From contig JAGDWI010000001.1 of NCBI GenBank assembly GCA_023269825.1, positions 430,492 through 494,491 of the forward strand: a stretch of DNA of 64,000 nucleotides. The letters run 5' to 3'. The position numbers and the translations under genes are program-made. The notes beneath the pieces are model-generated. The model was given only the letters and a program-made list of their open reading frames with translations. It did not search any database and was not told where the DNA came from. Of this stretch, positions 1-64,000 are shown in pieces. This stretch comes from Desulfurococcaceae archaeon (GTDB lineage Archaea > Thermoproteota > Thermoprotei_A > Sulfolobales > Desulfurococcaceae). How positions within the stretch are numbered: the first letter of the stretch is position 1; each line of letters begins with the position of its first letter.

Positions 1-303
1 CTGTCAGCGAGGAATCCACCAATAGTATTCAAGATCAGCGGGAGAGCAGTTGGAGACAGCGCGTTCGGCGGCATACCATTAACAGGCTACAGGAACCCGG
101 AGCTGAGGATCAAGGCAACAAGAGAAAACAGAGTTGAAATCATAGAATACGACATCGGGCTACCACCAAGTAAGCAAGATGAAACCATATACGAGTTAAA
201 GCCAGGGCTAAACAAGATACCATTAATCGATTGCAAAAACATAGTGTCATTTAAACTAGAGAAAACAGACCCAGATGCAGTAATACTAGTAGTGTTAGAG
301 TAG
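1..303 (+). CDS. C-terminal end of an unknown protein (partial)
   Basis: An open frame runs from the first base to a TAG at 301-303 and encodes about 100 residues that begin LSARNPPIVFKISG and end AVILVVLE. The start lies outside the window. The piece alternates hydrophobic and charged residues and contains several beta-strand-like stretches, as in a C-terminal beta-sandwich domain. It has no membrane segment and no motif I recognise. Codon use matches the neighbours, so I take it as a real gene end. The function is unknown. Confidence 0.6.
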   Translation: MSARNPPIVFKISGRAVGDSAFGGIPLTGYRNPELRIKATRENRVEIIEYDIGLPPSKQDETIYELKPGLNKIPLIDCKNIVSFKLEKTDPDAVILVVLE

Positions 304-582
304 ACGGCAACATAGTTGCCAGCGAACACTGCTCTTACTTAATCATAAGCTCACCGAACGTTAACAAACCACGGTTTTCAACTATAAAAACACTTGTTTC
401 AAGGAGCTCTAACATTACTCATAGTTTCCTCACGGTATCCCGGCAAGTAAACTGCTTCACATCTCCATGGATTACTCGGTTACTTTACACCACTCTTCCA
501 TTATCTCCTCCTCACTCCTACCCCTTTCAATTAACTGTGTCTCCGCGTTTCCCGAATTCCTCTCATTTTTACTTAGTGTTAA

Positions 583-786
583 TTAAGTGTACTCTACTGC
601 TCTCCGAGTTGAGTGAGTAGTTATATTTATGTATGCCTTCACGACCGCGGCTACTGCGGCTTCCTGCAATAATATTCCCCGGTCTCATAGAACAAGAATC
701 AGCCTCATGTAAGTATGACTCTTTGGAATCAAGCCAACCACTTTCAATACATCTCTGTTCCCGTAAATCCTCGCACTACTCGACAC
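583..786 (-). pseudogene. Small gene remnant interrupted by an in-frame TGA
   Basis: On the minus strand a GTG at 786 opens a frame of 67 codons that ends at TAA (585-583). It is interrupted at codon 34 by TGA (687-685). The two halves (SSSARIYGNRDVLKVVGLIP and, after the stop, RGILLQEAAVAAVVKAY) read like one soluble alpha/beta protein and both stay in frame, so one point mutation would restore it. I do not recognise the family with certainty. A short conserved crenarchaeal protein is the likely source, and a shorter protein from either half is possible. The surrounding 304-582 and 787-856 hold no convincing gene. Confidence 0.4.
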
Positions 787-856
787 TGTTCAAGCACCCT
801 CAATGAATAATCCAGGATCGATAATCCCAAAAATAAACTCTTCTCAGTCCCCATAG

Positions 857-1192
857 TTACAAGTGTTCAGCCAGTAAATCTAGGAACTCCTTGATTCTCC
901 CAGTCTTCACTAGTTCCAGCAACAGCATGGTTAATTCAGGTTTCTTTAAGTAGTTTACTATTGGGTTTATGAATGCAATTGTGAATGCGTAATCCGTAGT
1001 GTTCACGTCACCGCAGTAATGCATCAGTAACACCGCGTAGAGATTACTCGGTGAACTAAAGAGAAGTGAAACCGGGTCAACCCCGTACCTAACTCTACAT
1101 AAAACCCCTAGGAAACTCAGAAAACCAGGTATAGTTCTAGTAACCTGGCTATAAACATGCTTCTTCAACTCCTCTAACTTATCTCTACTCAT
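857..1192 (-). CDS. Hypothetical protein, 111 aa
   Basis: This 111-residue protein starts at ATG (1192) behind a GAGGTG ribosome-binding site. It is predicted to be mainly alpha-helical, with an amphipathic N-terminus (SRDKLEELKKHVYSQV), a hydrophobic middle and a charged C-terminal helix (KTGRIKEFLDLLAEHL). There is no clear signal peptide or catalytic motif. I do not recognise the family. The ribosome-binding site and ordinary composition argue that it is a real gene, although it stands next to decaying sequence on one side. It is transcribed away from the PEBP gene at 1432, so the roughly 240 bp between them should hold both promoters. Confidence 0.55.
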   Translation of the reverse strand: MSRDKLEELKKHVYSQVTRTIPGFLSFLGVLCRVRYGVDPVSLLFSSPSNLYAVLLMHYCGDVNTTDYAFTIAFINPIVNYLKKPELTMLLLELVKTGRIKEFLDLLAEHL

Positions 1193-1431
1193 TACACCTC
1201 ATCCCCGCGTACTCACAGCTCAACGGGCTCGGGTATAACTATGCGAGCAACTGTGAAATACTGCACAATTACTTATACCAAAATATCATCCATGGGAAGA
1301 GATTATATAGGTTCAGGACTATGAGTAATCCACGTGAGAATTTATTGCAAACACTATGAGAGCACAATATTAACACCTGGTTTAAGTTTATATTAATCTA
1401 TGAGGGGGTTACTGAGCGTCTAAAATTCTCA

Positions 1432-2025
1432 TTGATAATTACAATTACACTTGTAGTTATACTGGTTTCAGCCGCGGTCACCGTGTTCTACTATACTCAG
1501 AGAAGCACACGGAGCAGTTCACCACTAATCCCTGAACCAGTTTTAAGCACTATTGACAATGCTCCTGGAACACTCATTGTTCACAGTGAGTCATTCATGA
1601 ATGCTTCACCAATACCCTCAAAGTATGCGTACTGCGGTGGAGATAACTACTCTCCAAGTATAATCGTTGAGAACACACCGGCGAACACTGAGAGCATTAT
1701 ACTATTAATTTATGATCCGGATGCACCGAGCGGGTTATTCTACCATTGGGTTGTCTACGGTTTGAAAGGTAGCAGAGTAGTGCTACCGGAGGGATCATCG
1801 GAAAACACCACTCTACTGCAGGGTAGTAATAGTTACGGGTTCATAGGGTACAGTGGGCCGTGTCCACCTCCAGGAGATAAACCACATAGATACGTTTTCC
1901 TAGCAATAGCAGTAGACATGGATACAGGTACATGGCCTCCAGGCCTGTCACCTGAGAACGTGCTCGCAAGAATCAAGAACCATGTATTAGCGTATGGTTA
2001 CATTTACGGAACATATTCAAGATGA
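1432..2025 (+). CDS. Membrane-anchored YbhB/YbcL (PEBP, Raf-kinase-inhibitor-like) protein
   Basis: Residues 1-20 form one membrane anchor or signal segment. A short Ser/Pro-rich linker follows, and from about residue 45 comes a phosphatidylethanolamine-binding-protein fold. The family landmarks are visible: YDPDAPSGLFYHWVVYG (the DPDAP...HW motif) and GYSGPCPPPGDKPHRYVF (the GPxPPxG...H motif). Prokaryotic members bind small anionic or lipid-like ligands, and their exact role is unclear. This copy should sit outside the membrane. The TTG start at 1432 has no good ribosome-binding site nearby. An ATG at 1400 would give a natural signal sequence but is one base out of frame (stop at 1421-1423), so the 5' end may be frameshifted or mis-sequenced. 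Confidence 0.85.
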   Translation: MIITITLVVILVSAAVTVFYYTQRSTRSSSPLIPEPVLSTIDNAPGTLIVHSESFMNASPIPSKYAYCGGDNYSPSIIVENTPANTESIILLIYDPDAPSGLFYHWVVYGLKGSRVVLPEGSSENTTLLQGSNSYGFIGYSGPCPPPGDKPHRYVFLAIAVDMDTGTWPPGLSPENVLARIKNHVLAYGYIYGTYSR

Positions 2026-2211
2026 ATATGAGCGAGGAGAAACCGAGTTATATGAGCAGCGTTGAAACCAATGGTTTCTCAATGAGCATTAATATGTGAA
2101 CCCCTGCTTTAACATCACTTGAAGAGAGTTATTTTCCACATATATACCATGATATTCTACTTGAACTCCACATAGTTTAAAAGTGATCCCCCCTGCAAAT
2201 CACGTAACTTG

Positions 2212-2560
2212 CTATAGTACCGGGGGCTCAAAGACCACAGGTAGCTCTCTTATTCGCGGAGCAATAGGAGTTACTGCACCTACATCGATTCCAGGAACTG
2301 TTCTAACCTCGCTTAGTTAGCTAACTGAACTCTTCTCCCTAGAACACAGGTTGCTTTATCATAGTCAATTCTCCTATCACCTCTCACAACTGCAACAAGT
2401 AATCACCATTTCACTCTTAGATGAAGTGTTTTAACAATAGCTTTCAATGAGTAACCGCTGAGCATTGAAGCATTCTCCACTGTTTCAACACTATCCTTGA
2501 ACTCCAATAATTCGACTTCAACTCCGTCAACTTACCCTACACTTCCCGGTATGTTACTAA
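2212..2560 (-). pseudogene. Decayed YbaK/ProX-type aminoacyl-tRNA deacylase
   Basis: Minus-strand fragments in different frames match the order of the YbaK fold. First comes VEVELLEF...SVETVENASMLSG...IVKTL (2531-2405). After a TGA follows LVAVVRGDRRIDY...LGRRVQLA (about 2400-2315). After a further frameshift comes VPGIDVGAVTPIAPRIRELP, ending at TAG (2214-2212). Family members hydrolyse mischarged tRNAs such as Ala- or Ser-tRNA(Pro); the IVK and (V)GAVTP segments are their usual landmarks. At least one stop and two frameshifts rule out a full-length product. The N-terminus beyond about 2531 is no longer readable. The rest of the 2026-2694 gap shows no gene. Confidence 0.7.
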
Positions 2561-2694
2561 GAGTTATGCACCTTAAACTCTGATGATTCATCATTATAGT
2601 TGCCTGGTCACCACTCGTGTTATGTAATTGTCTACCTGGTGATCAATTAGCAATGCTTAGAGACCATGGATCAATGCGAGGCATTCGAGTAAGA

Positions 2695-3600
2695 TCACAA
2701 AGTGAGATTTAATTCTTCAACAACCCCCCTGATCTTCTCTTCCACCTCACTCTTCTCCAATGTTAGCGGAGGCCTTGGGTAGGGTTTAACAGGTGCATTA
2801 AGTACCTTTAGTAAAGTCTTTATCGCTGTGGGAGCTGATGAAGCGTAGTCGTATACTCTCACAAGTTTCAGGAGTTTACGCCATTCCATAATAGCTCTCT
2901 CGTAATCACCTGCAATGTATGAATCATATATTGCTCTATGTATCTGCGGAGCAATGTTCGCGAGGCCCATTATACCTCCATCACCATTCATCATTAGCAG
3001 CGGTAGTAGCAATTCATCTAGTCCAGTTAAGACAGCGAAATCCTTCCTCGTGCTCTTAACAACTTGTATTAAATTCCTGAGATACGTGAAGTTCTCGCTT
3101 GTTACTTTCACTCCAGCTAAGTTGCTGTGCTCTTCAAGTAGTTCCAGGTAGAGGCTTATGGGTATATTAATCCCCGTTGTCGCGGGAATATTGTAAATTA
3201 TGACTGGTAAATCCACTTTTTCAAGTATTATTGAGAAGTGTAGTTTCAAGTTATCAACCGGGATCTTGAAGTAGTATGGGGGCGCAACCACAACCCCGTT
3301 AACCTCCATGTCGCGGAAAACCTTACCTAGAGCTACTGAGTCCTCCACGTAGTTGGCGGTTATACCTGGTAAAACCCATAGCTTGCCTCCTACTTCTTCT
3401 AGAACAGTTCGTGTAACTAGAATAGCTTCATCCCTAGATAAGTGCACGAATTCCCCCGTAGTGCTGTTTGGGAAAATACCGTGAACTCCTTTCTCAACTT
3501 GGTGTCTTGCAAGCCACTTTACTCCTTCAACGTCAATGGAGTAGTCCTCTTTAAATGGTGTAACGAAGGGAGTTATAACACCGTAAAATTTAGCTGGCAT
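2695..3600 (-). CDS. Dihydrodipicolinate synthase/N-acetylneuraminate lyase family aldolase
   Basis: This is a class I (Schiff-base) aldolase of the DapA/NanA/KDG-aldolase family, a TIM barrel of normal length (301 aa). Counting from ATG 3600, the Schiff-base lysine is K165 (GVKVT) and the catalytic tyrosine is Y136 (IIYNIP). The pyruvate carboxylate loop NSTTGE is at 45-50. I chose ATG 3600 because GGAG lies about 9 nt upstream and a TTTATA box near 3640 would place transcription start downstream of the upstream ATG at 3636. The enzyme condenses or cleaves pyruvate with an aldehyde. The sequence does not say whether the substrate is sialic acid, 2-keto-3-deoxy sugar acid or aspartate semialdehyde. 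The nearby amino-sugar island and altronate-type dehydratase favour a catabolic sugar-acid role. There is no lysine biosynthesis operon here. Confidence 0.85.
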   Translation of the reverse strand: MPAKFYGVITPFVTPFKEDYSIDVEGVKWLARHQVEKGVHGIFPNSTTGEFVHLSRDEAILVTRTVLEEVGGKLWVLPGITANYVEDSVALGKVFRDMEVNGVVVAPPYYFKIPVDNLKLHFSIILEKVDLPVIIYNIPATTGINIPISLYLELLEEHSNLAGVKVTSENFTYLRNLIQVVKSTRKDFAVLTGLDELLLPLLMMNGDGGIMGLANIAPQIHRAIYDSYIAGDYERAIMEWRKLLKLVRVYDYASSAPTAIKTLLKVLNAPVKPYPRPPLTLEKSEVEEKIRGVVEELNLTL

Positions 3601-3774
3601 ATTTAGCTCTCCAGTTATTAATACACTGTGTTTCAAGTATAAAACGCTGCTGGTTGAATACTTTGAAGTCGTGGGTAATCGTGTTCCCGTGGAGGAATAG
3701 ATTCTACTTTGCCCCCTGCCGTAACGTTGAAAACAGTATTTAATGAGTTTTTATTCCCTATTAATTTTTAATTA

Positions 3775-4965
3775 GTGTGCATTGACGTGATTGCTTTGCA
3801 AGCGCTTACACCAGTGTACTTGTTTGCTCTAAGCGTACTAGTTGTCATCGCGCTGGTTTTAAGGGGGTTTAACGTAGCTCTAGCTATAACTCTGTCTTTC
3901 ACTCTATACTCTATTCCACTACTAGGATTAAACGTCGTCAACGTATTAGTTGATTCAATGAACTACACTTTACTCAACACTGTTTCCTCCCTCGTACTAG
4001 CAATGTTCCTAGCTAACATCTACCAGGAGACAAAGGCATCACGTGAACTCGTGGATTCCCTGGAGCACATTGGTTCAGGGTTCGCATCTATAACTGTACC
4101 AGCCATCATAGGCTTACTGCCAATGCCCGCTGGAGCCTACATATCAGCTACAATGATTAACCCAATCTACACTAAGATAGGGTTTAACAGCTACGAGAAA
4201 ACTTTCCTAAACTACTGGTTTAGACACATCTGGAGCAGTGTTTGGCCACTATACCAGAACATCATACTTGCTTCAGCTATACTTGGTTTAAGTTACTCGG
4301 AGTTAGCTGCTAGAAACTGGCCCATAATATTCTCCTCCATAGCCTCCGGCCTCATAGCCTACTACGTGATCAAGCGGGGTAAGAGTAAATGGAGAAATAA
4401 AACAAGTGGCTTAAAGGGTTTAATTCACTTATGGCCATTCATACTCCTAGCTGTCTTAACACTAGTATTCAACATACCATTATACCTAGCACTCATACTA
4501 GTTACAGCGCTAACGATAATACTGTATAAAGCCAGCAAGGAAACCTTAATTAAGTCACTTAAACACGCCTTAGACCCCTCACTAATAATCCTCATAACGG
4601 TTTCACTAATGTACGGTAAATCCATTGAAGAAACCGGGCTCGCTAAGACTCTAGCTGATATATTGAAGACGCGTGAACTACTAGCAGTAATACTCATACC
4701 TTTCTCAATAACGCTTGCAACAGGCTTCGAATTCACTTTCGTAGCACTCGGGTTCCCAGTACTACGTGAAATAATGCTAACTCACCCAGACTACGTCGCT
4801 CTAGGCTTCCTTGGAGGATACATTGGAACAATGCTCTCACCAGCACACGCATGCTTAGTGCTATCAGCGAAGTACTTCCAGGCGGAGTTACCTCGAGTAT
4901 ACAAGTATATTCTACCAGCAAGCATACTCGCGTTCACAGTAACTACTCTCCTCGTACTAACTTGA
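3775..4965 (+). CDS. DUF401 family membrane transporter
   Basis: This is a 396-residue integral membrane protein with roughly ten hydrophobic helices. The segment LLPMPAGAYISATMI (about 113-127) followed by an FNYWFRHIW-like stretch is typical of DUF401 permeases of the ion-transporter superfamily. The second half repeats the pattern (ATGFEFTFVALGFP, GGYIGTMLSPAHACL), consistent with inverted topology repeats. Relatives include anion and Na+-coupled permeases, and no substrate is established. The GTG start at 3775 lies about 30 nt downstream of a TTTAATGA box, so a leaderless transcript is plausible. It diverges from the DapA-family aldolase, so carriage of an organic acid is possible but not shown. 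Confidence 0.8.
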   Translation: MCIDVIALQALTPVYLFALSVLVVIALVLRGFNVALAITLSFTLYSIPLLGLNVVNVLVDSMNYTLLNTVSSLVLAMFLANIYQETKASRELVDSLEHIGSGFASITVPAIIGLLPMPAGAYISATMINPIYTKIGFNSYEKTFLNYWFRHIWSSVWPLYQNIILASAILGLSYSELAARNWPIIFSSIASGLIAYYVIKRGKSKWRNKTSGLKGLIHLWPFILLAVLTLVFNIPLYLALILVTALTIILYKASKETLIKSLKHALDPSLIILITVSLMYGKSIEETGLAKTLADILKTRELLAVILIPFSITLATGFEFTFVALGFPVLREIMLTHPDYVALGFLGGYIGTMLSPAHACLVLSAKYFQAELPRVYKYILPASILAFTVTTLLVLT

Positions 4966-5033
4966 AGACCAGAGGGTTGAGGCTATTAATCCTCCGCCTA
5001 CTCAACGTAATAGGGGTAACGGTGATGCCTAAG

Positions 5034-5040
5034 TATAAAA
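5034..5040 (+). promoter_or_regulatory. TATA box of the NosD-like gene
   Basis: A TATAAAA element with an A-rich preceding base run fits an archaeal TATA box. Its centre predicts a transcript start near 5063, giving a short leader before the ATG at 5086. This supports 5086 over the GTG at 5071. Confidence 0.55.
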
Positions 5041-5085
5041 GTAGTATGAACCATATGTATACATGCCCGTGTGCGAGAGAATACC

Positions 5086-6369
5086 ATGAATAAGTACATT
5101 CTTGTCCCAAGCATACTCGCGTTAATGGTAGTGTTAGCAACCGCCTCAATGAACACGGTGAACACTGCTAGTTCCCAGGGAACCGTGGTCAAATGCATGG
5201 ATATAACTACCCCGGGTTACTACTACCTCTCATCAAATATCACGGGCGTAGAGGAGGGTAAAGAGAGATGCATAGGTATCTTCGCTAACAACGTGGTTTT
5301 AGATGGTAAAGGTTTTAGTTTAAACGGTGAAGGGGGATTCGGTTTACTCATTAAAGCTGTTAACGTAACAGTTGGAAACATCACGATAAGTGGATATGAT
5401 ATAGGAGTAAGGTTGAATGGAGGATCAAGCGATAACACATTAGTAAGTGTCAACGTGTTAAACAACATGATCGGGATTCAGCTCGTAGAATCAAACCACA
5501 ATACCTTAGCATACATCACAGCTAGCAACAATGAGTACGGAGTACAGCTCAATAGCTCGAAAAACAACACGATCACTAATAGTTTAATAATCAACAATGA
5601 AGCAGACGGCATACAACTTGGTCTCACGAGCTATAACGTTTACTCAAGCTACAACACCATAGTAAACACCACTGTAAGCAATAATAAAAACGCTGGAATA
5701 AACTTACTTGACTCCACGTACTACCTTAACGTAGTGAACACAACGCTGAGCAATAATAACTATGGATTATACATTAAGAACTCAGGCTACAATACAGTGG
5801 TGGACAGTATTATTGTAAGCAACAACTATGGAGTAGTACTCGACGCCGCGACCAAGAACACATTCTACAATAACTTCTTCAACAACACGTATAGTAATGT
5901 CATAATCTATGGGGGAAGCAACACTTGGAGCATGGCTAAAACACCTGGAAGAAACATCATTGGAGGAGGCTACATTGGTGGAAACTACTGGACTAACCCT
6001 AAAGGAGGAGACTTCAGTGATACCTGCAGAGACAACAATAATGATGGATTATGCGATGAACCATATGTTATTGATGAAAACAACGTAGACTACTATCCAT
6101 TAAAAATCATCCATGAAGTAAGCACGCAGACTACGAGTCCAACACCTAAACCTACCGTGACGCAAACCACAACCAGCTCAGCAACTACAGAGGGAACTCG
6201 CACAACGCCAACAACTCATACCACTACTCAGACACCAATTACTTCACCGTCAACAACACTGGAAACAACTACGCAGGGACAAGACTCCACTATTAGACTA
6301 GTGATTGGAGTAATCTTCGTGATAGGTGGTTTAATTCTACTACTATTCCCACGGCTGAGGAGAAAATAG
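5086..6369 (+). CDS. NosD-like right-handed beta-helix surface protein
   Basis: The protein has an N-terminal signal segment (YILVPSILALMVVLATAS), then many about 22-24 residue repeats of the type 'N.I..N..GI.L..S..N', the signature of a parallel beta-helix (NosD/periplasmic copper-binding type). From about residue 310 an Asp/Asn-rich DNNNDGLCDEPY segment resembles a calcium-binding loop. A Thr/Ser/Pro-rich stalk and a C-terminal membrane helix followed by RLRRK end the protein. It is therefore cell-surface anchored, probably binding or processing polysaccharide. It stands alone between the DUF401 permease and an unknown gene. The ATG at 5086 follows GAGAGAAT and fits the signal peptide best. 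Confidence 0.8.
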   Translation: MNKYILVPSILALMVVLATASMNTVNTASSQGTVVKCMDITTPGYYYLSSNITGVEEGKERCIGIFANNVVLDGKGFSLNGEGGFGLLIKAVNVTVGNITISGYDIGVRLNGGSSDNTLVSVNVLNNMIGIQLVESNHNTLAYITASNNEYGVQLNSSKNNTITNSLIINNEADGIQLGLTSYNVYSSYNTIVNTTVSNNKNAGINLLDSTYYLNVVNTTLSNNNYGLYIKNSGYNTVVDSIIVSNNYGVVLDAATKNTFYNNFFNNTYSNVIIYGGSNTWSMAKTPGRNIIGGGYIGGNYWTNPKGGDFSDTCRDNNNDGLCDEPYVIDENNVDYYPLKIIHEVSTQTTSPTPKPTVTQTTTSSATTEGTRTTPTTHTTTQTPITSPSTTLETTTQGQDSTIRLVIGVIFVIGGLILLLFPRLRRK

Positions 6370-6479
6370 ATCTCGAGCAACCATAAAGAATAGTAAACCA
6401 CGTTTTTTAACTATATTCCTCAACTTTTCACACCTAGTTAATTAAACCCCTAACACACTAGTGTACACGGGGCCTGCTT

Positions 6480-6935
6480 TTGAGCACTAGTAGTAAAAGC
6501 AGAGTACTCAACCCCAAGCCAAGTATACTGGTTAAATTAATTCTATACATTGGTTTAGCAGTATTCTACGCTTATGGTTTAACCTGGTGTCTACTCAGAA
6601 AGAATAGTGTTAAGAGCACTGAGGACGTATTGAGGATCTTCTACTATGATTTCCTGAGGCTACGCAGAGAGCACGTCATAGTTGAGGAGTTAACGAGTAG
6701 TGAGCTCGTAACAGTGTCAATTAACCCGTGCCCAATACTCAAACTATCACTCCTACTCAGAGTAGATACAAGGTACTCCTGTAAACTAATATCTGAAACA
6801 GTGTGTAGAAGAGTTTTAAAGTGCTTGAACCAAGACCTCGTCTTCACAAGAGACTACAATCACATTAGACCATATAGTAATGGATGCAGAGAGACAATAT
6901 ACTTTGCGAGAACAAGGGGCGTTAAGACTAATTGA
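6480..6935 (+). CDS. Hypothetical protein with one N-terminal membrane segment
   Basis: The frame gives 151 residues starting at TTG. It has a short basic N-terminus, one hydrophobic helix (LVKLILYIGLAVFYAYGLTW) and a basic soluble domain with five cysteines, including pairs in NPCPIL and SETVCRRVLKC. I do not recognise the family. No in-frame ATG exists before the helix and the start is uncertain. The composition is protein-like, and the gene sits alone between surface and sugar genes. It could be a lineage-specific membrane protein. Confidence 0.45.
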   Translation: MSTSSKSRVLNPKPSILVKLILYIGLAVFYAYGLTWCLLRKNSVKSTEDVLRIFYYDFLRLRREHVIVEELTSSELVTVSINPCPILKLSLLLRVDTRYSCKLISETVCRRVLKCLNQDLVFTRDYNHIRPYSNGCRETIYFARTRGVKTN

Positions 6936-7082
6936 GGCCCCTATGAGCGTCAACCATTTGTTCACTAAGCGCTCACTTATCTCAAACCAACTTCAATGAG
7001 TCTTCACGAGATACTGATTACATATTTTTTACTAGGAATACGTATTATACTACATGGAAACCATGTAATGATTGGTGTTTTC

Positions 7083-8240
7083 ATGAGTGTTAGATTTATT
7101 CTAGATAAGATACATGGTTCACTTGGACTTAATAGTTGTCTACTCTGCTTGTCACCAATATCTAAGCACGTTGTTTCAGCCTACGTGAAAACAGCTAAAG
7201 AACTCAATGCACCCCTATATTTTAACGCGTCACTGAATCAAGTAGATAGGGATGGTGGGTATACTGGTTGGACCCCCTCTAGTTTTAAAACACATGTTCT
7301 ACAAGTTGCCGGTGAACATGGTTTCAAGGGCCCCATTATCCTGCAACTCGACCACGGGGGCCCATGGTTAAAAGATGAACACATTGCTAGAAACTACTCT
7401 TATAGTCAAGCACTTGATGATTTCTTGAAGTCCCTGGAAGCATTCATAGAAGCAGGTTTCAACGTGATACACATTGATACCACTGTGGACATGGAGAACG
7501 AGAACGGGTACGCTGACCTCGATAAAGCAGTGAGAAGAACAATAGATTTAATACTGTACTCCGAGGAACTCGCATCGAAGTACGGGGTTAGATTAGAGTA
7601 CGAGATTGGAAGCGATAGATGGGGTTATAAACCAGTTGAATTACTCAACGAGTTCGCTGGGAGAACATTATCTGGTCTCAGAGCCCGTGGATTCGATACA
7701 ACGAGGATCGTATTCGGAGTAGCGAATGTAGGAACAGTTGTTAAACCCGGCAACATCGTTGACCCAGTCGTACTTAAGAAATACTCGGATCTAATGTTAA
7801 AACACAACTTGTACTTAAAAATACACTCCGGAGATTACCTCGAGAACACAGTTGAGTTAACCAAGCACAATGTAGGCGGATTAAATATTGGCCCAATGTT
7901 CGCTCACGTAATGTACTCCGCTGTCAAAGACGTTATTAGAGAAAAAATTGAGGAAAAACAAGCATTGGAGTTCTTACAGGAACTAAATAACCTCATCGCG
8001 GTGAGCGATAAGTTATCCAAGTATGTTGGGAGAAAAGTATCTGAAGTAGAGGAGTATAAACTAGGCTTAGCTTCCAGGTACATATGGTCCAGTACTAGAG
8101 CAGGAGATTTCCTGAATAAAATCTCAGCAAATACTGGTGTAAACATTGAGCAATACTTAATTAGTAGACTATGTGACGTTATTAGGAAATACATAGCGGA
8201 TTTAGGGTTAATTAATTTAAACACGTACATTGCTGATTAG
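7083..8240 (+). CDS. GatZ/KbaZ/AgaZ-like tagatose-bisphosphate aldolase subunit
   Basis: The sequence matches the D-tagatose-1,6-bisphosphate aldolase 'Z' subunit family: ASLNQVDRDGGYTGWTP near the N-terminus, then LQLDHGGPW, HIDTTVD, LEYEIGS and LKIHSGDYL. The length is about 385 aa. In bacteria GatZ/KbaZ is a class II aldolase-fold partner needed for the catalytic GatY/KbaY subunit. No Y subunit is present in this window, so this protein may act alone. ATG 7083 (or 7068) is chosen because a TATTATAC box (7043-7050) would place transcription start shortly upstream. It converges with the GlcNAc-kinase-like gene and borders the amino-sugar island. I infer a final aldol-cleavage step on a ketose phosphate. 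Confidence 0.75.
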   Translation: MSVRFILDKIHGSLGLNSCLLCLSPISKHVVSAYVKTAKELNAPLYFNASLNQVDRDGGYTGWTPSSFKTHVLQVAGEHGFKGPIILQLDHGGPWLKDEHIARNYSYSQALDDFLKSLEAFIEAGFNVIHIDTTVDMENENGYADLDKAVRRTIDLILYSEELASKYGVRLEYEIGSDRWGYKPVELLNEFAGRTLSGLRARGFDTTRIVFGVANVGTVVKPGNIVDPVVLKKYSDLMLKHNLYLKIHSGDYLENTVELTKHNVGGLNIGPMFAHVMYSAVKDVIREKIEEKQALEFLQELNNLIAVSDKLSKYVGRKVSEVEEYKLGLASRYIWSSTRAGDFLNKISANTGVNIEQYLISRLCDVIRKYIADLGLINLNTYIAD

Positions 8241-8262
8241 TTTTAATAACGCATAGTATGTT

Positions 8263-9252
8263 TTATTCGTGTAATTGAATTACCTCACGTATGTTTTTAA
8301 CTATGTAATCTACATAGCTCCTAGGTAAACTAGTTTTCTCAACTAGTATCGCTACGAGTCCCTTCACCGGCATGTATCTTACCAGTGGTTCAACTAATCT
8401 AGCGCTTGGAATATAGTTTCTCACATTATCCATGAAGCTCTCCCTCAGGGTTCTCGACGAGAACACGCTGCCAACGCCTCCGACGATGAATTCTTCATTG
8501 TTGACACGTAGTTTCTCATAAACAGCTTTCGCCATTAAGGCGAGTTCTCTGCCACCACCTCGAAGTATCTCAGTAGCCAGCTGGTCTCCCTCCTCAGCTG
8601 CTTCATCAACCAGCACAGCTAATTTACCTAGTTCACCTATATCCTCTTTAATCAATGAGTAAACAACGTCAATTAATTGGAGAGGATCTTTTACTTTAAA
8701 GAAATCGAGTATTTTCTGAGCAATCAAGGTATATGGTCCTCTACCATCGAAAAACCTACCAGATGCATCTATGGCTCTCATCGCGATCCATATTGCGCTG
8801 CCCTCATCGTCGCCGAACCACCCCCAGCCACCAGCTCTAGCGTCAACTCTCCTTGAGTTTCTACCATAAGCAATTGAGCCAGTGCCAGCTATTACAGCTA
8901 CACCTGGATCACCCAAAGTAACCGCGTAGTATGCTGTCACGAAGTCAGGTATAATAAGCGGTTCAACTCTGAAAACACCCCACTCCTTAAACCTCCCGGC
9001 GAAGTACATCTTAGCGTTCTCTGTATCCATGTCCGGTAAACCAAGTATAGCAACATCTATGTCACGCGTTGTTAAACCAGCTTTTCTTATAGCGCTCATT
9101 ATTGATGACGATAGATTTGAGAACGCTTTATCGAACCCTACAGTAGTCCAGCCAGATGAGCCCCCAATTGAGTAACCCAGTAGATTACCCTCATCGTCAA
9201 CCAACATGCTGAGAGTCTTTGTTTTACCACCCTCCACGAGTAAGGCTCTCAT
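8263..9252 (-). CDS. BadF/BadG-type N-acetylglucosamine (hexosamine) kinase
   Basis: This is a 329-residue member of the ASKHA/BadF family. The phosphate-1 loop is VEGGKTKT (7-14). The second glycine-rich loop is AGTGSIAYG, and GWGWFGDDEGSAIWIAMRA corresponds to the GW(G)...GDEGSAYWI signature of eukaryotic and bacterial GlcNAc kinase. A third glycine motif is GGVGSVF. The predicted reaction is ATP-dependent 6-phosphorylation of GlcNAc, GalNAc or glucosamine in the cytoplasm. A GGGGGAAT site precedes the ATG. It diverges from the ABC ATPase gene, and the importer, NagA and SIS genes nearby make a hexosamine the likely substrate. Confidence 0.8.
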   Translation of the reverse strand: MRALLVEGGKTKTLSMLVDDEGNLLGYSIGGSSGWTTVGFDKAFSNLSSSIMSAIRKAGLTTRDIDVAILGLPDMDTENAKMYFAGRFKEWGVFRVEPLIIPDFVTAYYAVTLGDPGVAVIAGTGSIAYGRNSRRVDARAGGWGWFGDDEGSAIWIAMRAIDASGRFFDGRGPYTLIAQKILDFFKVKDPLQLIDVVYSLIKEDIGELGKLAVLVDEAAEEGDQLATEILRGGGRELALMAKAVYEKLRVNNEEFIVGGVGSVFSSRTLRESFMDNVRNYIPSARLVEPLVRYMPVKGLVAILVEKTSLPRSYVDYIVKNIREVIQLHE

Positions 9253-9338
9253 TAAATTCCCCCAATTAATTATCTCCCAATGGTTTCGTATTTAAAAGTT
9301 TTAAAGTAACGCGTGAAGAATATACATGGGGGATTTCA

Positions 9339-10445
9339 ATGGTTAAAGTCCTCGTGGAAAACGTTTCGAAGAAGTACGGTGACACCTATGCACTTAGAGA
9401 AGTAAATATGGTTGCAGAAGACGGGGCCCTAGTATGTATCCTAGGTCCCAGTGGCTCAGGGAAGTCTACTCTTCTGAGAATAATAGCTGGGCTTCTACCA
9501 CCAGACCAGGGAAGAGTGTACTTTGATGACGTCGATGTAACGGATCTCCCGGCCTGGAGGAGAAATGTTGGAATGGTTTTCCAGAGCATATCACTGTTCC
9601 CGCATCTCTCTGTGTACGATAACATAGCGTTCGGGGCGAAACTGAGGAAAATGCCTAAAGACGAAATCGATAGAAAAGTCAAAGATCTCCTTAGATTAGT
9701 GAGACTAGATGGCTATGAGAAGAGGAAACCACGAGAGTTAAGCGGTGGAGAAGCACAACGAGTAGCCATAGCTAGAGCGCTGATCATCGATCCCTCCGTC
9801 TTATTATTTGATGAACCACTAGGACACTTAGATGCTAAGCTCAGGGAATCACTTAAGTTCGAGATAAGACGAATTGTTAAGGAAACGGGAAAAACCGCTC
9901 TATATGTCACTCATGATCAAAGCGAGGCCTTCGCGATAGCTGACTACATATATGTCATAAATAAAGGCGTCATAGAACAAGGAGGAACACCAGTTGAGCT
10001 CTACGAGAACCCCAAGTCGCCTTTTATCGCTGAGTTCGTTGGAAACACTAATTTCCTGAAGGGGAAAGTAATTGAGATAAATAGAGATGAACACGTTGCC
10101 AAAGTACTCGCTGGCGATGTAGAATTATTTGTTCCCATGAGAGGAGACATAAATATCGGAGACAATGTATTCATTGGAATAAAACCCGAAGACATTAAGG
10201 TTAGTAAACAAGTAGATGAAAACATTGTTAAAAAAGAGAACCGCTATGTAAACGTTCTCGAGGGAAAACTACTAAAGAAGATCTTCATAGGACCATATCT
10301 CAGGCTTGAAATAGTTATTGATAACTTAGAAGAACCAGTGAAAGCAGATGTTTACGGAGAAGATAGATATAAATACTTGAGCATGAATGAAGGCGATAAA
10401 GTCTACGTGTTGATCCATAAATCAGTGGCCTTTAAGCACTCATGA
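9339..10445 (+). CDS. ABC transporter ATP-binding protein (MalK/PotA/FbpC type)
   Basis: All nucleotide-binding motifs are present in order: Walker A GPSGSGKST (36-44), signature LSGGEAQRVAIARAL, Walker B VLLFDEPLGHLDAK and H-loop YVTHDQSEA. A TOBE-type C-terminal domain extends the protein to 368 residues, typical of importers of sugars, polyamines or iron. A GGGGGA site precedes ATG 9339. The gene converges on the two permeases and ends 6 bp inside the accessory gene at 10440. It is the only ATPase beside these permeases and should energise that importer, but it is transcribed separately. Confidence 0.92.
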   Translation: MVKVLVENVSKKYGDTYALREVNMVAEDGALVCILGPSGSGKSTLLRIIAGLLPPDQGRVYFDDVDVTDLPAWRRNVGMVFQSISLFPHLSVYDNIAFGAKLRKMPKDEIDRKVKDLLRLVRLDGYEKRKPRELSGGEAQRVAIARALIIDPSVLLFDEPLGHLDAKLRESLKFEIRRIVKETGKTALYVTHDQSEAFAIADYIYVINKGVIEQGGTPVELYENPKSPFIAEFVGNTNFLKGKVIEINRDEHVAKVLAGDVELFVPMRGDINIGDNVFIGIKPEDIKVSKQVDENIVKKENRYVNVLEGKLLKKIFIGPYLRLEIVIDNLEEPVKADVYGEDRYKYLSMNEGDKVYVLIHKSVAFKHS

Positions 10446-11435
10446 CCTCACTGCTCCTTTAAACTCTAATTGCAGCTCATAAGAGCTTAAAACAGCTTCC
10501 TCGCTTCTTGCAACGTAGCACTTGAATCCCCGAGGAGCGTATATGCAGTTAGATAAATTCAACTCCTCCCCGTGGACCTTTAACGATGTTAGATCATACT
10601 TATCGGGTATGATTATATAGAAGTACGGCTTATTGTTGAAACCCATGTATAGCTTAATGATGCAGGAACTCTGAATGCATTGTGTAGATTTAACGCCACC
10701 ATTATATGCTATTGTAACACCATTTGCTTCATCTGGAATAGTGGTCACATTCACTAAAACAACATCGTTCTCTGCTCTAATATTAATGATGTCGCTTAAA
10801 GTCCTATTGATTACCCAGGCTCCAAACCCTCTGAGAGGCCACCATGCACCATCACGATACATCACTTTACCAACGTAGACTTCGTACTCCAAATAACTGC
10901 TAAGTAACGTGAAGTTAGTTAATGCCGGTGCAATGAACAATTTACTATTAGTTTTATACGGTATACCAATCTCCCAGTGCCATACAAGCACAGTATCGTT
11001 CTCGTAGACCCTGATGATCATTCCCTCCGTCTCTATTACTGGTTCATCCCTGGTTAAAATAAAGTAGAAAGGCTTCGAGTATATTGTGGAGCCTCTACGA
11101 GTTAATGCTACTTTCCCTTCAAAAAACCCACTCAGGTTCCCGGAGTTCTCTACAAGTGCTTTTACTTCGACATTGTTGTTAAAGGATATCACATCCACTA
11201 CCTTGAAGATCTCTAATGGCTCAATAACAATGTTTAGATCACTTAGTTCCTCTACGTTAATTACTCTTATGGTAACGTAGTCTCCGTTCTTGAGGCAAGT
11301 AGAGTTAGATAATACTAAAACCTCGAGAGCGCCTTTACCAATGGAGTTGTTGAACAGTACGTAAATAAATAATAAAATCAACGTAAGCACTGTTACAATA
11401 GCTAGTGCTCTCCCCCCTGTTAAACCATTGCTCAT
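10440..11435 (-). CDS. Membrane-anchored extracytoplasmic protein linked to the ABC importer
   Basis: The protein (331 aa) has one N-terminal membrane helix (ALAIVTVLTLILLFIYVLF) and then a long extracytoplasmic part rich in beta strands, Asn and aromatic residues, with four cysteines in the last third. The repeated strand pattern suggests Ig-like or beta-sandwich domains. I recognise no family. Its start overlaps the end of the upstream permease gene by 4 bp (ATGA type), so it is translationally coupled to the importer. An accessory role such as substrate capture or complex stabilisation outside the cell is inferred only from that coupling. Confidence 0.6.
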   Translation of the reverse strand: MSNGLTGGRALAIVTVLTLILLFIYVLFNNSIGKGALEVLVLSNSTCLKNGDYVTIRVINVEELSDLNIVIEPLEIFKVVDVISFNNNVEVKALVENSGNLSGFFEGKVALTRRGSTIYSKPFYFILTRDEPVIETEGMIIRVYENDTVLVWHWEIGIPYKTNSKLFIAPALTNFTLLSSYLEYEVYVGKVMYRDGAWWPLRGFGAWVINRTLSDIINIRAENDVVLVNVTTIPDEANGVTIAYNGGVKSTQCIQSSCIIKLYMGFNNKPYFYIIIPDKYDLTSLKVHGEELNLSNCIYAPRGFKCYVARSEEAVLSSYELQLEFKGAVRS

Positions 11436-12229
11436 AGAGCGAAACCGCCTTTGTACCTTTCACCAATGCTCTTCAAGTATAGTAAGACCACTATGAACGT
11501 AAATATTTGAAGTATGCTTGCCTCCGCAGCCACTCTTCCAAGTAATCCCCACCAGCGAATATCCGAGTACAATTTAACTGCGAGGAGATCTATGGCGCCA
11601 CCCGTTATGAACAGTGGTAGTAGGTAATTGTTTAGACACCATACAAAAGTCAATACAAAACCACTGAAAATACCGGGACCGATGAGGGGGAGAACAACTC
11701 TTGTTACAACCTGGTAGGGTTTAGCTCCAAGCGTTCTCGCGACATCCTCGTATATTGGGTCAAGTGTTCTGAGAGAAGCGAATAAGGGAAGTAGCATCAT
11801 TGGGTAACTTGTTGAAGCTAATCCAAGCAATGTCCCTACGAATGAACCATATAGCTTATAGTACCTGATGTATATAGTAGCTAATCCCACTCCAGCTACC
11901 ACGTCGGGCGTAAACATTGGTGCAACTAAGAGTGCTGTAAGTATCCTCTTATACTTGAATTCATACCTCGCAAGTATGAACGCCGCTGGGAACGCAATGG
12001 TGAAATCTATTAGTGAAACCAGTAGGCCCACTATGAGGCTGTTAACGAGCGCTCTCCAGTAAGCTGACGGGATCTCGCTGTAGAACTTTAACCCCACGAA
12101 CTCTATGCCCCAGTATGTTCTATAAGTGAACGACCTATAGAGTATGAATATGAATGGAGATAGAATAAAGAATACTACTAGAACAATGTAAAGGTACTTT
12201 ATCAGCATCTGAACATAGTTACGATGCAC
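11432..12229 (-). CDS. ABC transporter permease (second subunit, PotC/ThuG-like)
   Basis: This inner-membrane permease has about six helices. The cytoplasmic EAA loop YEDVARTLGAKPYQVVTRV...LIGPG couples it to the ATPase. The length of about 265 residues is normal for the PotC/MalG-like family. The GTG at 12229 is favoured because GGGGTGAT, which contains the stop codon of the preceding permease gene, lies 4-5 nt upstream; a TTG at 12244 is the longer alternative. It overlaps or abuts both neighbours, so the two permeases and the accessory gene are one translationally coupled unit. The substrate is inferred from context to be an amino sugar or oligosaccharide. Confidence 0.88.
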   Translation of the reverse strand: MHRNYVQMLIKYLYIVLVVFFILSPFIFILYRSFTYRTYWGIEFVGLKFYSEIPSAYWRALVNSLIVGLLVSLIDFTIAFPAAFILARYEFKYKRILTALLVAPMFTPDVVAGVGLATIYIRYYKLYGSFVGTLLGLASTSYPMMLLPLFASLRTLDPIYEDVARTLGAKPYQVVTRVVLPLIGPGIFSGFVLTFVWCLNNYLLPLFITGGAIDLLAVKLYSDIRWWGLLGRVAAEASILQIFTFIVVLLYLKSIGERYKGGFAL

Positions 12230-12233
12230 ACTA

Positions 12234-13070
12234 TCACCCCGCAACTCTAGTAATCTTAAACGTGAGGTAGGTTGAAACTATGGTCATCAACATCAACACT
12301 GTAGCTAGAGTTGCCGCTAACCCATAATTGTGAAGCTGCAGAGTTAAGTAAACTATTTTCACAGTCATAACATCACTTGCTTCCACGCCTCCTAGAAGGA
12401 GGGGTATTAGGAAACCCCCGAGATTCCATCCAAAGCACGCGATGAACCCTGCTACAGCGCCGGGAGCTGAAAGTGGTAATATGACTTGGTAGAAAGCTCT
12501 AAGCGGACTAGCCCCAAGAGTGTATGCTGCTTCCTCCATCGCGGGGTCTATCTCGCTCAGAGATGAAGCTGTATAGAGAACCATGAATGGGAGCGTGAAT
12601 ATGGAGAAACCAAGTATAACCGCGTAAGGCGTGTACAATACTTGCCTATATGATAAACCAGTAATGTTGAAGAATAAATCAAATGGGCCTCCAGGTAGAA
12701 ACATGTTCCATAATCCATACGACACGTATATGTCACCGAAATATGGGAATATCAATGAAGCTCTCAGAATATTTCGGAACAGTACTTTTCTTCGAACCAG
12801 CAGGTAAGCTAAAGGATAACCCAAGATGAAATCCAAGACTGCTGCTGATAGTGGAAATATAATGGTGTTCCTAATAGTTGACGCATAGTCCCTTACAACA
12901 ACAATGTAGTTTTGAGGACCCACGTATTCTGGTTGCCCAAGTATGAATGATTCTCCACGAGTAAAACTCATCAATATAATGTTTACTAAGGGTATAAGCC
13001 AGAAAAGTACTAGGTAAACAATAGTTGGTATTATCAGCAGTATATATGAAGTCTTCAAAAGTTTCTCCAA
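12234..13070 (-). CDS. ABC transporter permease (first subunit, PotB/UgpA-like)
   Basis: A 278-residue permease with six predicted membrane helices and an EAA loop (MEEAAYTLGASPLRAFYQVILPLSAPG) near residue 185. The TTG start follows GGTGGTTTTGT. It pairs with the second permease to form the heterodimeric channel of the importer. It lies 68 bp downstream of the solute-binding protein gene, separated by an oligo-T transcription stop signal, so it may be expressed below the binding protein. Confidence 0.88.
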   Translation of the reverse strand: MEKLLKTSYILLIIPTIVYLVLFWLIPLVNIILMSFTRGESFILGQPEYVGPQNYIVVVRDYASTIRNTIIFPLSAAVLDFILGYPLAYLLVRRKVLFRNILRASLIFPYFGDIYVSYGLWNMFLPGGPFDLFFNITGLSYRQVLYTPYAVILGFSIFTLPFMVLYTASSLSEIDPAMEEAAYTLGASPLRAFYQVILPLSAPGAVAGFIACFGWNLGGFLIPLLLGGVEASDVMTVKIVYLTLQLHNYGLAATLATVLMLMTIVSTYLTFKITRVAG

Positions 13071-13109
13071 AACAAAACCACCACTCCCTAGGGCGTTAAT
13101 TTATTCTAG

Positions 13110-13127
13110 AAAAAAAATGTAAAAAAT
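13110..13127 (-). terminator. Oligo-T terminator between binding protein and permease genes
   Basis: On the minus strand, just after the binding-protein stop codon, there is a T6 run (13126-13121) and then a T8 run (13117-13110). Archaeal RNA polymerase terminates at such tracts without a hairpin. Because the permease genes follow, this probably causes partial termination and leaves more transcript for the binding protein. Confidence 0.5.
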
Positions 13128-13138
13128 AGTTTTCATCA

Positions 13139-14398
13139 CTACCCGATTCCAGCTAGGCGATTATATTCACTAGACCACTCCTCTGTGTGGGCCTCAATGT
13201 AGCTGTAGTCAGGTATAATGTACCATTCCTTCATTTTGTCTAGTGGGTACGGGTATATGCTCGCATACATTGGTTTTATCCAATCAGGTAGTAGTTCGAA
13301 GTTAGTGTCATTTAACAAGTTCTGGTGCAACATTAAGAAGTCCTCCTTGGACTCTCTATATTGCGGGTAATCTAGAGCAAACCAGAAATCAACGCTCATA
13401 AGGAAATCAATGAATATTTGTGCGAGAACTGGGTGTTGAGCATTCTTAGGTATCCACGCAATCCCAGGCGTGAACACGCTTCCCTGTGGTTGAGCTACTC
13501 TGGAAATCGGGTAGCCTTTAACAGCTTCCACAGGGGCTAAATACCACCACCACGCAACAACCCATGCTTCACCTCTCTCAAGTAGCTCCATGATCTCTGC
13601 TTCAGATACAGTGTATCTCAACGTGTTCTGGTGTATTTTCTCAGCAGCGAACTTTATTACCTCCTCCATATCACTGGGATTCTTATAGTCTTTACCCATT
13701 GCTAGAGCAAGGTTCACTAAGAAGTTCGCGAAGTGAACAGTCCCCGGTGTAGGTAGTAATACATGCCCCTTCAATCTCGGGTCAGCTAGGTCCCTATAAT
13801 CCTTTACCCAGCCTGCTTTCTCAGTATTCACTAATAGGCCCGCGGTATCGATAGCTTGAAATATTACACCGTAGGGTTGATACTGGAGGAAGAATGAGTT
13901 AATGTACTCCAAGTTCCTCATGAGCGGGTTACCTAAATATACGGCTGGCGCAATTGCACCCGCTTTCAACGCCCTAAAGAAATACGGGGCCTCAATAGCT
14001 ACTACATCGTATGGTGATGCTGCCCCAGTTGAAATAGACATTAATACCGTTGAAGCTATTACTTCGGGCTCCTGGGTTCCAACCCATGAAACCTCTATCT
14101 CTACACCATACTTCTTCTTAACGTAGTCCTTAAACGCTGGTACATGATAGGTCTCAACGAGTCCTCCATACGTCCAGTCAGCTATTGTTATTTTTCCTTC
14201 TTTCCTTATCTCATTAACTAGCTCACTATAGGTCATCCACTTATTAAGTATTGGGACATAGTACAATTTTTCTGCTTCAGTAGGTGTAGGAGTAGTCGGC
14301 GCACTCGGAGTAGGCTTTATCCACCCATACACAGCTATAATACTCACAACAACTAATAGTACGATTAGGATAGCTTCTATTCTCGAAAGAGCCTTCAT
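13139..14398 (-). CDS. ABC transporter extracellular solute-binding protein (family 1, PotD/thiamin/Fe type)
   Basis: An N-terminal membrane anchor (ILIVLLVVVSIIAVYGW) is followed by a Pro/Thr linker (PTPSAPTTPTPTEAEK) and a periplasmic-binding-protein fold. Typical segments are ITIADWTYGGLVE, ASPYDVVAIEAP, LLVNTEKAGWVKDY and a C-terminal FIDFLMS. The 419-residue length is normal. In archaea such proteins stay tethered outside the membrane and hand ligand to the permeases. It lies downstream of the SIS/PTS/NagA genes and upstream of the permeases. The family also binds polyamines and iron, so the hexosamine ligand is a context inference. Confidence 0.85.
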   Translation of the reverse strand: MKALSRIEAILIVLLVVVSIIAVYGWIKPTPSAPTTPTPTEAEKLYYVPILNKWMTYSELVNEIRKEGKITIADWTYGGLVETYHVPAFKDYVKKKYGVEIEVSWVGTQEPEVIASTVLMSISTGAASPYDVVAIEAPYFFRALKAGAIAPAVYLGNPLMRNLEYINSFFLQYQPYGVIFQAIDTAGLLVNTEKAGWVKDYRDLADPRLKGHVLLPTPGTVHFANFLVNLALAMGKDYKNPSDMEEVIKFAAEKIHQNTLRYTVSEAEIMELLERGEAWVVAWWWYLAPVEAVKGYPISRVAQPQGSVFTPGIAWIPKNAQHPVLAQIFIDFLMSVDFWFALDYPQYRESKEDFLMLHQNLLNDTNFELLPDWIKPMYASIYPYPLDKMKEWYIIPDYSYIEAHTEEWSSEYNRLAGIG

Positions 14399-14527
14399 AA
14401 TCTCCCCGGTTTTAAATTCTCTGGGATAGCTAAAAAACTTTAGTCGCTGAGTTAATTAGAGATGATATATTACACTTAGAGCTAAGGAAAAAGCTGTTAA
14501 ATATATCATGCTTCGCTTCGTCACAAT

Positions 14528-15619
14528 CTATATGGTCCTTATTACTTTACTTATATGTCTTGGATAATCTGGGTTAAATCCAAGTATTAGCGCTCTATAT
14601 ATTGAGAAATAGTAGAATGGTAGAATGAAAGCTGAGCTTAGTATATGAGTCTTCTTCTTTAAGTCTAACTTGTAATCAGCATTATCAATACTTGAGAAAT
14701 GTAGTACATTGAATCCTTGATCACTTAGTTCGTTGACCAACTTGGTAACATATGGGAATGAAGCGTCATTCGGAGATGAGAGCACTATTACTTGTACTCT
14801 ATCCCTTTTTTCGAGGAGCGCGATGGGGCCATGCCTAAACTCCAGTGCATGCATCGCGTAGGAGTAAGTGTAAGATATCTCTGTGAACTTTAACGCAGCC
14901 TCGAGTGCAATGGGGTATAAATCACGCGGAGCGAGTATAACGAATAGTTCTCTGTTGATCGTTGATTCAGCTAGTGAACGGATTTTATCCTTATTTCTAA
15001 CTACGCTCTCAGTAGCTGCAACTAGTTCCCTCAGCTCCTCTTTAATATTAGTGCCTCTATATACACCGATCCTGTCCAGTATTACCAATGAACTTATGAT
15101 ACCCATTAGAGTTAACGCTATAAAAGACTTAGTCATATAAGTGCTTTTCTCGTAGCAATCCCTAAACACTACTGCGTAATCAACGTTCTTCTCGAGAAAA
15201 CTCCCCTCACTACAAGTAAACCCCATTGTTTTGAGATGCAGTTTCCTAGCTTTTTCAACGATTGACACGATTTCCCCGGTTTCACCAGACCTTGAGAATA
15301 ATACAATTAACCCTTTTCGCCTGGAACTCTGCTTAAATCCCCCATTTTCCATTAAGAACAATGCCTCCGATCCAGGCAAAGCCAATGCTTTAATAGTACT
15401 CAACTCTGTTAGAAACGGGTAAACGCTCTTAAGGGCCGCATAGTAGCTACTCCCACAGCCGACATACAGTATGCTATCAGGCATGTTCTCTGATAACGCG
15501 TTCTCAGCGACTTTCTCGATTTCATCGTATTTGTGAATTAATGATGTAATGATTCTCGGTATTTCTTCGACTTCTCTCATTTGAGTTGAGTTGGAATATT
15601 CAATGATACTGTTATCCAT
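14528..15619 (-). CDS. Double SIS-domain sugar isomerase/deaminase (AgaS/GlmS-isomerase-like)
   Basis: Two SIS domains are visible in 363 residues. The N-terminal one has YVGCGSSYYAA and FSRSGETGEI, which bind the phosphosugar. The C-terminal one has FTEISYTY and HALEFRHGPIALL, the ExxHGP segment typical of GlmS isomerase and AgaS. The QMREVEEIP start also matches that group. No glutaminase domain is present, so it is not a complete GlmS. The predicted role is deamination/isomerisation of GlcN-6-P or GalN-6-P to a ketose-6-phosphate. It lies 19 bp downstream of the EIIA-like gene. Assignment to one aminosugar is not possible here. Confidence 0.82.
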   Translation of the reverse strand: MDNSIIEYSNSTQMREVEEIPRIITSLIHKYDEIEKVAENALSENMPDSILYVGCGSSYYAALKSVYPFLTELSTIKALALPGSEALFLMENGGFKQSSRRKGLIVLFSRSGETGEIVSIVEKARKLHLKTMGFTCSEGSFLEKNVDYAVVFRDCYEKSTYMTKSFIALTLMGIISSLVILDRIGVYRGTNIKEELRELVAATESVVRNKDKIRSLAESTINRELFVILAPRDLYPIALEAALKFTEISYTYSYAMHALEFRHGPIALLEKRDRVQVIVLSSPNDASFPYVTKLVNELSDQGFNVLHFSSIDNADYKLDLKKKTHILSSAFILPFYYFSIYRALILGFNPDYPRHISKVIRTI

Positions 15620-15638
15620 TATATCACGCTCTTAACCC

Positions 15639-16124
15639 TTACTCTGTAATGTTTCTTTTTACTCCATTAAAGTATTTTCTTATGATCTCTTTTATTTCAA
15701 ACGAGTACCTAACACTTGTTAATTCTTCTATGAAGCTCGGTATACTTAGTAAGCTTGCTAATTCTTTTAACATCTTTAAATGACTTGGTTTATCTACAGC
15801 TGCAAACCCTATTACAACGTTAACCAGGTCATTCGGTGAACCAAAATTCACTTCTTTCTTTATTACTAGAGTACTGAGACCTACACTGTGTGCACTATCC
15901 TCAGGTCTAGCATGGGGCATTGCAATTCTAGGAGCTATTACGGCGTAAGGATCCAATTCACGTGTCACGTTAACCATGGCTTCGATATATTTATCTTCAA
16001 CTACACGATCTATCGCAAGTAAACCACCAGCTAATCTAATGGCTTCAATCCAATCCTTCACAGACCCTGTCACGAGAGTCCTATTGTCCAGTGCTTCGAG
16101 TAAATTCAGTTCCTCGTTTTCCAT
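15639..16124 (-). CDS. PTS EIIA-like protein (fructose/mannitol/ascorbate type 2 fold)
   Basis: This 161-residue protein matches the PTS EIIA type-2 domain (FruA/UlaC-like). The phospho-acceptor histidine motif is APRIAMPHAR, with H71. The following segments ending LGLSTL-type and VVIGFAAVDKPSHLKML...LASLL are canonical. EIIA normally receives phosphate from HPr and passes it to EIIB. No EI, HPr, EIIB or EIIC gene appears in the window, and the neighbouring importer is an ABC type. It sits inside an operon of two SIS proteins and NagA. It may be a regulator, or a phosphoryl carrier whose partners lie elsewhere. Confidence 0.82.
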   Translation of the reverse strand: MENEELNLLEALDNRTLVTGSVKDWIEAIRLAGGLLAIDRVVEDKYIEAMVNVTRELDPYAVIAPRIAMPHARPEDSAHSVGLSTLVIKKEVNFGSPNDLVNVVIGFAAVDKPSHLKMLKELASLLSIPSFIEELTSVRYSFEIKEIIRKYFNGVKRNITE

Positions 16125-16156
16125 GTACTTTACCTTTTCTTTATTTTAACTGTACA

Positions 16157-16900
16157 TTATAGAGGCTTAATTATATCAATGTATTTCCTAACGTATTCTT
16201 GGTTTTTCTCTATCCCGCCGGGGATGTTAGCGCTGATCCATATTTCGGGTTTTAATCCTTTCTCAAGTAATTTCTCAACTGTTCTAATATTGAGAAGCTG
16301 CAGTATAAAGGAATTAATGATCGTTGATACTGGAGCTATCTTTATTCCAAGGGATCTCAACTCGTATATGGCATCTCCTTCCGGAACCTTGTTATCGATC
16401 AATACATCAACGACCTCGTAGAGTTTTTTACCCATAGGATTCTCTGGTGGCACTTTTTTCGAGAACTCGAGTGATGTTAACCCTATAACGCTTAATCCAA
16501 TTTTTCTCGCAGTTATAGCCATCTCCACAGGAACAGCGTTCTTTCCCGAATTAGATACTATTATTATGGTGGAACCTTGTTTAGGTTGCAGAGACTTAAG
16601 CAAGGCGTCAGCATAACCAGACACGCGTTCAAGCATTGTACTTTTCAGAGCCCCGTTAAAACCTGAAATAGACAAGTCTAATATAGGGTAGACGCGGACA
16701 AGTCCTCCTGCTCTATAAAACATTTCAAGAGCCATCATCATCGAATGCCCTGTTCCGAAAACATATATGAAGCAATCATTTTCAATTGTTTTAGCCATGA
16801 GATCGGATGCTTTCTCAATATTATCGCGTTCTTCATTAACCACTCTATTTAATATATTTAGAACGTTGCTAGTGAAGTATTCATATGCTTTTGAATTCAT
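16157..16900 (-). CDS. Single SIS-domain protein (UPF0309-like phosphosugar binding)
   Basis: A 247-residue protein with one SIS domain flanked by helices: [22 protein letters not shown] (about 40-60) and [17 protein letters not shown] (about 118-133). This pattern fits the UPF0309/MurQ-related SIS family, whose members bind or isomerise sugar phosphates. The catalytic role is not established. It is 32 bp upstream of the EIIA-like gene and 123 bp downstream of nagA, so it belongs to the same hexosamine unit. It could be an epimerase, a lyase or an allosteric sensor. Confidence 0.75.
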
Positions 16901-17023
16901 GAACCCACCAATTTAACAGTTATGAACCGAAAAAATTAAAAACTTTGCAGATCAATCATTCTTACTCAGTAGCATATAAATCCTTCAAGAACCATGCAGA
17001 AGAAATGTTCTCTATATGGCATC

Positions 17024-18184
17024 TTACTTTTCGAATACTATATCACCATTTATCATCGTTTTTACAACAGTCATATCGTCGTCAACTAAAACAAAGTCAG
17101 CTTGATACCCAACTCTAATATCTCCAAGGTTATATAGCCTTATGCTTTCAGCGGGTGCTTTAGAAGCCATCAATACTATGTCTTTGAATTCGTAACCAAG
17201 TCTACTTATGTTTTTAACGGCTTTATCCATGGTTAAAGTACTGCCCGCTAATCCACCAGTGTCCGCGAGTCTGCAGATACCTTGCTTAACAATGACTTTT
17301 AATCCACCTAATTCATATTCACCATCCGGCATATCTGTTGCTGCTATTGAATCCGTTATCAATACTACTCTTCTCGGTGAAGCATAGTCAATAACCATTT
17401 TCACAACCGCTGGGTGAAGGTGAACGAAGTCCACTATAATCTCCAAGTAAACACTAGGTGATTGTAACAGAGCCAGTACTATGCCTGGTTCTCTGTGCTG
17501 AAATCTCGTCATACCATTAAACAAGTGAGTAGCCTTAGATACACCTATTTCAATGCTTCTTAAACCTTCTTCATATGAGGCATGTGTATGCCCAGCACTA
17601 ACAACTATACCCATGCTTCTAGCGAAAGTGATAAATTCACCTGCACCTTCCAATTCGGGAGCAATAGTCACTTGTTTAATGGTGTTACCTGAAGCTTCCA
17701 CTAGTTTTTTAAACTCCTCTATGTTCGGAGGATGAATGTAAGCCTTATTTTGAGCTCCAGCTGCTTCAGGATTCAGGTAGGGGCCTTCGAGGTGTATTCC
17801 TAGTATTCTCGCACCATTATCGCTCCTCCATTCACTCATAGCTTCTCTAACGGCTCCACATGCTTCAGCTAGCTCTTCAAATGGAGCAGTAACCGTGGTA
17901 GGTAAAAACCCTGTGACCCCGTGCCGGGAGTAATGTTTCGCCATTTCAAGGATTTTACCGGGTTCTCTATTAACAGTTGCATCTAAGCCTTTGATACCAT
18001 GTGTATGTGTATCTATGAAACCAGGCATAACTATGAGGCCCTCAGCGTTTATCACCGTGCTTGAGAGCCCCGTGAAAGGTTCTCTGTCAACTTCTACTAT
18101 TACGCCGTTCTCAATTAGAATGTAAGCGTCCTCAATAACTCTGGTTGAGGAAACGACTCTACCATGTCTTATAACTAAGCTCAT
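17024..18184 (-). CDS. nagA: N-acetylglucosamine-6-phosphate deacetylase
   Basis: This is an amidohydrolase-superfamily enzyme of NagA type, 386 residues. Metal and catalytic landmarks are present: DTHTHGIKG, HLEGPYLNPEAAGA (the NagA glutamate), SAGHTHASYEEG, THLFNGMTRFQHREPG and LITDSIAATDMPDG (catalytic Asp). The enzyme removes acetate from GlcNAc-6-P or GalNAc-6-P. I chose ATG 18184 over an in-frame codon at 18202 because GGAGGAGAC lies immediately upstream at 18197-18189. It heads the minus-strand operon, and the kinase at 8263 would supply its substrate. Confidence 0.9.
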   Translation of the reverse strand: MSLVIRHGRVVSSTRVIEDAYILIENGVIVEVDREPFTGLSSTVINAEGLIVMPGFIDTHTHGIKGLDATVNREPGKILEMAKHYSRHGVTGFLPTTVTAPFEELAEACGAVREAMSEWRSDNGARILGIHLEGPYLNPEAAGAQNKAYIHPPNIEEFKKLVEASGNTIKQVTIAPELEGAGEFITFARSMGIVVSAGHTHASYEEGLRSIEIGVSKATHLFNGMTRFQHREPGIVLALLQSPSVYLEIIVDFVHLHPAVVKMVIDYASPRRVVLITDSIAATDMPDGEYELGGLKVIVKQGICRLADTGGLAGSTLTMDKAVKNISRLGYEFKDIVLMASKAPAESIRLYNLGDIRVGYQADFVLVDDDMTVVKTMINGDIVFEK

Positions 18185-18351
18185 TAAAGTCTCCTCCAGC
18201 ACTTAATATGTCCCATGGGTGAAATATTAATGTTTTCAATTAATAATGCACTGTAGCTTTTCGCTAAGCATTTACAACGGGTGAGGTCTTTGATAGATTA
18301 TTGAATACTTGAACTAAGAGATGCTCTTACCGTGTACTACGATCTACATAA

Positions 18352-18663
18352 CTATACAATAGTGAATGTCACTAGTGCACCATCATCTTTCTCTTCTATC
18401 TCCGTAATCCTTGTTCTTAAACCCTTGTTCTCCAGTATTATTCTTAAATCGTCGAAGTAGTCGTAGAAACCACATGTTCTGCAAAAAGACCCAGTGAAAT
18501 CTACTTGGAAACAATGCTTCTCTATTCTTACTATTTTAGCGTTAGCTTCAGGTGATCTATACTTATTATACTCTTCCACCGCATCCTCAATTAATTCCTT
18601 TAACCTATCGGTGATCTCAGTATTCACTCCGCTCACGTAGCAACCCCTATTTTCACATAGCAT
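18352..18663 (-). CDS. Conserved hypothetical protein, 103 aa, Cys-containing
   Basis: A small alpha/beta protein with cysteines at the N-terminus (MLCENRGCYVSG) and a central CRTCGFYDYFDD motif, which may bind metal or form disulfides. The pattern of strands (KIVRIEKHCFQVDF, LRTRITEI, ALVTFTIV) around helices resembles small ferredoxin-like folds. I believe it belongs to a conserved archaeal family without assigned function, but I cannot name it. No operon partner is evident. A 150 bp gap separates it from nagA. Confidence 0.55.
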   Translation of the reverse strand: MLCENRGCYVSGVNTEITDRLKELIEDAVEEYNKYRSPEANAKIVRIEKHCFQVDFTGSFCRTCGFYDYFDDLRIILENKGLRTRITEIEEKDDGALVTFTIV

Positions 18664-18857
18664 ATGTTGTTCTTTAATCTTAATTAATGCATTATCTCAA
18701 GCTTCGCTCCACATGATTCAATCCTATGTTCACTGTACACGATTTTTCTAATAATCGTGGTCAACTCTCCCAGTTATTATTGAGCTTGTTCAAAGGAGTG
18801 AAGAGTGAACTTGGTATCTGGAGAAGAAAAATTATTGATTATGCTATGGGGATTATA

Positions 18858-19205
18858 TTACTCTACTCTATCTTTAACATCGAACTTTATTCTACCATAC
18901 TCCTTAGTGACCCCCGTTATGAGTAGCTTATGTTCGCCTTGATCTAGTCTTTTCCCATCAATTCTCACTGTTACCGTGGTGTTCAGTGAGAACTCCACAG
19001 GGTTCGACTCAGAGACATCTTTATTTGAAATAGTTTTAGAATCAGTGATCAAAACTACTTTATCTACTGGTATAGGGTTATCGTCAACACTTATCTCCAA
19101 TGGTTTAACGATTGTTGCATCTGCGAGAATGTTCTTCAACGCGAATTCGAAGCCGTTATCAGTGTTCTTCAAGCTTTTCTTAACATATAGTCTCCTTAGA
19201 ATCAT
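18858..19205 (-). CDS. Conserved hypothetical protein, about 115 aa
   Basis: The protein starts MILRRLYVKKSLKNTDNGFEF and is almost entirely beta-strand in pattern, with NILADATIVKPLEISVD and TVTVRIDGKRLDQGEHKL. It looks like a small soluble beta-barrel or sandwich. I do not recognise a named family. ATG 19205 is preferred over a TTG at 19220, which starts with a low-quality SVPP segment. A TATATATTAA element at about 19250-19262 could be its TATA box. It diverges from the RuBisCO-like gene. Confidence 0.5.
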   Translation of the reverse strand: MILRRLYVKKSLKNTDNGFEFALKNILADATIVKPLEISVDDNPIPVDKVVLITDSKTISNKDVSESNPVEFSLNTTVTVRIDGKRLDQGEHKLLITGVTKEYGRIKFDVKDRVE

Positions 19206-19319
19206 GGGTGGTACGGACAATTTTATACACCACTTATTTCTTATTCAAGCAATTAATATATAGATTTAACATTACAAATTTTTATTAAATCTCCTGATTA
19301 AATAATTCTCGGTGGTAAC

Positions 19320-20642
19320 TTGAAGCCTCCTAGAATAGATTATGAAGACCTCCTAGACGTCCTCTATGAGACAATAGATGTTGACAAGTACCTTATAGCA
19401 CACTACATTGTTGAAGTACCCGCTGGGTTCCCACCGGACATGGTTGCAAGAGCCTTCGCCGCCGAGCAAACCACGGGTACATGGATTAGGACACCCGCTG
19501 AGACAACTGAGATGAGGAAAAAGCTTGGAGGAAAAGTCCTTGGTTTATATGAGATGCCGGATTATGAGACTGAAACACCTAAAGAGGGTTTTAGAAGATT
19601 CTTCATATCTATAGGTTTCCCATGGGTTAACTTCGAGAATGATTTATCCACAATGTTCTCAGCTATTACAGGCAACATAATGGCTTTTGGGAGAATAAAA
19701 CTCGTAGATATATGGATGCCTCCCAGTTTCCTCAAGATGTTTAAGGGTCCAAAATTCGGAGTAGACGGGTTGAGGAGTTTAATGAGTATCCCTGATAGAC
19801 CACTAATTGTTGCAATGATTAAACCATGTATATACTACCCAGCTGATACGGGAGCTAAGTTAGCTTACGAAGCCTGGGTTGGAGGCGTAGACGTGATTAA
19901 AGACGATGAGTTACTGGCAAATCAAAGCTTCAACAGTGTTGAGGAGAGAGTTGTTAAATTCATGGAAATGCTTGATAAAGCCGCACAGGAAACCGGTGAG
20001 AGGAAACTATACACTGTTAACATAACTAGTGATCCCCCGAAATTGTTTGAACTAGCTGAGAGAGTTAAACAACTCGGAGGAAACGCTTTAATGGTCAACG
20101 CTTACTCAGTTGGTTTAGGGGCATTTAAACAACTAGCAGAAGACCCGAGCATAAATCTACCCATATTAGCTCACACACCGGACTACGTAGCCATGTCATA
20201 TGTATCACCTATCTCAGGTATTTCATCAATCCTAGTCTGCGGTAAACTCGTTAGATTAGCTGGAGCAGACATGGTCATATATCCTGGACCCTATGGGAAA
20301 GTCCCAACATTCACTAAGGAGAAGTATATTAGGGTTGCAAAGTACTTGAGGGCCCCTATGAGCGGGTTGAAGCAGACTCTTCCATGCCCATCAGGTGGTA
20401 ACACTGTGCTCGAGGTACCAAAGCTCATAAGTGATTTAGGAGTAGACATAGGAATAGCTGCTGGTGGAGCAGTACACGCGCATCCATTGGGAAGTAGAGC
20501 TGGAGCTAAAGCATTGAGACAAGCAATAGAAGCGGCATTGAAGAATATTCCCATCGAAGAGTACGCTAAGGAAGCAGCTGAGCTAAGAGCTGCTTTAGAA
20601 GCATATAAGAAAGGTGCTCTCGCAGTAATGCTTGGATTATAG
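19320..20642 (+). CDS. RuBisCO-like protein (probably form IV)
   Basis: This 440-residue protein has the RuBisCO large-subunit architecture: the N-terminal EQTTGTW and TGNIMAF segments, then a TIM barrel. Numbered here (spinach in brackets), K168 (K175) is conserved, but C170 replaces K177. K194, D196 and E197 (K201, D203, E204), the carbamate/Mg site, are intact. H285 (H294) is present but T286 replaces R295. No histidine appears where H327 is expected. K327 (K334), S358 (S379) and G382/G383 (G403/G404) are kept. This mix argues for an enolase, isomerase or decarboxylase-like reaction on a sugar phosphate rather than CO2 fixation. The TTG start follows GGTGGT. An FGGY kinase follows directly and a class II aldolase converges. 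Confidence 0.85.
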   Translation: MKPPRIDYEDLLDVLYETIDVDKYLIAHYIVEVPAGFPPDMVARAFAAEQTTGTWIRTPAETTEMRKKLGGKVLGLYEMPDYETETPKEGFRRFFISIGFPWVNFENDLSTMFSAITGNIMAFGRIKLVDIWMPPSFLKMFKGPKFGVDGLRSLMSIPDRPLIVAMIKPCIYYPADTGAKLAYEAWVGGVDVIKDDELLANQSFNSVEERVVKFMEMLDKAAQETGERKLYTVNITSDPPKLFELAERVKQLGGNALMVNAYSVGLGAFKQLAEDPSINLPILAHTPDYVAMSYVSPISGISSILVCGKLVRLAGADMVIYPGPYGKVPTFTKEKYIRVAKYLRAPMSGLKQTLPCPSGGNTVLEVPKLISDLGVDIGIAAGGAVHAHPLGSRAGAKALRQAIEAALKNIPIEEYAKEAAELRAALEAYKKGALAVMLGL

Positions 20643-20685
20643 TGTTTTTTATTTACTCGTTGCGAGACCCCCATGGTGTCTTCAA

Positions 20686-22242
20686 TTGACTTTTCTAATA
20701 GCTTTAGATATTGGAACAAGCTCGGTTAAAAGCATTCTACTAAGAGTCGAGAATGCTGAGATAGTGGGTAAATTCATTCAGCCTCTGAGAGTAATTTACC
20801 CTAAGACGGGTTGGGCTGAACAAGACCCGTATGAGCTCTTCGAGAGAATCACAGTCACCATAAATAACCTACTTAATTCAACGAGAGTTAACCCGAGCGA
20901 GGTTATTGGTGTCTCAATGGATGCCCAAATGCTAGGAGTAGTTCCAGTTAGCAGAGATGGAGAAGCACTATATAATATATTGACATGGCTCGATGTTAGA
21001 TCAGCTGGTGAACCACGCGAACTATTCACAGGTTTCCCGAAGGTCAGCGGGTATAATTTACTCAAGCTCATTAAATTCCTGAGAATCACTGGTGGAGCAC
21101 CGAGTAGGACGGGGAAAGATCCTTTATCTAAAATCATCTGGTTAAAGAAGAATATGCCGGAAATTTATGAGAAAACCTGGAAATTCCTGAACGTTAATGG
21201 CTTCATCGCCTACAAGTTAACTGGTAACCCCGTTATAAACGCTGATGAGGCTCATTTAACGTGGCTAGCTGATATCAGGAGAGGTAAACTAGAGTGGAGT
21301 AACCCCATACTAAAGGACTTAGGGTTAAATATTGAGAAACTACCAGTTATTAAAGCACCAGCTGAGGTAGCTGGGAACATTAGAGGAGATATAGCAAAAG
21401 AGCTAGGGTTAAGTGAAAACGTTAAAGTAGTGGTTGGATCCGGTGATGTAGCTGCTACAGCCATTGGATCAGGTGCAGTTGAGGACTATGAGACACACTT
21501 GTACCTGGGTACTAGTGACTGGTTAGCGTCACATCTACCATTCAGAAAACTAGATATATTTCACGCTATTGGAACAATTGTTAGCGCTATACCGGGCAAA
21601 TACCTTTTGATCGCTGAACAAGAGTGCGGTTGCGTAGCATTAGATTACATCATAAACTTACTCTACGGTGAGAGGGATAAGAAAATCTACGATGAAGTAG
21701 ACAGAAACATAGGGGGCGTTGACCCTGCCTCCAATAAGGTTTTCTTCCTCCCATGGATGTTCGGGGAGAGAGTACCTATAGATGACCCCTACGTGAGGGG
21801 TGTTCTATACAATGTAAGCTTAAGTGACACAAGGTACCAGATACTTGAAGCCATAATGGAGGGGATAGCTTTAAACATTAAGTGGGCTCAAGTATTCTTC
21901 GAGAAACTACTGGGGAGAAGTATTCAGAGAATAAACATCGTTGGTGGAGGAGCACTGTGGAACTCTCTATGCCAAATCATAGCTGATGCAACAGGAGCAG
22001 AGGTCTGGAGAATGAATACTCTGCAGGAGGCATCAGCAGTGGGAGCGGCTGTAATTGGCGTTAAAGCATTGAATCTAGGGGGATTCGAGTACGTGAAGAG
22101 AATAGCTAAACCATTGACAGTGTTTAAACCAAGAGAGAACCTAATAGGAGTTTTCGACAAGAAACTTAAGTTAATCATAGAGCTATATAAAGCCAACAAA
22201 AAACACTTTAGAAAATTAAATAAGCCGAGTGAAGAACACTAA
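20686..22242 (+). CDS. FGGY-family carbohydrate kinase
   Basis: The protein opens LTFLIALDIGTSSVKS (phosphate-1 loop) and continues with GWAEQDP, GVSMDAQM, VVVGSGDVAATAIGSGA and INIVGGGALWNSLCQIIADATGAEV, the adenosine motif. All belong to the FGGY kinases (xylulokinase/ribulokinase/erythritol kinase group). Length about 518. The start is TTG 20686, preceded by GGTG at 20676-20679. The more obvious ATG at 20673 is out of frame. The gene lies 43 bp after the RuBisCO-like gene and overlaps the class II aldolase gene tail-to-tail by 4 bp. It should phosphorylate a ketose, polyol or sugar acid feeding the RuBisCO-like enzyme; the exact sugar is unknown. Confidence 0.88.
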   Translation: MTFLIALDIGTSSVKSILLRVENAEIVGKFIQPLRVIYPKTGWAEQDPYELFERITVTINNLLNSTRVNPSEVIGVSMDAQMLGVVPVSRDGEALYNILTWLDVRSAGEPRELFTGFPKVSGYNLLKLIKFLRITGGAPSRTGKDPLSKIIWLKKNMPEIYEKTWKFLNVNGFIAYKLTGNPVINADEAHLTWLADIRRGKLEWSNPILKDLGLNIEKLPVIKAPAEVAGNIRGDIAKELGLSENVKVVVGSGDVAATAIGSGAVEDYETHLYLGTSDWLASHLPFRKLDIFHAIGTIVSAIPGKYLLIAEQECGCVALDYIINLLYGERDKKIYDEVDRNIGGVDPASNKVFFLPWMFGERVPIDDPYVRGVLYNVSLSDTRYQILEAIMEGIALNIKWAQVFFEKLLGRSIQRINIVGGGALWNSLCQIIADATGAEVWRMNTLQEASAVGAAVIGVKALNLGGFEYVKRIAKPLTVFKPRENLIGVFDKKLKLIIELYKANKKHFRKLNKPSEEH

Positions 22243-22883
22243 CTGGGCTTAGAGAACCTCTTGAGGAAAAGCTTTTTCTGAAACTCAACTACTTCCTCTG
22301 GGAGACTGTGAACTCTACCCATTAATTTAGCGAGAACATATATCTGTGCAGATCGCTCGACTACCGTTAAGACTTCTAAAGCTTCATCGATGCTTCTCCC
22401 ACACGCTACAACTCCGTGGTTAGCGAGTATAACAGCTGCTCTATTCTCTAATGCTTTAACAGCGTTCTCAGCTAACTCCTCGCTTCCGAATGGAGCGTAA
22501 TCAGCCACTCTTACTTCGCCCCCAGTGTACATTATCATTTCCTCTGTGACAGGAGGTAACGGCTCTCTCGTCACGGCTAGAACACTAGTGTATAAAGCGT
22601 GTGCGTGAATAACGGCTCCAATGTGTCTATAACTCCTATATATAGCTAAGTGTAAAGGCATCTCAACCGTGGGGTTACGTTCACCCTCAATAATATCTCC
22701 ATCAATGGAGACAACGAGGATGTCATCTGGGCTCATCTCGGATTTAACTACTCCGCTTGGAGTAATTAGAACATGGTTCTCCTCGACTCTTATGCTGGCA
22801 TTACCCGATCTACCGTAATTAAGGCCTCTTTCCTCCATGTACTTCATTACTTCAACTATTTTCTTCTTTAAATCCTCATACAA
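22239..22883 (-). CDS. Class II aldolase/adducin family protein (fuculose-phosphate-aldolase-like)
   Basis: A 214-residue zinc aldolase. E74 corresponds to the catalytic glutamate of FucA, and the zinc histidines are H93 and H95 (IHAHAL) and H156 (ANHGV). The NYGRSGNASIR and TPSGV phosphate-binding segments are intact. Members cleave fuculose-1-P, ribulose/xylulose-phosphate or methylthioribulose-type substrates to dihydroxyacetone phosphate and an aldehyde, epimerise (AraD), or dehydrate (MtnB). Its placement against the FGGY kinase and the RuBisCO-like gene suggests it shares their sugar phosphate. The specificity cannot be read from sequence. Confidence 0.88.
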   Translation of the reverse strand: MYEDLKKKIVEVMKYMEERGLNYGRSGNASIRVEENHVLITPSGVVKSEMSPDDILVVSIDGDIIEGERNPTVEMPLHLAIYRSYRHIGAVIHAHALYTSVLAVTREPLPPVTEEMIMYTGGEVRVADYAPFGSEELAENAVKALENRAAVILANHGVVACGRSIDEALEVLTVVERSAQIYVLAKLMGRVHSLPEEVVEFQKKLFLKRFSKPS

Positions 22884-22915
22884 ATAGACAACCCTTAATA
22901 ATTTAATGCGGTAAT

Positions 22916-22925
22916 AATATTTAAA
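22916..22925 (+). promoter_or_regulatory. TATA box for leaderless wHTH regulator gene
   Basis: AATATTTAAA is centred about 26 nt upstream of ATG 22947, which would make the transcript start at the initiation codon. This leaderless geometry decides the start of the regulator gene and excludes the TTG at 22926. Confidence 0.55.
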
Positions 22926-22946
22926 TTGATATGTACGTGGTCCCCT

Positions 22947-23678
22947 ATGGGTTACTTATCTAGTTTCCAACAGAGAATACTTGAATGCATCATCTCCTTG
23001 AGTAAAGAGTGCGAGAGACCCGTTAAAAGCAATGAGGTTGCATCCTTGCTTAAAGTTCATCCCGGGAGCGTGAGGAACGCTGTGTCAACTCTGAGAATAC
23101 TTGGTTTAGTTGAATCAAAGAAGGGTCCTTTTGGTGGCTATGTGCCAACTGGGAAAGCTTTGAGAGTTTACAGTGCGAGAGATGCTCTTAGTACCGCACT
23201 TGTAACTAGTGATGGGAGCCCTTCTAGGATTTCGTCCACGATCACCGTTTGTTTAACCGATAGGAGCATTACTCTCGAGATAAGAGACTTCAGGAATAAA
23301 CTCTTCTTGAAGAAAGGTAGGAAAGTAGTAGTTCAACTAGGTAAGTACATTGTGGAAGGCGTTATCACGGATTCCGATAGAGTTGGAAGAAGAGTTGTGG
23401 TTTTAGTGAAGAGAATTGTGAGAGCTAGACCCCCAATCAGGGCCTCATCTAAAACGAAGATAAGTGATTTACTGTCATTAATGCTCGAGAAGAAAGCTGA
23501 GTGCGCTCTTGTACTGGAAAATAAGAGAGCAGTAGGGTATGTGAATATGCGTCGTTTATTGAGAGCGATAATGGAAACATGGAATCCCGATCTACCAGTA
23601 AAATCCATTGCGAGTAAACTGCCTTCATCGATGAAAGCGTTGAGGTTCCTGAGAATGGGGTATTGTCATTTCAAATAA
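22947..23678 (+). CDS. Winged-helix transcriptional regulator with CBS-like C-terminus
   Basis: Residues about 3-70 form a winged helix-turn-helix (FQQRILECII...VKSNEVASLLKVHPGSVRNAVSTLRILGLVESKKG). A central beta-rich region follows with two strand-rich repeats. The C-terminus holds one CBS-like motif (KISDLLSLMLEKKAECALVLENKRAVGYVNMRRLLRAI). CBS motifs bind adenosyl nucleotides, so a ligand-responsive repressor is plausible. The gene diverges from the aldolase gene across 63 bp and precedes the aminotransferase by 40 bp, so it is the best local candidate to control this cluster. Only one CBS motif is visible, so a dimer would be needed for a full pair. Confidence 0.75.
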   Translation: MGYLSSFQQRILECIISLSKECERPVKSNEVASLLKVHPGSVRNAVSTLRILGLVESKKGPFGGYVPTGKALRVYSARDALSTALVTSDGSPSRISSTITVCLTDRSITLEIRDFRNKLFLKKGRKVVVQLGKYIVEGVITDSDRVGRRVVVLVKRIVRARPPIRASSKTKISDLLSLMLEKKAECALVLENKRAVGYVNMRRLLRAIMETWNPDLPVKSIASKLPSSMKALRFLRMGYCHFK

Positions 23679-23718
23679 TTATATACCTTGCAAGGTAAGC
23701 TTTATTAATGGTGGTAAA

Positions 23719-25116
23719 TTGGATTTAAAACCCTCTGTTCTAACCGAGGATGAAATCAAGAGTCTACTGACAACTATTGATGAATCCTTAATTAGAGAAG
23801 CAAAGAAGACTTGTTTAACTGGTCTCGAGGATACTGTTCTAGTTAGAGGGGAACCAGGGGGCTCAATTGTATATGATTTAAATGGACGTAGAATAATAGA
23901 TATGACTTCTCAAGCATGGACTCTAAACGTGGGGTACTCGCACCCAGACGTAGTGTACGCGGCTGCATTACAATCAAGTATGCTCAACCACGTGAGATAC
24001 GGTTTCCCAACTATACCTAGATTAAAGTTAATGCTGAAGCTAAAGGAGATCTATGGTTATGAGAGAGTTGCTTTAAACACTCAGGGAGGAGGCTGGGCTA
24101 TTGAAGTAGCTTTAAAGCTCGCGATGATCAATAAGCCAGGCGCTGATACTTTTCTCGTAGCCTGGAGGAGTTATCATGGAAACAGCTTAGCTTTAACAGC
24201 TGCATCTCACCCTCTACCAGGTTTAATAAGGTACAAAGGATTCGGCGAAGAGAGATTCATCAGGTATCCTTACCCCTACTGTTATAGATGCCCATTCAAA
24301 ATGAAGTACCCTGAGTGTAGTTTAGATCCCTGTTTAACCTTCGTTGAGAAAACAATTAAATACGCTACGAGAGGCGTCAACTCGGTTGCAGCCATCCTCA
24401 TTGAACCCATTCAAGGACCCGGAGGAGTTGTACCAGCTCCAAGAGACTACCTTAAAGAGCTAATAGAGCTCGGTGAGAAGTACAATATATTCATCGTATT
24501 CGATGAAGCTCAAACAGCTAATGGAAGAGTTGGAGCATGGAGCGTCGCTCATTTATATGGCTTGAAACCACACATGATGACTCTAACTAAGGGTTTAGGA
24601 GGAGGCTTCCCAATTGGAGCTACTCTCGCTAAAGGCGAATTCAAGGGACTAAGTTACCCTGAAGAACACACCACGTTCGGCGGGAACCCGGTACCATACG
24701 CTGCCGCTCTCATTAACCTCATTGTAATAGAGAAACTGAACCTCGTTGAGAGAGCTAGGATCATGGGAGAATACGCGTTAAAGAGATTAAATGAGATGAA
24801 GGAGAAATTCGAGATCATCGGTGACGTAAGAGGCTACGGGTTATACTTGGGCTTAGACCTAGTGAAAAACAGGGAAACCAAGGAACCAGCACTCGAAGAA
24901 GCCGAGGAAGTAGTTAAGAGAGCCCTCGACAAAGGAGCACTATATGCTTTAGACATGCCAGACATAATGGGAGAAGAAGTATCAATGAGGAACGTTATCA
25001 AGATCAGACCACCCCTAGTAATAAAGAAAGAAGAACTAGATGAAGCACTCAATATCCTGGAAGAATCACTCATGGAGATCAGTAGAGAGTACGATTACAA
25101 GTTCTCGAAAGCGTAA
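23719..25116 (+). CDS. Class III PLP-dependent aminotransferase (or racemase)
   Basis: A 465-residue fold-type I enzyme. The PLP lysine lies in TLTKGLGGGFPIGA, and the preceding Asp is in IVFDEAQTANGRVG. The N-terminal substrate site has MTSQAWTLNVGYSHP. A distinctive YPYCYRCPFKMKYPECSLDPC insert carries four cysteines and is also known in archaeal omega-aminotransferases and in related broad-specificity amino acid racemases. The TTG start follows GGTGGT. A leaderless ATG at 23708 is out of frame. The likely donors are omega-amino or branched amino acids. A racemase function cannot be excluded. It lies in line with the regulator but may have its own TATA (TTATATAC near 23679). Confidence 0.85.
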   Translation: MDLKPSVLTEDEIKSLLTTIDESLIREAKKTCLTGLEDTVLVRGEPGGSIVYDLNGRRIIDMTSQAWTLNVGYSHPDVVYAAALQSSMLNHVRYGFPTIPRLKLMLKLKEIYGYERVALNTQGGGWAIEVALKLAMINKPGADTFLVAWRSYHGNSLALTAASHPLPGLIRYKGFGEERFIRYPYPYCYRCPFKMKYPECSLDPCLTFVEKTIKYATRGVNSVAAILIEPIQGPGGVVPAPRDYLKELIELGEKYNIFIVFDEAQTANGRVGAWSVAHLYGLKPHMMTLTKGLGGGFPIGATLAKGEFKGLSYPEEHTTFGGNPVPYAAALINLIVIEKLNLVERARIMGEYALKRLNEMKEKFEIIGDVRGYGLYLGLDLVKNRETKEPALEEAEEVVKRALDKGALYALDMPDIMGEEVSMRNVIKIRPPLVIKKEELDEALNILEESLMEISREYDYKFSKA

Positions 25117-25218
25117 CACGATAGACCTTAGATCAGTGAAACTCATTCAAAGTCAATGCTCTTTTTCCTCGTTAACTAACTCCATGCGCTAAAACTACTT
25201 AAATAAAAAATATTTTAA

Positions 25219-27024
25219 TTAAGGTTTACCTCTCCTGACTACTACTATTATTAATGCAATTATAATTAATGATGCCGCTAATAATATTACCGTGGTTTGA
25301 GATAAAGCAGTGGATGCCGTGCTCTGCGTAGTTGATAATGAAGGAATTACTGTAGTTGAAGGTGAACTCGCTGGAGTAGTATTCACCGTGATTGGTAATT
25401 GAGTAGTAGTTGATGAAGCAGTGGAACCAATCGTTGTGGATTCCACATGAGTTACAGGTATCGATGTTGAGGTGGATGCAGTTGATGTAGTAAACATAGT
25501 CCCTGTGATCGTCGTCGGTACGGGTTCTCCTCTCAGCGCTCTCTCAAGTAAACTGAGCACACTCCTATATCTATCTCTAGCTCCACTACTCCAAGCCGTC
25601 ATTAGTGCTTGATATGTTGATGCTTCTTCTGCTAGTTTTTTGTTTATGTATACTGCGTATTCTTGTGTGAATTCTACGTTGCTTCCTGTTACTGGGTCTT
25701 TGAATCTCAGTGGTTTAGATAACTCGAGAGTCAAGTAGTCAAACCAATCCCTAGAAATCCTCCCATCCAAGTAAGCCCCAGCAACCCGGGCCCAAACAGC
25801 CTGCAAATCATCATGCGCGTCAACCAGAGTTGCCTTGAAGTAGTATACCACAGCGTTCACCCACATTGTTGACAGTGTTTCATTGAACTCTATGCCTCTA
25901 AATGTCTTCAGCTGGTCATAGGATTGCTTTAGATCAGGCCTCTGCTGACCCTCCGGTGTATTGAACGTATTCGGGTTTACTGGTATTCTATTAATGTCTT
26001 TATCTAACCATACTTGTTGACCGCCGAACTCGCTTAAAGCCCACGCTATGAAAGCAGCTGCGTGAACAGGGTGCTTAGTTGTGTTTAATATAGCGACAGC
26101 ATCAGCGTTAACCATTGTTTCTCCCTCTGGTGCAATGTACTCGCAATCCGGGTTAACGTTCATCGCCATATACCCATAGAAATCTATAGTAGTTGCAACT
26201 GCGACATCTCCGCGTATAACGGCGTCTCTAGCATCACCGCTACCTGGGTATATCCTCGCGTTAGCAGCCATGAGTGTTAATATGCGCCAACCCTCACTCC
26301 AACCCTTAGCCTGAAGAATTATCTCGAAGATCCTCGTGTTAGATGTACTCATAGTCGGATCAGCTGTTCCAATTAGCGGAGTATCAGGTAAGTAGCGTGC
26401 ATATACTGGGCTAGCTAGATCCTCCCATGTTTTGGGCTTAGGTAACCCGTACTTGCTGAGAGTATCGTAGTTTACAGTGAACCCGAAGCCGCTTAATCCT
26501 TCTCCAATCCACTTAATGTTACCCTCAGAATCTTTCTTGTAAGTGTCTGCACCCGCTATTTTTGCTGGCAGCTTGTTTAACTCGTAGATTATTGCATAGT
26601 GCTCCGGCCTCTTCGCGGGATTAATTGGCATTAAGTAGCCTAGTTCATCGAGGTAGTTAGCTAGCGTGGGACCTGCACCGTACACCAGATCGATTGATAC
26701 GCCTTGTTTACTAGCTTTCTCAATGTAGCTTGGCCACAGCTCAGCTGGAACATATAGGAACCTTATATTTGTTATGCCCAGTTTCCTCGCTACTTCACTG
26801 TTTAGGAATAGTGTTCTCGCCAAGCTCTGAATAGATTGCTCATGCCTAGTCAACGCGATTAACTCAACGTTTCTCTCACTTGTTAAGTTCGCGAGGTAAT
26901 CCAACCATGGGAATTTCTCGCTACTCGGTGAACTCCACGGATACTGTGACTCCAGTTGATTGCATGACGCGAGAAGTAGAGTAGCTATTAGTAGGATTGG
27001 AGTAAAGTACTTGAGTTTAAACAT
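25219..27024 (-). CDS. Orphan ABC solute-binding protein with C-terminal membrane anchor
   Basis: About 601 residues: an N-terminal signal with a lipobox-like LLASC, a family 1 solute-binding fold (VSIDLVYGAGPTLANYLDELGY, SGFGFTVNYDTLSKYGLPKPKTWEDLA, YIAPEGETMVNADAVAI), a Thr/Ser/Pro stalk of about 70 residues and a C-terminal helix ending VVVRRGKP. It would be held on the outer face of the membrane. No permease or ATPase is adjacent, so it must either share the importer at 9339-13070 or partner with one outside the window. ATG 27024 is chosen over the preceding TTG. Confidence 0.82.
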   Translation of the reverse strand: MFKLKYFTPILLIATLLLASCNQLESQYPWSSPSSEKFPWLDYLANLTSERNVELIALTRHEQSIQSLARTLFLNSEVARKLGITNIRFLYVPAELWPSYIEKASKQGVSIDLVYGAGPTLANYLDELGYLMPINPAKRPEHYAIIYELNKLPAKIAGADTYKKDSEGNIKWIGEGLSGFGFTVNYDTLSKYGLPKPKTWEDLASPVYARYLPDTPLIGTADPTMSTSNTRIFEIILQAKGWSEGWRILTLMAANARIYPGSGDARDAVIRGDVAVATTIDFYGYMAMNVNPDCEYIAPEGETMVNADAVAILNTTKHPVHAAAFIAWALSEFGGQQVWLDKDINRIPVNPNTFNTPEGQQRPDLKQSYDQLKTFRGIEFNETLSTMWVNAVVYYFKATLVDAHDDLQAVWARVAGAYLDGRISRDWFDYLTLELSKPLRFKDPVTGSNVEFTQEYAVYINKKLAEEASTYQALMTAWSSGARDRYRSVLSLLERALRGEPVPTTITGTMFTTSTASTSTSIPVTHVESTTIGSTASSTTTQLPITVNTTPASSPSTTVIPSLSTTQSTASTALSQTTVILLAASLIIIALIIVVVRRGKP

Positions 27025-27193
27025 CAATGATTCTCACTCACAATATTATGTAGTAGTTAAAATTAATCCGAGATATATATTTTTCACGAATACGTGTTCA
27101 AGTGGAAAACCCCGCCGTGATCTCATACTTACTCGCTTGAAGCAGTCACCATGCCTCTTCAATACATAGTTGACCTGGTTAACTAATGCACTG

Positions 27194-27904
27194 TTAAAAC
27201 AGTGTTTCAGGTGGTTTCCTCTTAAACCATTTACAGTGCTCTTTGATTGGGCAAATATTACACCGCGGAATATCCACGCATACTTTGCTCGCTAAATCCA
27301 TGATCCCCAGGTTGAACTCGTATGCTTCCTCAGGATCCATCGGCACTAGTTTCACAGCGAGATCCCTTATCACCGGGTCCCTGTATGGATTAAACTTAAT
27401 CGGCTTCACACCGAATACTCTCCCATAGACTTTAACAGTGTTTCTATCTAAGAGAGGCTCTGGTTTACCACAAGCTCTTAGAAGTATCACTGAGGCAGCG
27501 TAGTCACCTACACCCGGGAGCTCCAGCAACTTCTCTCTATCACATGGAATCCTCCCATTATAAACCGAGACGATTATTCTAGCTGCATCAATTAACTCCC
27601 TGGATCTCTCGTTGTAGAGTCCAAGTGGCTTAATGAGTTTCCTAACGTCTTCTAACTTACTAGATGCTAATCTACGTGGATCCGAGTAATTCTCCAAGAA
27701 CTCCCCGTAAACTCTAGCTACGAGTTCTCTCCTAGTGGATCTTAGTAGTGCAACAGCCACGAATACTTCCCACTCCCCCCTACGCTTCCTCCACGGTAAA
27801 TCCCTGTCACCGTGTACTCTGTACCAATAAATAATCTTCCTCCTGAAATCCTCGATTTCTTCTCTACTAAGGTTAAGGGATCTTGTTTCAATCAATACAT
27901 TCAC
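27194..27904 (-). CDS. HhH-GPD DNA glycosylase, MIG-type T/G mismatch glycosylase
   Basis: The enzyme has a helix-hairpin-helix LPGVGDYAASV and the catalytic aspartate in LLDRNTVKVYGRVFG. A C-terminal iron-sulfur loop reads CVDIPRCNICPIKEHC. At the position of the EndoIII lysine there is tyrosine (GVGDY), as in archaeal MIG thymine glycosylases, while MutY usually has serine. It should remove T opposite G formed by deamination of 5-methylcytosine, a base-excision-repair function. The cluster spacing is C-x5-C-x2-C-x5-C, one shorter than the usual first gap. GTG 27904 lies about 31 nt after an AATATATTTT box. A longer form starting at 27958 is possible. Confidence 0.8.
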   Translation of the reverse strand: MNVLIETRSLNLSREEIEDFRRKIIYWYRVHGDRDLPWRKRRGEWEVFVAVALLRSTRRELVARVYGEFLENYSDPRRLASSKLEDVRKLIKPLGLYNERSRELIDAARIIVSVYNGRIPCDREKLLELPGVGDYAASVILLRACGKPEPLLDRNTVKVYGRVFGVKPIKFNPYRDPVIRDLAVKLVPMDPEEAYEFNLGIMDLASKVCVDIPRCNICPIKEHCKWFKRKPPETLF

Positions 27905-27999
27905 ATAAATATTATCTCTATGAATTACGTAAAATATATTGCATGCATATATTCCCACAGCGTTTTGACCGATATTGTTTCAACTATGTAAGGTTTATT

Positions 28000-28030
28000 A
28001 ATGGTGCACCTTTTTAATATCAATGGTGCA
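28000..28030 (+). promoter_or_regulatory. Direct-repeat operator in the metal-transporter promoter
   Basis: AATGGTGCA occurs at 28000-28008 and again at 28022-28030, exactly 22 bp (two helix turns) apart. A TTTATTA box sits at 27993-27999, so the first copy follows the TATA box and the second covers the predicted start site and the GGTG ribosome-binding site. A metal-responsive repressor binding both copies is inferred. Confidence 0.45.
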
Positions 28031-28032
28031 TC

Positions 28033-29016
28033 ATGATGATTAAGATAGGTTTAAGCATAGCAGTTGCTGCCCTATTAATCTACTTGGCTCTACCAATTAC
28101 TATGATTAATGTTCACGCTGAAAAACCAATAGTGGTGTCGTCAACAACAGTGCTTGCATCAATAGTTAGAGATCTAGCCGGTGACCAAGTTGTTTCAGAG
28201 CATATTTCTCTACCATCTGTTTGCCCAGCTCACTACGATGTTAAACCAAGTGACGTCGAGAAATTCAAGTACGCTTCAATAGTGTTATCTCACGGTATTG
28301 AACCATGGGTGGATAAATTGGTTAACGCTAGTGGCACAAGAGCAGTGATCTTCAAGAATGTCTGCAGATCTTGGAGTACTCCAGATGAGTTGAAGAACTG
28401 TTATATACAGGTCGCAGATATACTTGAAGAATACTTGAATATAAGTGTACGTGAACAATTGAGTAAATCACTGCAAACCATTGATGAAGTATCCTCGTGG
28501 TTGAAGAATTACTCGAAGGAGAATGGTTTCGAGAACACACCGGTAGTTGTAATGAAGTGGCAGCAACCCTTCGCCTTGTTCATGGGTTTCAAGGTCGTTG
28601 CATCATATGGGCCTCCGGAAACAGTTACGCTTAAAGAATACAGTGAGGTACTTGAAAACGCGACTAAGGCACGCGCACTTCTTGTAATAGATAACTTACC
28701 CAGCGGCGTGGATTTAGGCATAAAGATCGCTGGGGAAATAGGCGCTATTGAAGTAGCTATCCACAATTTCCCTGGAGCAGCCCCAGAGGTCTCCAATGTG
28801 ACTGATATGTGGATTTATAACGCTAAGCTACTTGCAAACGCTCTTAAAGCCGTAAGCAACTCCTCGAGCATTGAATCACTGAGAGACCAGGTTCTAAAAC
28901 TCAGTAGAGACATTAATACACTGACCATGTACCTGAGTATCTCAGCCGCACTAAACATAGTATTAGCTACAGCGCTAATAATAGCTTTCGCGAAATTGAG
29001 GTGCGCGAAGATATGA
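28033..29016 (+). CDS. Metal ABC transporter substrate-binding protein (ZnuA-like)
   Basis: A cluster A-I type metal-binding protein of 327 residues with an N-terminal signal (GLSIAVAALLIYLALPI) and a C-terminal membrane helix, an archaeal tethering. Metal ligand candidates are the His in SVCPAHYDVKP and in VLSHGIEPW, and a late IHNFPG. The cysteines SVCP, KNVC and KNC are additional. The first AxHYDVKPSDVEKFKYA block is the family signature (often HxYE/DxxP). It starts a four-gene operon with the FmdE-like, ATPase and permease genes. Zn, Mn or another divalent metal is expected. His-rich loops typical of bacterial ZnuA are absent. Confidence 0.82.
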   Translation: MMIKIGLSIAVAALLIYLALPITMINVHAEKPIVVSSTTVLASIVRDLAGDQVVSEHISLPSVCPAHYDVKPSDVEKFKYASIVLSHGIEPWVDKLVNASGTRAVIFKNVCRSWSTPDELKNCYIQVADILEEYLNISVREQLSKSLQTIDEVSSWLKNYSKENGFENTPVVVMKWQQPFALFMGFKVVASYGPPETVTLKEYSEVLENATKARALLVIDNLPSGVDLGIKIAGEIGAIEVAIHNFPGAAPEVSNVTDMWIYNAKLLANALKAVSNSSSIESLRDQVLKLSRDINTLTMYLSISAALNIVLATALIIAFAKLRCAKI

Positions 29017-29414
29017 GCTGGGGTTTAAGGATCGATGAAGCAGCTAGGTTCCACGGTCACTTAGGACCATGGCTCATTATTGGCTATAGAGCAGGCTCAA
29101 TAGCTAGAACTATGCTGAAACCCAGAGATATACACGACCTATACTGCGTTGTCAGAGTACCCAGTAAAACACCGTACTCCTGCAGCGTTGACGGCGTACA
29201 AGCATCAGCTTCCTGTACGCTAGGTAAAGGAAACATCGTTATTGAGAATAGAGATGACTTCGAGTTCGTATTCACTAATAATTCAACGAAGAAATCAATA
29301 AGAATCAAGTTGAGGAGAGAAGTGTTAAATAAGCTAAAAGAATTCGAATCCATAGATGAAGCATCAAGATACGTTATGGGGCTTAAAGATTGGGAGTTAT
29401 TCGAGTTGAGCTGA
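29013..29414 (+). CDS. FmdE-like protein inside the metal importer operon
   Basis: About 133 residues with the FmdE family N-terminus ARFHGHLGPWLIIGYRAG and a CSVDGVQASASCTLGKGN segment, where His and Cys residues can bind zinc. FmdE homologues are found beside molybdenum/tungsten-formylmethanofuran dehydrogenases and metal transport genes. The biochemical role is unsettled. ATG 29013 overlaps the ZnuA-like stop (ATGA) and has GGTG 9 nt upstream. It lies between the binding protein and ATPase genes, so it is probably a metal chaperone or sensor for this importer. Confidence 0.75.
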   Translation: MSWGLRIDEAARFHGHLGPWLIIGYRAGSIARTMLKPRDIHDLYCVVRVPSKTPYSCSVDGVQASASCTLGKGNIVIENRDDFEFVFTNNSTKKSIRIKLRREVLNKLKEFESIDEASRYVMGLKDWELFELS

Positions 29415-30091
29415 GAAACGTTTATGTAACATACCAGGATGTTGATAGACCGTCATTGAAGAACATTAATTTAATGATAGGTGAATGCAAGTTAATCATT
29501 ATAACTGGGCCAAATGGTTCAGGTAAAACCACGCTACTTGAAACATGCTTGGGCCTCATCAAACCATTCAAGGGAATAGTTAAACTACTGGGTACCCCTA
29601 CGAATAGTAGGAGAATATATGATGCCAGGAGAAAATGCAGCTATCTCCCCCAGAACTTCATGAGGAGCCCCTATGAATCCTACACTGTTAAACAAGTAAT
29701 AGAGATGGGTTTACTCTCAATTAAAGGTTCAATGAGTGCTTTAACCATTGAAGATTCACGTAGAATCAGGGAATTAGCGGGGCAACTAGGTATCGATGAC
29801 CTACTCGATCAACCCGTTGGTAGACTCAGCGGTGGGCAACAGCAGAAAGTCTTCCTAACGCGAGCACTTGTAAGGGAACCACTAGTACTGTTCCTCGATG
29901 AGCCGTTCTCAAGCCTAGATCCCGCGAGTAGAGAACACGTTGCCCTGCTTCTATATAAGTATGTACGCGAGAAAAAGGCTACAGCTCTAATAGTATCCCA
30001 TGTTATAAACAGAGAGTTAAGTGAAGTAGCTGACGCAGTGATAACGATGTCTAGCGGTGAATTAGCGAGCATTACGGGTTACACTATTTGA
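29390..30091 (+). CDS. Metal ABC transporter ATP-binding protein (ZnuC-like)
   Basis: A 233-residue ATPase with Walker A GPNGSGKTT (about 40-48), Q-loop YLPQ, signature LSGGQQQKVFLTRAL, Walker B LVLFLDEPFSSLDP and H-loop SHVIN. The compact length without a TOBE domain matches ZnuC/MntB-type ATPases. The TTG start at 29390 overlaps the FmdE-like gene by 25 nt, giving tight coupling. It should energise the permease that follows. Confidence 0.88.
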   Translation: MGVIRVELRNVYVTYQDVDRPSLKNINLMIGECKLIIITGPNGSGKTTLLETCLGLIKPFKGIVKLLGTPTNSRRIYDARRKCSYLPQNFMRSPYESYTVKQVIEMGLLSIKGSMSALTIEDSRRIRELAGQLGIDDLLDQPVGRLSGGQQQKVFLTRALVREPLVLFLDEPFSSLDPASREHVALLLYKYVREKKATALIVSHVINRELSEVADAVITMSSGELASITGYTI

Positions 30092-30101
30092 GGTGATCCC
30101 C

Positions 30102-30920
30102 ATGATAGAGATAATTATAATTTCATCCATTATTGGTAGCTTGATACTGGCTCTAATAGGATACTATGTTTCGAGACTAGGTTTAAGCACGGTCGCGTTC
30201 TCAGCAGCCCACGCAGCACTAGCGGGTGCAGCTATTTCAAGTATACTGAACAGTGATCCATACACGTTGCCCACTGTTTTCACGCTTTGCTTAGGGTTAA
30301 TTCTTGGATTAGCGCTACCTAGGACTAGTTCACTCGTATTGAATAACATATCTATGATGATGTTCTCTTTCTTCAACAGCATAGCTCTTCTCGCAATATA
30401 TGTGAGTAACATCTCTGTGCTCTCAACGACTAGGATAGGTGGATTACTCTGGGGTAGCTTACTCGCAGTCACAGTTGATAGGTTCATGTACATCACAGTG
30501 CTTGCAGGTGTTTTCCTATCCTTCCTGATACTATACAAGCCTAAACTAGACGCCATAGTGTTCGATAAGAAACTCGCGGAAGCTGAAGGAATAAACACTC
30601 AGTTTATCTCCATGGTAATCATAACGTTCATGTGTATCGCTGTAGTATTAATGCTTGAAGTAGTTGGAGGATTCCTCGTCTTCTCGCTCATATATGTACC
30701 ATACATGGTTTCATTAATTTTATCGCAGAAAGCCGACCTCCAATTGGTGATCACAGGATTATTCGGTATAACTATTACACCCCTCGGCGCATATTTAAGC
30801 TTAGTACTCGACACACCGATAGGTTCAACAATAGCCTTAACTATATCAATATCAGCCATAGTAATCTACATTGTTAAAAAATCAATAGAATTAACCAGGA
30901 ATAACTTAAATAAACGCTAG
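30102..30920 (+). CDS. Metal ABC transporter permease (ZnuB-like)
   Basis: The protein has seven or eight membrane helices and the ABC-3 pattern: SAAHAALAGAAISS near the N-terminus, then EAEGINTQFISM and VVGGFLVFSLIYVPYMVSL, which contains the LLxxxx(A)xA-like channel helix. Length about 272. GAGGTGAT (30090-30097) precedes ATG 30102 and overlaps the ATPase stop codon, which fixes this start over the GTG at 30093. It is the last gene of the operon. About 170 bp downstream show no gene. Confidence 0.87.
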   Translation: MIEIIIISSIIGSLILALIGYYVSRLGLSTVAFSAAHAALAGAAISSILNSDPYTLPTVFTLCLGLILGLALPRTSSLVLNNISMMMFSFFNSIALLAIYVSNISVLSTTRIGGLLWGSLLAVTVDRFMYITVLAGVFLSFLILYKPKLDAIVFDKKLAEAEGINTQFISMVIITFMCIAVVLMLEVVGGFLVFSLIYVPYMVSLILSQKADLQLVITGLFGITITPLGAYLSLVLDTPIGSTIALTISISAIVIYIVKKSIELTRNNLNKR

Positions 30921-31129
30921 AAACCGTTTACTCTGATTATCCACTGATTTAACATCGCTGAAGACATTTAAGTGAACACGCTTTGTTGAAATAATTTATC
31001 TAAGTTCTCAATAGAGTTTACTGAGTTTCAATCAGGGATGTATTCTTAGGAGACTCTATGAACTGAGTTCAAGAGCTTTTCATCGAGAAAGGTGAATTGT
31101 TCCTTCAGATTACTGAATAAAATGTTGGT

Positions 31130-31646
31130 TAAAGCACGTGAAGAAGGCCTAAACGTGAAGAAATACTAGGTGAAACAGGTTTTGACGCTATTTCACTGTA
31201 CTGGTCCACTATTATAGGATACTGTGGTGATGAAGCATATGACGCAGAGATCTTGAGGAGAATTCGTAGAATCACGCGTAGTGATTGGTTACTTGCTGGC
31301 ATTGAATCCTTCGAGCTATGATTCAACTACTCTGAGAGCAAGGCTTCTTGGAATATGTGGAAGCTGATTCAACGATGTCGATGAGTAATCAGTGCTCGTT
31401 GAGACACCTGTGTTCGACCCGTTGAAAGCGGGATAAATACTACTCGTGTATTTTACGGGAACAACGGTGGGAACCTCGCATCCTTGCGTAAAATATCCTT
31501 TAAGCTTACAGTATGTGCATTACACGAATTTGTAATAATAGCTGAAGGAAACGAGTGGAGATACGTGAATGCCTAAGAGACCTTTTACATTAACACCATA
31601 CAGACCACTACTAAGTAGTTTAAACGTTGTGCTTAAAGCAGTTTGA
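31130..31646 (+). pseudogene. Decayed protein-coding gene of unknown function
   Basis: Plus-strand translation gives protein-like fragments broken by stops and frame changes: FDAISLYWSTIIGYCGDEAY and RRITRSDWLLAGIESFEL (about 31155-31320), LVETPVFDPLKAG (near 31400), HEFVIIAEGNEWRYVNA (near 31550) and KRPFTLTPYRPLLSSLNVV with a final TGA at 31644-31646. The last piece looks like a natural C-terminus. No single reading frame covers the region. I do not recognise the family. The 30921-31130 stretch before it also has no gene. Confidence 0.4.
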
Positions 31647-31747
31647 TCCATTTCACATGGAGGCAAGATCTATTTCTAGGAAATATATTTGACTCGTTTT
31701 CAAAGTATTAGACGAGAGTAATAGTTGTTTAGAGTATGGGTGTTAAT

Positions 31748-33082
31748 GTGAGAAACTTCTATAAGTATTTATGTACAATACTAATACTGTTACTTTACTC
31801 TGCGACGTTAATGGCTAGCACTACTCAAATACCAAGAATCCACGTGTATAGTGATGGCAGTGTAACCGTGGAGTTATCGTATAGTAGTGTAATAAGAAAC
31901 ACCATTGCTAAGAAGGCTTTATTGCAAGGAGAGCTAAATATTGAAGATAGCTACTATGATGTACTAGTCAATGGTAGTTTAGGAACAGATATAAACTGTG
32001 AGCAGGGTTTTAATTGTACCTACGTGGAATTCTCATCCAACGCGTCTAGTAGCGTTAACGTAGATTACTACGAGTTAAACACTGAGCTGAATCTACGCAT
32101 CTGGGATGATAAAGGAAACGCGTTAAACACCAGTATCACTTCAATGAAATACAGGTTAAACACCAGTAGCTTAGTGGGGTCATTGAGAGGGGCCATAGAG
32201 TTTTACGCTACTGGTGAATCTAAGCAATTACTAGGCTTCCTCATCGCAGTGAATAAACCACTAATAGATCAATATCTTGCAATGCATAATGTTACGTGGA
32301 TTAAAGTTAACTCATTGACTACAACAATTAGCGATAACAAGGCAAGAGTAGAATTCGAGGTTGAGTTAAATAACGTGAAACTATTTGAGAGAGCCGGGTT
32401 GAATGCTACTTTAATCAAGCAGTATTATGAGAAAACCCCATCATTTAGTAGTAGAGTTCTCATTTACTACGATACATTGAACATGTTTTTTGAAGCCTTC
32501 ATCAGGATACATGGCGATGTCAACGAGCACATCAAGTATGCAATAGATGCCTATAATTTGACTCATATGCAGCTACGCGAGTTAATGCATGCAGCTTCAG
32601 AATTAATGAATACTCGGATAATGGAGAGTTTACCTGGAGCTGTTAATGTGGGTTCCATACTTGGCCTAATTAAGGAATTCACTGATAATTTCAATATCTT
32701 AAAATCCCGTGGAGTATTAGTGCTTGAACTAAGCGATGAATTTTTAACACTCAATGTGTCAACCCCTAGGTTGATCAAGAGAGACTCTAGATCACCGGGA
32801 GACACTTTACTCGCACTCTATGATATTGCTGCGAAAGCTCAAAGAGAACTAAAAGCAGAGACGCTACTGGACACTGTTGTTGAACTTGTCCCAGAGAAAG
32901 GAGTTAAAATCGCACTTAATGGAACCGAGGTTCAACAGGTAAAAATAAGAGATATACCTGATTTAGAAGTAACCTCCACACAGGATTTAGGGTCTCAGTT
33001 ACTGCAATTAATCATAGTGGTTAGTGTGTTATTTGTTTTAGTGACAGCGATCCTAATTGCTTATAAGCATAAGCGAATATAG
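31748..33082 (+). CDS. Surface protein with signal and C-terminal membrane helix, unknown function
   Basis: About 444 residues with an N-terminal signal (YLCTILILLLYSATLMAS), an ectodomain with many Asn-x-Ser/Thr sequons and a C-terminal helix (LQLIIVVSVLFVLVTAILIAY) followed by KHKRI. The ectodomain starts with beta-strand-rich sequence (IPRIHVYSDGSVTVELSYS) and later becomes helical. I see no known domain. GTG 31748 follows GGTGTTAAT and is preferred; ATG 31736 is the longer alternative. A TATA-like AAATATATTT lies at about 31680. It is probably a lineage-specific surface glycoprotein. Confidence 0.6.
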   Translation: MRNFYKYLCTILILLLYSATLMASTTQIPRIHVYSDGSVTVELSYSSVIRNTIAKKALLQGELNIEDSYYDVLVNGSLGTDINCEQGFNCTYVEFSSNASSSVNVDYYELNTELNLRIWDDKGNALNTSITSMKYRLNTSSLVGSLRGAIEFYATGESKQLLGFLIAVNKPLIDQYLAMHNVTWIKVNSLTTTISDNKARVEFEVELNNVKLFERAGLNATLIKQYYEKTPSFSSRVLIYYDTLNMFFEAFIRIHGDVNEHIKYAIDAYNLTHMQLRELMHAASELMNTRIMESLPGAVNVGSILGLIKEFTDNFNILKSRGVLVLELSDEFLTLNVSTPRLIKRDSRSPGDTLLALYDIAAKAQRELKAETLLDTVVELVPEKGVKIALNGTEVQQVKIRDIPDLEVTSTQDLGSQLLQLIIVVSVLFVLVTAILIAYKHKRI

Positions 33083-33147
33083 CCACAAATCTATACGTGG
33101 TATTAGTTGAAACATTTTTTATTATTCCTCATTGAAAAATTAGGAAA

Positions 33148-33176
33148 CTTTATAAGGGGTTTGAAACATGTTTCAA
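33148..33176 (+). promoter_or_regulatory. TATA box and overlapping palindromic operator
   Basis: A CTTTATAAG box (33148-33156) predicts a transcript start near 33178. Between them lies the perfect 16-bp palindrome TTGAAACATGTTTCAA (33161-33176). A half-site TTGAAACAT recurs at 33107-33115. A repressor sitting here would block the start of the DUF5320-like/NifX-like pair. Confidence 0.6.
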
Positions 33177-33191
33177 TAATTGGTGAGTAAT

Positions 33192-33455
33192 TTGGAATGG
33201 CATGGTATGCATTCATGGAACCCATACCCTGGTAGAGGGCCCTGGAGCCATCTCCCACCATGGGAAAGACCTGGTTGGTGGTATGGTAAAGGAAGATGCT
33301 GGTACTGGCTAGCTCCATATTGGCGTGCTCCAGTACCATACCCACCTATCAGTAAGGAGGATGAAATAAGGTACTTAGAGGACTTGAAGAGATACATAAC
33401 CGACGTAGTGTTAAAGGACATTGATAAGAGGCTTGAAGAACTGAGAGGCAAGTAG
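33192..33455 (+). CDS. DUF5320-like small Trp/Pro/Gly-rich protein with coiled coil
   Basis: The 87-residue protein is extremely rich in Trp, Pro, Gly and Tyr over its first two thirds (WNPYPGRGPWSHLPP, RPGWWYGKGRCWYW). It ends in a helical, charged segment (EDEIRYLEDLKRYITDVVLK) likely to form a coiled coil. This architecture and the following NifX-like gene match the DUF5320 family, whose function is unknown. The start is TTG 33192 with GGTGAG (33182-33187) in front. It is co-transcribed with the next gene, 11 bp away. Confidence 0.7.
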   Translation: MEWHGMHSWNPYPGRGPWSHLPPWERPGWWYGKGRCWYWLAPYWRAPVPYPPISKEDEIRYLEDLKRYITDVVLKDIDKRLEELRGK

Positions 33456-33466
33456 GTTGCACCTCT

Positions 33467-33868
33467 ATGTCTAGTATTGAATCCAGGGAGCAAGCACTCA
33501 TAGTGGGAGCACCAGTTATAAGAGCCCGTGGAGAATACTACTTGAGCCCGCACTTTGGGAGAGCGCCATTCTTCGCCTTCATAGAGGTCAAGGGAGACAA
33601 GTACAGAGTACTCGAAGTAGTAGAGAACACTCATTCGAGACATGAACATGGGAGAGGTAGAGGAGTAATAGATTTAATGCTAGCTCGCGGTGTAAATGCC
33701 GTTATAGCGCTTGGCATAGGTTACGGTGCATTCTACAAATTAAGGGATAGCGGTGTGAAAGTCTACTATCCTCCTGTAAGTGGAGACCTATTGCCGTTGA
33801 ATAAAGCAATTGAAATGCTAATAAATAAGCAAGTAGTGGAAGCAGTGGAACCAAGGGAAATCGAATAA
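33467..33868 (+). CDS. Dinitrogenase iron-molybdenum cofactor family (NifX/NifB-C-like) protein
   Basis: A 133-residue protein of the NifX/NafY/NifB-C-terminal fold: ALIVGAPVIRA, LSPHFGRAPFFAFIEV, GRGRGVIDLMLARGVNAVIALGIGYGAFYKLRDSGVKVYYPP. In nitrogen fixers this fold binds FeMo-cofactor. In archaea without nitrogenase, relatives handle iron-sulfur or other metal clusters. No nif genes are present here, so nitrogen fixation is not implied. Its pairing with the DUF5320-like gene and shared operator suggest a metal or redox storage role. Confidence 0.85.
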   Translation: MSSIESREQALIVGAPVIRARGEYYLSPHFGRAPFFAFIEVKGDKYRVLEVVENTHSRHEHGRGRGVIDLMLARGVNAVIALGIGYGAFYKLRDSGVKVYYPPVSGDLLPLNKAIEMLINKQVVEAVEPREIE

Positions 33869-34179
33869 GATATTCTTGTCCCAGTATTCTTCTACATGTA
33901 GGATTTACCACCCTGTTTTTCCCACACTAATCAACACTATGACCTGAAAAGAGGAGCTTCTTATTGTTTATTCCTTGAATGCTCTATTCTTCTCACAACT
34001 CTTATATCATTGTTAACGTATGAGGTTATTTTGACCCGATTACTCGATTAAGCTCGAATTCAATTAAGAAGCATCTGAGAATACCGGGACTCTTCGAAGT
34101 AGTTAATCAGAGTAAGACATCTTAAATGGGTATCAAGTTTTTAGTCAACGTGTTGTTAATTATTCACGGTGTATTTCGA

Positions 34180-34698
34180 TTGAAAACCGCAATATTGTAC
34201 TATAGTAGAACTGGGAACACTGAGTTGCTCGTGAAACTACTAGTTGGTGCTTTGAGTAAACAAGGTGTTGCTGTTGATGTTTTCAAGGTGAAACCGTTAA
34301 AAGATTACTCGCCGCCACTCCACTTAAATCCAAGACTCGTATTTGATACATTGGTGAGGAAAGGCACTAGTGTTAAATTAGAACCCGCGGATTTCAACCC
34401 ATTGGAGTACAATGTAATTGTAGTTGCTTCACCAATATGGATTGGTAATTTATCGCCACCAATCCAGCAGGTACTGAGAGACTATGCTGGTAAGTTGAAG
34501 AACTACATTATCTTAACCACGAGTGGGTTAAAGACGAAGTCTGAAAGTCTCTCAAGGAAAACTGAGAGCATTCTAAGAGAGAAACCTGTGTTTTGCTTGA
34601 ACATAACGGTGCCTGAGATAAGGAATGAGGCTTTGCTGACGAGCATTATTCAAAACCTAGCTAGTAGAATACTGAGTTATTTAATGGCTAAGCAGTGA
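34180..34698 (+). CDS. Flavodoxin-like protein
   Basis: About 172 residues with the FMN phosphate loop YYSRTGNTELL at the N-terminus, VIVVASPIWIGNLSPPIQQVL (the aromatic/isoalloxazine loop) and YIILTTSGL near residue 110. It would be an FMN electron carrier or NAD(P)H:quinone-type flavoprotein in the cytoplasm. The TTG at 34180 follows GGTG by 8 nt. An ATG at 34126 would add a hydrophobic tail with no role in the fold. The 33869-34125 gap shows no gene, only a short open stretch near 34050-34116. Confidence 0.8.
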   Translation: MKTAILYYSRTGNTELLVKLLVGALSKQGVAVDVFKVKPLKDYSPPLHLNPRLVFDTLVRKGTSVKLEPADFNPLEYNVIVVASPIWIGNLSPPIQQVLRDYAGKLKNYIILTTSGLKTKSESLSRKTESILREKPVFCLNITVPEIRNEALLTSIIQNLASRILSYLMAKQ

Positions 34699-34917
34699 TT
34701 GATTCATACATAACTTTTCTGAGGCCAAGCGATCACCAACAAAGTATAAGCTCTGAATAAAACCATGGAATATCAATGTATCGCAATAAAGTATTCCCTC
34801 TGTTAAAATATTTTCCAGTTTAGTTTCCTTACTTAACTCTACTTTATAAAGCTAGATATTGAGCGTTGAAAAAGTTATAACCAGTATCTATACTATATTA
34901 TTATTAGTGGTGATAGT

Positions 34918-35403
34918 ATGAATGAAGAAATCCTTAAGGCATTGAATAAGCAGCTCAACCAAGAGCTCCAAAACGCATACCTTTATCTCTCAATGGCCGC
35001 CTTCTTCGACGAGAGATCTCTAACCGGGTTCTCACACTACTTCAAAGTTCAAGCGAAGGAGGAGCTAGGTCACGCTATGAAATTCTATGAGTACATTGTT
35101 GATAGAGGCGGCGCAGTAGAATTATACGATGTACCAGCTCCCTCCAAGAAATGGAGCAGTATAATGGATGCTATTCGGGAATTCTACGATGCAGAGGTAA
35201 GTAACACTAAGAGGATATGGGAGCTAGTCAACATAGCTAGAAAACACGAAGATAAAGCCACAGAGGCGTTCCTCCAGTGGTTTATTAATGAACAAGTGGA
35301 GGAAGAGAAGAACGCGAGCGAGCTCCTAGCAAAAGTCAAACTTATCGGAGACAACGTAGCTGCTATCCTCACACTAGACAGAGCACTTGCTGAGAGAAAA
35401 TAG
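34918..35403 (+). CDS. Ferritin
   Basis: A classical 24-mer ferritin subunit, 161 residues. Ferroxidase residues map one position below E. coli FtnA: E16 (NQEL), E49 and H52 (KEELGH), E93, Q126 and E129 (NEQVEEE). It stores iron as ferric mineral and limits Fenton chemistry. GGTGATAGT precedes ATG 34918. Two A/T-rich boxes upstream (near 34875-34900) offer promoters. The following aminopeptidase gene begins 13 bp after the stop, so they may share a transcript, although their roles are unrelated. Confidence 0.95.
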   Translation: MNEEILKALNKQLNQELQNAYLYLSMAAFFDERSLTGFSHYFKVQAKEELGHAMKFYEYIVDRGGAVELYDVPAPSKKWSSIMDAIREFYDAEVSNTKRIWELVNIARKHEDKATEAFLQWFINEQVEEEKNASELLAKVKLIGDNVAAILTLDRALAERK

Positions 35404-35415
35404 TGGGGAATACTA

Positions 35416-36522
35416 TTGCTGGATCCAAGGGTAAGCAAGCAAGCCAAGATCATAGTGGATTACTCTCTCAACCTTAAACCAGGTGAGGAAGTAGTCATCA
35501 ATGCCACAGTTGAAGCCATACCATTGGTCAGAGAGATAGTTAGAGAAATAGTTGAGAGAGAAGCGTACCCACTCCTAATAAGACTCGATGAGGAATCAAT
35601 AACTGAAGCCTTCTACAAGCATGCCCCTCGAAGCGTGTTAACACATGTAAGCACTGTAGAAAAAGAAATCATTGAGAAAGCCAATGCCTCAGTGAGCATT
35701 ATTGCTCCATCACACACTAAGCCACTAGTAGACATTGATCCAGAGAAATTAAAGATAAGAGCGCAAGCTAGGCAGGAGTTAAACAAGATCTTCCTGGAGA
35801 GAAGCGCTAGGGGAGAATTAAAATGGGTTGTCACAATCTACCCGACCAAAGCACTTGCCCAGGAAGCGGGAATGAGTATCTTAGAGTACGAGGACTTCGT
35901 GTTCCACGCTCTCTACGCGGATAGCCCTAACCCCGTGGAGGAGTGGATTCGGATTGGACGAGAACTCTCCAAGATAGCTGAGTTCCTGAATAAAACTAGG
36001 GAATTAAGGTTCCAGGGCCCCGGCATAGATCTCTCACTAAGCGTTGACGGGCGGAGATGGATAAGTGATGATGGAAGAAACAATATGCCTGGTGGAGAAG
36101 TATTCACTGGCCCAGTAGAGGACTCAGTAGAAGGATTCGTGGAGTTCGAGTACCCCGCAATATGGAGAGGAGTTGAAGTTGAAGGGGTTAAATTAGTCTT
36201 CAGGAACGGTAGAGTAGTTGAAGCCTCCGCGAGGCGTGGAGAAGAGTTCTTGAAGAAGATGATAAACACAGATGAAGGTGCATCGAGACTAGGCGAAATA
36301 GCATTCGGGTTAAACTACAATATAACAAGACACTCCAAGGAGATATTGTTTGATGAGAAAATAGGTGGAACAATCCACATGGCTCTCGGGGCCTCCTACC
36401 CTGAGACAGGCGGTAGAAACATTTCATCGATCCACTGGGACCTAATAAAGGATATGAGGAATGGCAGAGTATATGCTGATGGAACACTTATATATGGGAA
36501 TGGAAGATTCCTAATATCTTAA
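35416..36522 (+). CDS. M29 family (thermophilic, AmpS/AmpT-like) metallo-aminopeptidase
   Basis: A 368-residue leucyl-type aminopeptidase. The N-terminal domain ends in EAGMSILEYEDFVFHALY. The catalytic domain has NMPGGEVFTGPVEDSVEGFVEF, GEIAFGLNYNI, GGTIHMALGASYPETGG and SSIHWDLIKDM, supplying the metal-binding Glu, His and Asp residues. M29 enzymes remove N-terminal residues from peptides using Zn or Co. This supports a peptide-fermenting life. The TTG start follows GTGGGGAATA. Confidence 0.92.
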   Translation: MLDPRVSKQAKIIVDYSLNLKPGEEVVINATVEAIPLVREIVREIVEREAYPLLIRLDEESITEAFYKHAPRSVLTHVSTVEKEIIEKANASVSIIAPSHTKPLVDIDPEKLKIRAQARQELNKIFLERSARGELKWVVTIYPTKALAQEAGMSILEYEDFVFHALYADSPNPVEEWIRIGRELSKIAEFLNKTRELRFQGPGIDLSLSVDGRRWISDDGRNNMPGGEVFTGPVEDSVEGFVEFEYPAIWRGVEVEGVKLVFRNGRVVEASARRGEEFLKKMINTDEGASRLGEIAFGLNYNITRHSKEILFDEKIGGTIHMALGASYPETGGRNISSIHWDLIKDMRNGRVYADGTLIYGNGRFLIS

Positions 36523-36530
36523 TTTTTTTA
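36521..36530 (+). terminator. Oligo-T terminator after the aminopeptidase gene
   Basis: A T7 run directly after the TAA stop fits an archaeal intrinsic terminator. Confidence 0.45.
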
Positions 36531-36531
36531 A

Positions 36532-36588
36532 CTCCCCGTATTTTCATGCGTATCTTTAATTAGAGAAATATATTCTCTCTACGGGGAG
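36532..36588. ncRNA. Nested hairpin element, possible structured RNA
   Basis: CTCCCCGTA (36532-36540) pairs perfectly with TACGGGGAG (36580-36588). Inside, AGAGAA (36562-36567) pairs with TTCTCT (36573-36578) around a 5-nt loop. The GC-rich outer stem is conspicuous in AT-rich surroundings and lies after the terminator of the aminopeptidase gene. A small RNA, an RNA switch for the DeoC gene 265 bp away, or a protein-binding DNA site are all possible. The rest of 36589-36853 contains only A/T-rich promoter-like sequence. Confidence 0.3.
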
Positions 36589-36853
36589 ATCTGTTTTCCC
36601 AGAAGCTACCGGAATCAAACATAGAAGTATGGGAGAAGAGCAAAAGCTTCCCTATTGCTCCTCTATTACATGATTCTGATCTAATGAACTCGCATCACCT
36701 TATATAAAGTTAGCATCAAGCAACTTATTTAGAGGGCTTTGTTGTCTTATTTGTGACGTAAACTGCATCAATAGAGGTTTTATCAACGTAAACCATGATC
36801 TGCTTATAAGATTTAAATGTTTAACTGTGACTCATATTTATCCGGGTTGAAAA

Positions 36854-37579
36854 TTGAGGTTCATCAAAGACTTTGTATCTAGGTTTTCCGTGGAGGATTT
36901 CGCGAAGTTAATAGATCACACGTTGCTTAAAGTTGATGCAGATAGGAAAGCTCTCCAGAAAGCCGTTGAAGAGACTTTGAAGTATGGGTTTAGGTGTCTC
37001 GCAATATCACCTTACCACATATACGTGTTGAGCAAGGAGGGATTATTGAAGAAAGATGAACTATGCGTTGTTGCACCAGTTGGTTTCCCGAACGGTTACA
37101 CTGTTACAGAGGCTAAAGTCGCTGAGGCGAGAAGGCTCCTCGAACTAGGTGCTAGGGAGATTGACATGGTTTCAAATATACAGGCATTGAAGACGGGTGA
37201 TCTACAGCTCTTCGAGAGCGATATAGCGGCTGTTGTTGAAGTAGCGAGAGAGTATGGTAGAGTAGTTAAAGTAATACTGGAAACGGGTCTTTTAAACGAT
37301 AATGAGAAAGCAGTAGCCACCGAGATCGTTGCTCGTGCTGGAGCACACTTCGTTAAAACATCCACGGGTTTCGTGACACCTGGTGCAACTGTGCACGATG
37401 TAGCTTTACTTAAGAAGGCATCTAAGGGAAGAGTAAGAGTGAAAGCAGCTGGTGGAATAAGGCATGCGCTGGACGCAATAGCGTTAGTTGAAGCTGGAGC
37501 AGACGTTATTGGAACAAGTTCCTCTGTGCAAATAATAGAAGAGTATAAAGCTTTGAGAAAAGAATTCATAGTGATATAG
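36854..37579 (+). CDS. deoC: Deoxyribose-phosphate aldolase
   Basis: A 241-residue class I aldolase that cleaves 2-deoxyribose-5-phosphate to glyceraldehyde-3-phosphate and acetaldehyde. The Schiff-base lysine is K168 (FVKTSTGF), the second lysine is K197 (VKAAGGIR), and D104 (EIDMV) is the catalytic aspartate. The N-terminal LIDHTLLK and GFPNG segments are canonical. It salvages deoxynucleosides or works in the reverse direction. The TTG start is the first codon after a TTTAACTGTG...TTTAT region. It has no obvious operon partner. Confidence 0.94.
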   Translation: MRFIKDFVSRFSVEDFAKLIDHTLLKVDADRKALQKAVEETLKYGFRCLAISPYHIYVLSKEGLLKKDELCVVAPVGFPNGYTVTEAKVAEARRLLELGAREIDMVSNIQALKTGDLQLFESDIAAVVEVAREYGRVVKVILETGLLNDNEKAVATEIVARAGAHFVKTSTGFVTPGATVHDVALLKKASKGRVRVKAAGGIRHALDAIALVEAGADVIGTSSSVQIIEEYKALRKEFIVI

Positions 37580-37789
37580 CCAGTTAAACTACACTGATTT
37601 TTCTACTCTCCCATGTGTTTCCTTGTTGTTTTTCAATGAAATTAAACGTACACGTAAGTCTATACTAGGCGAGATGATGAGTTCACAGTAACCTATTAAC
37701 AACGAGTACCCGCACCTAACATGTCTCTATATAAGGTTGAATAAAAACAGTATCTTCTGAGGATGGTATTTTGCATCGTGGTGTAGTAC

Positions 37790-38077
37790 TTGAAGCTCGA
37801 GTCTCCTAAGAAAGTATTAGTTTTTCATCGAAATGACAATGTAGCCGTTGCGTTAACGGACTTGAAGAGAGGCCAGGAAGTTGAAGTCGAAGTTAACGGT
37901 GAGAAGCTTAAGATTACTTTACTTAACGATATTCCATTCGGCCACAAGTTCGCCATCAGAGATATACCTGAAGGCAGAGAAGTGATCAAGTACGGAGAGG
38001 TCATTGGGATTTCTTCAAAGTTCATTAAGACTGGTGAACATGTCCACGTGCACAACGTTAAAAGCGTTAAGGTGTAA
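37790..38077 (+). CDS. Altronate dehydratase-type SAF domain subunit (UxaA N-terminal part)
   Basis: A 95-residue SAF domain: VFHRNDNVAVALTDLKRGQ and KITLLNDIPFGHKFAIRDIPEGREVIKYGEVIG. It matches the N-terminal domain of altronate dehydratase and the small subunit of related split enzymes such as sulfolactate sulfo-lyase (SuyA). GGTG at 37780-37783 precedes TTG 37790. It is separated by 11 bp from the large-subunit gene, so the two must act as one enzyme. Confidence 0.85.
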   Translation: MKLESPKKVLVFHRNDNVAVALTDLKRGQEVEVEVNGEKLKITLLNDIPFGHKFAIRDIPEGREVIKYGEVIGISSKFIKTGEHVHVHNVKSVKV

Positions 38078-38088
38078 GGTGGGAGCAT

Positions 38089-39249
38089 ATGAGTATCCGG
38101 GTTCAAGGTTATGTTAGACCAAATGGAAAAGTAGGTGTTAGAAACCATGTCCTAGTAATACCCACAGTCGTCTGCTCAGCTGAGACAGCTATGAGAATAG
38201 CGGACAGCGTTGAAGGAGCTGTCACCATCTATAATCAACATGGTTGCTGTCAATTACCATACGACGTAGAGTTAGTTGAGAGAGCGTTGATAGGGTATGG
38301 TAAGAACCCGAACGTGGCTGCAGTACTCGTAGTTGGATTAGGTTGCGAAAGCGTGAACATACATAGAGTTGCAGATAGAATTGCTAGCACTGGTAAACCA
38401 GTTGAAACAGTGATAATACAGGAGGCTGGAGGAACACTGAAAACCATTGAGAGAGGTGTAAGCATAGTTAAAGAATTTGTTCAAGAAGCCGCTAAAATCA
38501 AGAGGGAGGAAGTGGATATATCTGAGATCATTGCTTCAGCTGAGTGCGGTGGCTCCGACGCTACATCAGGACTAGTAGCTAACCCGGTCGTGGGCTACGC
38601 GATTGATAAACTAATAGATCTAGGTGGAACAGTGATATTCTCGGAGACAACTGAAGTCATAGGTGCAGAGCACTTGCTTGCTAGGAGAGCTGCTTCAAAG
38701 GAGGTTGCAGATAAACTACTAGCTGTCATAAGGAGACTTGAAGACTTCCTTAAATCCCAGGGAATGGATATACGTGGTAGTCAACCAACACCTGGGAACA
38801 TAGCTGGCGGCATAACAACGCTTGAAGAGAAATCACTTGGAGCAATCATTAAAGCTGGCACCAGAGTCCTCCAGGGAGTACTAGAGTATGGGGAAGAGCC
38901 AACGGGTAAGGGATTATACTTCATGGATACACCTGGACAAGACATTGAGTCAATAACAGGCATGGTTGCAGGTGGCGCAGTACTAGTATTATTCACAACG
39001 GGTAGAGGAACGCCAACAGGTTGCCCAATAGCTCCTGTAATCAAGGTAACAGGTAACCCGTATACATATGAGAAAATGAAAGACAACATAGACTTCTACG
39101 CGGCGGTTATAGAGGGCAAAGAAACAGTTAAAGAAGCTGGTGAAAGACTATTCAATGAAATGATAGAGGTAATAAATGGAAAACCAACTAAATCAGAGGC
39201 ACTTAAGCACAGAGAATTCGGAATATATAAGACGCTGCCAACGATTTGA
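38089..39249 (+). CDS. Altronate dehydratase-type catalytic subunit (UxaA C-terminal part)
   Basis: A 386-residue protein of the UxaA/GarD family: NHVLVIPTVVCSAETA, GCCQLPYD, SAECGGSDATSGLVANPVVG and TTGRGTPTGCPIAPVIKVTGN. The conserved cysteines and histidines bind iron. The family dehydrates sugar acids such as altronate or galactarate to 2-keto-3-deoxy products, or removes sulfite from sulfolactate. The GGTGGGAG site precedes ATG 38089. A KDG-type aldolase could take the product, and a DapA-family enzyme is present at 2695. The substrate cannot be read from sequence. Confidence 0.87.
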   Translation: MSIRVQGYVRPNGKVGVRNHVLVIPTVVCSAETAMRIADSVEGAVTIYNQHGCCQLPYDVELVERALIGYGKNPNVAAVLVVGLGCESVNIHRVADRIASTGKPVETVIIQEAGGTLKTIERGVSIVKEFVQEAAKIKREEVDISEIIASAECGGSDATSGLVANPVVGYAIDKLIDLGGTVIFSETTEVIGAEHLLARRAASKEVADKLLAVIRRLEDFLKSQGMDIRGSQPTPGNIAGGITTLEEKSLGAIIKAGTRVLQGVLEYGEEPTGKGLYFMDTPGQDIESITGMVAGGAVLVLFTTGRGTPTGCPIAPVIKVTGNPYTYEKMKDNIDFYAAVIEGKETVKEAGERLFNEMIEVINGKPTKSEALKHREFGIYKTLPTI

Positions 39250-39290
39250 TTACAGAACAGTGAACAGTGGAGCATTATTAAAGTAACTCG

Positions 39291-39325
39291 TTAACATATG
39301 TTAATTCAATTATTTTTTTTATTTT
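39291..39325 (+). terminator. Palindrome and oligo-T terminator
   Basis: The perfect palindrome TTAACATATGTTAA (39291-39304) is followed by ATTATTTTTTTTATTTTT. The T-run is a likely transcription stop for the dehydratase operon. The palindrome could strengthen it or be a binding site. Confidence 0.45.
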
Positions 39326-39518
39326 TATTGTACATTTCCTTAACACAAACTTCCATAAACAGTATTCATAATGCATTCTGTGTTGAAATCAGGAAAAATA
39401 AGTATCATGTTTTAATTATAAGTTATTCACCACGCGTAGGGCTAATCAAATGCTTTTAACTTAGAAAACCACAATTAGGTTTTTATACCCCATATTTCAA
39501 TTATTTACATGTGGGACT

Positions 39519-39767
39519 ATGCCTAAGTACAGAGTCATAGTGAATAGAGAAACCTGCATAGGCTGCGGAGCTGCACCCGTTACTTGCCCTGATGTATTTG
39601 AACTAGGATCAGATAACGGTAAAAACAAGGTAGTAGATAAGTACAGTGTTCACCTCGATGAAAAACTATCAATTGGTGAAATACCCGGGGAACTATATGA
39701 ATGCGCTAAGGCAGGCGCAGATGTGTGTCCAGTAGGAGCAATTAGAATAGAGGAGATAAAGGAGTGA
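39519..39767 (+). CDS. Single-cluster ferredoxin with altered ligand motif
   Basis: An 82-residue ferredoxin of the Thermotoga/Pyrococcus type: CIGCGAAPVTCPDVFEL at the N-terminus and CAKAGADVCPVGAI at the C-terminus. Cluster ligands in relatives are Cys at positions equivalent to 13, 16, 19 and 70. Here residue 19 is Ala, so only C13, C16 and C70 remain of the standard four. C23 and C62 would form the usual disulfide or rearrange. A 3Fe-4S cluster or an unusual ligand is expected. It opens the operon of the 2-oxoacid oxidoreductase and should be its electron acceptor. Confidence 0.88.
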   Translation: MPKYRVIVNRETCIGCGAAPVTCPDVFELGSDNGKNKVVDKYSVHLDEKLSIGEIPGELYECAKAGADVCPVGAIRIEEIKE

Positions 39768-39773
39768 ATTAGT

Positions 39774-40082
39774 TTGAACAATGAACCATGCATTCACTGC
39801 ATCTACTTCAAGCCCAGTATGTTTAAACCTTACATTGGTCAATGCTTGAGACTAGGTATCACAGTGGTTAGTAAAACAGAGGTACCGTGCACTAATTTCA
39901 AGGAAGTATCAATAGAAGAACTCAAGAACATGCTACGTCGAGGAGAGTGGTTGTACTGTATGAACTGCAATGTAATGATAACAGATGAAGATGAGTTAGA
40001 GAAACACGTAGGGAAACACCTCGTAACATCGATTCCTGAGACTGATGAATTCATTCAGGAAGAAGCCTTGCCTGGAGACTAG
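39774..40082 (+). CDS. Cys-rich protein with C2H2 zinc finger, in the oxidoreductase operon
   Basis: A 102-residue protein. The N-terminal part has four cysteines (CIHC, QCLRLG, PCTNF), which could bind zinc or an iron-sulfur cluster. The C-terminal part is a C2H2 zinc finger (YCMNCNVMITDEDELEKHVGKH: C-x2-C-x12-H-x3-H). The linkage, 7 bp after ferredoxin and abutting the alpha-subunit gene, points to an assembly, regulatory or structural role for the oxidoreductase. I know no experimentally defined function. Confidence 0.7.
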   Translation: MNNEPCIHCIYFKPSMFKPYIGQCLRLGITVVSKTEVPCTNFKEVSIEELKNMLRRGEWLYCMNCNVMITDEDELEKHVGKHLVTSIPETDEFIQEEALPGD

Positions 40083-42945
<2,863 letters not shown>

Positions 42946-43004
42946 ATTATTTGAGGATTCTTCATCAATTAGACTATTCGCCCATGTAATTGAATGCTCC
43001 TTTT

Positions 43005-43559
43005 TCAAACATTATTCCTTGAATCCTCATTCATTAATTCGCTAACTGTATCCCATACCCCTAGTTTAGTAGAAAGCTCCTTTATCTCAGCGTATGTACT
43101 TTCCAAAACATCATTTACTCTGTAACCAATTTTCGCGTATTCCATACCTTTAATGTAGGTGGCTACATAGTTGCAGAGTTTTGCAAGTAATGCCTCTTTA
43201 TTCTTGCTCTCCGCGTACTCCCTGTACAACTGTTTAACAATATCATTATCGATTTCTCTCTCTACGACTTCTAACTCTATTTGAGTTTTAATGCCTCCTA
43301 GTCTGATGCTTGCTGTTTTAGCAACGTCTCCTATGTAGGCTTCCCCAATGTCATGTATGATCGCGTATAAAACTGTTTTTTCTAAATTAATATTTGGATC
43401 ATTAAGTCTCGAAATCAGATCCATGCAGACATATGCTGTTAAGAACGAATGATCGGCCACAGTCTCAGACAAGTTGCTGGGTATACCGCGAATCATCCAA
43501 CCAGTTCTAGCAACAGAGATTAAAGCCATGGCGGCTTTTATTAGACGACTTTCACTCAT
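43005..43559 (-). CDS. HD-domain phosphohydrolase (YfbR/HDDC2 5'-deoxynucleotidase-like)
   Basis: About 184 residues. Metal-binding residues are visible in VADHSFLTAY, AIIHDIGEAYIGD (HD) and further Glu/Asp after it. Length and motif order match YfbR/HDDC2 nucleotidases, which dephosphorylate dNMPs. ATG 43559 is preferred because GGGGATTAAG lies directly upstream. It is 23 bp from the end of the copper ATPase gene and on the same strand, so it may be co-transcribed. Confidence 0.85.
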   Translation of the reverse strand: MSESRLIKAAMALISVARTGWMIRGIPSNLSETVADHSFLTAYVCMDLISRLNDPNINLEKTVLYAIIHDIGEAYIGDVAKTASIRLGGIKTQIELEVVEREIDNDIVKQLYREYAESKNKEALLAKLCNYVATYIKGMEYAKIGYRVNDVLESTYAEIKELSTKLGVWDTVSELMNEDSRNNV

Positions 43560-43602
43560 CTTAATCCCCATTAATTGCAAGTTACTTATTCAAAAATAAT
43601 TT

Positions 43603-46005
43603 TTACTTATATCTCATCAAAACCATGGCGTTCAAAACAACACTTATATCGCTGAGAACCATTGCAACTGCCGCTAACTCAGGGTAAATGATTAGTTTGG
43701 GGTACAGTGAACCCATAGCTATTGGAATCAAAGACGCATTATATATGAAGGCCCATAAAAGATTTTGAATCATTTTCCTCTTAACGATTCTACTAAACTT
43801 CATTAAGTAGACTAAATCACCTAAGTTATTACTGATTAATATAGCATCACCTGCTTCCTTAGATAGATCTGATCCATGTCCCATCGCGACCCCTACATTA
43901 GCGACGGATAAAGCGGGAGCGTCGTTGACGCCGTCACCGACAAATATGATTTTAAATCCCTTAGATTGAAGCTCTTTTATTAACAAGGCTTTATCACTAG
44001 GTTTCATACCCCAATAAGCGAAATCCAAACCCAGTAAATCCTTATAGTATTTCACACTTGCTTCAGAATCCCCACTAGCTAAACCGATATAGTACCCTTT
44101 CTTTTTAAGTTCCTTAATTACATGAGAAACATCTTCTCTGAGTTTATCCCCTATTTCCAGCAACGCTGATACTTCATTATCTATAATTACTAAAACCGTT
44201 GTATTTCCTCTTAAACCAATTTCATTTATAGCTTTAACTACTTCGTCGTCAATTTTTACTCCTAATCTATTTGCGAATTCAAGATTACCTATTCCAACAC
44301 TATGACCGCCTACTACTCCGTAAACTCCTTCCCCGGGAATATGTATGAATTCCTCTGGTTCCACGGTATTGATGCCTAAGGAGTTGCAGTACTTAAGCAT
44401 AGATTTACCTACTGGGTGCTCGCTTCTTTTTTCGACTGTGCAAGCAAGTTCCATTAACTCTTTATCATCGATTTGCTTTAATTTACGAATACTTATAATA
44501 CTTGGTTCCCCCATAGTTAATGTTCCAGTTTTATCGAAAATAACGGTGTTTGTTAATAGTATTCTCTCGAATAAATCACCTGTTCTTGTAACTATGCCTT
44601 TTCTCGATAATTTTAAAACAGCAATTGATACTACTAGTGGAATCGCTATTCCCAATGCACATGGACAAGCAATGACGAGAACAGAAGCTGTGAATAATAC
44701 TCCTAGGTCTAATCTGCTATGAATAAAGACCCAATATAGGAATGTGAATACGGCGATTGCAATAACGATCCATGTGAAGTAACCAACTATTCTATCCGCT
44801 AATCTCGCTAATCGCGGTTTCAATGATTCTGCTTCCCTTACGGTTTCAACTATTTGAGCAATAATGGTGTCTTCACCGATTCTAGTTGCTTTAACACGTA
44901 TGTAACCCGATGTTAAAATATTTCCGGCTAACACTGTGTCCCTAGAAGAGCTTTTCTTTAACTTTGGCATAGGTTCCCCTGTGAAACTCGACTCATCAAC
45001 GTATCCTTCACCCTCAATTATTACTCCATCCACAGGGATCATTTCCCCGGCTTTGATTTCCAGAACATCTCCTGGTTTAATTTCCGATATGGATTTTTCG
45101 ACCACCACGTTGTTTTCTAATACATGGGCCTTACTTTTAATTGATAATAGCGTTTTCTCCAGCGATTTGAAGCTTCTTCTCCGAATTCTTTCTTCAAGGT
45201 ATCTACCTAAACCAACAAAGCCTACGACGCCTGCTGATGCTTCATAGAATGTTGAGGTGTGAAGGCCTTCATGTAGACTCAGAACGTTAAGTAGAAGCAG
45301 GGTTCCAAAGATAAATGTTGATATAGAGGAAAAAGATATCAGTGAATCCATTGTAGGAGTAAGCGCTAGAAGCGACTTTACTCCTTTTACGATAATGTCG
45401 TGATTGAATACTAAGACAGTTAAAGCCATTAGAAGCAGGGAATAGTCGTTGAAGAAAATAGAATGTTCAAAGACGTATCCTGTGAACATTGATAACATAG
45501 ATATCGTTACAGAGCTTAAACCTATTAAGAAAGATGCAACTCGCCTAAACAGAACAGTTTTCTCGAGTAAACCTGGCCCTTTCTCCATGTAAACAGCGAT
45601 GGGTTTAACTTCTTTATCTCTTAAAAAATCCTCAATGTACATCGCACTGGTTTCTAGTGGATTATAAATCACGATCATAGTGTTCGTTGTAAGGGAGATC
45701 TTAACATCGAATACTCCTTTAAGTTTAAGTAGCTTCCTTTCGAGGATAGGCGCTTCCTCCGGTTTAATTCTCGATATATCAAAATATTGTTTTTCCTTAT
45801 CGACTCCGTAACCAGCATCAATTATTGCAGTATATATATCCTTGAGAACGCATGCGTTATCCTCATATTCTACTATAGCTTCCCCCTTGTTAACATCTAT
45901 ACTAATTGAACTAGCACACTTTGTTTTTTCAACACTCCTCTTGATAGCGTAAACACAAGTGGGGCAGTCAACTCCTATTATTCTAATCTTTGCTTTTACT
46001 AGCAT
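43603..46005 (-). CDS. copA: Copper-translocating P1B-type ATPase
   Basis: An 800-residue P1B ATPase. The N-terminal heavy-metal domain carries DCPTC in place of the usual GMTCxxC, and a second, cysteine-free metal-domain fold follows. The membrane CPC motif is in IACPCALGIAIP, the phosphorylation motif is DKTGTLTMG, the HP motif is SEHPVG and the hinge is GDGVNDAPAL. The penultimate helix has the conserved YN. The last helix has MVLSD in place of MxxSS. It exports Cu+ (or Ag+) to relieve toxicity. The YHS gene lies just upstream with a 53 bp gap. Confidence 0.92.
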   Translation of the reverse strand: MLVKAKIRIIGVDCPTCVYAIKRSVEKTKCASSISIDVNKGEAIVEYEDNACVLKDIYTAIIDAGYGVDKEKQYFDISRIKPEEAPILERKLLKLKGVFDVKISLTTNTMIVIYNPLETSAMYIEDFLRDKEVKPIAVYMEKGPGLLEKTVLFRRVASFLIGLSSVTISMLSMFTGYVFEHSIFFNDYSLLLMALTVLVFNHDIIVKGVKSLLALTPTMDSLISFSSISTFIFGTLLLLNVLSLHEGLHTSTFYEASAGVVGFVGLGRYLEERIRRRSFKSLEKTLLSIKSKAHVLENNVVVEKSISEIKPGDVLEIKAGEMIPVDGVIIEGEGYVDESSFTGEPMPKLKKSSSRDTVLAGNILTSGYIRVKATRIGEDTIIAQIVETVREAESLKPRLARLADRIVGYFTWIVIAIAVFTFLYWVFIHSRLDLGVLFTASVLVIACPCALGIAIPLVVSIAVLKLSRKGIVTRTGDLFERILLTNTVIFDKTGTLTMGEPSIISIRKLKQIDDKELMELACTVEKRSEHPVGKSMLKYCNSLGINTVEPEEFIHIPGEGVYGVVGGHSVGIGNLEFANRLGVKIDDEVVKAINEIGLRGNTTVLVIIDNEVSALLEIGDKLREDVSHVIKELKKKGYYIGLASGDSEASVKYYKDLLGLDFAYWGMKPSDKALLIKELQSKGFKIIFVGDGVNDAPALSVANVGVAMGHGSDLSKEAGDAILISNNLGDLVYLMKFSRIVKRKMIQNLLWAFIYNASLIPIAMGSLYPKLIIYPELAAVAMVLSDISVVLNAMVLMRYK

Positions 46006-46058
46006 AGTAGATCACAAGCAACGTATCAGCTCGAGGTCTACTTAGAAATAAAATCATT

Positions 46059-46235
46059 TTATTCATGCATACCTACGGGTCCATGTTCTAAGTAGTACTC
46101 TGGGTTTTCCTCAAATTTTCGTAGACAGATCTTACTGCAGAAATAATATATTTTCCCCTTGAATACTGTTTTATAAGGTGTTCTCTTGGGGTCAACATGC
46201 ATTCCGCAAACCGGGTCTATTTCACTCAATTTCAT
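46059..46235 (-). CDS. Small YHS-domain metal-binding protein
   Basis: A 58-residue protein. It carries the YHS signature: DPVCGMHVDPKR with the C-G-M and, downstream, YYFCSKICLRKFEENPEYY with two more cysteines spaced C-x3-C. YHS domains bind copper or other soft metals and often precede or accompany CPx ATPases. It therefore may be a metallochaperone for the copper ATPase. ATG 46235 follows GGTGA directly. A TTG at 46229 has a better spacing of 6 nt from the same site and would give a 56-residue protein. Confidence 0.85.
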   Translation of the reverse strand: MKLSEIDPVCGMHVDPKRTPYKTVFKGKIYYFCSKICLRKFEENPEYYLEHGPVGMHE

Positions 46236-46298
46236 TCACCATTCACTCTGAATTCAATATATAGGTTTCAATACTAAATGATATTTTTTATATGTGTC

Positions 46299-46694
46299 TC
46301 AGGTGCTAACTATGTTTCGAAATATGAGTGGACATATGTTGCATGTAGATGGATTAACGTCTCGAGTGGCTAAATAGTGTATTCCACACGCGTACTTCTT
46401 GTATAGCACATATATTGTTAATTTAACTATTTCCGCGTATACTTCCGCTCCACATATTTCCTCGTTAACTATCTTGTCAGCTAGGTCTTCGAGTATTGAA
46501 TTGACCTCACTTATAGCCGCTATGTCGTGGAGTCCTCGTTCTCCCTTAGCGTACCTTGTTATTAGGGATGGTGATACGTTTAGGCATTTTGCAATATGGG
46601 ATCTATCCATGTTCCTAGCAAGTAGCTTCAATATGAGGGATTTCTTCAATGATGGCTCAACATGTCTCGCAGCGAACTCGAGTATGCTTTTCAA
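46299..46694 (-). CDS. Archaeal HTH transcriptional regulator with Cys-rich tail
   Basis: A 131-residue protein. A helix-turn-helix domain occupies about residues 20-55 (LARNMDRSHIAKCLNVSPSLITRYAKGERG). The C-terminal part contains YACGIHYLATRDVNPSTCNICPLIF, a Cys/His cluster that could bind metal. The TTG start follows GGTGCTATAGAG, which overlaps the stop of the preceding gene, so the two genes are translationally coupled. I infer a metal- or redox-sensing regulator that pairs with the DUF438 sensor. Confidence 0.72.
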   Translation of the reverse strand: MKSILEFAARHVEPSLKKSLILKLLARNMDRSHIAKCLNVSPSLITRYAKGERGLHDIAAISEVNSILEDLADKIVNEEICGAEVYAEIVKLTIYVLYKKYACGIHYLATRDVNPSTCNICPLIFRNIVST

Positions 46695-46696
46695 CT

Positions 46697-48019
46697 CTAT
46701 AGCACCACTATTTTCCTCTTGATCTCCTCGGGATTATTGACTACTTCAGTTAAATCCTCCACTATTTCGAGAACCCCAAGTAGTTTTCCATCTCTACTTT
46801 TCACTGGGGCTATTAATACTCTTATTATTCTATCTCCCATCCTAGTCCAGAATTCACGGTATTTGAATTGCCCTTTCTTAATGGCTTCAACGTTGACCAT
46901 CACGTAGTTCTCTAATCTTGGCGGGTGGCAGAACGGTATTCGTCTACCCAGAATAGTCTTAGTTCTAACAAATCCACCGGTAATCTCGCTCTCCGAGAAG
47001 AACCTGACGTGGTCACTTGTATCAGCGTACGTTAATTCCAGTGGAAGAGACCTGAATATACCTTCAATTTCCACGGGTGTTAGATAACCTGTTTCGAGTT
47101 CTATATCGCCTTCTCTCCTTATTTGATATGATTCAGGTTGAATTCCTCTCTGCTCAATTGCATTTCTAAACTCAGGTGGCAATTTATCTAGTTGTTCTCG
47201 AGTTACAGTGACTTCAAGCTCATATGGGTAAACTGGTTTACTACTCGGCTTCCACTCTTTTTCTCCGGGTTCAACAATGTAGCCTATTTCATCAGCGATC
47301 TCAGCTATAGCTGCCCATTCTCCTTCACTGAATAAGGCATATACTGCGGGATACAGTATTTTATTCTCCCTGAATACTAATTCAGCTATCTCACTAGATA
47401 CCTCCATTAATCGAGGCACGATCTGTTGTACTAAGTTTCGATCTACATTATCCCCTTGTTTCTCAAGATCAAGAGCTACTTGCCTAAGTTTCGTTATTAC
47501 CTGGTCTTCGCGGCCCCATAAAACTCTCGGTACAGCAATAATCCCACGTCTCTCGAGATACGGAAATATCAACATTTGCACCTTCCTATAGTGGACTCTG
47601 ATTTTCCTCAGTTCTCTTAGTATTAGCTGAATTGATCTCATGTACTGCTTCAATTCATCCAAACTACTTGAATTCAGCAATGCTTGCGCATAAACACCTA
47701 GGGCTTCTGCTTGTTTAAGTATCCACTCGTTTTCTCTCATTAATAAATCTACTGGATGACCCCTTGGAACGCCTTGAAGCTCTCTGGAAGCAAGATACTC
47801 CCTGAATAACTCAACATGTAAATCACAGAGTTTCAATATATCGTTTACTGAGACACCTTCTTTAACTAGTTCCTGCTCAATCAAAGGTATCTCAATGGGA
47901 GAAACATTAGCTAATACATCTCTAAACTTAGCTTTCAACTCACTTGGACTAATACCGCTATGAATAGCTCTTAATACATCCTTTAAAATCTCTTTTTTAC
48001 TTTCATTTATATTTGACAC
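46697..48019 (-). CDS. DUF438/hemerythrin/PAS sensor-like protein
   Basis: About 440 residues. The N-terminal part matches DUF438 (KDVLRAIHSGISPSELKAKFRDVLANVSPIEIPLIEQEL). A helical hemerythrin-like HHE region follows, with DLHVELFREYL, HPVDLLMRENEWI, RVHYRKVQMLIFPYLERRG and FRENKILYPA that could supply His/Glu metal ligands. The C-terminus is PAS-like (PFCHPPRLENYVMVNVEAI, RVLIAPVKSRDGKLLGVLEIVEDLTEV). Such proteins sense oxygen, NO or redox state. The GTG start overlaps an inverted repeat. It heads the operon with the HTH gene. Confidence 0.82.
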   Translation of the reverse strand: MSNINESKKEILKDVLRAIHSGISPSELKAKFRDVLANVSPIEIPLIEQELVKEGVSVNDILKLCDLHVELFREYLASRELQGVPRGHPVDLLMRENEWILKQAEALGVYAQALLNSSSLDELKQYMRSIQLILRELRKIRVHYRKVQMLIFPYLERRGIIAVPRVLWGREDQVITKLRQVALDLEKQGDNVDRNLVQQIVPRLMEVSSEIAELVFRENKILYPAVYALFSEGEWAAIAEIADEIGYIVEPGEKEWKPSSKPVYPYELEVTVTREQLDKLPPEFRNAIEQRGIQPESYQIRREGDIELETGYLTPVEIEGIFRSLPLELTYADTSDHVRFFSESEITGGFVRTKTILGRRIPFCHPPRLENYVMVNVEAIKKGQFKYREFWTRMGDRIIRVLIAPVKSRDGKLLGVLEIVEDLTEVVNNPEEIKRKIVVL

Positions 48020-48141
48020 GAGTCAACCACCAATCAACATAAATCTTAAAGCCCCTTATATATTTTGCCTCGAGTCAAAAATTAATAAACAAGAGATTAT
48101 GCATTTAAAACTGCTTAATTTAATTAATTGACACGCGTCAA
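48013..48141. promoter_or_regulatory. Three inverted-repeat operators upstream of the DUF438 gene
   Basis: The 14-bp pattern TTGACaCGnGTCAA occurs three times: 48013-48026 (over the GTG start), 48065-48078 (TTGCCTCGAGTCAA, at the edge of the TATA box) and 48128-48141 (TTGACACGCGTCAA). A TATA-type CCTTATATATTTT lies at 48054-48066 (read on the minus strand). Spacing is about 52 and 63 bp. The rest of the 48142-48398 gap, which should contain the MATE promoter, shows no gene. Confidence 0.6.
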
Positions 48142-48398
48142 AATATTTCCTCTCGGATCAACTGGAACGTTGCTAAGAACCCAGAACTCATGAATGTATT
48201 AGTTTAAGATATCGAAGTGATTAATGGAGTCTAAAAAGCGTGTAAAGTTATACATAGGTTAGATTGGTTTACGGCTTGGGTCGCTTAGTAAATTAATGCT
48301 ATATAAGCTTAGACTACTTATCATGAAATACTTGGCTAAAAGCAATGAAGGTGTTTTAAACGCAGAAGAGCATTGCGTTAACGTATCGCGAGGAAATA

Positions 48399-49772
48399 TT
48401 GAATGGGCCAATAATAAAGACGTTTCTAAAGCTAGGTTTACCCTTGCTACTCGTTAGGTTGGTTCAAGATGTTTACTTACTCGTAGACATGTTTTGGTTG
48501 AGTAGGTATAATCAGTACGTTATGGCTGTTCCTAGGCAAGTTATGCCGACATACATGTTGTTCATGGTGTTCATTAATAGTTTTAGCTCAGCTAATCTAG
48601 CAATACTCTCACAGTATGTTGGTGCTAAAATGTATGGCGAATTCTCGAGGACTTTTAGAAAAATGCTCTATGTTTCACTACTGGGGGGATTAGCTTCTGG
48701 TTCTTTATTCTATGTTTCAGCACCATATATATTCACGTATTTTGTTCAAACACCGAGTGAAATACTATCAGATGTAATAAATTACGCTCAAGTATTAGCA
48801 TTTGATGTAATCGTGCAGGGTTTTAACATAGCTCTTGTAACGTTGATTCAATCAATGGGCGATACAAGGACAACTGCAACTGCGCAGATATCTGGCGGTT
48901 TAGCAAACGTTGTCTTAGACCCAATATTCATCAATGGCCTTGGATCGCTTCCAGCAATGGGAGCTACTGGAGCAGCACTAGCTACAATGCTGAGTAAGTT
49001 TGTGAGCATAGGAATAATGATTCGCAAGTTGAATAAGCAGTATCAATGGATTAAAATAGGAGTAGATCCCCGAGTGGATGTATCCTACGTTTCTCTAACC
49101 ATGAAGATTGCTTCGCCACTACTCATAATGGGTATATCTAATTCCCTTGCATTCAATCTCCAAAACAGGCTCATAAATACATTTGGAGTAATAGCGGCGA
49201 CAGCTGTATCCTTAGGGTTCACGTTATTCGACTTAGCGAACACAGCACTTTGGGGTTTAACAGATGGAGTCGCAATAATGATTGGTCAAACACTTGGAGC
49301 AGAGAATATCAAGAGAGCTAAAGCAGTAGCTAGGAACACCACTTTATTCATATTTACTGCTGTTGCAGCTTCATCCGTGGCCATTTACCTCGCAAGATAC
49401 TACATTGCATCTGCTTTCATAACGGGGCAGGGAGCAACCCCGGATGATATCTCAAAAATCTACTTAGAGTTCAATAAGTTCATTGATACAACCATATGGA
49501 CTCTAGCGTTCTTTGCTTTAACTTTCTCGGGAATGTCCGTTGGGAGAGGGTCAGGGCACACCTTGACGCCTACAATAATAAACATGCTTAGACTCTGGGG
49601 GTTTAGAATAGCGTTGGGTTACTTCATGGCTTTAATCATTGGACTCGGTACCATGGGGGTATACGTAGCGTTCGCGCTAAGCAATATAGTGGGAGGCATT
49701 GTATCAGTGCTATGGGTTATCATGGGGAACTGGGCGAAACCGGTCATTAAGAACAGTGCTCCATCATCTTAG
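48399..49772 (+). CDS. MATE-family multidrug/metabolite exporter
   Basis: A 457-residue membrane protein with twelve predicted helices in two homologous halves. The motifs GLPLLLVRLVQDVYLLVDMFWLSRY and QSMGDTRTTATAQISGGLANVVLDPIFI are typical of MATE transporters, and GATGAALATMLSK is the conserved loop. It exports cationic compounds with Na+ or H+. The TTG start follows GAGGAAAT. It diverges from the DUF438 gene. Confidence 0.92.
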   Translation: MNGPIIKTFLKLGLPLLLVRLVQDVYLLVDMFWLSRYNQYVMAVPRQVMPTYMLFMVFINSFSSANLAILSQYVGAKMYGEFSRTFRKMLYVSLLGGLASGSLFYVSAPYIFTYFVQTPSEILSDVINYAQVLAFDVIVQGFNIALVTLIQSMGDTRTTATAQISGGLANVVLDPIFINGLGSLPAMGATGAALATMLSKFVSIGIMIRKLNKQYQWIKIGVDPRVDVSYVSLTMKIASPLLIMGISNSLAFNLQNRLINTFGVIAATAVSLGFTLFDLANTALWGLTDGVAIMIGQTLGAENIKRAKAVARNTTLFIFTAVAASSVAIYLARYYIASAFITGQGATPDDISKIYLEFNKFIDTTIWTLAFFALTFSGMSVGRGSGHTLTPTIINMLRLWGFRIALGYFMALIIGLGTMGVYVAFALSNIVGGIVSVLWVIMGNWAKPVIKNSAPSS

Positions 49773-49854
49773 ATCCGTTTGTCCCTAGATGGTCATTTCC
49801 TTTATTTTAAAGATTTTAGATACTTTATTCAATATAAGTTACTGGTGTTAAAAC

Positions 49855-50373
49855 TTGGCGAAGAAGGTTTTAATGCTAGTTGGCCCCGAGTTCGAGGATT
49901 TAGAGGTATTCGCTCCACTGTACAGGTTGATTGAAGAAGGCTATGAGGTGGTAGTTGCTTCACCTAAAGGAGGAGTAGTTGAGGGAAAACATGGATACAC
50001 TATTCAAACAGTTAAAATATCCGAAGTAAACCCCAATGAATTCATTGCACTGGTTCTCCCCGGTGGAAGAGGCCCTGAGAGAATAAGAGCATTCGCGAGA
50101 GATGAAGCTGTTAGAGTAGTGAGAGAAATAATTGATGCAGGTAAACCTGTAGCCGCTATTTGTCACGGTCCACAATTACTAATATCCGCAGATAGAGTTA
50201 GAGGAAAGAAGCTGACAAGCTATCCGGGTATTGCGGATGATGTAATTAATGCTGGTGGAACATGGATCAATGAACCAGTCGTAGTAGACGGAAACATAGT
50301 TACATCTAGGGTACCAGACGATATACCCTACATGATGAGGGAATTCATGAAGTTATTAAAGAAAACGCAGTAG
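49855..50373 (+). CDS. DJ-1/PfpI-family intracellular protease/deglycase
   Basis: A 172-residue protein with the nucleophile elbow AAICHGPQLL (Cys) and early LMLVGPEFEDLEVFAPL (Glu) motifs of PfpI. It belongs to the DJ-1 superfamily, for which peptidase and glyoxalase/deglycase activities have been described. The TTG start follows GGTGTTAAAAC. It is a cytoplasmic hexamer in relatives. It lies 82 bp after the MATE gene on the same strand. Confidence 0.93.
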   Translation: MAKKVLMLVGPEFEDLEVFAPLYRLIEEGYEVVVASPKGGVVEGKHGYTIQTVKISEVNPNEFIALVLPGGRGPERIRAFARDEAVRVVREIIDAGKPVAAICHGPQLLISADRVRGKKLTSYPGIADDVINAGGTWINEPVVVDGNIVTSRVPDDIPYMMREFMKLLKKTQ

Positions 50374-50562
50374 CGTGAATAGTGATCTCTTTTAATTCAT
50401 GTTACCTATATTGGTTTTTAGTAACTTAAACTCCATTTAACCTATATTTCTCATTTACTTCTACCGGTGTTGTAGCCAAAGGATAAGTTAATAACCGGTA
50501 TCAGTATTCATCGCGACCTAATGCATAATGAGACACGATAAAGGATTGCTTGGCGATAATTT

Positions 50563-51103
50563 ATGAGAATGAAGGGAAAAATCGAGTTAACATTTATACT
50601 AGTGCTCTTACCATCAGCCCTCTCTATGTTTAGTATTCGAATGGAGAAAAATGACGTCAGCTTAATGATCGCTGAAGGATAGTGCAGTGAGAGAGACTGA
50701 TTTAATGCAACGTCGTTAACCTGTTTGATTGACTTGAACTCAATTAACTTAACGATATAACAGGTATTTAGTTTATCATTAATCTTACTCGTTATAGCTT
50801 AGACTGTTATAAACATGGAGTGGCGTACTGGAGCAGCAATGCTTGCCATGATGCCACTAGTCGTCTTCGGTGTTGTTCCGTTTCAACATCTATTGAATGC
50901 TGTTTCATGGGAACTAATATTGTTCTTGATGGGATCAATGATTTAGATGTTTAATAGTATGAAGGTTGGCGAGTGAATCAACATACTCTGCGTTACTCTA
51001 CGGGAGAGTATTCATCGGTGACTGCACCCCGGCGGGATCAACAGCTAACATAGTTGCAATATCATTACCTGAGAAAAGAAAAATAATAAAACTCGTGGAG
51101 TAA
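50563..51103 (+). pseudogene. Decayed SLC13/ArsB-type ion permease
   Basis: Three fragments in different frames recall a permease. MRMKGKIELTFILVLLPSAL runs from ATG 50563 to a TAG at about 50680. MEWRTGAAMLAMMPLVVFGV...MGSMI (50815-50946, ending at TAG) resembles the internal 'AAllAmlplvllG...W...LlG' helix of the ArsB/NhaD/CitM group. IGDCTPAGSTANIVAISLPE (ending at TAA 51101-51103) resembles the conserved GGNLTPIGASANIVA(L/I)G segment. Stops and frame changes rule out a product. The flanks 50374-50562 and 51104-51383 show no gene. Confidence 0.65.
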
Positions 51104-51383
51104 GTGGTCAAGGATCTCTACTATAACCACCCCTATTCGACTTGTAATAGCGTTAATGTGGCTATATTTCAACATGTAGGAGTATATGCGACGTGATATT
51201 TCTTTCCTCAAGAGCTTTTAATGAGGCATTATTATGCATTAAACTAGCGATTATTCTCTTTTTCAAGAAGCTATACAGTGGAAAGAGGAAAAATCCATAA
51301 TACCATAGTGCTCTTAGCTGCTCGCTTAGAACAGTTACATAGCTATAAACTAGTGAAATCTACTAGTACTTAGGGGTTTAATA

Positions 51384-52658
51384 ATGAGGTTCAAAGTCAT
51401 TGAATCACTGTTTTACATAGTATTAATTGTATTATTCATTGCGGAAACTACTGTTTTACATGCTTCAATTTACAGTGTGGAGAGAAATCGACACATGATT
51501 ATTGTTGCAGTTAACCGTGCCGAGAATGGAACTTATGGAGGTGTATCCGCGGATCTCTACGTGAATGTAGCTTGTCCAGGTAATGGGCACGTTTACGTTG
51601 AGACAGCTCCATTAAGTGAACTTGACACGCAGGCTTCAGCTAGAGTAGCAGCCATGGTTGCTAGTACAGTTGCTAATACGTCTTTCAATGCATGTGATTA
51701 CTTTGTATCCATTAAAGCGAATACATCGATTATTGGAGGACCTAGTGCAAGCGCTGCTGTTGCTGTAGCGTTCACAGCTAGTTTACTCGATATTCCATTA
51801 GATGAAAGCGTTGTAATAACAGGCATGATAATGCCTGATGGTAGCATTGGGCCTGTTGGTGGTTTACCGGAAAAACTTGAAGCCGCTGCTGGTCGGAGGG
51901 CAAAAGTATTCCTCATCCCGTATGGTCAAGAAATCGCAGTTGACTACGTGGTTGAGGAGGAACAAGGAACAGGCTACAGTGGACAAGTTGTTAAACAAGT
52001 GCAAGTTAACTTAACGGAGCTAGGTAGTAAACTAGGTGTTCGAGTCATACCTGTTTCAACAATATATGAAGCCTTAGAAGTAGCTACGAATAGAGTTTTC
52101 AGATCTCCATTGATCATTAATATCACAGATATTCTGGGCAAGTATATGGATTACATTAAACCAGTTCTAAATAAGTGGATAACGGATGAAGTCTCAGATA
52201 TCAATAATACTATGAGAGAAACCGAGTACAAACTCGGTAAAACGAGTTTACCTATTGATCTACGTGATTTCGTGGATGAAGCAAAAAACGAGATAAATTC
52301 AACTATTAGTACTGCTGAGAAGTACGAGAACCAGGGTCTTCTATACGCTGCTTCAAGCAAGTATTTCCAAGCACTCATATACTCAAAGTGGTTAAAGTAC
52401 GTAGTTGAACTATACGTTAACGAGAGCTCATTCAACCATATTCTCCGCGGATTAAATGACTCCGCGCAATTACTGCTTGAACTCATAGGAATACATGCAA
52501 GTGTTGAATCAATGGATATCAATAATCTGAGTGTTCTAGTGGGTTCAACGAGCAGAGTCTTCGAAGCCTTAATGTATTTAGATAACGCTGTTTCTAGTTG
52601 GAGAAACAATGACCTCATCACCACGGCCTACTACCTGGGGTACGCTGAAGCCAGTTGA
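51384..52658 (+). CDS. Lon-like (S16) surface protease, N-terminal part
   Basis: A signal segment (FYIVLIVLFIAETTVLHA) is followed by a Lon-type proteolytic domain without an ATPase. S121 in GGPSASAAVAVA and K164 in GGLPEKLEAAAGRRAKVFLIP form the Ser-Lys dyad. A helical region follows after residue 240. The frame ends at TGA 52656-52658. The next frame, which begins at TTG 52655, continues the same kind of helix and ends in a membrane anchor. The two probably form one membrane protease split by a -1 shift. GGGGTTTAATA precedes ATG 51384. Confidence 0.82.
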   Translation: MRFKVIESLFYIVLIVLFIAETTVLHASIYSVERNRHMIIVAVNRAENGTYGGVSADLYVNVACPGNGHVYVETAPLSELDTQASARVAAMVASTVANTSFNACDYFVSIKANTSIIGGPSASAAVAVAFTASLLDIPLDESVVITGMIMPDGSIGPVGGLPEKLEAAAGRRAKVFLIPYGQEIAVDYVVEEEQGTGYSGQVVKQVQVNLTELGSKLGVRVIPVSTIYEALEVATNRVFRSPLIINITDILGKYMDYIKPVLNKWITDEVSDINNTMRETEYKLGKTSLPIDLRDFVDEAKNEINSTISTAEKYENQGLLYAASSKYFQALIYSKWLKYVVELYVNESSFNHILRGLNDSAQLLLELIGIHASVESMDINNLSVLVGSTSRVFEALMYLDNAVSSWRNNDLITTAYYLGYAEAS

Positions 52659-53386
52659 AGACAGCCCATATGTGGATGAGTTTAAGAGATTACCTCAAAA
52701 ACACCATGAACTACAGTATAACCCTGGAGGAATTAAAACAAGTTGCATTATCAATCGCTACATTAGCTAGAGACACAGTTAACTATGTTTACACTTTGAC
52801 GACGAGTTCACAACAAGATCTCCACGAAGCCATGATATGGGTTGATAAAGCGATGATGGAGGAAAACACCATAAGTAAACTCGCTCTAGCCATAGAAGCG
52901 TATGGAACCGCGTACAACGTGTTAATATACTCCCTTACCGGAAACTACTTAAACGCTGTGGCTAAGAGCTTGCTGAAATCAAGCGACTACTTGATCACTA
53001 GTTTATACAGTGCAAACGTTCTCCCAGTAAGCGTGATCTTATATCGTGAGCTTGCACAAGCTTACATGGATTCCCCCGAGTCCCTATGTTACGCGTTAGC
53101 AAGATTGAACACAGAAATGTTTACATACTTATTCATTTTAAGACTGGTCTCAACTCAACCCTCGACCACGCCTTCACCCTTAACTCAAACAAGTACACCA
53201 GTCATTAATCAAACACACCAATCAACGACAACAGTAGTAACAACCATAACTGTGACCATGACGCTTCAACCACATAACATAATGGTAATTCTCTTAGTCA
53301 CCGTAATTATTACTGGATTAATTGCAGTACTGTTAGCTCTCGTAATGTTATCGCTGAGAAAACGCGCAACACAGAGCGTGACGTGA
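52655..53386 (+). CDS. C-terminal part of the Lon-like surface protease (frameshifted continuation)
   Basis: This 243-residue frame overlaps the preceding stop codon by 4 nt. It starts KTAHMWMSLRDYLKN, a helical segment with no signal peptide, and then has a Thr/Ser-rich stalk (TTTVVTTITVTMTL) and a C-terminal membrane helix followed by RKR. A free-standing product would have no route to the membrane except the last helix. It therefore looks like the tail of the Lon-like protein. A programmed -1 shift, a genuine mutation or a sequencing error could explain the split. Confidence 0.7.
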   Translation: MKTAHMWMSLRDYLKNTMNYSITLEELKQVALSIATLARDTVNYVYTLTTSSQQDLHEAMIWVDKAMMEENTISKLALAIEAYGTAYNVLIYSLTGNYLNAVAKSLLKSSDYLITSLYSANVLPVSVILYRELAQAYMDSPESLCYALARLNTEMFTYLFILRLVSTQPSTTPSPLTQTSTPVINQTHQSTTTVVTTITVTMTLQPHNIMVILLVTVIITGLIAVLLALVMLSLRKRATQSVT

Positions 53387-53722
53387 AGTAAAAGAGGCTA
53401 GGATTCATACAACTCGGCGCAACATTGTACATTCAATTAATCAAATGTAGTCTTGAACCCAGGGTTCCCATACAATCACTTTGATGATACCAAATAGTCC
53501 ACTTAATCAACTAAACCATGTTTCCTCTCTTGATAACAGAAATAAAGTGAATTGAGCACTGTTCTCAACCATTACATTGTTCTCCTAGCTCAATTTATCA
53601 ACTATTATTTTGCTTCACGGTGATTTAATCAATGTTGATAATCAGCGAGTATAATGAGTTAAGAATAATTATTTATGGCTTCAATAACAATAAGCTCTTG
53701 ATCCGGTAATGATATCTTACTG
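53387..53722. other. Intergenic region without a gene
   Basis: This 336 bp stretch lies between convergent genes. A 13-bp palindrome (GAACCC-A-GGGTTC, 53455-53467) and A/T-rich runs are visible. No open frame has a ribosome-binding site, and no RNA gene is recognisable. Confidence 0.5.
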
Positions 53723-54307
53723 CTAAATTTTCTCAAGTATTTTCTTCTTTTTCTCACTGTATTCCTCTTCGCTTATTATTCCCATATCTCTCAGTTCTTT
53801 CAGTTTTTTAAGCAACGTGAAAGGATCTTCTTTAACTGCTTGTTCCCCTTCTCTTTGAAGGATCTGAGTGTATACTGCTGAGGATCTAACTATGAATTCC
53901 TTTGGTTTCAGTAGAATCCATTCCTCGCTCAATACGTTTTTCTTCTTTTCAAGCGTTGGAGGTTCTATGGCTATGTTTTTAATTGCATTGTATAGAGCCG
54001 TGATCGCTTTCTTGGATTCTTCTTTATCCATCCACGATAACTCTATTTTGGATCCGTCCTCTATGTGAATAGTGAACTGCGAGCTCGTGATACCTCCATG
54101 GTAAACTACTTTCTCTATTTTCTCAAAAGGAGTAGCTTTCATGGAGTATCTTCCCATTATTTTCTCATCGAAGTATATGACTCTCCGGTTCGTTACAATT
54201 AACCACTTGGGTTTCTCGAGTGCAAATCTCTTTTTAACAGCGTAAAGGACTTCTTCACCAGGATCAAGGTTTTCTATTAGTCCCTTGGGTAAACTCTTCT
54301 CAGTCAA
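53723..54307 (-). CDS. Bacterial-type PH domain protein with SHOCT tail
   Basis: The N-terminal two thirds form a bPH-type pleckstrin homology-like domain (EEVLYAVKKRFALEKPKWLIVTNRRVIYFDEK...MKATPFEKIEKVVYHGG). The C-terminus is a SHOCT motif (LLKKLKELRDMGIISEEEYSEKKKKIL), a short helical oligomerisation module. Length 194. The family probably binds membranes or proteins. GGAGGTTTAATCC precedes the TTG start. No membrane helix is present. Confidence 0.85.
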   Translation of the reverse strand: MTEKSLPKGLIENLDPGEEVLYAVKKRFALEKPKWLIVTNRRVIYFDEKIMGRYSMKATPFEKIEKVVYHGGITSSQFTIHIEDGSKIELSWMDKEESKKAITALYNAIKNIAIEPPTLEKKKNVLSEEWILLKPKEFIVRSSAVYTQILQREGEQAVKEDPFTLLKKLKELRDMGIISEEEYSEKKKKILEKI

Positions 54308-54786
54308 GGATTAAACCTCCATATGCAAATTACTATTAAAATTATATGTTATAGAGGTTTTTAACAGTGAATTAATTAACACGGAGAATTTTAACCATAA
54401 AACTGGTTGATAGGTATCCATTGAGTTCTATGTTAATAGTAGCATAGCAGAGACCCGTTTCTCCCTGGATCTCAATGGTTAATTTCAACCATATTCTACT
54501 CGCCGAAAAAAGGTGAAAAATAATTAGAACCGTGACATGTATTAGAGCTGAAAGAATATCTATTCTAAATACCAAGGAGGATTATGTGACCCCTTAATTG
54601 TTTTACCTAAGCAAGCACTCATTCGTCTCCATAACCCTTTTTGATGGCCTCGTACCCAGTTGTCCTTGTAATTGTAGGATATAACCTAGTTAATGCTCTC
54701 ATGATTAAGATCGAGTTTTACTAAGTTATGTTTATTTCCTCAATTGATTTATGTTAATTTAAAGCCTAATCCCTAGTTGAATAGTC
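54308..54786. other. Intergenic region, possible unannotated remnant
   Basis: This 479 bp region between divergent genes should hold both promoters. A TTAATTTAAA box at 54754-54763 suits leaderless transcription of the S9 peptidase gene. A minus-strand open stretch (54372-54575) ends in WLKLTIEIQGETGLCY-like sequence, but its start is not supported. I see no RNA gene. Confidence 0.4.
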
Positions 54787-56667
54787 ATGGAGGATCCATA
54801 TCAGTGGCTTGAAAACATTGAGGATGAAAAGGTTTTAGAATTCATTAATATGAAGAATTATGAGTTCAAGAAGCGTTTCCACGAGATGTCTAGTAGATTA
54901 TACCCTCGCGTAATGAAATATTATGAAACACCAGTTGTTCAACAAGTGAAATGTTTTAACAATGGGTTATACGCGCTTGCGAGAATGAAAGATCGGTACC
55001 ATATATACAGGTACTATGGATCCAGCAAAGAATTAATCCTGGATTCTAAAAACCTTGGTGAGGACATAGTTATCCAGTGGATTAATTCAACGAGGGATGG
55101 TAAGGTGATTGCATATGCTTATTCCCATGGAACAGACGTAGCGAGAATAAACATTGTCGACGTTGAAAACAACGAAACACTGGATTCACTGGAGGGATCT
55201 ATTTGGGACATTGCTTGGGTGAATCGAGATAAATACTACTACGTGAGATTCTACAGGGACAGTAAAACACCTGATGGCGTTGAAGCACCAGCTTCAAGGA
55301 TCTTCCTCAAGGAGGTCGGCGGCAAAGAGGAAATAGTATTCGGCCTAGGTTTAAGATCTCAGTACATGGTTAGCATCCATGAGAGTGCAAACAGTAACGT
55401 TGTTTACATCGTGATTTCATATGGTTGGGTTAAAAACTCCCTATACTCGGGTTATATTGAGAACCCATCTACTTGGCAACTACTTTACGACCCAGGTGAC
55501 ACTATTGTTAACCCTGTAGATTACGTCAACGGTAAACACTACGTAGTTACATATGATCAGCACGGACTTGGTAGAATCTTGGCGTTGACGAGTAACGGTG
55601 AATTAAGGGAAGTAGTTAAAGAGGATTCAAGGTATCCTTTGGAGGAAGCCGTAATCTACGGTGATAAAATTGTTGCGAACTATTTAGTTAATGCGTCTTC
55701 GCGTTTGAGAATATTTGATCTAAGTGGGAAACTATTGAGAGAGCTCTCATTCAGTAAACCAGGGACTATTACTCAGTTGCAGAGTTGCAGCGGGAAATGC
55801 GTATTCAGGTACATATCCTTCAATACACCTTACAGAATATATGTTTTGGAGAACGATGAACCAAGAGTCATTGATGAGAAAACAGTTGGCAACATATGCG
55901 TGGACGAATACTTCGTTAAATCAATTGATGAAACACCACTACATGTATTTCACATATATAATTGCAATGAAAGGTCAGGTAGAGCACTATTGACTGGTTA
56001 CGGTGGATTCGGTTTATCCATGACTCCCAGGTACCTAGAAAACTTATTAGTATTCATTGAGGATGGTGGAGAATTCTTCCTTGCTAATATACGAGGCGGC
56101 GGGGAATACGGGAGAAAATGGCATGAAGCAGCTAGAAGAGAGAAAAGAGTTCTCGCGTACAGTGACTTCGCTGCTGTGTTGAAGTGGCTGAAGAGCATGA
56201 ACTATAAAGTAGTCATTGAGGGGAGGAGTAATGGAGGGTTGCTTTGCGGAGTTATGTATGCTTGGTACCCTGAGTTACTGGATGGCGCTGTAATAGGTTA
56301 CCCTCTACTAGATATGCTTAGATACCATAGGCTCTACATAGGGAAACTTTGGGTACCAGAATACGGTGACCCAGATAACCCTAATGACAGAGAATACTTG
56401 CTGGGAATATCTCCATATCATAATATAGTGAGAGGGAAGAATTATCCCCCATGCTTGATCTACACTGGGTTAAACGACGACAGAGTACACCCAGGTCACG
56501 CACTCAAATTCTCAGCTAAACTCAACAAGCTGGGGGTAGAGAGCTACCTCAGAGTCGAAACAACGAGCGGGCACATAGGTGCAAACCCTGAGATAATGGT
56601 GAAAGAAAAAGCAGACATACTAGCATTCATATATACTGTTCTAGGTTTAAAAGAAGACAAGCTATAA
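54787..56667 (+). CDS. Prolyl oligopeptidase (S9) family serine peptidase
   Basis: A 626-residue enzyme. The first 400 residues form a beta-propeller-like domain. The C-terminal hydrolase domain has GRSNGGLL (nucleophile Ser), NDDRVHPGHALKF (Asp) and TTSGHIGANP (His). The N-terminal DPYQWLENIEDEKVLEFI segment is typical of the family. It cleaves short peptides after proline-like residues in the cytoplasm. It appears to be transcribed leaderless from a TATA box at 54754-54763, and no ribosome-binding site is seen. It lies with other peptidase genes. Confidence 0.92.
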   Translation: MEDPYQWLENIEDEKVLEFINMKNYEFKKRFHEMSSRLYPRVMKYYETPVVQQVKCFNNGLYALARMKDRYHIYRYYGSSKELILDSKNLGEDIVIQWINSTRDGKVIAYAYSHGTDVARINIVDVENNETLDSLEGSIWDIAWVNRDKYYYVRFYRDSKTPDGVEAPASRIFLKEVGGKEEIVFGLGLRSQYMVSIHESANSNVVYIVISYGWVKNSLYSGYIENPSTWQLLYDPGDTIVNPVDYVNGKHYVVTYDQHGLGRILALTSNGELREVVKEDSRYPLEEAVIYGDKIVANYLVNASSRLRIFDLSGKLLRELSFSKPGTITQLQSCSGKCVFRYISFNTPYRIYVLENDEPRVIDEKTVGNICVDEYFVKSIDETPLHVFHIYNCNERSGRALLTGYGGFGLSMTPRYLENLLVFIEDGGEFFLANIRGGGEYGRKWHEAARREKRVLAYSDFAAVLKWLKSMNYKVVIEGRSNGGLLCGVMYAWYPELLDGAVIGYPLLDMLRYHRLYIGKLWVPEYGDPDNPNDREYLLGISPYHNIVRGKNYPPCLIYTGLNDDRVHPGHALKFSAKLNKLGVESYLRVETTSGHIGANPEIMVKEKADILAFIYTVLGLKEDKL

Positions 56668-56849
56668 ATGAGCGTCGTAGAATCGAGAAATCATTAATCT
56701 ATGTAGTAACATTAAAGTATATATGGTTTTGTCTCCGAGTAATCAGTGGAGTATGGGTTCATTACGAATCGCCTCGTTAACTAATTATGTGGGAAAAATT
56801 TATAAATAATGCAACGGATACAAATATATTAATAAGAGTGTGTGCCTCA

Positions 56850-58040
56850 ATGTATAAATACATTAAGTTAATTTCAATTATAGCAGTAGCGTTAATGTTG
56901 TCTAGCTCGATTATAACAATCCAAGTAGTTTCAGCTAATAGTAATAACGGGAATACGTGGACTTTCATGGTCTATATTGTCGCCGACAATAATTTGGATC
57001 CATACGCTGAACTAGATCTACGGGAAATGGAATCCGTTGGTTCAACAAGTAGTGTTAACATCGTTGCCCTTGTGGATTTACTAAATGTAAATGGATCAGT
57101 ATTGTACTACATTGGTAAAGGAAGTAGAAGCATCATATGGGGGAACTGGAGTAGTGAATACGAATTAAACATGGGTGATCCAGAAGCATTAGCTTGGTTC
57201 GTTAACGAGACTGTGAGAAATTATCCAGCCGATCACTACGTCTTAGTGCTATGGGATCACGGTGATGGCTGGAACGGGTTTGGCTGGGATGATACAAATA
57301 ATGATCACTTGACAATAGAGGAGATTAAAGAAGCATTAAGCAATATACCCGTGAAAATTGATATCCTGGGTTTCGATGCTTGCTTAATGTCCAACTTAGA
57401 GGTCATCTATACACTTAGTTTAACTAGTAAAGTAGAAGTAGTCATTGCATCAGAGGAGTTTATTCCGAACTATGGTTGGCCCTACGATAAGATCCTTGAA
57501 AAACTCGTCGAGAACCCAGATATATCGATTCCTGACTTCGCCAAAGTAATTGTAGAAGAATACGTTAAATCATATAGCAGGGATTCACAGGGATTCGCGC
57601 CCTACGCTACTCTAAGTGCTGTTGACGCGAGTGTAGTTGGTGTAACAGTTTCACAGTTAAAGAACTTAACGAGTATTCTAATTAAAGATATCAATAAATA
57701 CAAGTCATCAGTTAAAGCTTCATCAGAGGACGCGGAGAGATTTTGGTTCGGTATGTGGCGGCAAGGACCATACATTGACTTAAAGGATTTCCTGTTAAAT
57801 CTATTAACGTTAGAGAAGAACCTTAAACCATACATAGAACCCATACTAAGTAACTGGGATAACCTAGTAATAGCTTGCAATAGTACACGTGGACCACACG
57901 CAGACACCACGTATGGGTTAACAATATATTTCCCCAGGAACAGGAATCAATTCTACTATCCTGAACCATACTATTCCAGCGTCCCAGAGTTCGCGAATGA
58001 AACAGGTTGGTATCAACTATTAAACCTTATTCTAAAATAA
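56850..58040 (+). CDS. Clostripain-related (C11) secreted cysteine peptidase
   Basis: An N-terminal signal (YIKLISIIAVALMLSSSIITI) precedes a C11 peptidase domain. The catalytic His is in LWDHGDGWNGFGW and the catalytic Cys in LGFDACLMSNLEV. TWTFMVYIVADNNLDPYAELDL is the family start. Length about 396. It cleaves after basic residues outside the cell. ATG 56850 is preferred because a TTTATAAAT box (56799-56807) predicts transcription start near 56829. Signal and domain fit this start better than ATG 56787. Confidence 0.9.
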   Translation: MYKYIKLISIIAVALMLSSSIITIQVVSANSNNGNTWTFMVYIVADNNLDPYAELDLREMESVGSTSSVNIVALVDLLNVNGSVLYYIGKGSRSIIWGNWSSEYELNMGDPEALAWFVNETVRNYPADHYVLVLWDHGDGWNGFGWDDTNNDHLTIEEIKEALSNIPVKIDILGFDACLMSNLEVIYTLSLTSKVEVVIASEEFIPNYGWPYDKILEKLVENPDISIPDFAKVIVEEYVKSYSRDSQGFAPYATLSAVDASVVGVTVSQLKNLTSILIKDINKYKSSVKASSEDAERFWFGMWRQGPYIDLKDFLLNLLTLEKNLKPYIEPILSNWDNLVIACNSTRGPHADTTYGLTIYFPRNRNQFYYPEPYYSSVPEFANETGWYQLLNLILK

Positions 58041-58193
58041 AATCCGTTAACTACACTACTCGGAATTACTCTAAACATTTTTTAACTCTTCTCCATGATT
58101 TCGTCTTCTTAGCGATATTTTCAAAGTTATTTCGTGAGTCATCTTTTAAATAATTCATCTACCTGTATTAGAAGACTGGGAGGGGTGCACTGT

Positions 58194-58490
58194 TTGAAAA
58201 TTAAGGATGTTAAACCAGGTATGAGTAATATTACTTTAACAGTCAGAGTTGTCAGTGTTAGTGAGCCTAGGAGAGTTGAAACAAAGTACGGTGAAGCATT
58301 AGTTGCACGCGCCACTGTTGCTGATGAAACTGGTGAAATAATACTCAACTTGTGGAGAAGCCAGGTTGAACAAGTTAAACCAGGCTACGTTATAAGAATC
58401 GAAAATGCTTTCGCGAAAGAGTATCGGGGTAAAGTGGAATTAAATGTGGGGAAACAAGGTAAAATAGTTGTTATTGAAAAACATGGTTAA
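58194..58490 (+). CDS. Short OB-fold (RPA/SSB-like) nucleic-acid-binding protein
   Basis: A 98-residue OB-fold: KIKDVKPGMSNITLTVRVVSVSEPRRVETKYG, then ARATVADETGEIILNLWRSQVEQVKPGYVIRIENAFAKEYRGKVELNVG. The order of strands and the LNLW core match archaeal RPA/SSB-type domains that bind single-stranded DNA. It is shorter than the Sulfolobus SSB and lacks the acidic tail. The TTG at 58194 follows GGAGGGGTG (58179-58187), which fixes the start. It stands alone. Confidence 0.82.
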   Translation: MKIKDVKPGMSNITLTVRVVSVSEPRRVETKYGEALVARATVADETGEIILNLWRSQVEQVKPGYVIRIENAFAKEYRGKVELNVGKQGKIVVIEKHG

Positions 58491-58554
58491 AGGTAACCAA
58501 GTAAAAACAACGAATACACGTTATCCAGCTATAGTTCACGCCGCCTAGTTGATT

Positions 58555-59085
58555 TCATAGCCTGTGTTTAACTTGGTTATAGTATCCTAGTGTGAAAATA
58601 ACTCCGCATATAATGATTGCGAGCAATATGTTTAATCCCAGTGTTGTTAACCCCTTAAACACCATCATTGAACCAGTTAAAGCGAATAGTAGAGATAGTA
58701 TGTGCTTGCTTAGAACATACATTATTACTGTGAACAATATGAATAGTATGATGAATAGAGCTGTTTCTCTTCCCGGAGTAATTAAACCAGCTACTATGTA
58801 AGCAAATATCATTGATACAGCTAATCTAAACACGAGGAACCCCGTGAATAAACCAATAATCATTGCCACAAGCATGAATGCCGTGGATAAAGCAACGCTT
58901 CTCCATAAGCTATAAGTATAGAACCATGTAACGTAAGCTAGAAATGCTCCAAACGCAATGGAAGATAGTATCCTCGCTAATTGCTTACCCCAGAAACTTA
59001 TCGCTAATCCAAGGATCGTTAATAATATGTATGCTGGTACATCTATTACCTCATGCGGCATCATCTTCAACCACGTCTTAATCAC
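58555..59085 (-). CDS. Polytopic membrane protein, TMEM198/DUF4203-like
   Basis: A 176-residue protein with about six membrane helices, highly hydrophobic, with no charged catalytic motif. The repeated GxxxG-like segments (ILGLAISFWGKQLA, LFTGFLVFRLAV, FALTGSMMVFKGL) recall TMEM198/DUF4203 proteins, whose function is not established. The start at GTG 59085 is uncertain and ATG 59064 is a shorter alternative. Confidence 0.6.
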   Translation of the reverse strand: MIKTWLKMMPHEVIDVPAYILLTILGLAISFWGKQLARILSSIAFGAFLAYVTWFYTYSLWRSVALSTAFMLVAMIIGLFTGFLVFRLAVSMIFAYIVAGLITPGRETALFIILFILFTVIMYVLSKHILSLLFALTGSMMVFKGLTTLGLNILLAIIICGVIFTLGYYNQVKHRL

Positions 59086-59210
59086 AGTTCTTCACAATTA
59101 TAAACTTAACTATCTCCAAGACCCGTTGATTCACACTATCAATCCAGCATTAAGGAATAAAACCGAGGTCACGGATAATATAGTTATAGGGCCACGTACA
59201 GGTGCTCAGT

Positions 59211-59858
59211 GTGATTGAAAAACAACTGGGTGGATTATTATTCGTTGCAGGCATTGCTTTATTATTGTTATTCTTCCTACTAGCACCACGTAGCCCCATT
59301 AGATCATATCTAACCAACTACATTGGAGCAGATAGTGTTGATGCCCTCATGATCTACTCCGGTGTCTTAAGTATAGTTTTACTTGTTCCGGGTTACATCA
59401 TATTGGAGTCCACTAGTAAACCCGGATACCTAGTCACCATGTATATCGTCGCTTGGTTAGTCTCCGTGCTTTTATTTAATACTGTTAACTACTTTATCAA
59501 TATCGGCTCGCCAGCGTTGATAGGGGTATCTCTCGCTTTAACATTTACACTTACATTCTTAGCATTGTATAAATTAGTATTCAGACAACTGGGTACGAGT
59601 TACCAGGTATTCATCAATGATGTGATGAAGAAATATTATAGGTTAAATGAAAACGGGGAATTATTTGAAGTTAACAGAGAGGAGTTACCTAGCGAACTAG
59701 TTGAGAAACTGGATTCATTGCAGAATGCTCTAATTAAAGAGACTTGGAAGCTGTCTTTGAAGACAAGGCCTGAAACAAGGATTCAATGGCACAATCTCCT
59801 AGTTTTACTTACTCTGCTGTTTCTAATATTATACGCGTTAATTATAAGTCAATTATAA
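59211..59858 (+). CDS. Four-helix membrane protein of unknown function
   Basis: About 215 residues. Four predicted helices occupy the first 140 residues. A cytoplasmic or external soluble segment follows (RQLGTSYQVFINDVMKKYY...LPSELVEKLDSLQNAL) and a fifth, C-terminal helix (LLVLLTLLFLILYALII). GTG 59211 has GGTG at 59200-59203 in front and is preferred over GTG 59202. I do not recognise the family. Confidence 0.55.
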   Translation: MIEKQLGGLLFVAGIALLLLFFLLAPRSPIRSYLTNYIGADSVDALMIYSGVLSIVLLVPGYIILESTSKPGYLVTMYIVAWLVSVLLFNTVNYFINIGSPALIGVSLALTFTLTFLALYKLVFRQLGTSYQVFINDVMKKYYRLNENGELFEVNREELPSELVEKLDSLQNALIKETWKLSLKTRPETRIQWHNLLVLLTLLFLILYALIISQL

Positions 59859-60028
59859 TTATTAATATCAAACCATTAAACCCGTGAAGCATTAATGAGG
59901 ACTCGTTCGAGATGCTATAAAATTGGAACTATTGTTTAAGCTCACTTGAACTTACATTCATTAACATTAAGGTGCAAATAAAAACCTTGATGTTGTAATG
60001 TTATAGTAATGCTTAAACGGTGTCCAAA

Positions 60029-61018
60029 GTGTTCATTAGAACAAGCCATGTGGGGAGTTTTCCTCTATCTTTTACCTTTGAGAACGTGCAGCGTGTTATG
60101 AGAGATATGTGGATGATAGGTTTAGATGCACCAACTTACCCGCAGTTGAGGAGTTTCATTGAAATATACTTAGACCCACTTGTTGATCAAGGTGCCCTAT
60201 ATAAGGTGAAAGATGTCTTCGTTGCATCAAAGGAGCTACATGAGTTCTTGGAATCTAAATCATTCAGAGTACTCGAAGCAGAGATCGCGGTTAAAGCTGT
60301 TAAATCCTGGAAACTTGGATTCAAGTGGCTTAGAGCACCGGTCACAGGCCCCTTTACTCTGGCTTCAAGGATTTACCTCCGGGAGGATTTATCAGGGGGA
60401 GTTTCATCAACAGCTTTATCTAGAAAAGAACTCGTCAAAGGCTTCTTCGCGGATTACGTTGGGAAAGCAGTTGAATACATGTCTAATCTAGGATATAACA
60501 TCGTGTTTCTCGATGAGCCATCTTTAACATTCATTATTGGCGGAAGAGGCTTATTATTCAACTATAGGGAAGAAGACATTGTTGATGCATTGGAGTATGC
60601 AGTGAGGAGTGCTAAGGGAGAAGTAGGCATACATGTATGTGGGCGTCTCCACCATAGATTACTCGAAGTAATTATGGAGGTACCAAGAATAAAGTACATT
60701 AGTGTTGAATTACATGATACGCCTCAAAACCTAGAGGTTATAGATAAATCCCTACTGGAAAAACACGATAAAATACTATCACCTGGAGTAGTGAGCGCTA
60801 AGAATCCGAGCGTAGAAGACTCCGAGAAAGTGCATAGTCTACTTAAAGCAGTATATGAGAGAACGAGTGGGAGAATAGACCTTGTCTCCGGTGACTGCGG
60901 TTTCAGGGGGTTAAAGGGATCAATTGGAGACGAGGAACGCGAGTACTCAATTGCTTTAAGTAAACTTGAAACCATAGTGAGAACCGTTAGAAAATTCACT
61001 TGGAGTAGAGGTAGCTGA
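60029..61018 (+). CDS. Core-MetE-like methyltransferase (cobalamin-independent methionine synthase fold)
   Basis: About 329 residues, matching only the catalytic C-terminal barrel of MetE. The zinc ligands are H202 and C204 (IHVCGRL), probably the glutamate in SVELHD (E227) and C290 (GDCGF). FIRTSHVGSFPL and DEPSLTF are family segments. The N-terminal folate-binding domain of full MetE is absent. Such core-MetE proteins take methyl groups from a methylcobamide protein instead of folate and transfer them to homocysteine. GTG 60029 follows GGTG (60019-60022) by 6 nt. It starts the corrinoid operon. Confidence 0.8.
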   Translation: MFIRTSHVGSFPLSFTFENVQRVMRDMWMIGLDAPTYPQLRSFIEIYLDPLVDQGALYKVKDVFVASKELHEFLESKSFRVLEAEIAVKAVKSWKLGFKWLRAPVTGPFTLASRIYLREDLSGGVSSTALSRKELVKGFFADYVGKAVEYMSNLGYNIVFLDEPSLTFIIGGRGLLFNYREEDIVDALEYAVRSAKGEVGIHVCGRLHHRLLEVIMEVPRIKYISVELHDTPQNLEVIDKSLLEKHDKILSPGVVSAKNPSVEDSEKVHSLLKAVYERTSGRIDLVSGDCGFRGLKGSIGDEEREYSIALSKLETIVRTVRKFTWSRGS

Positions 61019-61019
61019 C

Positions 61020-62867
61020 TTGCCAATAGTTGAGATAAACCCGGGGAACCTGAGGGTTAGCGTTGAAAAAGGATCAACGATCCTGCAAGCTGTTCAAAAA
61101 GCGGGAGTACCCTTATTGAGTATTTGCGGAGGATTAGGAGCATGCGGTAAATGCCGCGTAGTTGTTGCAAGTGGTTTAGAAAACGTTAGTTCCTTAACTA
61201 AAGCTGAGTTAAAGCTACTGAGCCCCCAGGACATTGAGAAAAGAGTGCGTTTAGCTTGCCAAGCTAGAATTACTGGTGACTATGTATCCATCCATATACC
61301 AGAGGAGTCACTAATAGTATTCCGTGGGAGAGCCATAGCCGCTGTTATCCTAAGAGATGATGTTTACCCACTGAGCCCTACTGTTAGAAAAATCCACGTC
61401 AATTTGCCTAAGCCGACTCTTGAGGATAATAGGCCGGATTACGAGAGGCTTCACGACGCTTTAGTTGAAGTAGGATACATTGATGAGAAAGAGGATCTAG
61501 TGGTTCCTCTGGGGGTTCTTCAAGAACTACCATCAATACTGAGATCAAGTGACTGGGATTTAACTGTTGTTTTATATGGAAGAGAGTTGATATCAATTGA
61601 GCCAGGTGACACTACAAACCTACTCTACGGAGTCGCCGTTGATATCGGCTCATCTAAAATCATCGTTCAATTAGTCGACTTAAACACTGGTGAAACCATT
61701 GCAGAGGAATCCGTTGAGAACCCTCAGTTAACTTTCGGTGCAGACATAGTTTCCAGAGTCATGTATGCTGAGAAATCACGCAGTAATCTCATTAAGCTAC
61801 AGCAACTCGTTGTCTCAACAGTTAATAGTATCATTGAACGCCTCGCTGAGAAAAGTGGTGTTAACCACGAGTACATCTACGAGGTAGTTATTGTTGGGAA
61901 CACTGTAATGCACCACTTGTTTTTAGGCATTCAACCAGGCTACATTGCTCGCTCACCATATGTTCCAGCTATTTCAAGGTCTCTGAGATATAAAGCAAGC
62001 GAACTAGGTTTAACTGTACAAAAGCAAGGGTACATTTACTCTCTACCAGTAATCCGGGGTTTTGTTGGAGCCGACGCTGTAGCTAATATTCTCGCAACTC
62101 AAATGCATAAAAGAAGAGACTTAGTTCTCGTCATCGACATAGGCACTAATACAGAGGTACTCTTAGGTAACTCGGAGGTCATACTAGCGGCTTCCGCACC
62201 ATCAGGGCCAGCGTTTGAGGGCGCTCACATTACACACGGAATGAGAGCAGTAACTGGAGCTATTGGATCAGTTAAAGTAAATGATTCAACTGTGGAATAT
62301 GAAACCATAGGTGGAGTTAAACCACGTGGAATATGTGGAACAGGTTTGATTGACACTGTCGCCGAATTATACAGGAACAAGGTCATAGATAATCTAGGTA
62401 AATTCACCAATGTTAAACACCCGAGACTACGCAGAGAACAAGGTAAACAAAGATTCATTATAGTTCCAGCTGAGGAAAGCACTAATGGCGTTGAAATATA
62501 TGTAACACCAAGAGACATCGAGTCAGTTCTACTAGCTAAAGCCGCTGTTAAAGCAGCTTGGACTATTCTATCGAGGAAACTAAGAGTGAATCCCTCGGAG
62601 ATAAACCGCGTATATGTAGCTGGCTCATTTGGTGCTCAATTAAATGTCGATAACGCGATTCAAATAGGTCTACTGCCACCCGTGGGCAGAGAGAAAGTTA
62701 CCTTCATAGGTGAAAGCGCTATCGTTGGAGCTAAAATAGCGTTGAAATCAATTGAAGCTAGAAGAGAGATAGAGGAAGCTGTAGGAACAATAGTTAAATA
62801 CGTGGAATTATCCGTTGACCCCGAGTTCCGCGAAGTTTATTTCGAGTCCATGAAAATACATGGTTAA
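61020..62867 (+). CDS. Reductive activator of corrinoid proteins (RACo-type, DUF4445)
   Basis: A 615-residue protein. Residues 1-90 form a [2Fe-2S] ferredoxin domain (C36, C42, C45, C80). A linker domain follows. The C-terminal ASKHA ATPase has AVDIGSSKIIVQL, VVIVGNTVMHHLFLG, LVIDIGTNTEVLLG and VYVAGSFGAQL. This is the RACo architecture. RACo uses ATP and a ferredoxin-type cluster to reduce Co(II) to Co(I) in a corrinoid protein that has been inactivated. The TTG start lies 1 bp after the stop of the methyltransferase gene, so the two are coupled. Confidence 0.93.
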   Translation: MPIVEINPGNLRVSVEKGSTILQAVQKAGVPLLSICGGLGACGKCRVVVASGLENVSSLTKAELKLLSPQDIEKRVRLACQARITGDYVSIHIPEESLIVFRGRAIAAVILRDDVYPLSPTVRKIHVNLPKPTLEDNRPDYERLHDALVEVGYIDEKEDLVVPLGVLQELPSILRSSDWDLTVVLYGRELISIEPGDTTNLLYGVAVDIGSSKIIVQLVDLNTGETIAEESVENPQLTFGADIVSRVMYAEKSRSNLIKLQQLVVSTVNSIIERLAEKSGVNHEYIYEVVIVGNTVMHHLFLGIQPGYIARSPYVPAISRSLRYKASELGLTVQKQGYIYSLPVIRGFVGADAVANILATQMHKRRDLVLVIDIGTNTEVLLGNSEVILAASAPSGPAFEGAHITHGMRAVTGAIGSVKVNDSTVEYETIGGVKPRGICGTGLIDTVAELYRNKVIDNLGKFTNVKHPRLRREQGKQRFIIVPAEESTNGVEIYVTPRDIESVLLAKAAVKAAWTILSRKLRVNPSEINRVYVAGSFGAQLNVDNAIQIGLLPPVGREKVTFIGESAIVGAKIALKSIEARREIEEAVGTIVKYVELSVDPEFREVYFESMKIHG

Positions 62868-62925
62868 TTTTTAATTAAAGGATTTATTAATGAAGCCCGT
62901 TAAATATACACTGAGGGTGAATTAT

Positions 62926-63564
62926 TTGAAGGACCTCGTGAATTCGATCGTCGAACTCGATGAGCAGAAATCCTTTGAGCTCGCTAAGAGGATTCTCGAG
63001 GAGACACGTGATCCTAAAGTAGTTTTTGAAGCAGTGAGACAAGCAGCTGAGATAATTGGAGAAAAATACGAGAAAGGGGAATTCTTCGTAGCAGATCTCA
63101 TAATGGCTGGCGAGATAATGAAAACTATCTCAGGTCTTGCAAGGCAGAAGCTTAAAGAACTCGGAGAAGCAAGAAAGATCATTGGGAAACTATTAATAGG
63201 TACCGTTGAAGGAGACGTACACGATATTGGTAAAAACATCGTTGTCTCAATGGCGGAAGCAGTTGGATTCGAAGTAATAGACCTCGGCGTAGATGTACCA
63301 CCGAGTAAATTCGTTGAAGCAGTGAAGGAACATAACCCGGATATATTGGGTTTATCTGGATTACTAACCACTGCTATAGACTCCATGAAGAAAACAGTTG
63401 ATGAGTTGAAGAAAGCAGGATTAAGGAGTAAAGTCAAAGTAATTATTGGTGGAGGCAGAGTAGACCAATACGCCTGCGAGTACGTTGGAGCTGATGCATG
63501 GTCAAATGACGCAGCGGAAGGCGTAAAAATAATGTTGAAGTGGATGGAGGAGAAGGCGAAGTAA
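62926..63564 (+). CDS. Corrinoid-binding methyl carrier protein (MtbC/MtmC-like)
   Basis: About 213 residues. An N-terminal helical cap precedes the B12-binding Rossmann domain. The histidine that ligates cobalt is H99 in EGDVHDIGKNIV (DxHxxG motif). GLSGLLTTAIDSM and GGGRV complete the fold. It accepts a methyl group and hands it on. The TTG at 62926 follows GAGGGTGA. An ATG at 62890 would add 12 residues. It lies 58 bp after the RACo gene and 13 bp before the UROD-like gene. Confidence 0.92.
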   Translation: MKDLVNSIVELDEQKSFELAKRILEETRDPKVVFEAVRQAAEIIGEKYEKGEFFVADLIMAGEIMKTISGLARQKLKELGEARKIIGKLLIGTVEGDVHDIGKNIVVSMAEAVGFEVIDLGVDVPPSKFVEAVKEHNPDILGLSGLLTTAIDSMKKTVDELKKAGLRSKVKVIIGGGRVDQYACEYVGADAWSNDAAEGVKIMLKWMEEKAK

Positions 63565-63577
63565 GATCGTGGTGGAT

Positions 63578-64000
63578 ATGAGCTCCACTTCATTCGATCA
63601 CCTATCTAAGTGGATTGAGAGACATGAGAGAGAACCTGAACTCGTCGCCAAAGAGAAACTAGATAGAATTATAAGGATAACTGAGCTAAAAACCCCTGAC
63701 AGAGTACCGCTCTTAGCACCCAGCGGGGACTTCATGTTAAATCAAACTGGTTTAACGTGGTATGATTTATCATATGAATTAACTGATAAAGTTAAGAAAG
63801 CTGTATCAAAGTTCGCTCTAGAATACCCGGGCGATTTCGCAATATTCTTTGTGCCATACCTACTGGAGGGCTTTATACTAGCAGCAGCCTTCTCGGATTT
63901 CCCGGATTTCTCTAACTCTATAAGGTTTATATCGGGCCTACTTCACGATGTACTGAGAGATAAGTGGAGTAGGTGGCCGGGTAGAGAGCTAAGAGTAGAC
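63578..64000 (+). CDS. Uroporphyrinogen-decarboxylase-family corrinoid methyltransferase (partial)
   Basis: The gene starts at ATG 63578 behind GGTGGAT and runs off the window after 141 codons. The opening KTPDRVPLLAPSGDFMLNQ and the following TWYDLSYELTDKVKKA match the start of UROD/MtaA-type methyltransferases, which move a methyl group between a donor and a corrinoid protein. The catalytic part is outside the window. Its place directly after the corrinoid protein gene predicts that it charges that carrier. Confidence 0.75.
   Translation, partial: MSSTSFDHLSKWIERHEREPELVAKEKLDRIIRITELKTPDRVPLLAPSGDFMLNQTGLTWYDLSYELTDKVKKAVSKFALEYPGDFAIFFVPYLLEGFILAAAFSDFPDFSNSIRFISGLLHDVLRDKWSRWPGRELRVD

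Follow-up and report, generated by a model that had tools for sequence, protein, structure and literature searches.

Genes and features of the locus

The window analysed here is the whole stretch of 64,000 nucleotides taken from the genome of a Desulfurococcaceae archaeon (G000:C2:430492-494491, in a genome of 1.5 Mb). Domain matches identify five genes at positions 19320-25116, on the strands that a sequence-only reading had given them: a RuBisCO-like protein (RLP), an FGGY kinase, a class II aldolase (ALD), a wHTH/CBS regulator (REG) and a class III aminotransferase (AMT). That reading had overlooked the 120-aa neighbour gene, hyp120, which is conserved beside the RLP, as well as a complete form III RuBisCO elsewhere in the genome. 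The features are as follows.

18858-19220, minus strand: hyp120, 120-aa protein (PF25653) with the fold of the beta subunit of C-glycoside deglycosidase (CGD) (Pfam, AlphaFold, Foldseek, VIA)
19265-19279, plus strand: 15-bp element TTTAACATTACAAAT in the hyp120/RLP intergenic region, putative promoter or operator (core common to relatives)
19320-20642, plus strand: form IV RLP, 440 aa (PF00016, 167 bits; PF02788)
20686-22242, plus strand: FGGY-family kinase, xylulokinase-like (PF00370/PF02782); the ORF opens at 20632
22239-22883, minus strand: class II aldolase of the fuculose-1-phosphate type, accessory (PF00596)
22926-23678, plus strand: REG, transcriptional regulator with HrcA-type wHTH and CBS domains (PF03444)
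23719-25116, plus strand: class III PLP aminotransferase, AMT (PF00202, 251 bits)

The kinase and the ALD are convergent and their 3' ends share 4 bp, which confirms the tail-to-tail overlap read earlier. The kinase more likely starts at TTG 20686, in agreement with MPFLIALDVGTSS of an orthologue, and this leaves a gap of about 43 bp to the RLP stop. It has both FGGY_N and FGGY_C domains and belongs to the family, its nearest curated model being XylB (267 against a cut-off of 380). The best solved relative of the ALD is the fuculose phosphate aldolase 4c24, to which it aligns through the E-H-H-H catalytic/zinc positions (E, HAH, NHG); it belongs to the class II fuculose-1-phosphate type, with a score below all equivalog cut-offs.

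The gene for hyp120 is divergent from that of the RLP, with 99 bp between them. The core of TTTAACATTACAAAT is identical in the hyp120/RLP intergenic regions of the window and of two relatives, G032 and G004. It occurs as a single exact copy in the genome, and since near matches elsewhere are no commoner than those to a control pattern, no regulon is shown. We sought an operator for REG common to both divergent promoters and found none, the element being common only among RLP promoters.

Left of the locus, at 14528-18202, lie catabolic genes of the GlcNAc type, encoding a GlmD/NagB-II-like SIS protein, another SIS protein, NagA (above its curated cut-off) and a 161-aa PTS EIIA-like protein assigned by reading only. 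These genes were not found beside the RLP in the relatives that we read.

Class and residues of the RuBisCO-like protein

The RLP carries RuBisCO domains, has lost residues needed for RuBP carboxylation and lies among RLPs in the tree, and thus belongs to form IV. It scores under every curated RuBisCO and RLP cut-off, and the solved structures closest to it are those of MtnW-type RLPs. In a tree of 54 rows it sits with MtnW and other RLPs, with the archaeal form III rows on the opposite side (100/97). Residue positions, given in spinach numbering by alignment, tell the same story: E60, T65, W66, N123, K175, K201, D203, E204, H294, K334, S379 and G381 are kept, while K177 (C or D here), R295 and H327 are replaced, and this pattern is constant over 30 rows of the clade to which the window RLP belongs. 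In RuBisCO, R295 and H327 are the C5 phosphate ligands, and K334, E60 and N123 are CO2-handling residues. With the P5-phosphate ligands lost, the substrate of the RLP is likely a monophosphate. The structure model of the RLP has low confidence (pLDDT 64) and was left out of all conclusions.

That the protein could be an AMP-pathway RuBisCO of form III, or indeed any carboxylase, is barely credible and already largely refuted. It does share the fold, and is 36% identical to the form III enzyme of the same genome. However, it reaches only 277 bits against the TIGR03326 cut-off of 497, K177, R295 and H327 are lost, its place in the tree is outside form III with full support, and the genome already has a separate and complete form III RuBisCO, with all residues intact, at G000:C3. 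The phylogenetic check proposed with the first reading of the locus therefore sets the RLP apart from the form III carboxylases by both tree and residues.

The comparison with MtnW (YkrW), the DK-MTP-1P enolase, bears on a different alternative. The two proteins have the same tree branch and indels in common, and in both R295 and H327 are lost and the P1 phosphate site is kept. Identity with MtnW is rejected by the score (272 bits against a cut-off of 513.6) and by position 123, which is N in 30/30 clade rows where MtnW has its specific Lys; MtnW has also lost E60 and K334, so that the two are opposite at all three positions. In a variant methionine salvage, the kinase, an MtnB-like class II protein, an MtnW-like RLP and a final transaminase would act on methylthioribulose derivatives. 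Methionine salvage is a common assignment for archaeal type IV RuBisCO (PMC7495880). The gene types do parallel MtnK, MtnB, MtnW and MtnE, and an MtnX-like phosphatase adjoins the RLP in clostridial relatives. Yet scores lie far under the mtnW, mtnB and mtnX cut-offs, the kinase is of the FGGY family and not MtnK, and the ALD resembles fuculose-1-phosphate aldolase, its match to the dehydratase being weak; moreover, most cassettes have no class II gene. A search of 7 cassette genomes detected no acireductone dioxygenase, and this, together with the missing MtnW-specific Lys, makes methionine salvage quite unlikely.

Relatives of the locus and their putative amine/carbonyl enzymes

The grouping of genes in the window is kept beyond it. 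The same genes stand together in related and in distant genomes, which rules out chance association and answers the doubt, raised with the first reading, that they might not be conserved together. Close orthologues of the RLP occur in G032 (86% identity), G004 (84%), G179 (76%), G022 (71%), G013 (63%) and G520 (54%), and an orthologue of the FGGY kinase is present in exactly the 7 RLP genomes among 51 searched (Fisher p 9e-9, with relatedness ignored). AMT orthologues (72-83%) were found in G004, G032 and G013, and in G006, where the gene is split over two contigs; relatives at 50-61% occur in the more distant loci L127, L129 and L150. The order ALD-REG-AMT is the same in G004, G032 and G006. 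Two observations speak against reading these genes as a cassette. In G032 the kinase, ALD, REG and AMT are together, but a stretch of about 6 kb with unrelated genes separates the RLP from the AMT, and G006 (an assembly 76% complete) has ALD-REG-AMT without RLP or FGGY kinase.

The ALD, which had been read as part of the set, falls outside the conserved core. Its linkage is limited to the window's genus and G032 (G000, G004, G032 and G006), apart from a linked relative at 34% identity in a single Bathyarchaeon (G520), and it is missing from the cassettes of G013, G022, G179, L127, L129 and L150. We therefore regard it as accessory. In G020, a broken RLP (the N-terminal 167 residues) lies beside a REG remnant (L037:9342-10058): the cassette is decayed in this lineage. 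Two matches at 50% identity, in G001 and G002, were rejected as further RLPs. The one in G002 (L039:9767-10252) is a C-terminal piece of a form III RuBisCO, internal to its contig, with a full-length form III match on another contig; the one in G001, at the end of its contig, is a short match of a similar kind.

Scans with single proteins against genome and viral contigs gave no match, and phage records contain none; a profile scan of genome contigs did give matches. Its best 80 loci in named genomes, at 41-71% identity, come from Bathyarchaeota, Asgard archaea, Archaeoglobus, Chloroflexi, Bacillota and others. Clustering of neighbour genes among the matches listed gives the FGGY kinase as the commonest partner, and the RLP-FGGY core recurs in Desulfurococcales, Bathyarchaeota, Asgard archaea, Chloroflexi and Bacillota. 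Several loci are on short MAG contigs, and the counts below are of related loci, not of independent events.

The clade of the window RLP comprises 31 rows (SH-aLRT 99), to which the partner count adds its G022 and G013 members. Among the matches listed, 21 loci of this clade have exactly one of three enzymes: a saccharopine-dehydrogenase-like enzyme (SDH, 11 loci), the AMT (7) or a GSAM-like class III aminotransferase (GSAM, 3). None has two. Operons exemplify each type, with AMT-FGGY-RLP-hyp120-MFS in L150, where genes abut or overlap, AMT-FGGY-RLP in L127, FGGY-RLP-SDH in L151 and L157, and FGGY-RLP-GSAM in L134 and L135. The exclusion extends to whole genomes, since a genome-level search found no SDH in four AMT genomes and no AMT orthologue in three SDH genomes. 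In some Asgard loci, no partner gene is within reach.

On a tree of 30 labelled RLPs, which includes nine clostridial GSAM-type loci, the partner type changes at least five times, and one supported sister pair is of opposite type (L088 with SDH and L127 with AMT; 100/97). In the kinase tree, the partner types are mixed likewise. Given this mutual exclusion and the repeated swaps, SDH, AMT and GSAM look interchangeable, and by their families would serve an amine/carbonyl step: the best solved relative of the SDH is carboxyspermidine dehydrogenase, an amine/carbonyl enzyme, and amine/carbonyl interconversion is common to the known chemistries of class III transaminases, GSAM-like enzymes and carboxyspermidine/saccharopine dehydrogenases. 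The SDH might nevertheless act on something other than an amine. A linked family of MFS transporters is common to AMT-, SDH- and GSAM-type loci, which favours a single substrate class.

The same scan gave other arrangements in Bacillota. In gut and other Clostridia (L174, L175, L180, L181, L184, L193, L195), some culturable (e.g., Emergencia timonensis), the order is FGGY kinase, GSAM, RLP and MtnX-like phosphatase, with a TetR regulator, sometimes the shared MFS transporter, and N in place of K177. Loci of the Acetobacterium/Eubacterium type (L171, L182, L200, L201, L202, L204) have a SorC-like regulator, an FGGY kinase, a DAO oxidoreductase, a pyridine-nucleotide oxidoreductase, DUF1667 and an RLP in which S379 is G. 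A second association of RLPs in Clostridia is with a PEP-hydrolase-like TIM barrel (PF09370), mostly together with UPF0261 (L152, L158, L162, L163, L165, L166, L168 and L192). In two Thermoproteota, G175 and G178 (L068 and L069), an unusual RuBisCO homologue is likewise flanked by UPF0261-like genes.

A proposed pathway and its alternatives

We regard it as an even call whether the locus represents the form taken in one lineage by a widespread, undescribed cassette of RLP, FGGY kinase and amine/carbonyl enzyme that works in the four steps proposed here. First, the PLP aminotransferase would interconvert amine and carbonyl on a polyhydroxylated compound, a task that may fall in other lineages to the NAD(P)-dependent saccharopine-dehydrogenase-like enzyme or to the GSAM-like aminotransferase. 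Second, the resulting keto sugar or polyol would be phosphorylated by the xylulokinase-like FGGY kinase. Third, the RLP would use a carbamylated Lys and Mg2+ to make the enediolate of the monophosphate, and would move or remove its carbonyl; the simplest such reaction would be a 1,3-keto shift, as catalysed by R. rubrum RLP1. Fourth, in the lineage of the window, the fuculose-1-phosphate-type aldolase may split a ketose-1-phosphate into DHAP and an aldehyde, and other lineages may use other exits, such as the MtnX-like phosphatase of Clostridia. The analysis shows which genes these are, where the RLP belongs and which residues it keeps, its link with the FGGY kinase, and the exclusion and swapping among the amine/carbonyl enzymes; we infer the order of these steps, the reaction of the RLP, the role of the ALD and the class of substrate. 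The pentose or deoxypentose substrate first suggested for the locus is not supported, and an amino group on the substrate or product is suggested by the amine/carbonyl enzyme that recurs in the cassettes.

The closest precedent for both the RLP step and the aldolase cleavage is the chemistry of the DeepYkr RLPs, which carry out the 1,3-isomerisation of methylthioribulose-1-P, the same compound being split by a class II aldolase into DHAP and an aldehyde (PMC5893883). RLP1 of R. rubrum and R. palustris, a 5-methylthioribulose-1-P 1,3-isomerase of the DeepYkr clade acting in the MTA-isoprenoid shunt, is likewise a form IV RLP and works on a pentulose monophosphate; its intermediate is also handled by a class II aldolase in another shunt (PMC5893883). 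The partners differ, with MtnP, MtnA and a cupin for RLP1 and an FGGY kinase with an aminotransferase or SDH for the window RLP and its relatives.

An alternative that we hold to be unlikely is that 5-deoxyribose or some related by-product is salvaged here, in which case the kinase, the RLP as isomerase and the aldolase would yield DHAP and an aldehyde, and the aminotransferase would be incidental. A known bacterial pathway for 5-deoxyribose does use a kinase, an isomerase and a class II aldolase (PMC6079011), the window kinase is xylulokinase-like, and the RLP1 reaction run in reverse on a 1-X-xylulose-5-P would yield the aldolase substrate. Against this, most cassettes have no aldolase, yet usually have the amine/carbonyl enzyme.

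The retained K334, E60 and N123 would also fit decarboxylation instead of isomerisation. The RLP could then act on a phosphorylated beta-keto sugar acid, as OiaX, the 3-oxo-isoapionate-4-P decarboxylase, does in D-apiose breakdown, with an amino sugar acid converted into that keto acid by the PLP or SDH enzyme. The three residues are kept across the clade, unlike in MtnW, K334 is kept in OiaX too, and sugar-acid transporters are the nearest, if weak, matches of the MFS relatives. OiaX and the other DUF1537-linked RLPs of acid-sugar catabolism also lie beside a sugar kinase, as does the window RLP. However, they form a separate branch in which W66 is F and R295 is kept, and their kinase is of the DUF1537 type where the window clade pairs with FGGY kinases. 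Identity with OiaX itself is rejected (190.7 bits against a cut-off of 700), and we consider decarboxylation of this kind rather unlikely.

The neighbour gene hyp120 opens a further possibility. Its AlphaFold model has a pLDDT of 90.6, its 17 best Foldseek matches, all those with E <= 0.001, are CGD chains, and VIA gives a Z of 14.6 over 116 residues to 7drd_B, the best unrelated row being at 8.7. The fold is thus that of a CGD beta subunit, and PF19906 is borderline by sequence. As for the known beta subunits (DgpB, CarC), which share this fold at 11-18% identity, the adjacent gene encodes a metal-dependent TIM-barrel enzyme, but here that barrel is the RLP and not the usual PF01261 alpha subunit. 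A complete C-glycoside deglycosidase was considered and rejected, since no PF01261 alpha-subunit gene is adjacent and the genome's two PF01261 genes are elsewhere. hyp120 adjoins the RLP in five loci (the window, G032, G004, G013 and the distant operon L150); it occurs in 6/229 genomes of the class, 4 of them with the RLP alongside (Fisher p 2e-6, with relatedness ignored). In G175 it has an MFS gene and a GH1 glycosidase in its vicinity (also the case in G032) and no RLP beside it, and G176 also has it without an adjacent RLP, which weakens the pairing. It is conceivable, if quite doubtful, that the RLP and hyp120 form a new heteromeric enzyme, with a RuBisCO-fold catalytic subunit and a beta-sandwich partner, acting on a phosphorylated sugar derived from an amine-bearing one. 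Such an enzyme might decarboxylate its substrate, because the CO2-handling residues are intact.

The function of most RuBisCO-like proteins is an open question, and an actinobacterial RLP of unknown function has been noted (PMC7325909). In agreement with the first reading, the curated models and the literature searched gave no pathway described with this combination of genes, and we found no description of an RLP with an FGGY kinase and these partners in the open-access literature. A frequent default assignment of archaeal type IV proteins has been methionine salvage (PMC7495880), and the clade described here gives an alternative hypothesis. Its RLPs form a coherent group in Thermoproteota, Asgard archaea, Archaeoglobus, Chloroflexi and Bacillota, in which a kinase recurs as partner and the three amine/carbonyl enzymes exclude one another. 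The hypothesis can be assayed, as it predicts that the substrate is a polyhydroxy compound bearing an amine, that the intermediate is a monophosphate and that the catalytic centre retains the CO2-handling residues of RuBisCO, and it is testable in culturable relatives with cognate RLP-FGGY loci, such as Emergencia timonensis, Sinanaerobacter and Acetobacterium. Found as it is in hot-spring archaea, in Asgard archaea and in bacteria of the gut, the gene set suggests a widespread and apparently undescribed metabolic pathway.

Follow-up and report, generated by a model that had tools for sequence, protein, structure and literature searches.

A 64,000-nucleotide stretch of the genome of a heat-loving Desulfurococcaceae archaeon (the window) ends in four co-oriented, tightly packed genes encoding, in this order, a MetE-core protein, a RACo-type activator, a corrinoid protein (CP) and a methyltransferase of the UROD superfamily (Table 1). 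The intergenic gaps are 1, 22 and 4 bp. The UROD gene extends beyond the window end to L002:10861, which corresponds to about window coordinate 64861, and its full-length product has 430 aa. The four adjacent plus-strand genes had been recognised in an initial annotation, and they were borne out by the open reading frames, by Pfam domains and by recurrence of the set elsewhere: gene order is identical in G035/L076 (63–84% identity), and a GH38 gene is next in both. Since the order recurs, the arrangement is not due to chance. A small correction concerns the start of the MetE-core gene, which had been placed at 60029; the reading frame can begin at a GTG at 60020, with 60029 as an alternative start. 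Gene content of the window genome (G000) was probed family by family, and the absences reported below carry some risk because the assembly is 96.6% complete. The inventory comprised one core enzyme, one CP, one RACo, two UROD proteins and one MtrH.

Table 1. Genes of the operon in window coordinates
Feature	Coordinates	Strand	Evidence
Core methionine synthase, MetE catalytic barrel alone, 332 aa	60020..61018	+	Pfam, alignment, AlphaFold
RACo-type ATP-dependent corrinoid reductive activase, 615 aa	61020..62867	+	Pfam, PDB match, motif
Methyl-carrying corrinoid protein CP, 224 aa, DVHDIG	62890..63564	+	Pfam, motif, tree
UROD-superfamily MTI methyltransferase, N-terminal 144/430 aa in window	63569..64000	+	Pfam, PDB match

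The MetE-core protein and its zinc site

The first gene product had been described as a MetE core without the folate domain. Consistently, only the Meth_synt_2 domain scored above the Pfam cut-off (1.7e-7), with a Meth_synt_1 match under it, and the AlphaFold model (mean pLDDT 94.2) is a single barrel. The best fold match of the model in the PDB was Thermotoga maritima MetE (1xdj, E=6.4e-14); the B12-independent synthase 3rpd was also among the top matches, and the list of fold matches included the Methanosarcina methyltransferase 4ay7. A direct phmmer search of the protein against the PDB gave no match, whereas a profile search did. In an alignment based on a 15-homologue profile, H205, C207, E230 and C293 corresponded to His618, Cys620, Glu642 and Cys704, the crystallographic zinc ligands of T. 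maritima MetE (PMC539065). H205 and E230 are the final residues of strands in the model, the same placement at strand ends as that of the MetE ligands (PMC539065). The four residues are invariant across 32 homologues from Thermoproteota and Bathyarchaeota; Asp replaces the C293 ligand in one divergent homologue (G036). The zinc site, one of the points on which the initial reading as a methionine synthase hinged, is thus intact by both alignment and model. Of the proposed homocysteine contacts, which in core synthases are Ser, Glu or Gln, and Asp, D165 aligned to T. maritima MetE, and S13 and Q42, which were assigned by motif beyond the aligned part, are invariant in the 32 homologues.

All 32 family members match three NCBIfam methionine synthase models, which presumably correspond to individual MesA, MesB, MesC and MesD families. 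The scores of the window protein are far under the cut-offs (78.6 vs 387, 53 vs 258 and, for PRK04326, 47.5 vs 406 bits), and it shares little sequence similarity with the characterised core synthases. With such low scores even though every member matches these models, the family looks distinct and unassigned. Core methionine synthases have been described as MesA, MesB and MesC (PMC7857596) and as the core-MetE of Dehalococcoides (PMC7005905); their in vivo methyl donor was left open (PMC7005905, PMC7857596). The window protein is like MesA, MesB and MesC in consisting of the MetE catalytic barrel alone, with the zinc site conserved and a corrinoid protein as proposed donor. Unlike them, it falls below all the curated methionine-synthase cut-offs, a difference seen in profile scores, and its gene stands in one operon with those of its own CP, activator and donor enzyme.

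Two other roles for the barrel were weighed. It might be the catalytic subunit of a split MetE that uses a methyl-pterin directly, with the corrinoid genes as mere neighbours; in Thermoprotei, Price et al. reported no methionine synthase other than split MetE (PMC7857596). We regard this as very improbable given the deep shortfall against the NCBIfam cut-offs (PRK04326 among them), the lack of a second MetE-like gene in a search with PF01717, and the strict co-occurrence of the core gene with CP described below. Alternatively, the MetE-core protein might methylate a thiol other than homocysteine (e.g. sulfide or a coenzyme thiol), making the operon one for methyl disposal or thiol methylation. 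The presence of 4ay7 among the fold matches points in that direction, as do weak matches of 8/32 family members to a methylcobalamin:CoM methyltransferase model. This reading is nonetheless unlikely: the HxC/E/C zinc site and the DEP motif resemble those of MetE, every one of the 32 members matches methionine synthase profiles, and no other methionine synthase was found in the window genome, where searches returned no second MetE (PF01717) and no MetH or BHMT-type enzyme. AdoHcyase, a source of homocysteine, is present.

Corrinoid protein, activase and the UROD methyltransferase

The CP contains B12-binding and B12-binding_2 domains and a DVHDIG motif at residue 109, in agreement with the DxHxxG corrinoid carrier annotated initially, and it is the sole B12-binding_2 protein found in the genome. 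CoFeSP, the proposed donor for MesB and MesC (PMC7857596), is missing from the window genome by PF03599 (AcsC/AcsD), and was ruled out as methyl donor on this ground; the same search found it in G017, G018, G020 and G031. The assignment of the second gene to a RACo-type activator held as well, with Fer2 and RACo linker, middle and C-terminal domains (C-terminal 1e-80), a best PDB match to 3zyy (E=4e-111) and an N-terminal 2Fe-2S motif, CGGLGACGKC, at residue 36 (CX5CX2C). This single RACo of the genome belongs to a longer RACo type.

The fourth product, likewise annotated as a UROD-family methyltransferase, matches Pfam URO-D at 7.6e-17 over the full-length protein. Its nearest solved relative is the chloromethane methyltransferase CdmB (9rui, E=1.5e-58). 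The His-Cys-Cys motif, which serves as the criterion for thiol methyltransferases (PMC10418091), is absent (FEGDHTPH region), and an SCMT/Mlp-type thiol methyltransferase was ruled out for this reason. With CdmB as nearest relative and no His-Cys-Cys motif, an O-methyl compound (methyl ether) or a methyl halide is the likelier predicted donor than a methyl thiol.

Parts of this donor half are familiar. In the CdmBCA chloromethane system of Acetobacterium dehalogenans (PMC13222342), to which CdmB belongs, the methyl group passes to folate via CdmA, whereas the window operon has no MTII gene (MtoA/MtrH or CdmA) and its predicted acceptor is the core methionine synthase. The Mto O-demethylase of Methermicoccus and Archaeoglobus (PMC8630106, PMC8359953) similarly combines a UROD-type MTI, a CP and a 2Fe-2S activator in an operon, with an MtrH homologue in the genome, a likeness drawn without direct alignment to MtoB; unlike Mto, the window operon lacks an MtoA/MtrH gene and includes one for a core methionine synthase. 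A UROD-superfamily methyltransferase is also joined to a CP and a Ram/RACo activator in type 1 mlp gene clusters (PMC10418091), but these need at least two Mlps, almost all of which have His-Cys-Cys, in contrast to the one UROD without the motif and the MetE core seen here. Since UROD, CP and RACo match parts of Mto and Cdm, the pathway is not entirely new in its donor half.

Carbohydrate genes lie beside both UROD copies of the genome: a GH38 glycosidase gene in the same orientation and an SBP_bac_1-type transporter are downstream of copy 1, and a Peripla_BP_4-type ABC transporter is in divergent orientation to copy 2. They give a weak hint of O-methyl sugars. The UROD protein could on this basis be an O-demethylase of methylated sugars, GH38 and the transporter releasing and importing an O-methyl sugar whose methyl group passes via CP to methionine. 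We consider this specific version doubtful; a search of the PMC literature for corrinoid sugar O-demethylation found nothing relevant. If true, it would extend corrinoid methyltransferases to a new class of substrates and open a direct methyl route from glycan to methionine.

Donor modules around the core gene in related genomes

Dependence of the core enzyme on a corrinoid protein was examined by comparison of 40 family genomes. The core gene is present in 27/40, a B12-binding_2 CP in exactly those 27, and both are missing from the other 13; presence and absence also matched within genera g1, g2 and g4. These counts ignore phylogeny, and no probability was put on them because the genomes share ancestry and several are incomplete. 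The 27/27 co-occurrence lends comparative support to the predicted CP dependence. In contrast, a full-length UROD of the window type was found in just 4/27 core-bearing genomes, which shows that the core enzyme in general does not require UROD.

The analysis of homologue neighbourhoods that the initial annotation had suggested revealed three types of module around orthologous core genes. The commonest neighbourhood in relatives contains an MtrH-like protein, a CP, a shorter RACo and a ~240-aa protein. The last had no match to the standard MTHFR Pfam model (PF02219), but the family has an MTHFR-like sequence pattern and its predicted structure folds as MTHFR. The best reading of this set is a methionine synthase of several parts that is fed by a pterin. 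The core gene adjoins MttB and CP in four loci, those of Zestosphaera tikiterensis and three relatives. The Mto/Cdm-type set of RACo, CP and UROD accompanies it in the window and in G035/L076.

In the core tree, the window protein grouped with L076 (98%) in a clade that also contains MttB-linked and unlinked genes. The window CP lies outside the usual CP clade and grouped at 100% with the CP of a UROD + UROD + RACo + MtrH locus in G017 and its G018 counterpart, two genomes in which the core gene is not adjacent to the UROD set. Given this placement of the window CP among CPs of Mto-like loci, it appears that a different donor module has been joined to an orthologous synthase. In the wider Thermoproteota family that includes the core enzyme, the methyl group apparently comes as a rule from a methyl-pterin by way of MtrH, so that UROD would be a donor module that was substituted or added.

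The same observations bear on an alternative that we think less probable, though it deserves serious weight: the core enzyme could receive most of its methyl groups from methyl-tetrahydromethanopterin by way of MtrH and CP, with UROD serving Mto-like methyl catabolism into C1 oxidation and sharing the operon because CP and RACo are common to both uses. The MtrH-linked arrangement is the commonest among relatives, and the window genome has a single CP, an MtrH (G000:C2:322279, ~170 kb from the operon), an MTHFR-like protein (weak match, 28% identity) and the Ftr, Fwd-like and Mch genes of the methanopterin C1 branch. Against it, the operons of both G000 and G035 contain UROD and not MtrH, and the window CP belongs to the UROD-associated clade. 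The operon may also be one for methyl catabolism in which the core gene is simply co-expressed. Feeding by MtrH is compatible with the explanation that we prefer, and the two are not exclusive.

A proposed route to methionine

We consider it probable that the four genes make up a corrinoid-dependent methionine synthase with a switched donor, whose CP is a hub that is also open to exchange with MtrH. Every reaction step of this route, and the donor, we infer from the observed gene content and order, zinc ligands, predicted fold, co-occurrence and CP phylogeny. As judged from its family, RACo would hold the cobalt of CP at Co(I) with ATP and electrons, and UROD, as a CdmB/MtoB-type enzyme, would load Co(I)-CP with the methyl group of a methyl halide or an O-methyl compound. 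In the core MetE barrel, zinc would activate homocysteine, which would accept the methyl group from CH3-CP to give methionine. MtrH, encoded elsewhere in the genome, would exchange methyl groups between CP and tetrahydromethanopterin. No candidate carrier other than CP was found for UROD, MtrH or the core enzyme, and with such exchange CP is probably a hub that connects the catabolism of methyl compounds with the synthesis of methionine; with MtrH and Fwd-like, Ftr and Mch genes in the same genome, the methyl route is probably branched. The linear path proposed initially, from a donor via UROD and CP to homocysteine with RACo as activator, is accordingly retained in its components, as the core MetE, its zinc site, CP, RACo and UROD are comparatively supported, and modified in its topology, as UROD is not the usual donor enzyme of the family.

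Corrinoid-fed core synthases, Mto and Cdm demethylases, and a CP common to demethylation and methionine synthesis are already described. The last is found in MtgBCDE of Ruegeria pomeroyi (PMC12478193), which likewise uses one corrinoid protein for donor demethylation and methionine synthesis; its homocysteine enzyme is of BHMT type and its donor enzyme of the MttB family, in contrast to the MetE core and UROD of the window. A system of the window type in Desulfurococcales/Sulfolobales was not found in PMC full text, which mostly does not cover subscription papers; nor did the literature searched describe the core family in Thermoproteota, its MtrH/CP/RACo partners or donor replacement by the UROD set. 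The suggestion of an undescribed methyl pathway thus needs narrowing, given the Mto and Cdm parts in the donor half, to these features.

In the relatives, orthologous core enzymes would be fed by MtrH from a pterin or stand next to MttB-family modules, and one methionine enzyme with interchangeable methyl suppliers suggests a plug-in design, for which the literature searched held no description. In the operon a core synthase is physically linked with what are probably its methyl source, corrinoid donor and activator, and across the relatives three donor modules are seen on one synthase, so that the donor question for core synthases is now directly testable with a few heat-stable proteins. For archaea whose genomes yielded no other MetE or MetH in this analysis, it also points to a candidate methionine synthase.

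One-carbon genes beside and apart from core-MetE

Many core-MetE genes adjoin a family of ~240-aa MTHFR-fold proteins, which was missed by Pfam PF02219. In another family genome, G017, core-MetE is located away from the Mto-like locus. In the source genome, G000, no CoFeSP match was found alongside the methanopterin C1 branch at L134; an ORF resembling Mtd lies at the edge of that locus.

Bathyarchaeota core-MetE homologues (L115, L116, L117) are followed by conserved ORFs of ~1110 and ~1270 aa. The Zestosphaera tikiterensis assembly holds two near-identical core-MetE contigs (L077, L078); the pair probably reflects strain variation or a stretch that was duplicated in the assembly.

Neighbors of the UROD-type methyltransferase (UROD) genes

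A Gfo/Idh/MocA oxidoreductase gene lies near the second UROD copy and the divergent ABC transporter (L054). Both the window operon (L002) and the operon of the same order in G035 (L076) are followed by a GH38 gene, with UROD-GH38 spacings of 57 and 66 bp, respectively. This adjacency could reflect a link to an O-methyl sugar donor.

Coordinates of the features (CP, corrinoid protein)
Feature	Location	Strand	Remarks
Clostripain-family (C11) peptidase	window 56787-58040		5' of operon
GH38 alpha-mannosidase family	L002:10919-13528 (window about 64919-67528)		directly 3' of UROD
GH38 alpha-mannosidase family	L076:9568-12153		directly 3' of UROD
Second UROD copy	L054:9267-10568	-	59% identical to first copy
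Peripla_BP_4-type ABC transporter	L054:10667-15360	+	divergent from second UROD copy
MTHFR-fold family	L094:5019-5726; L043:8425-9129; L104:3993-4697; others		
Mto-like locus	L051:10369-16555 (G017)		CP-UROD-UROD-RACo, MtrH on opposite strand
Ftr, Fwd-like, Mch, MtrH	L134:1-10628 (G000:C2:312500-323127)		clustered
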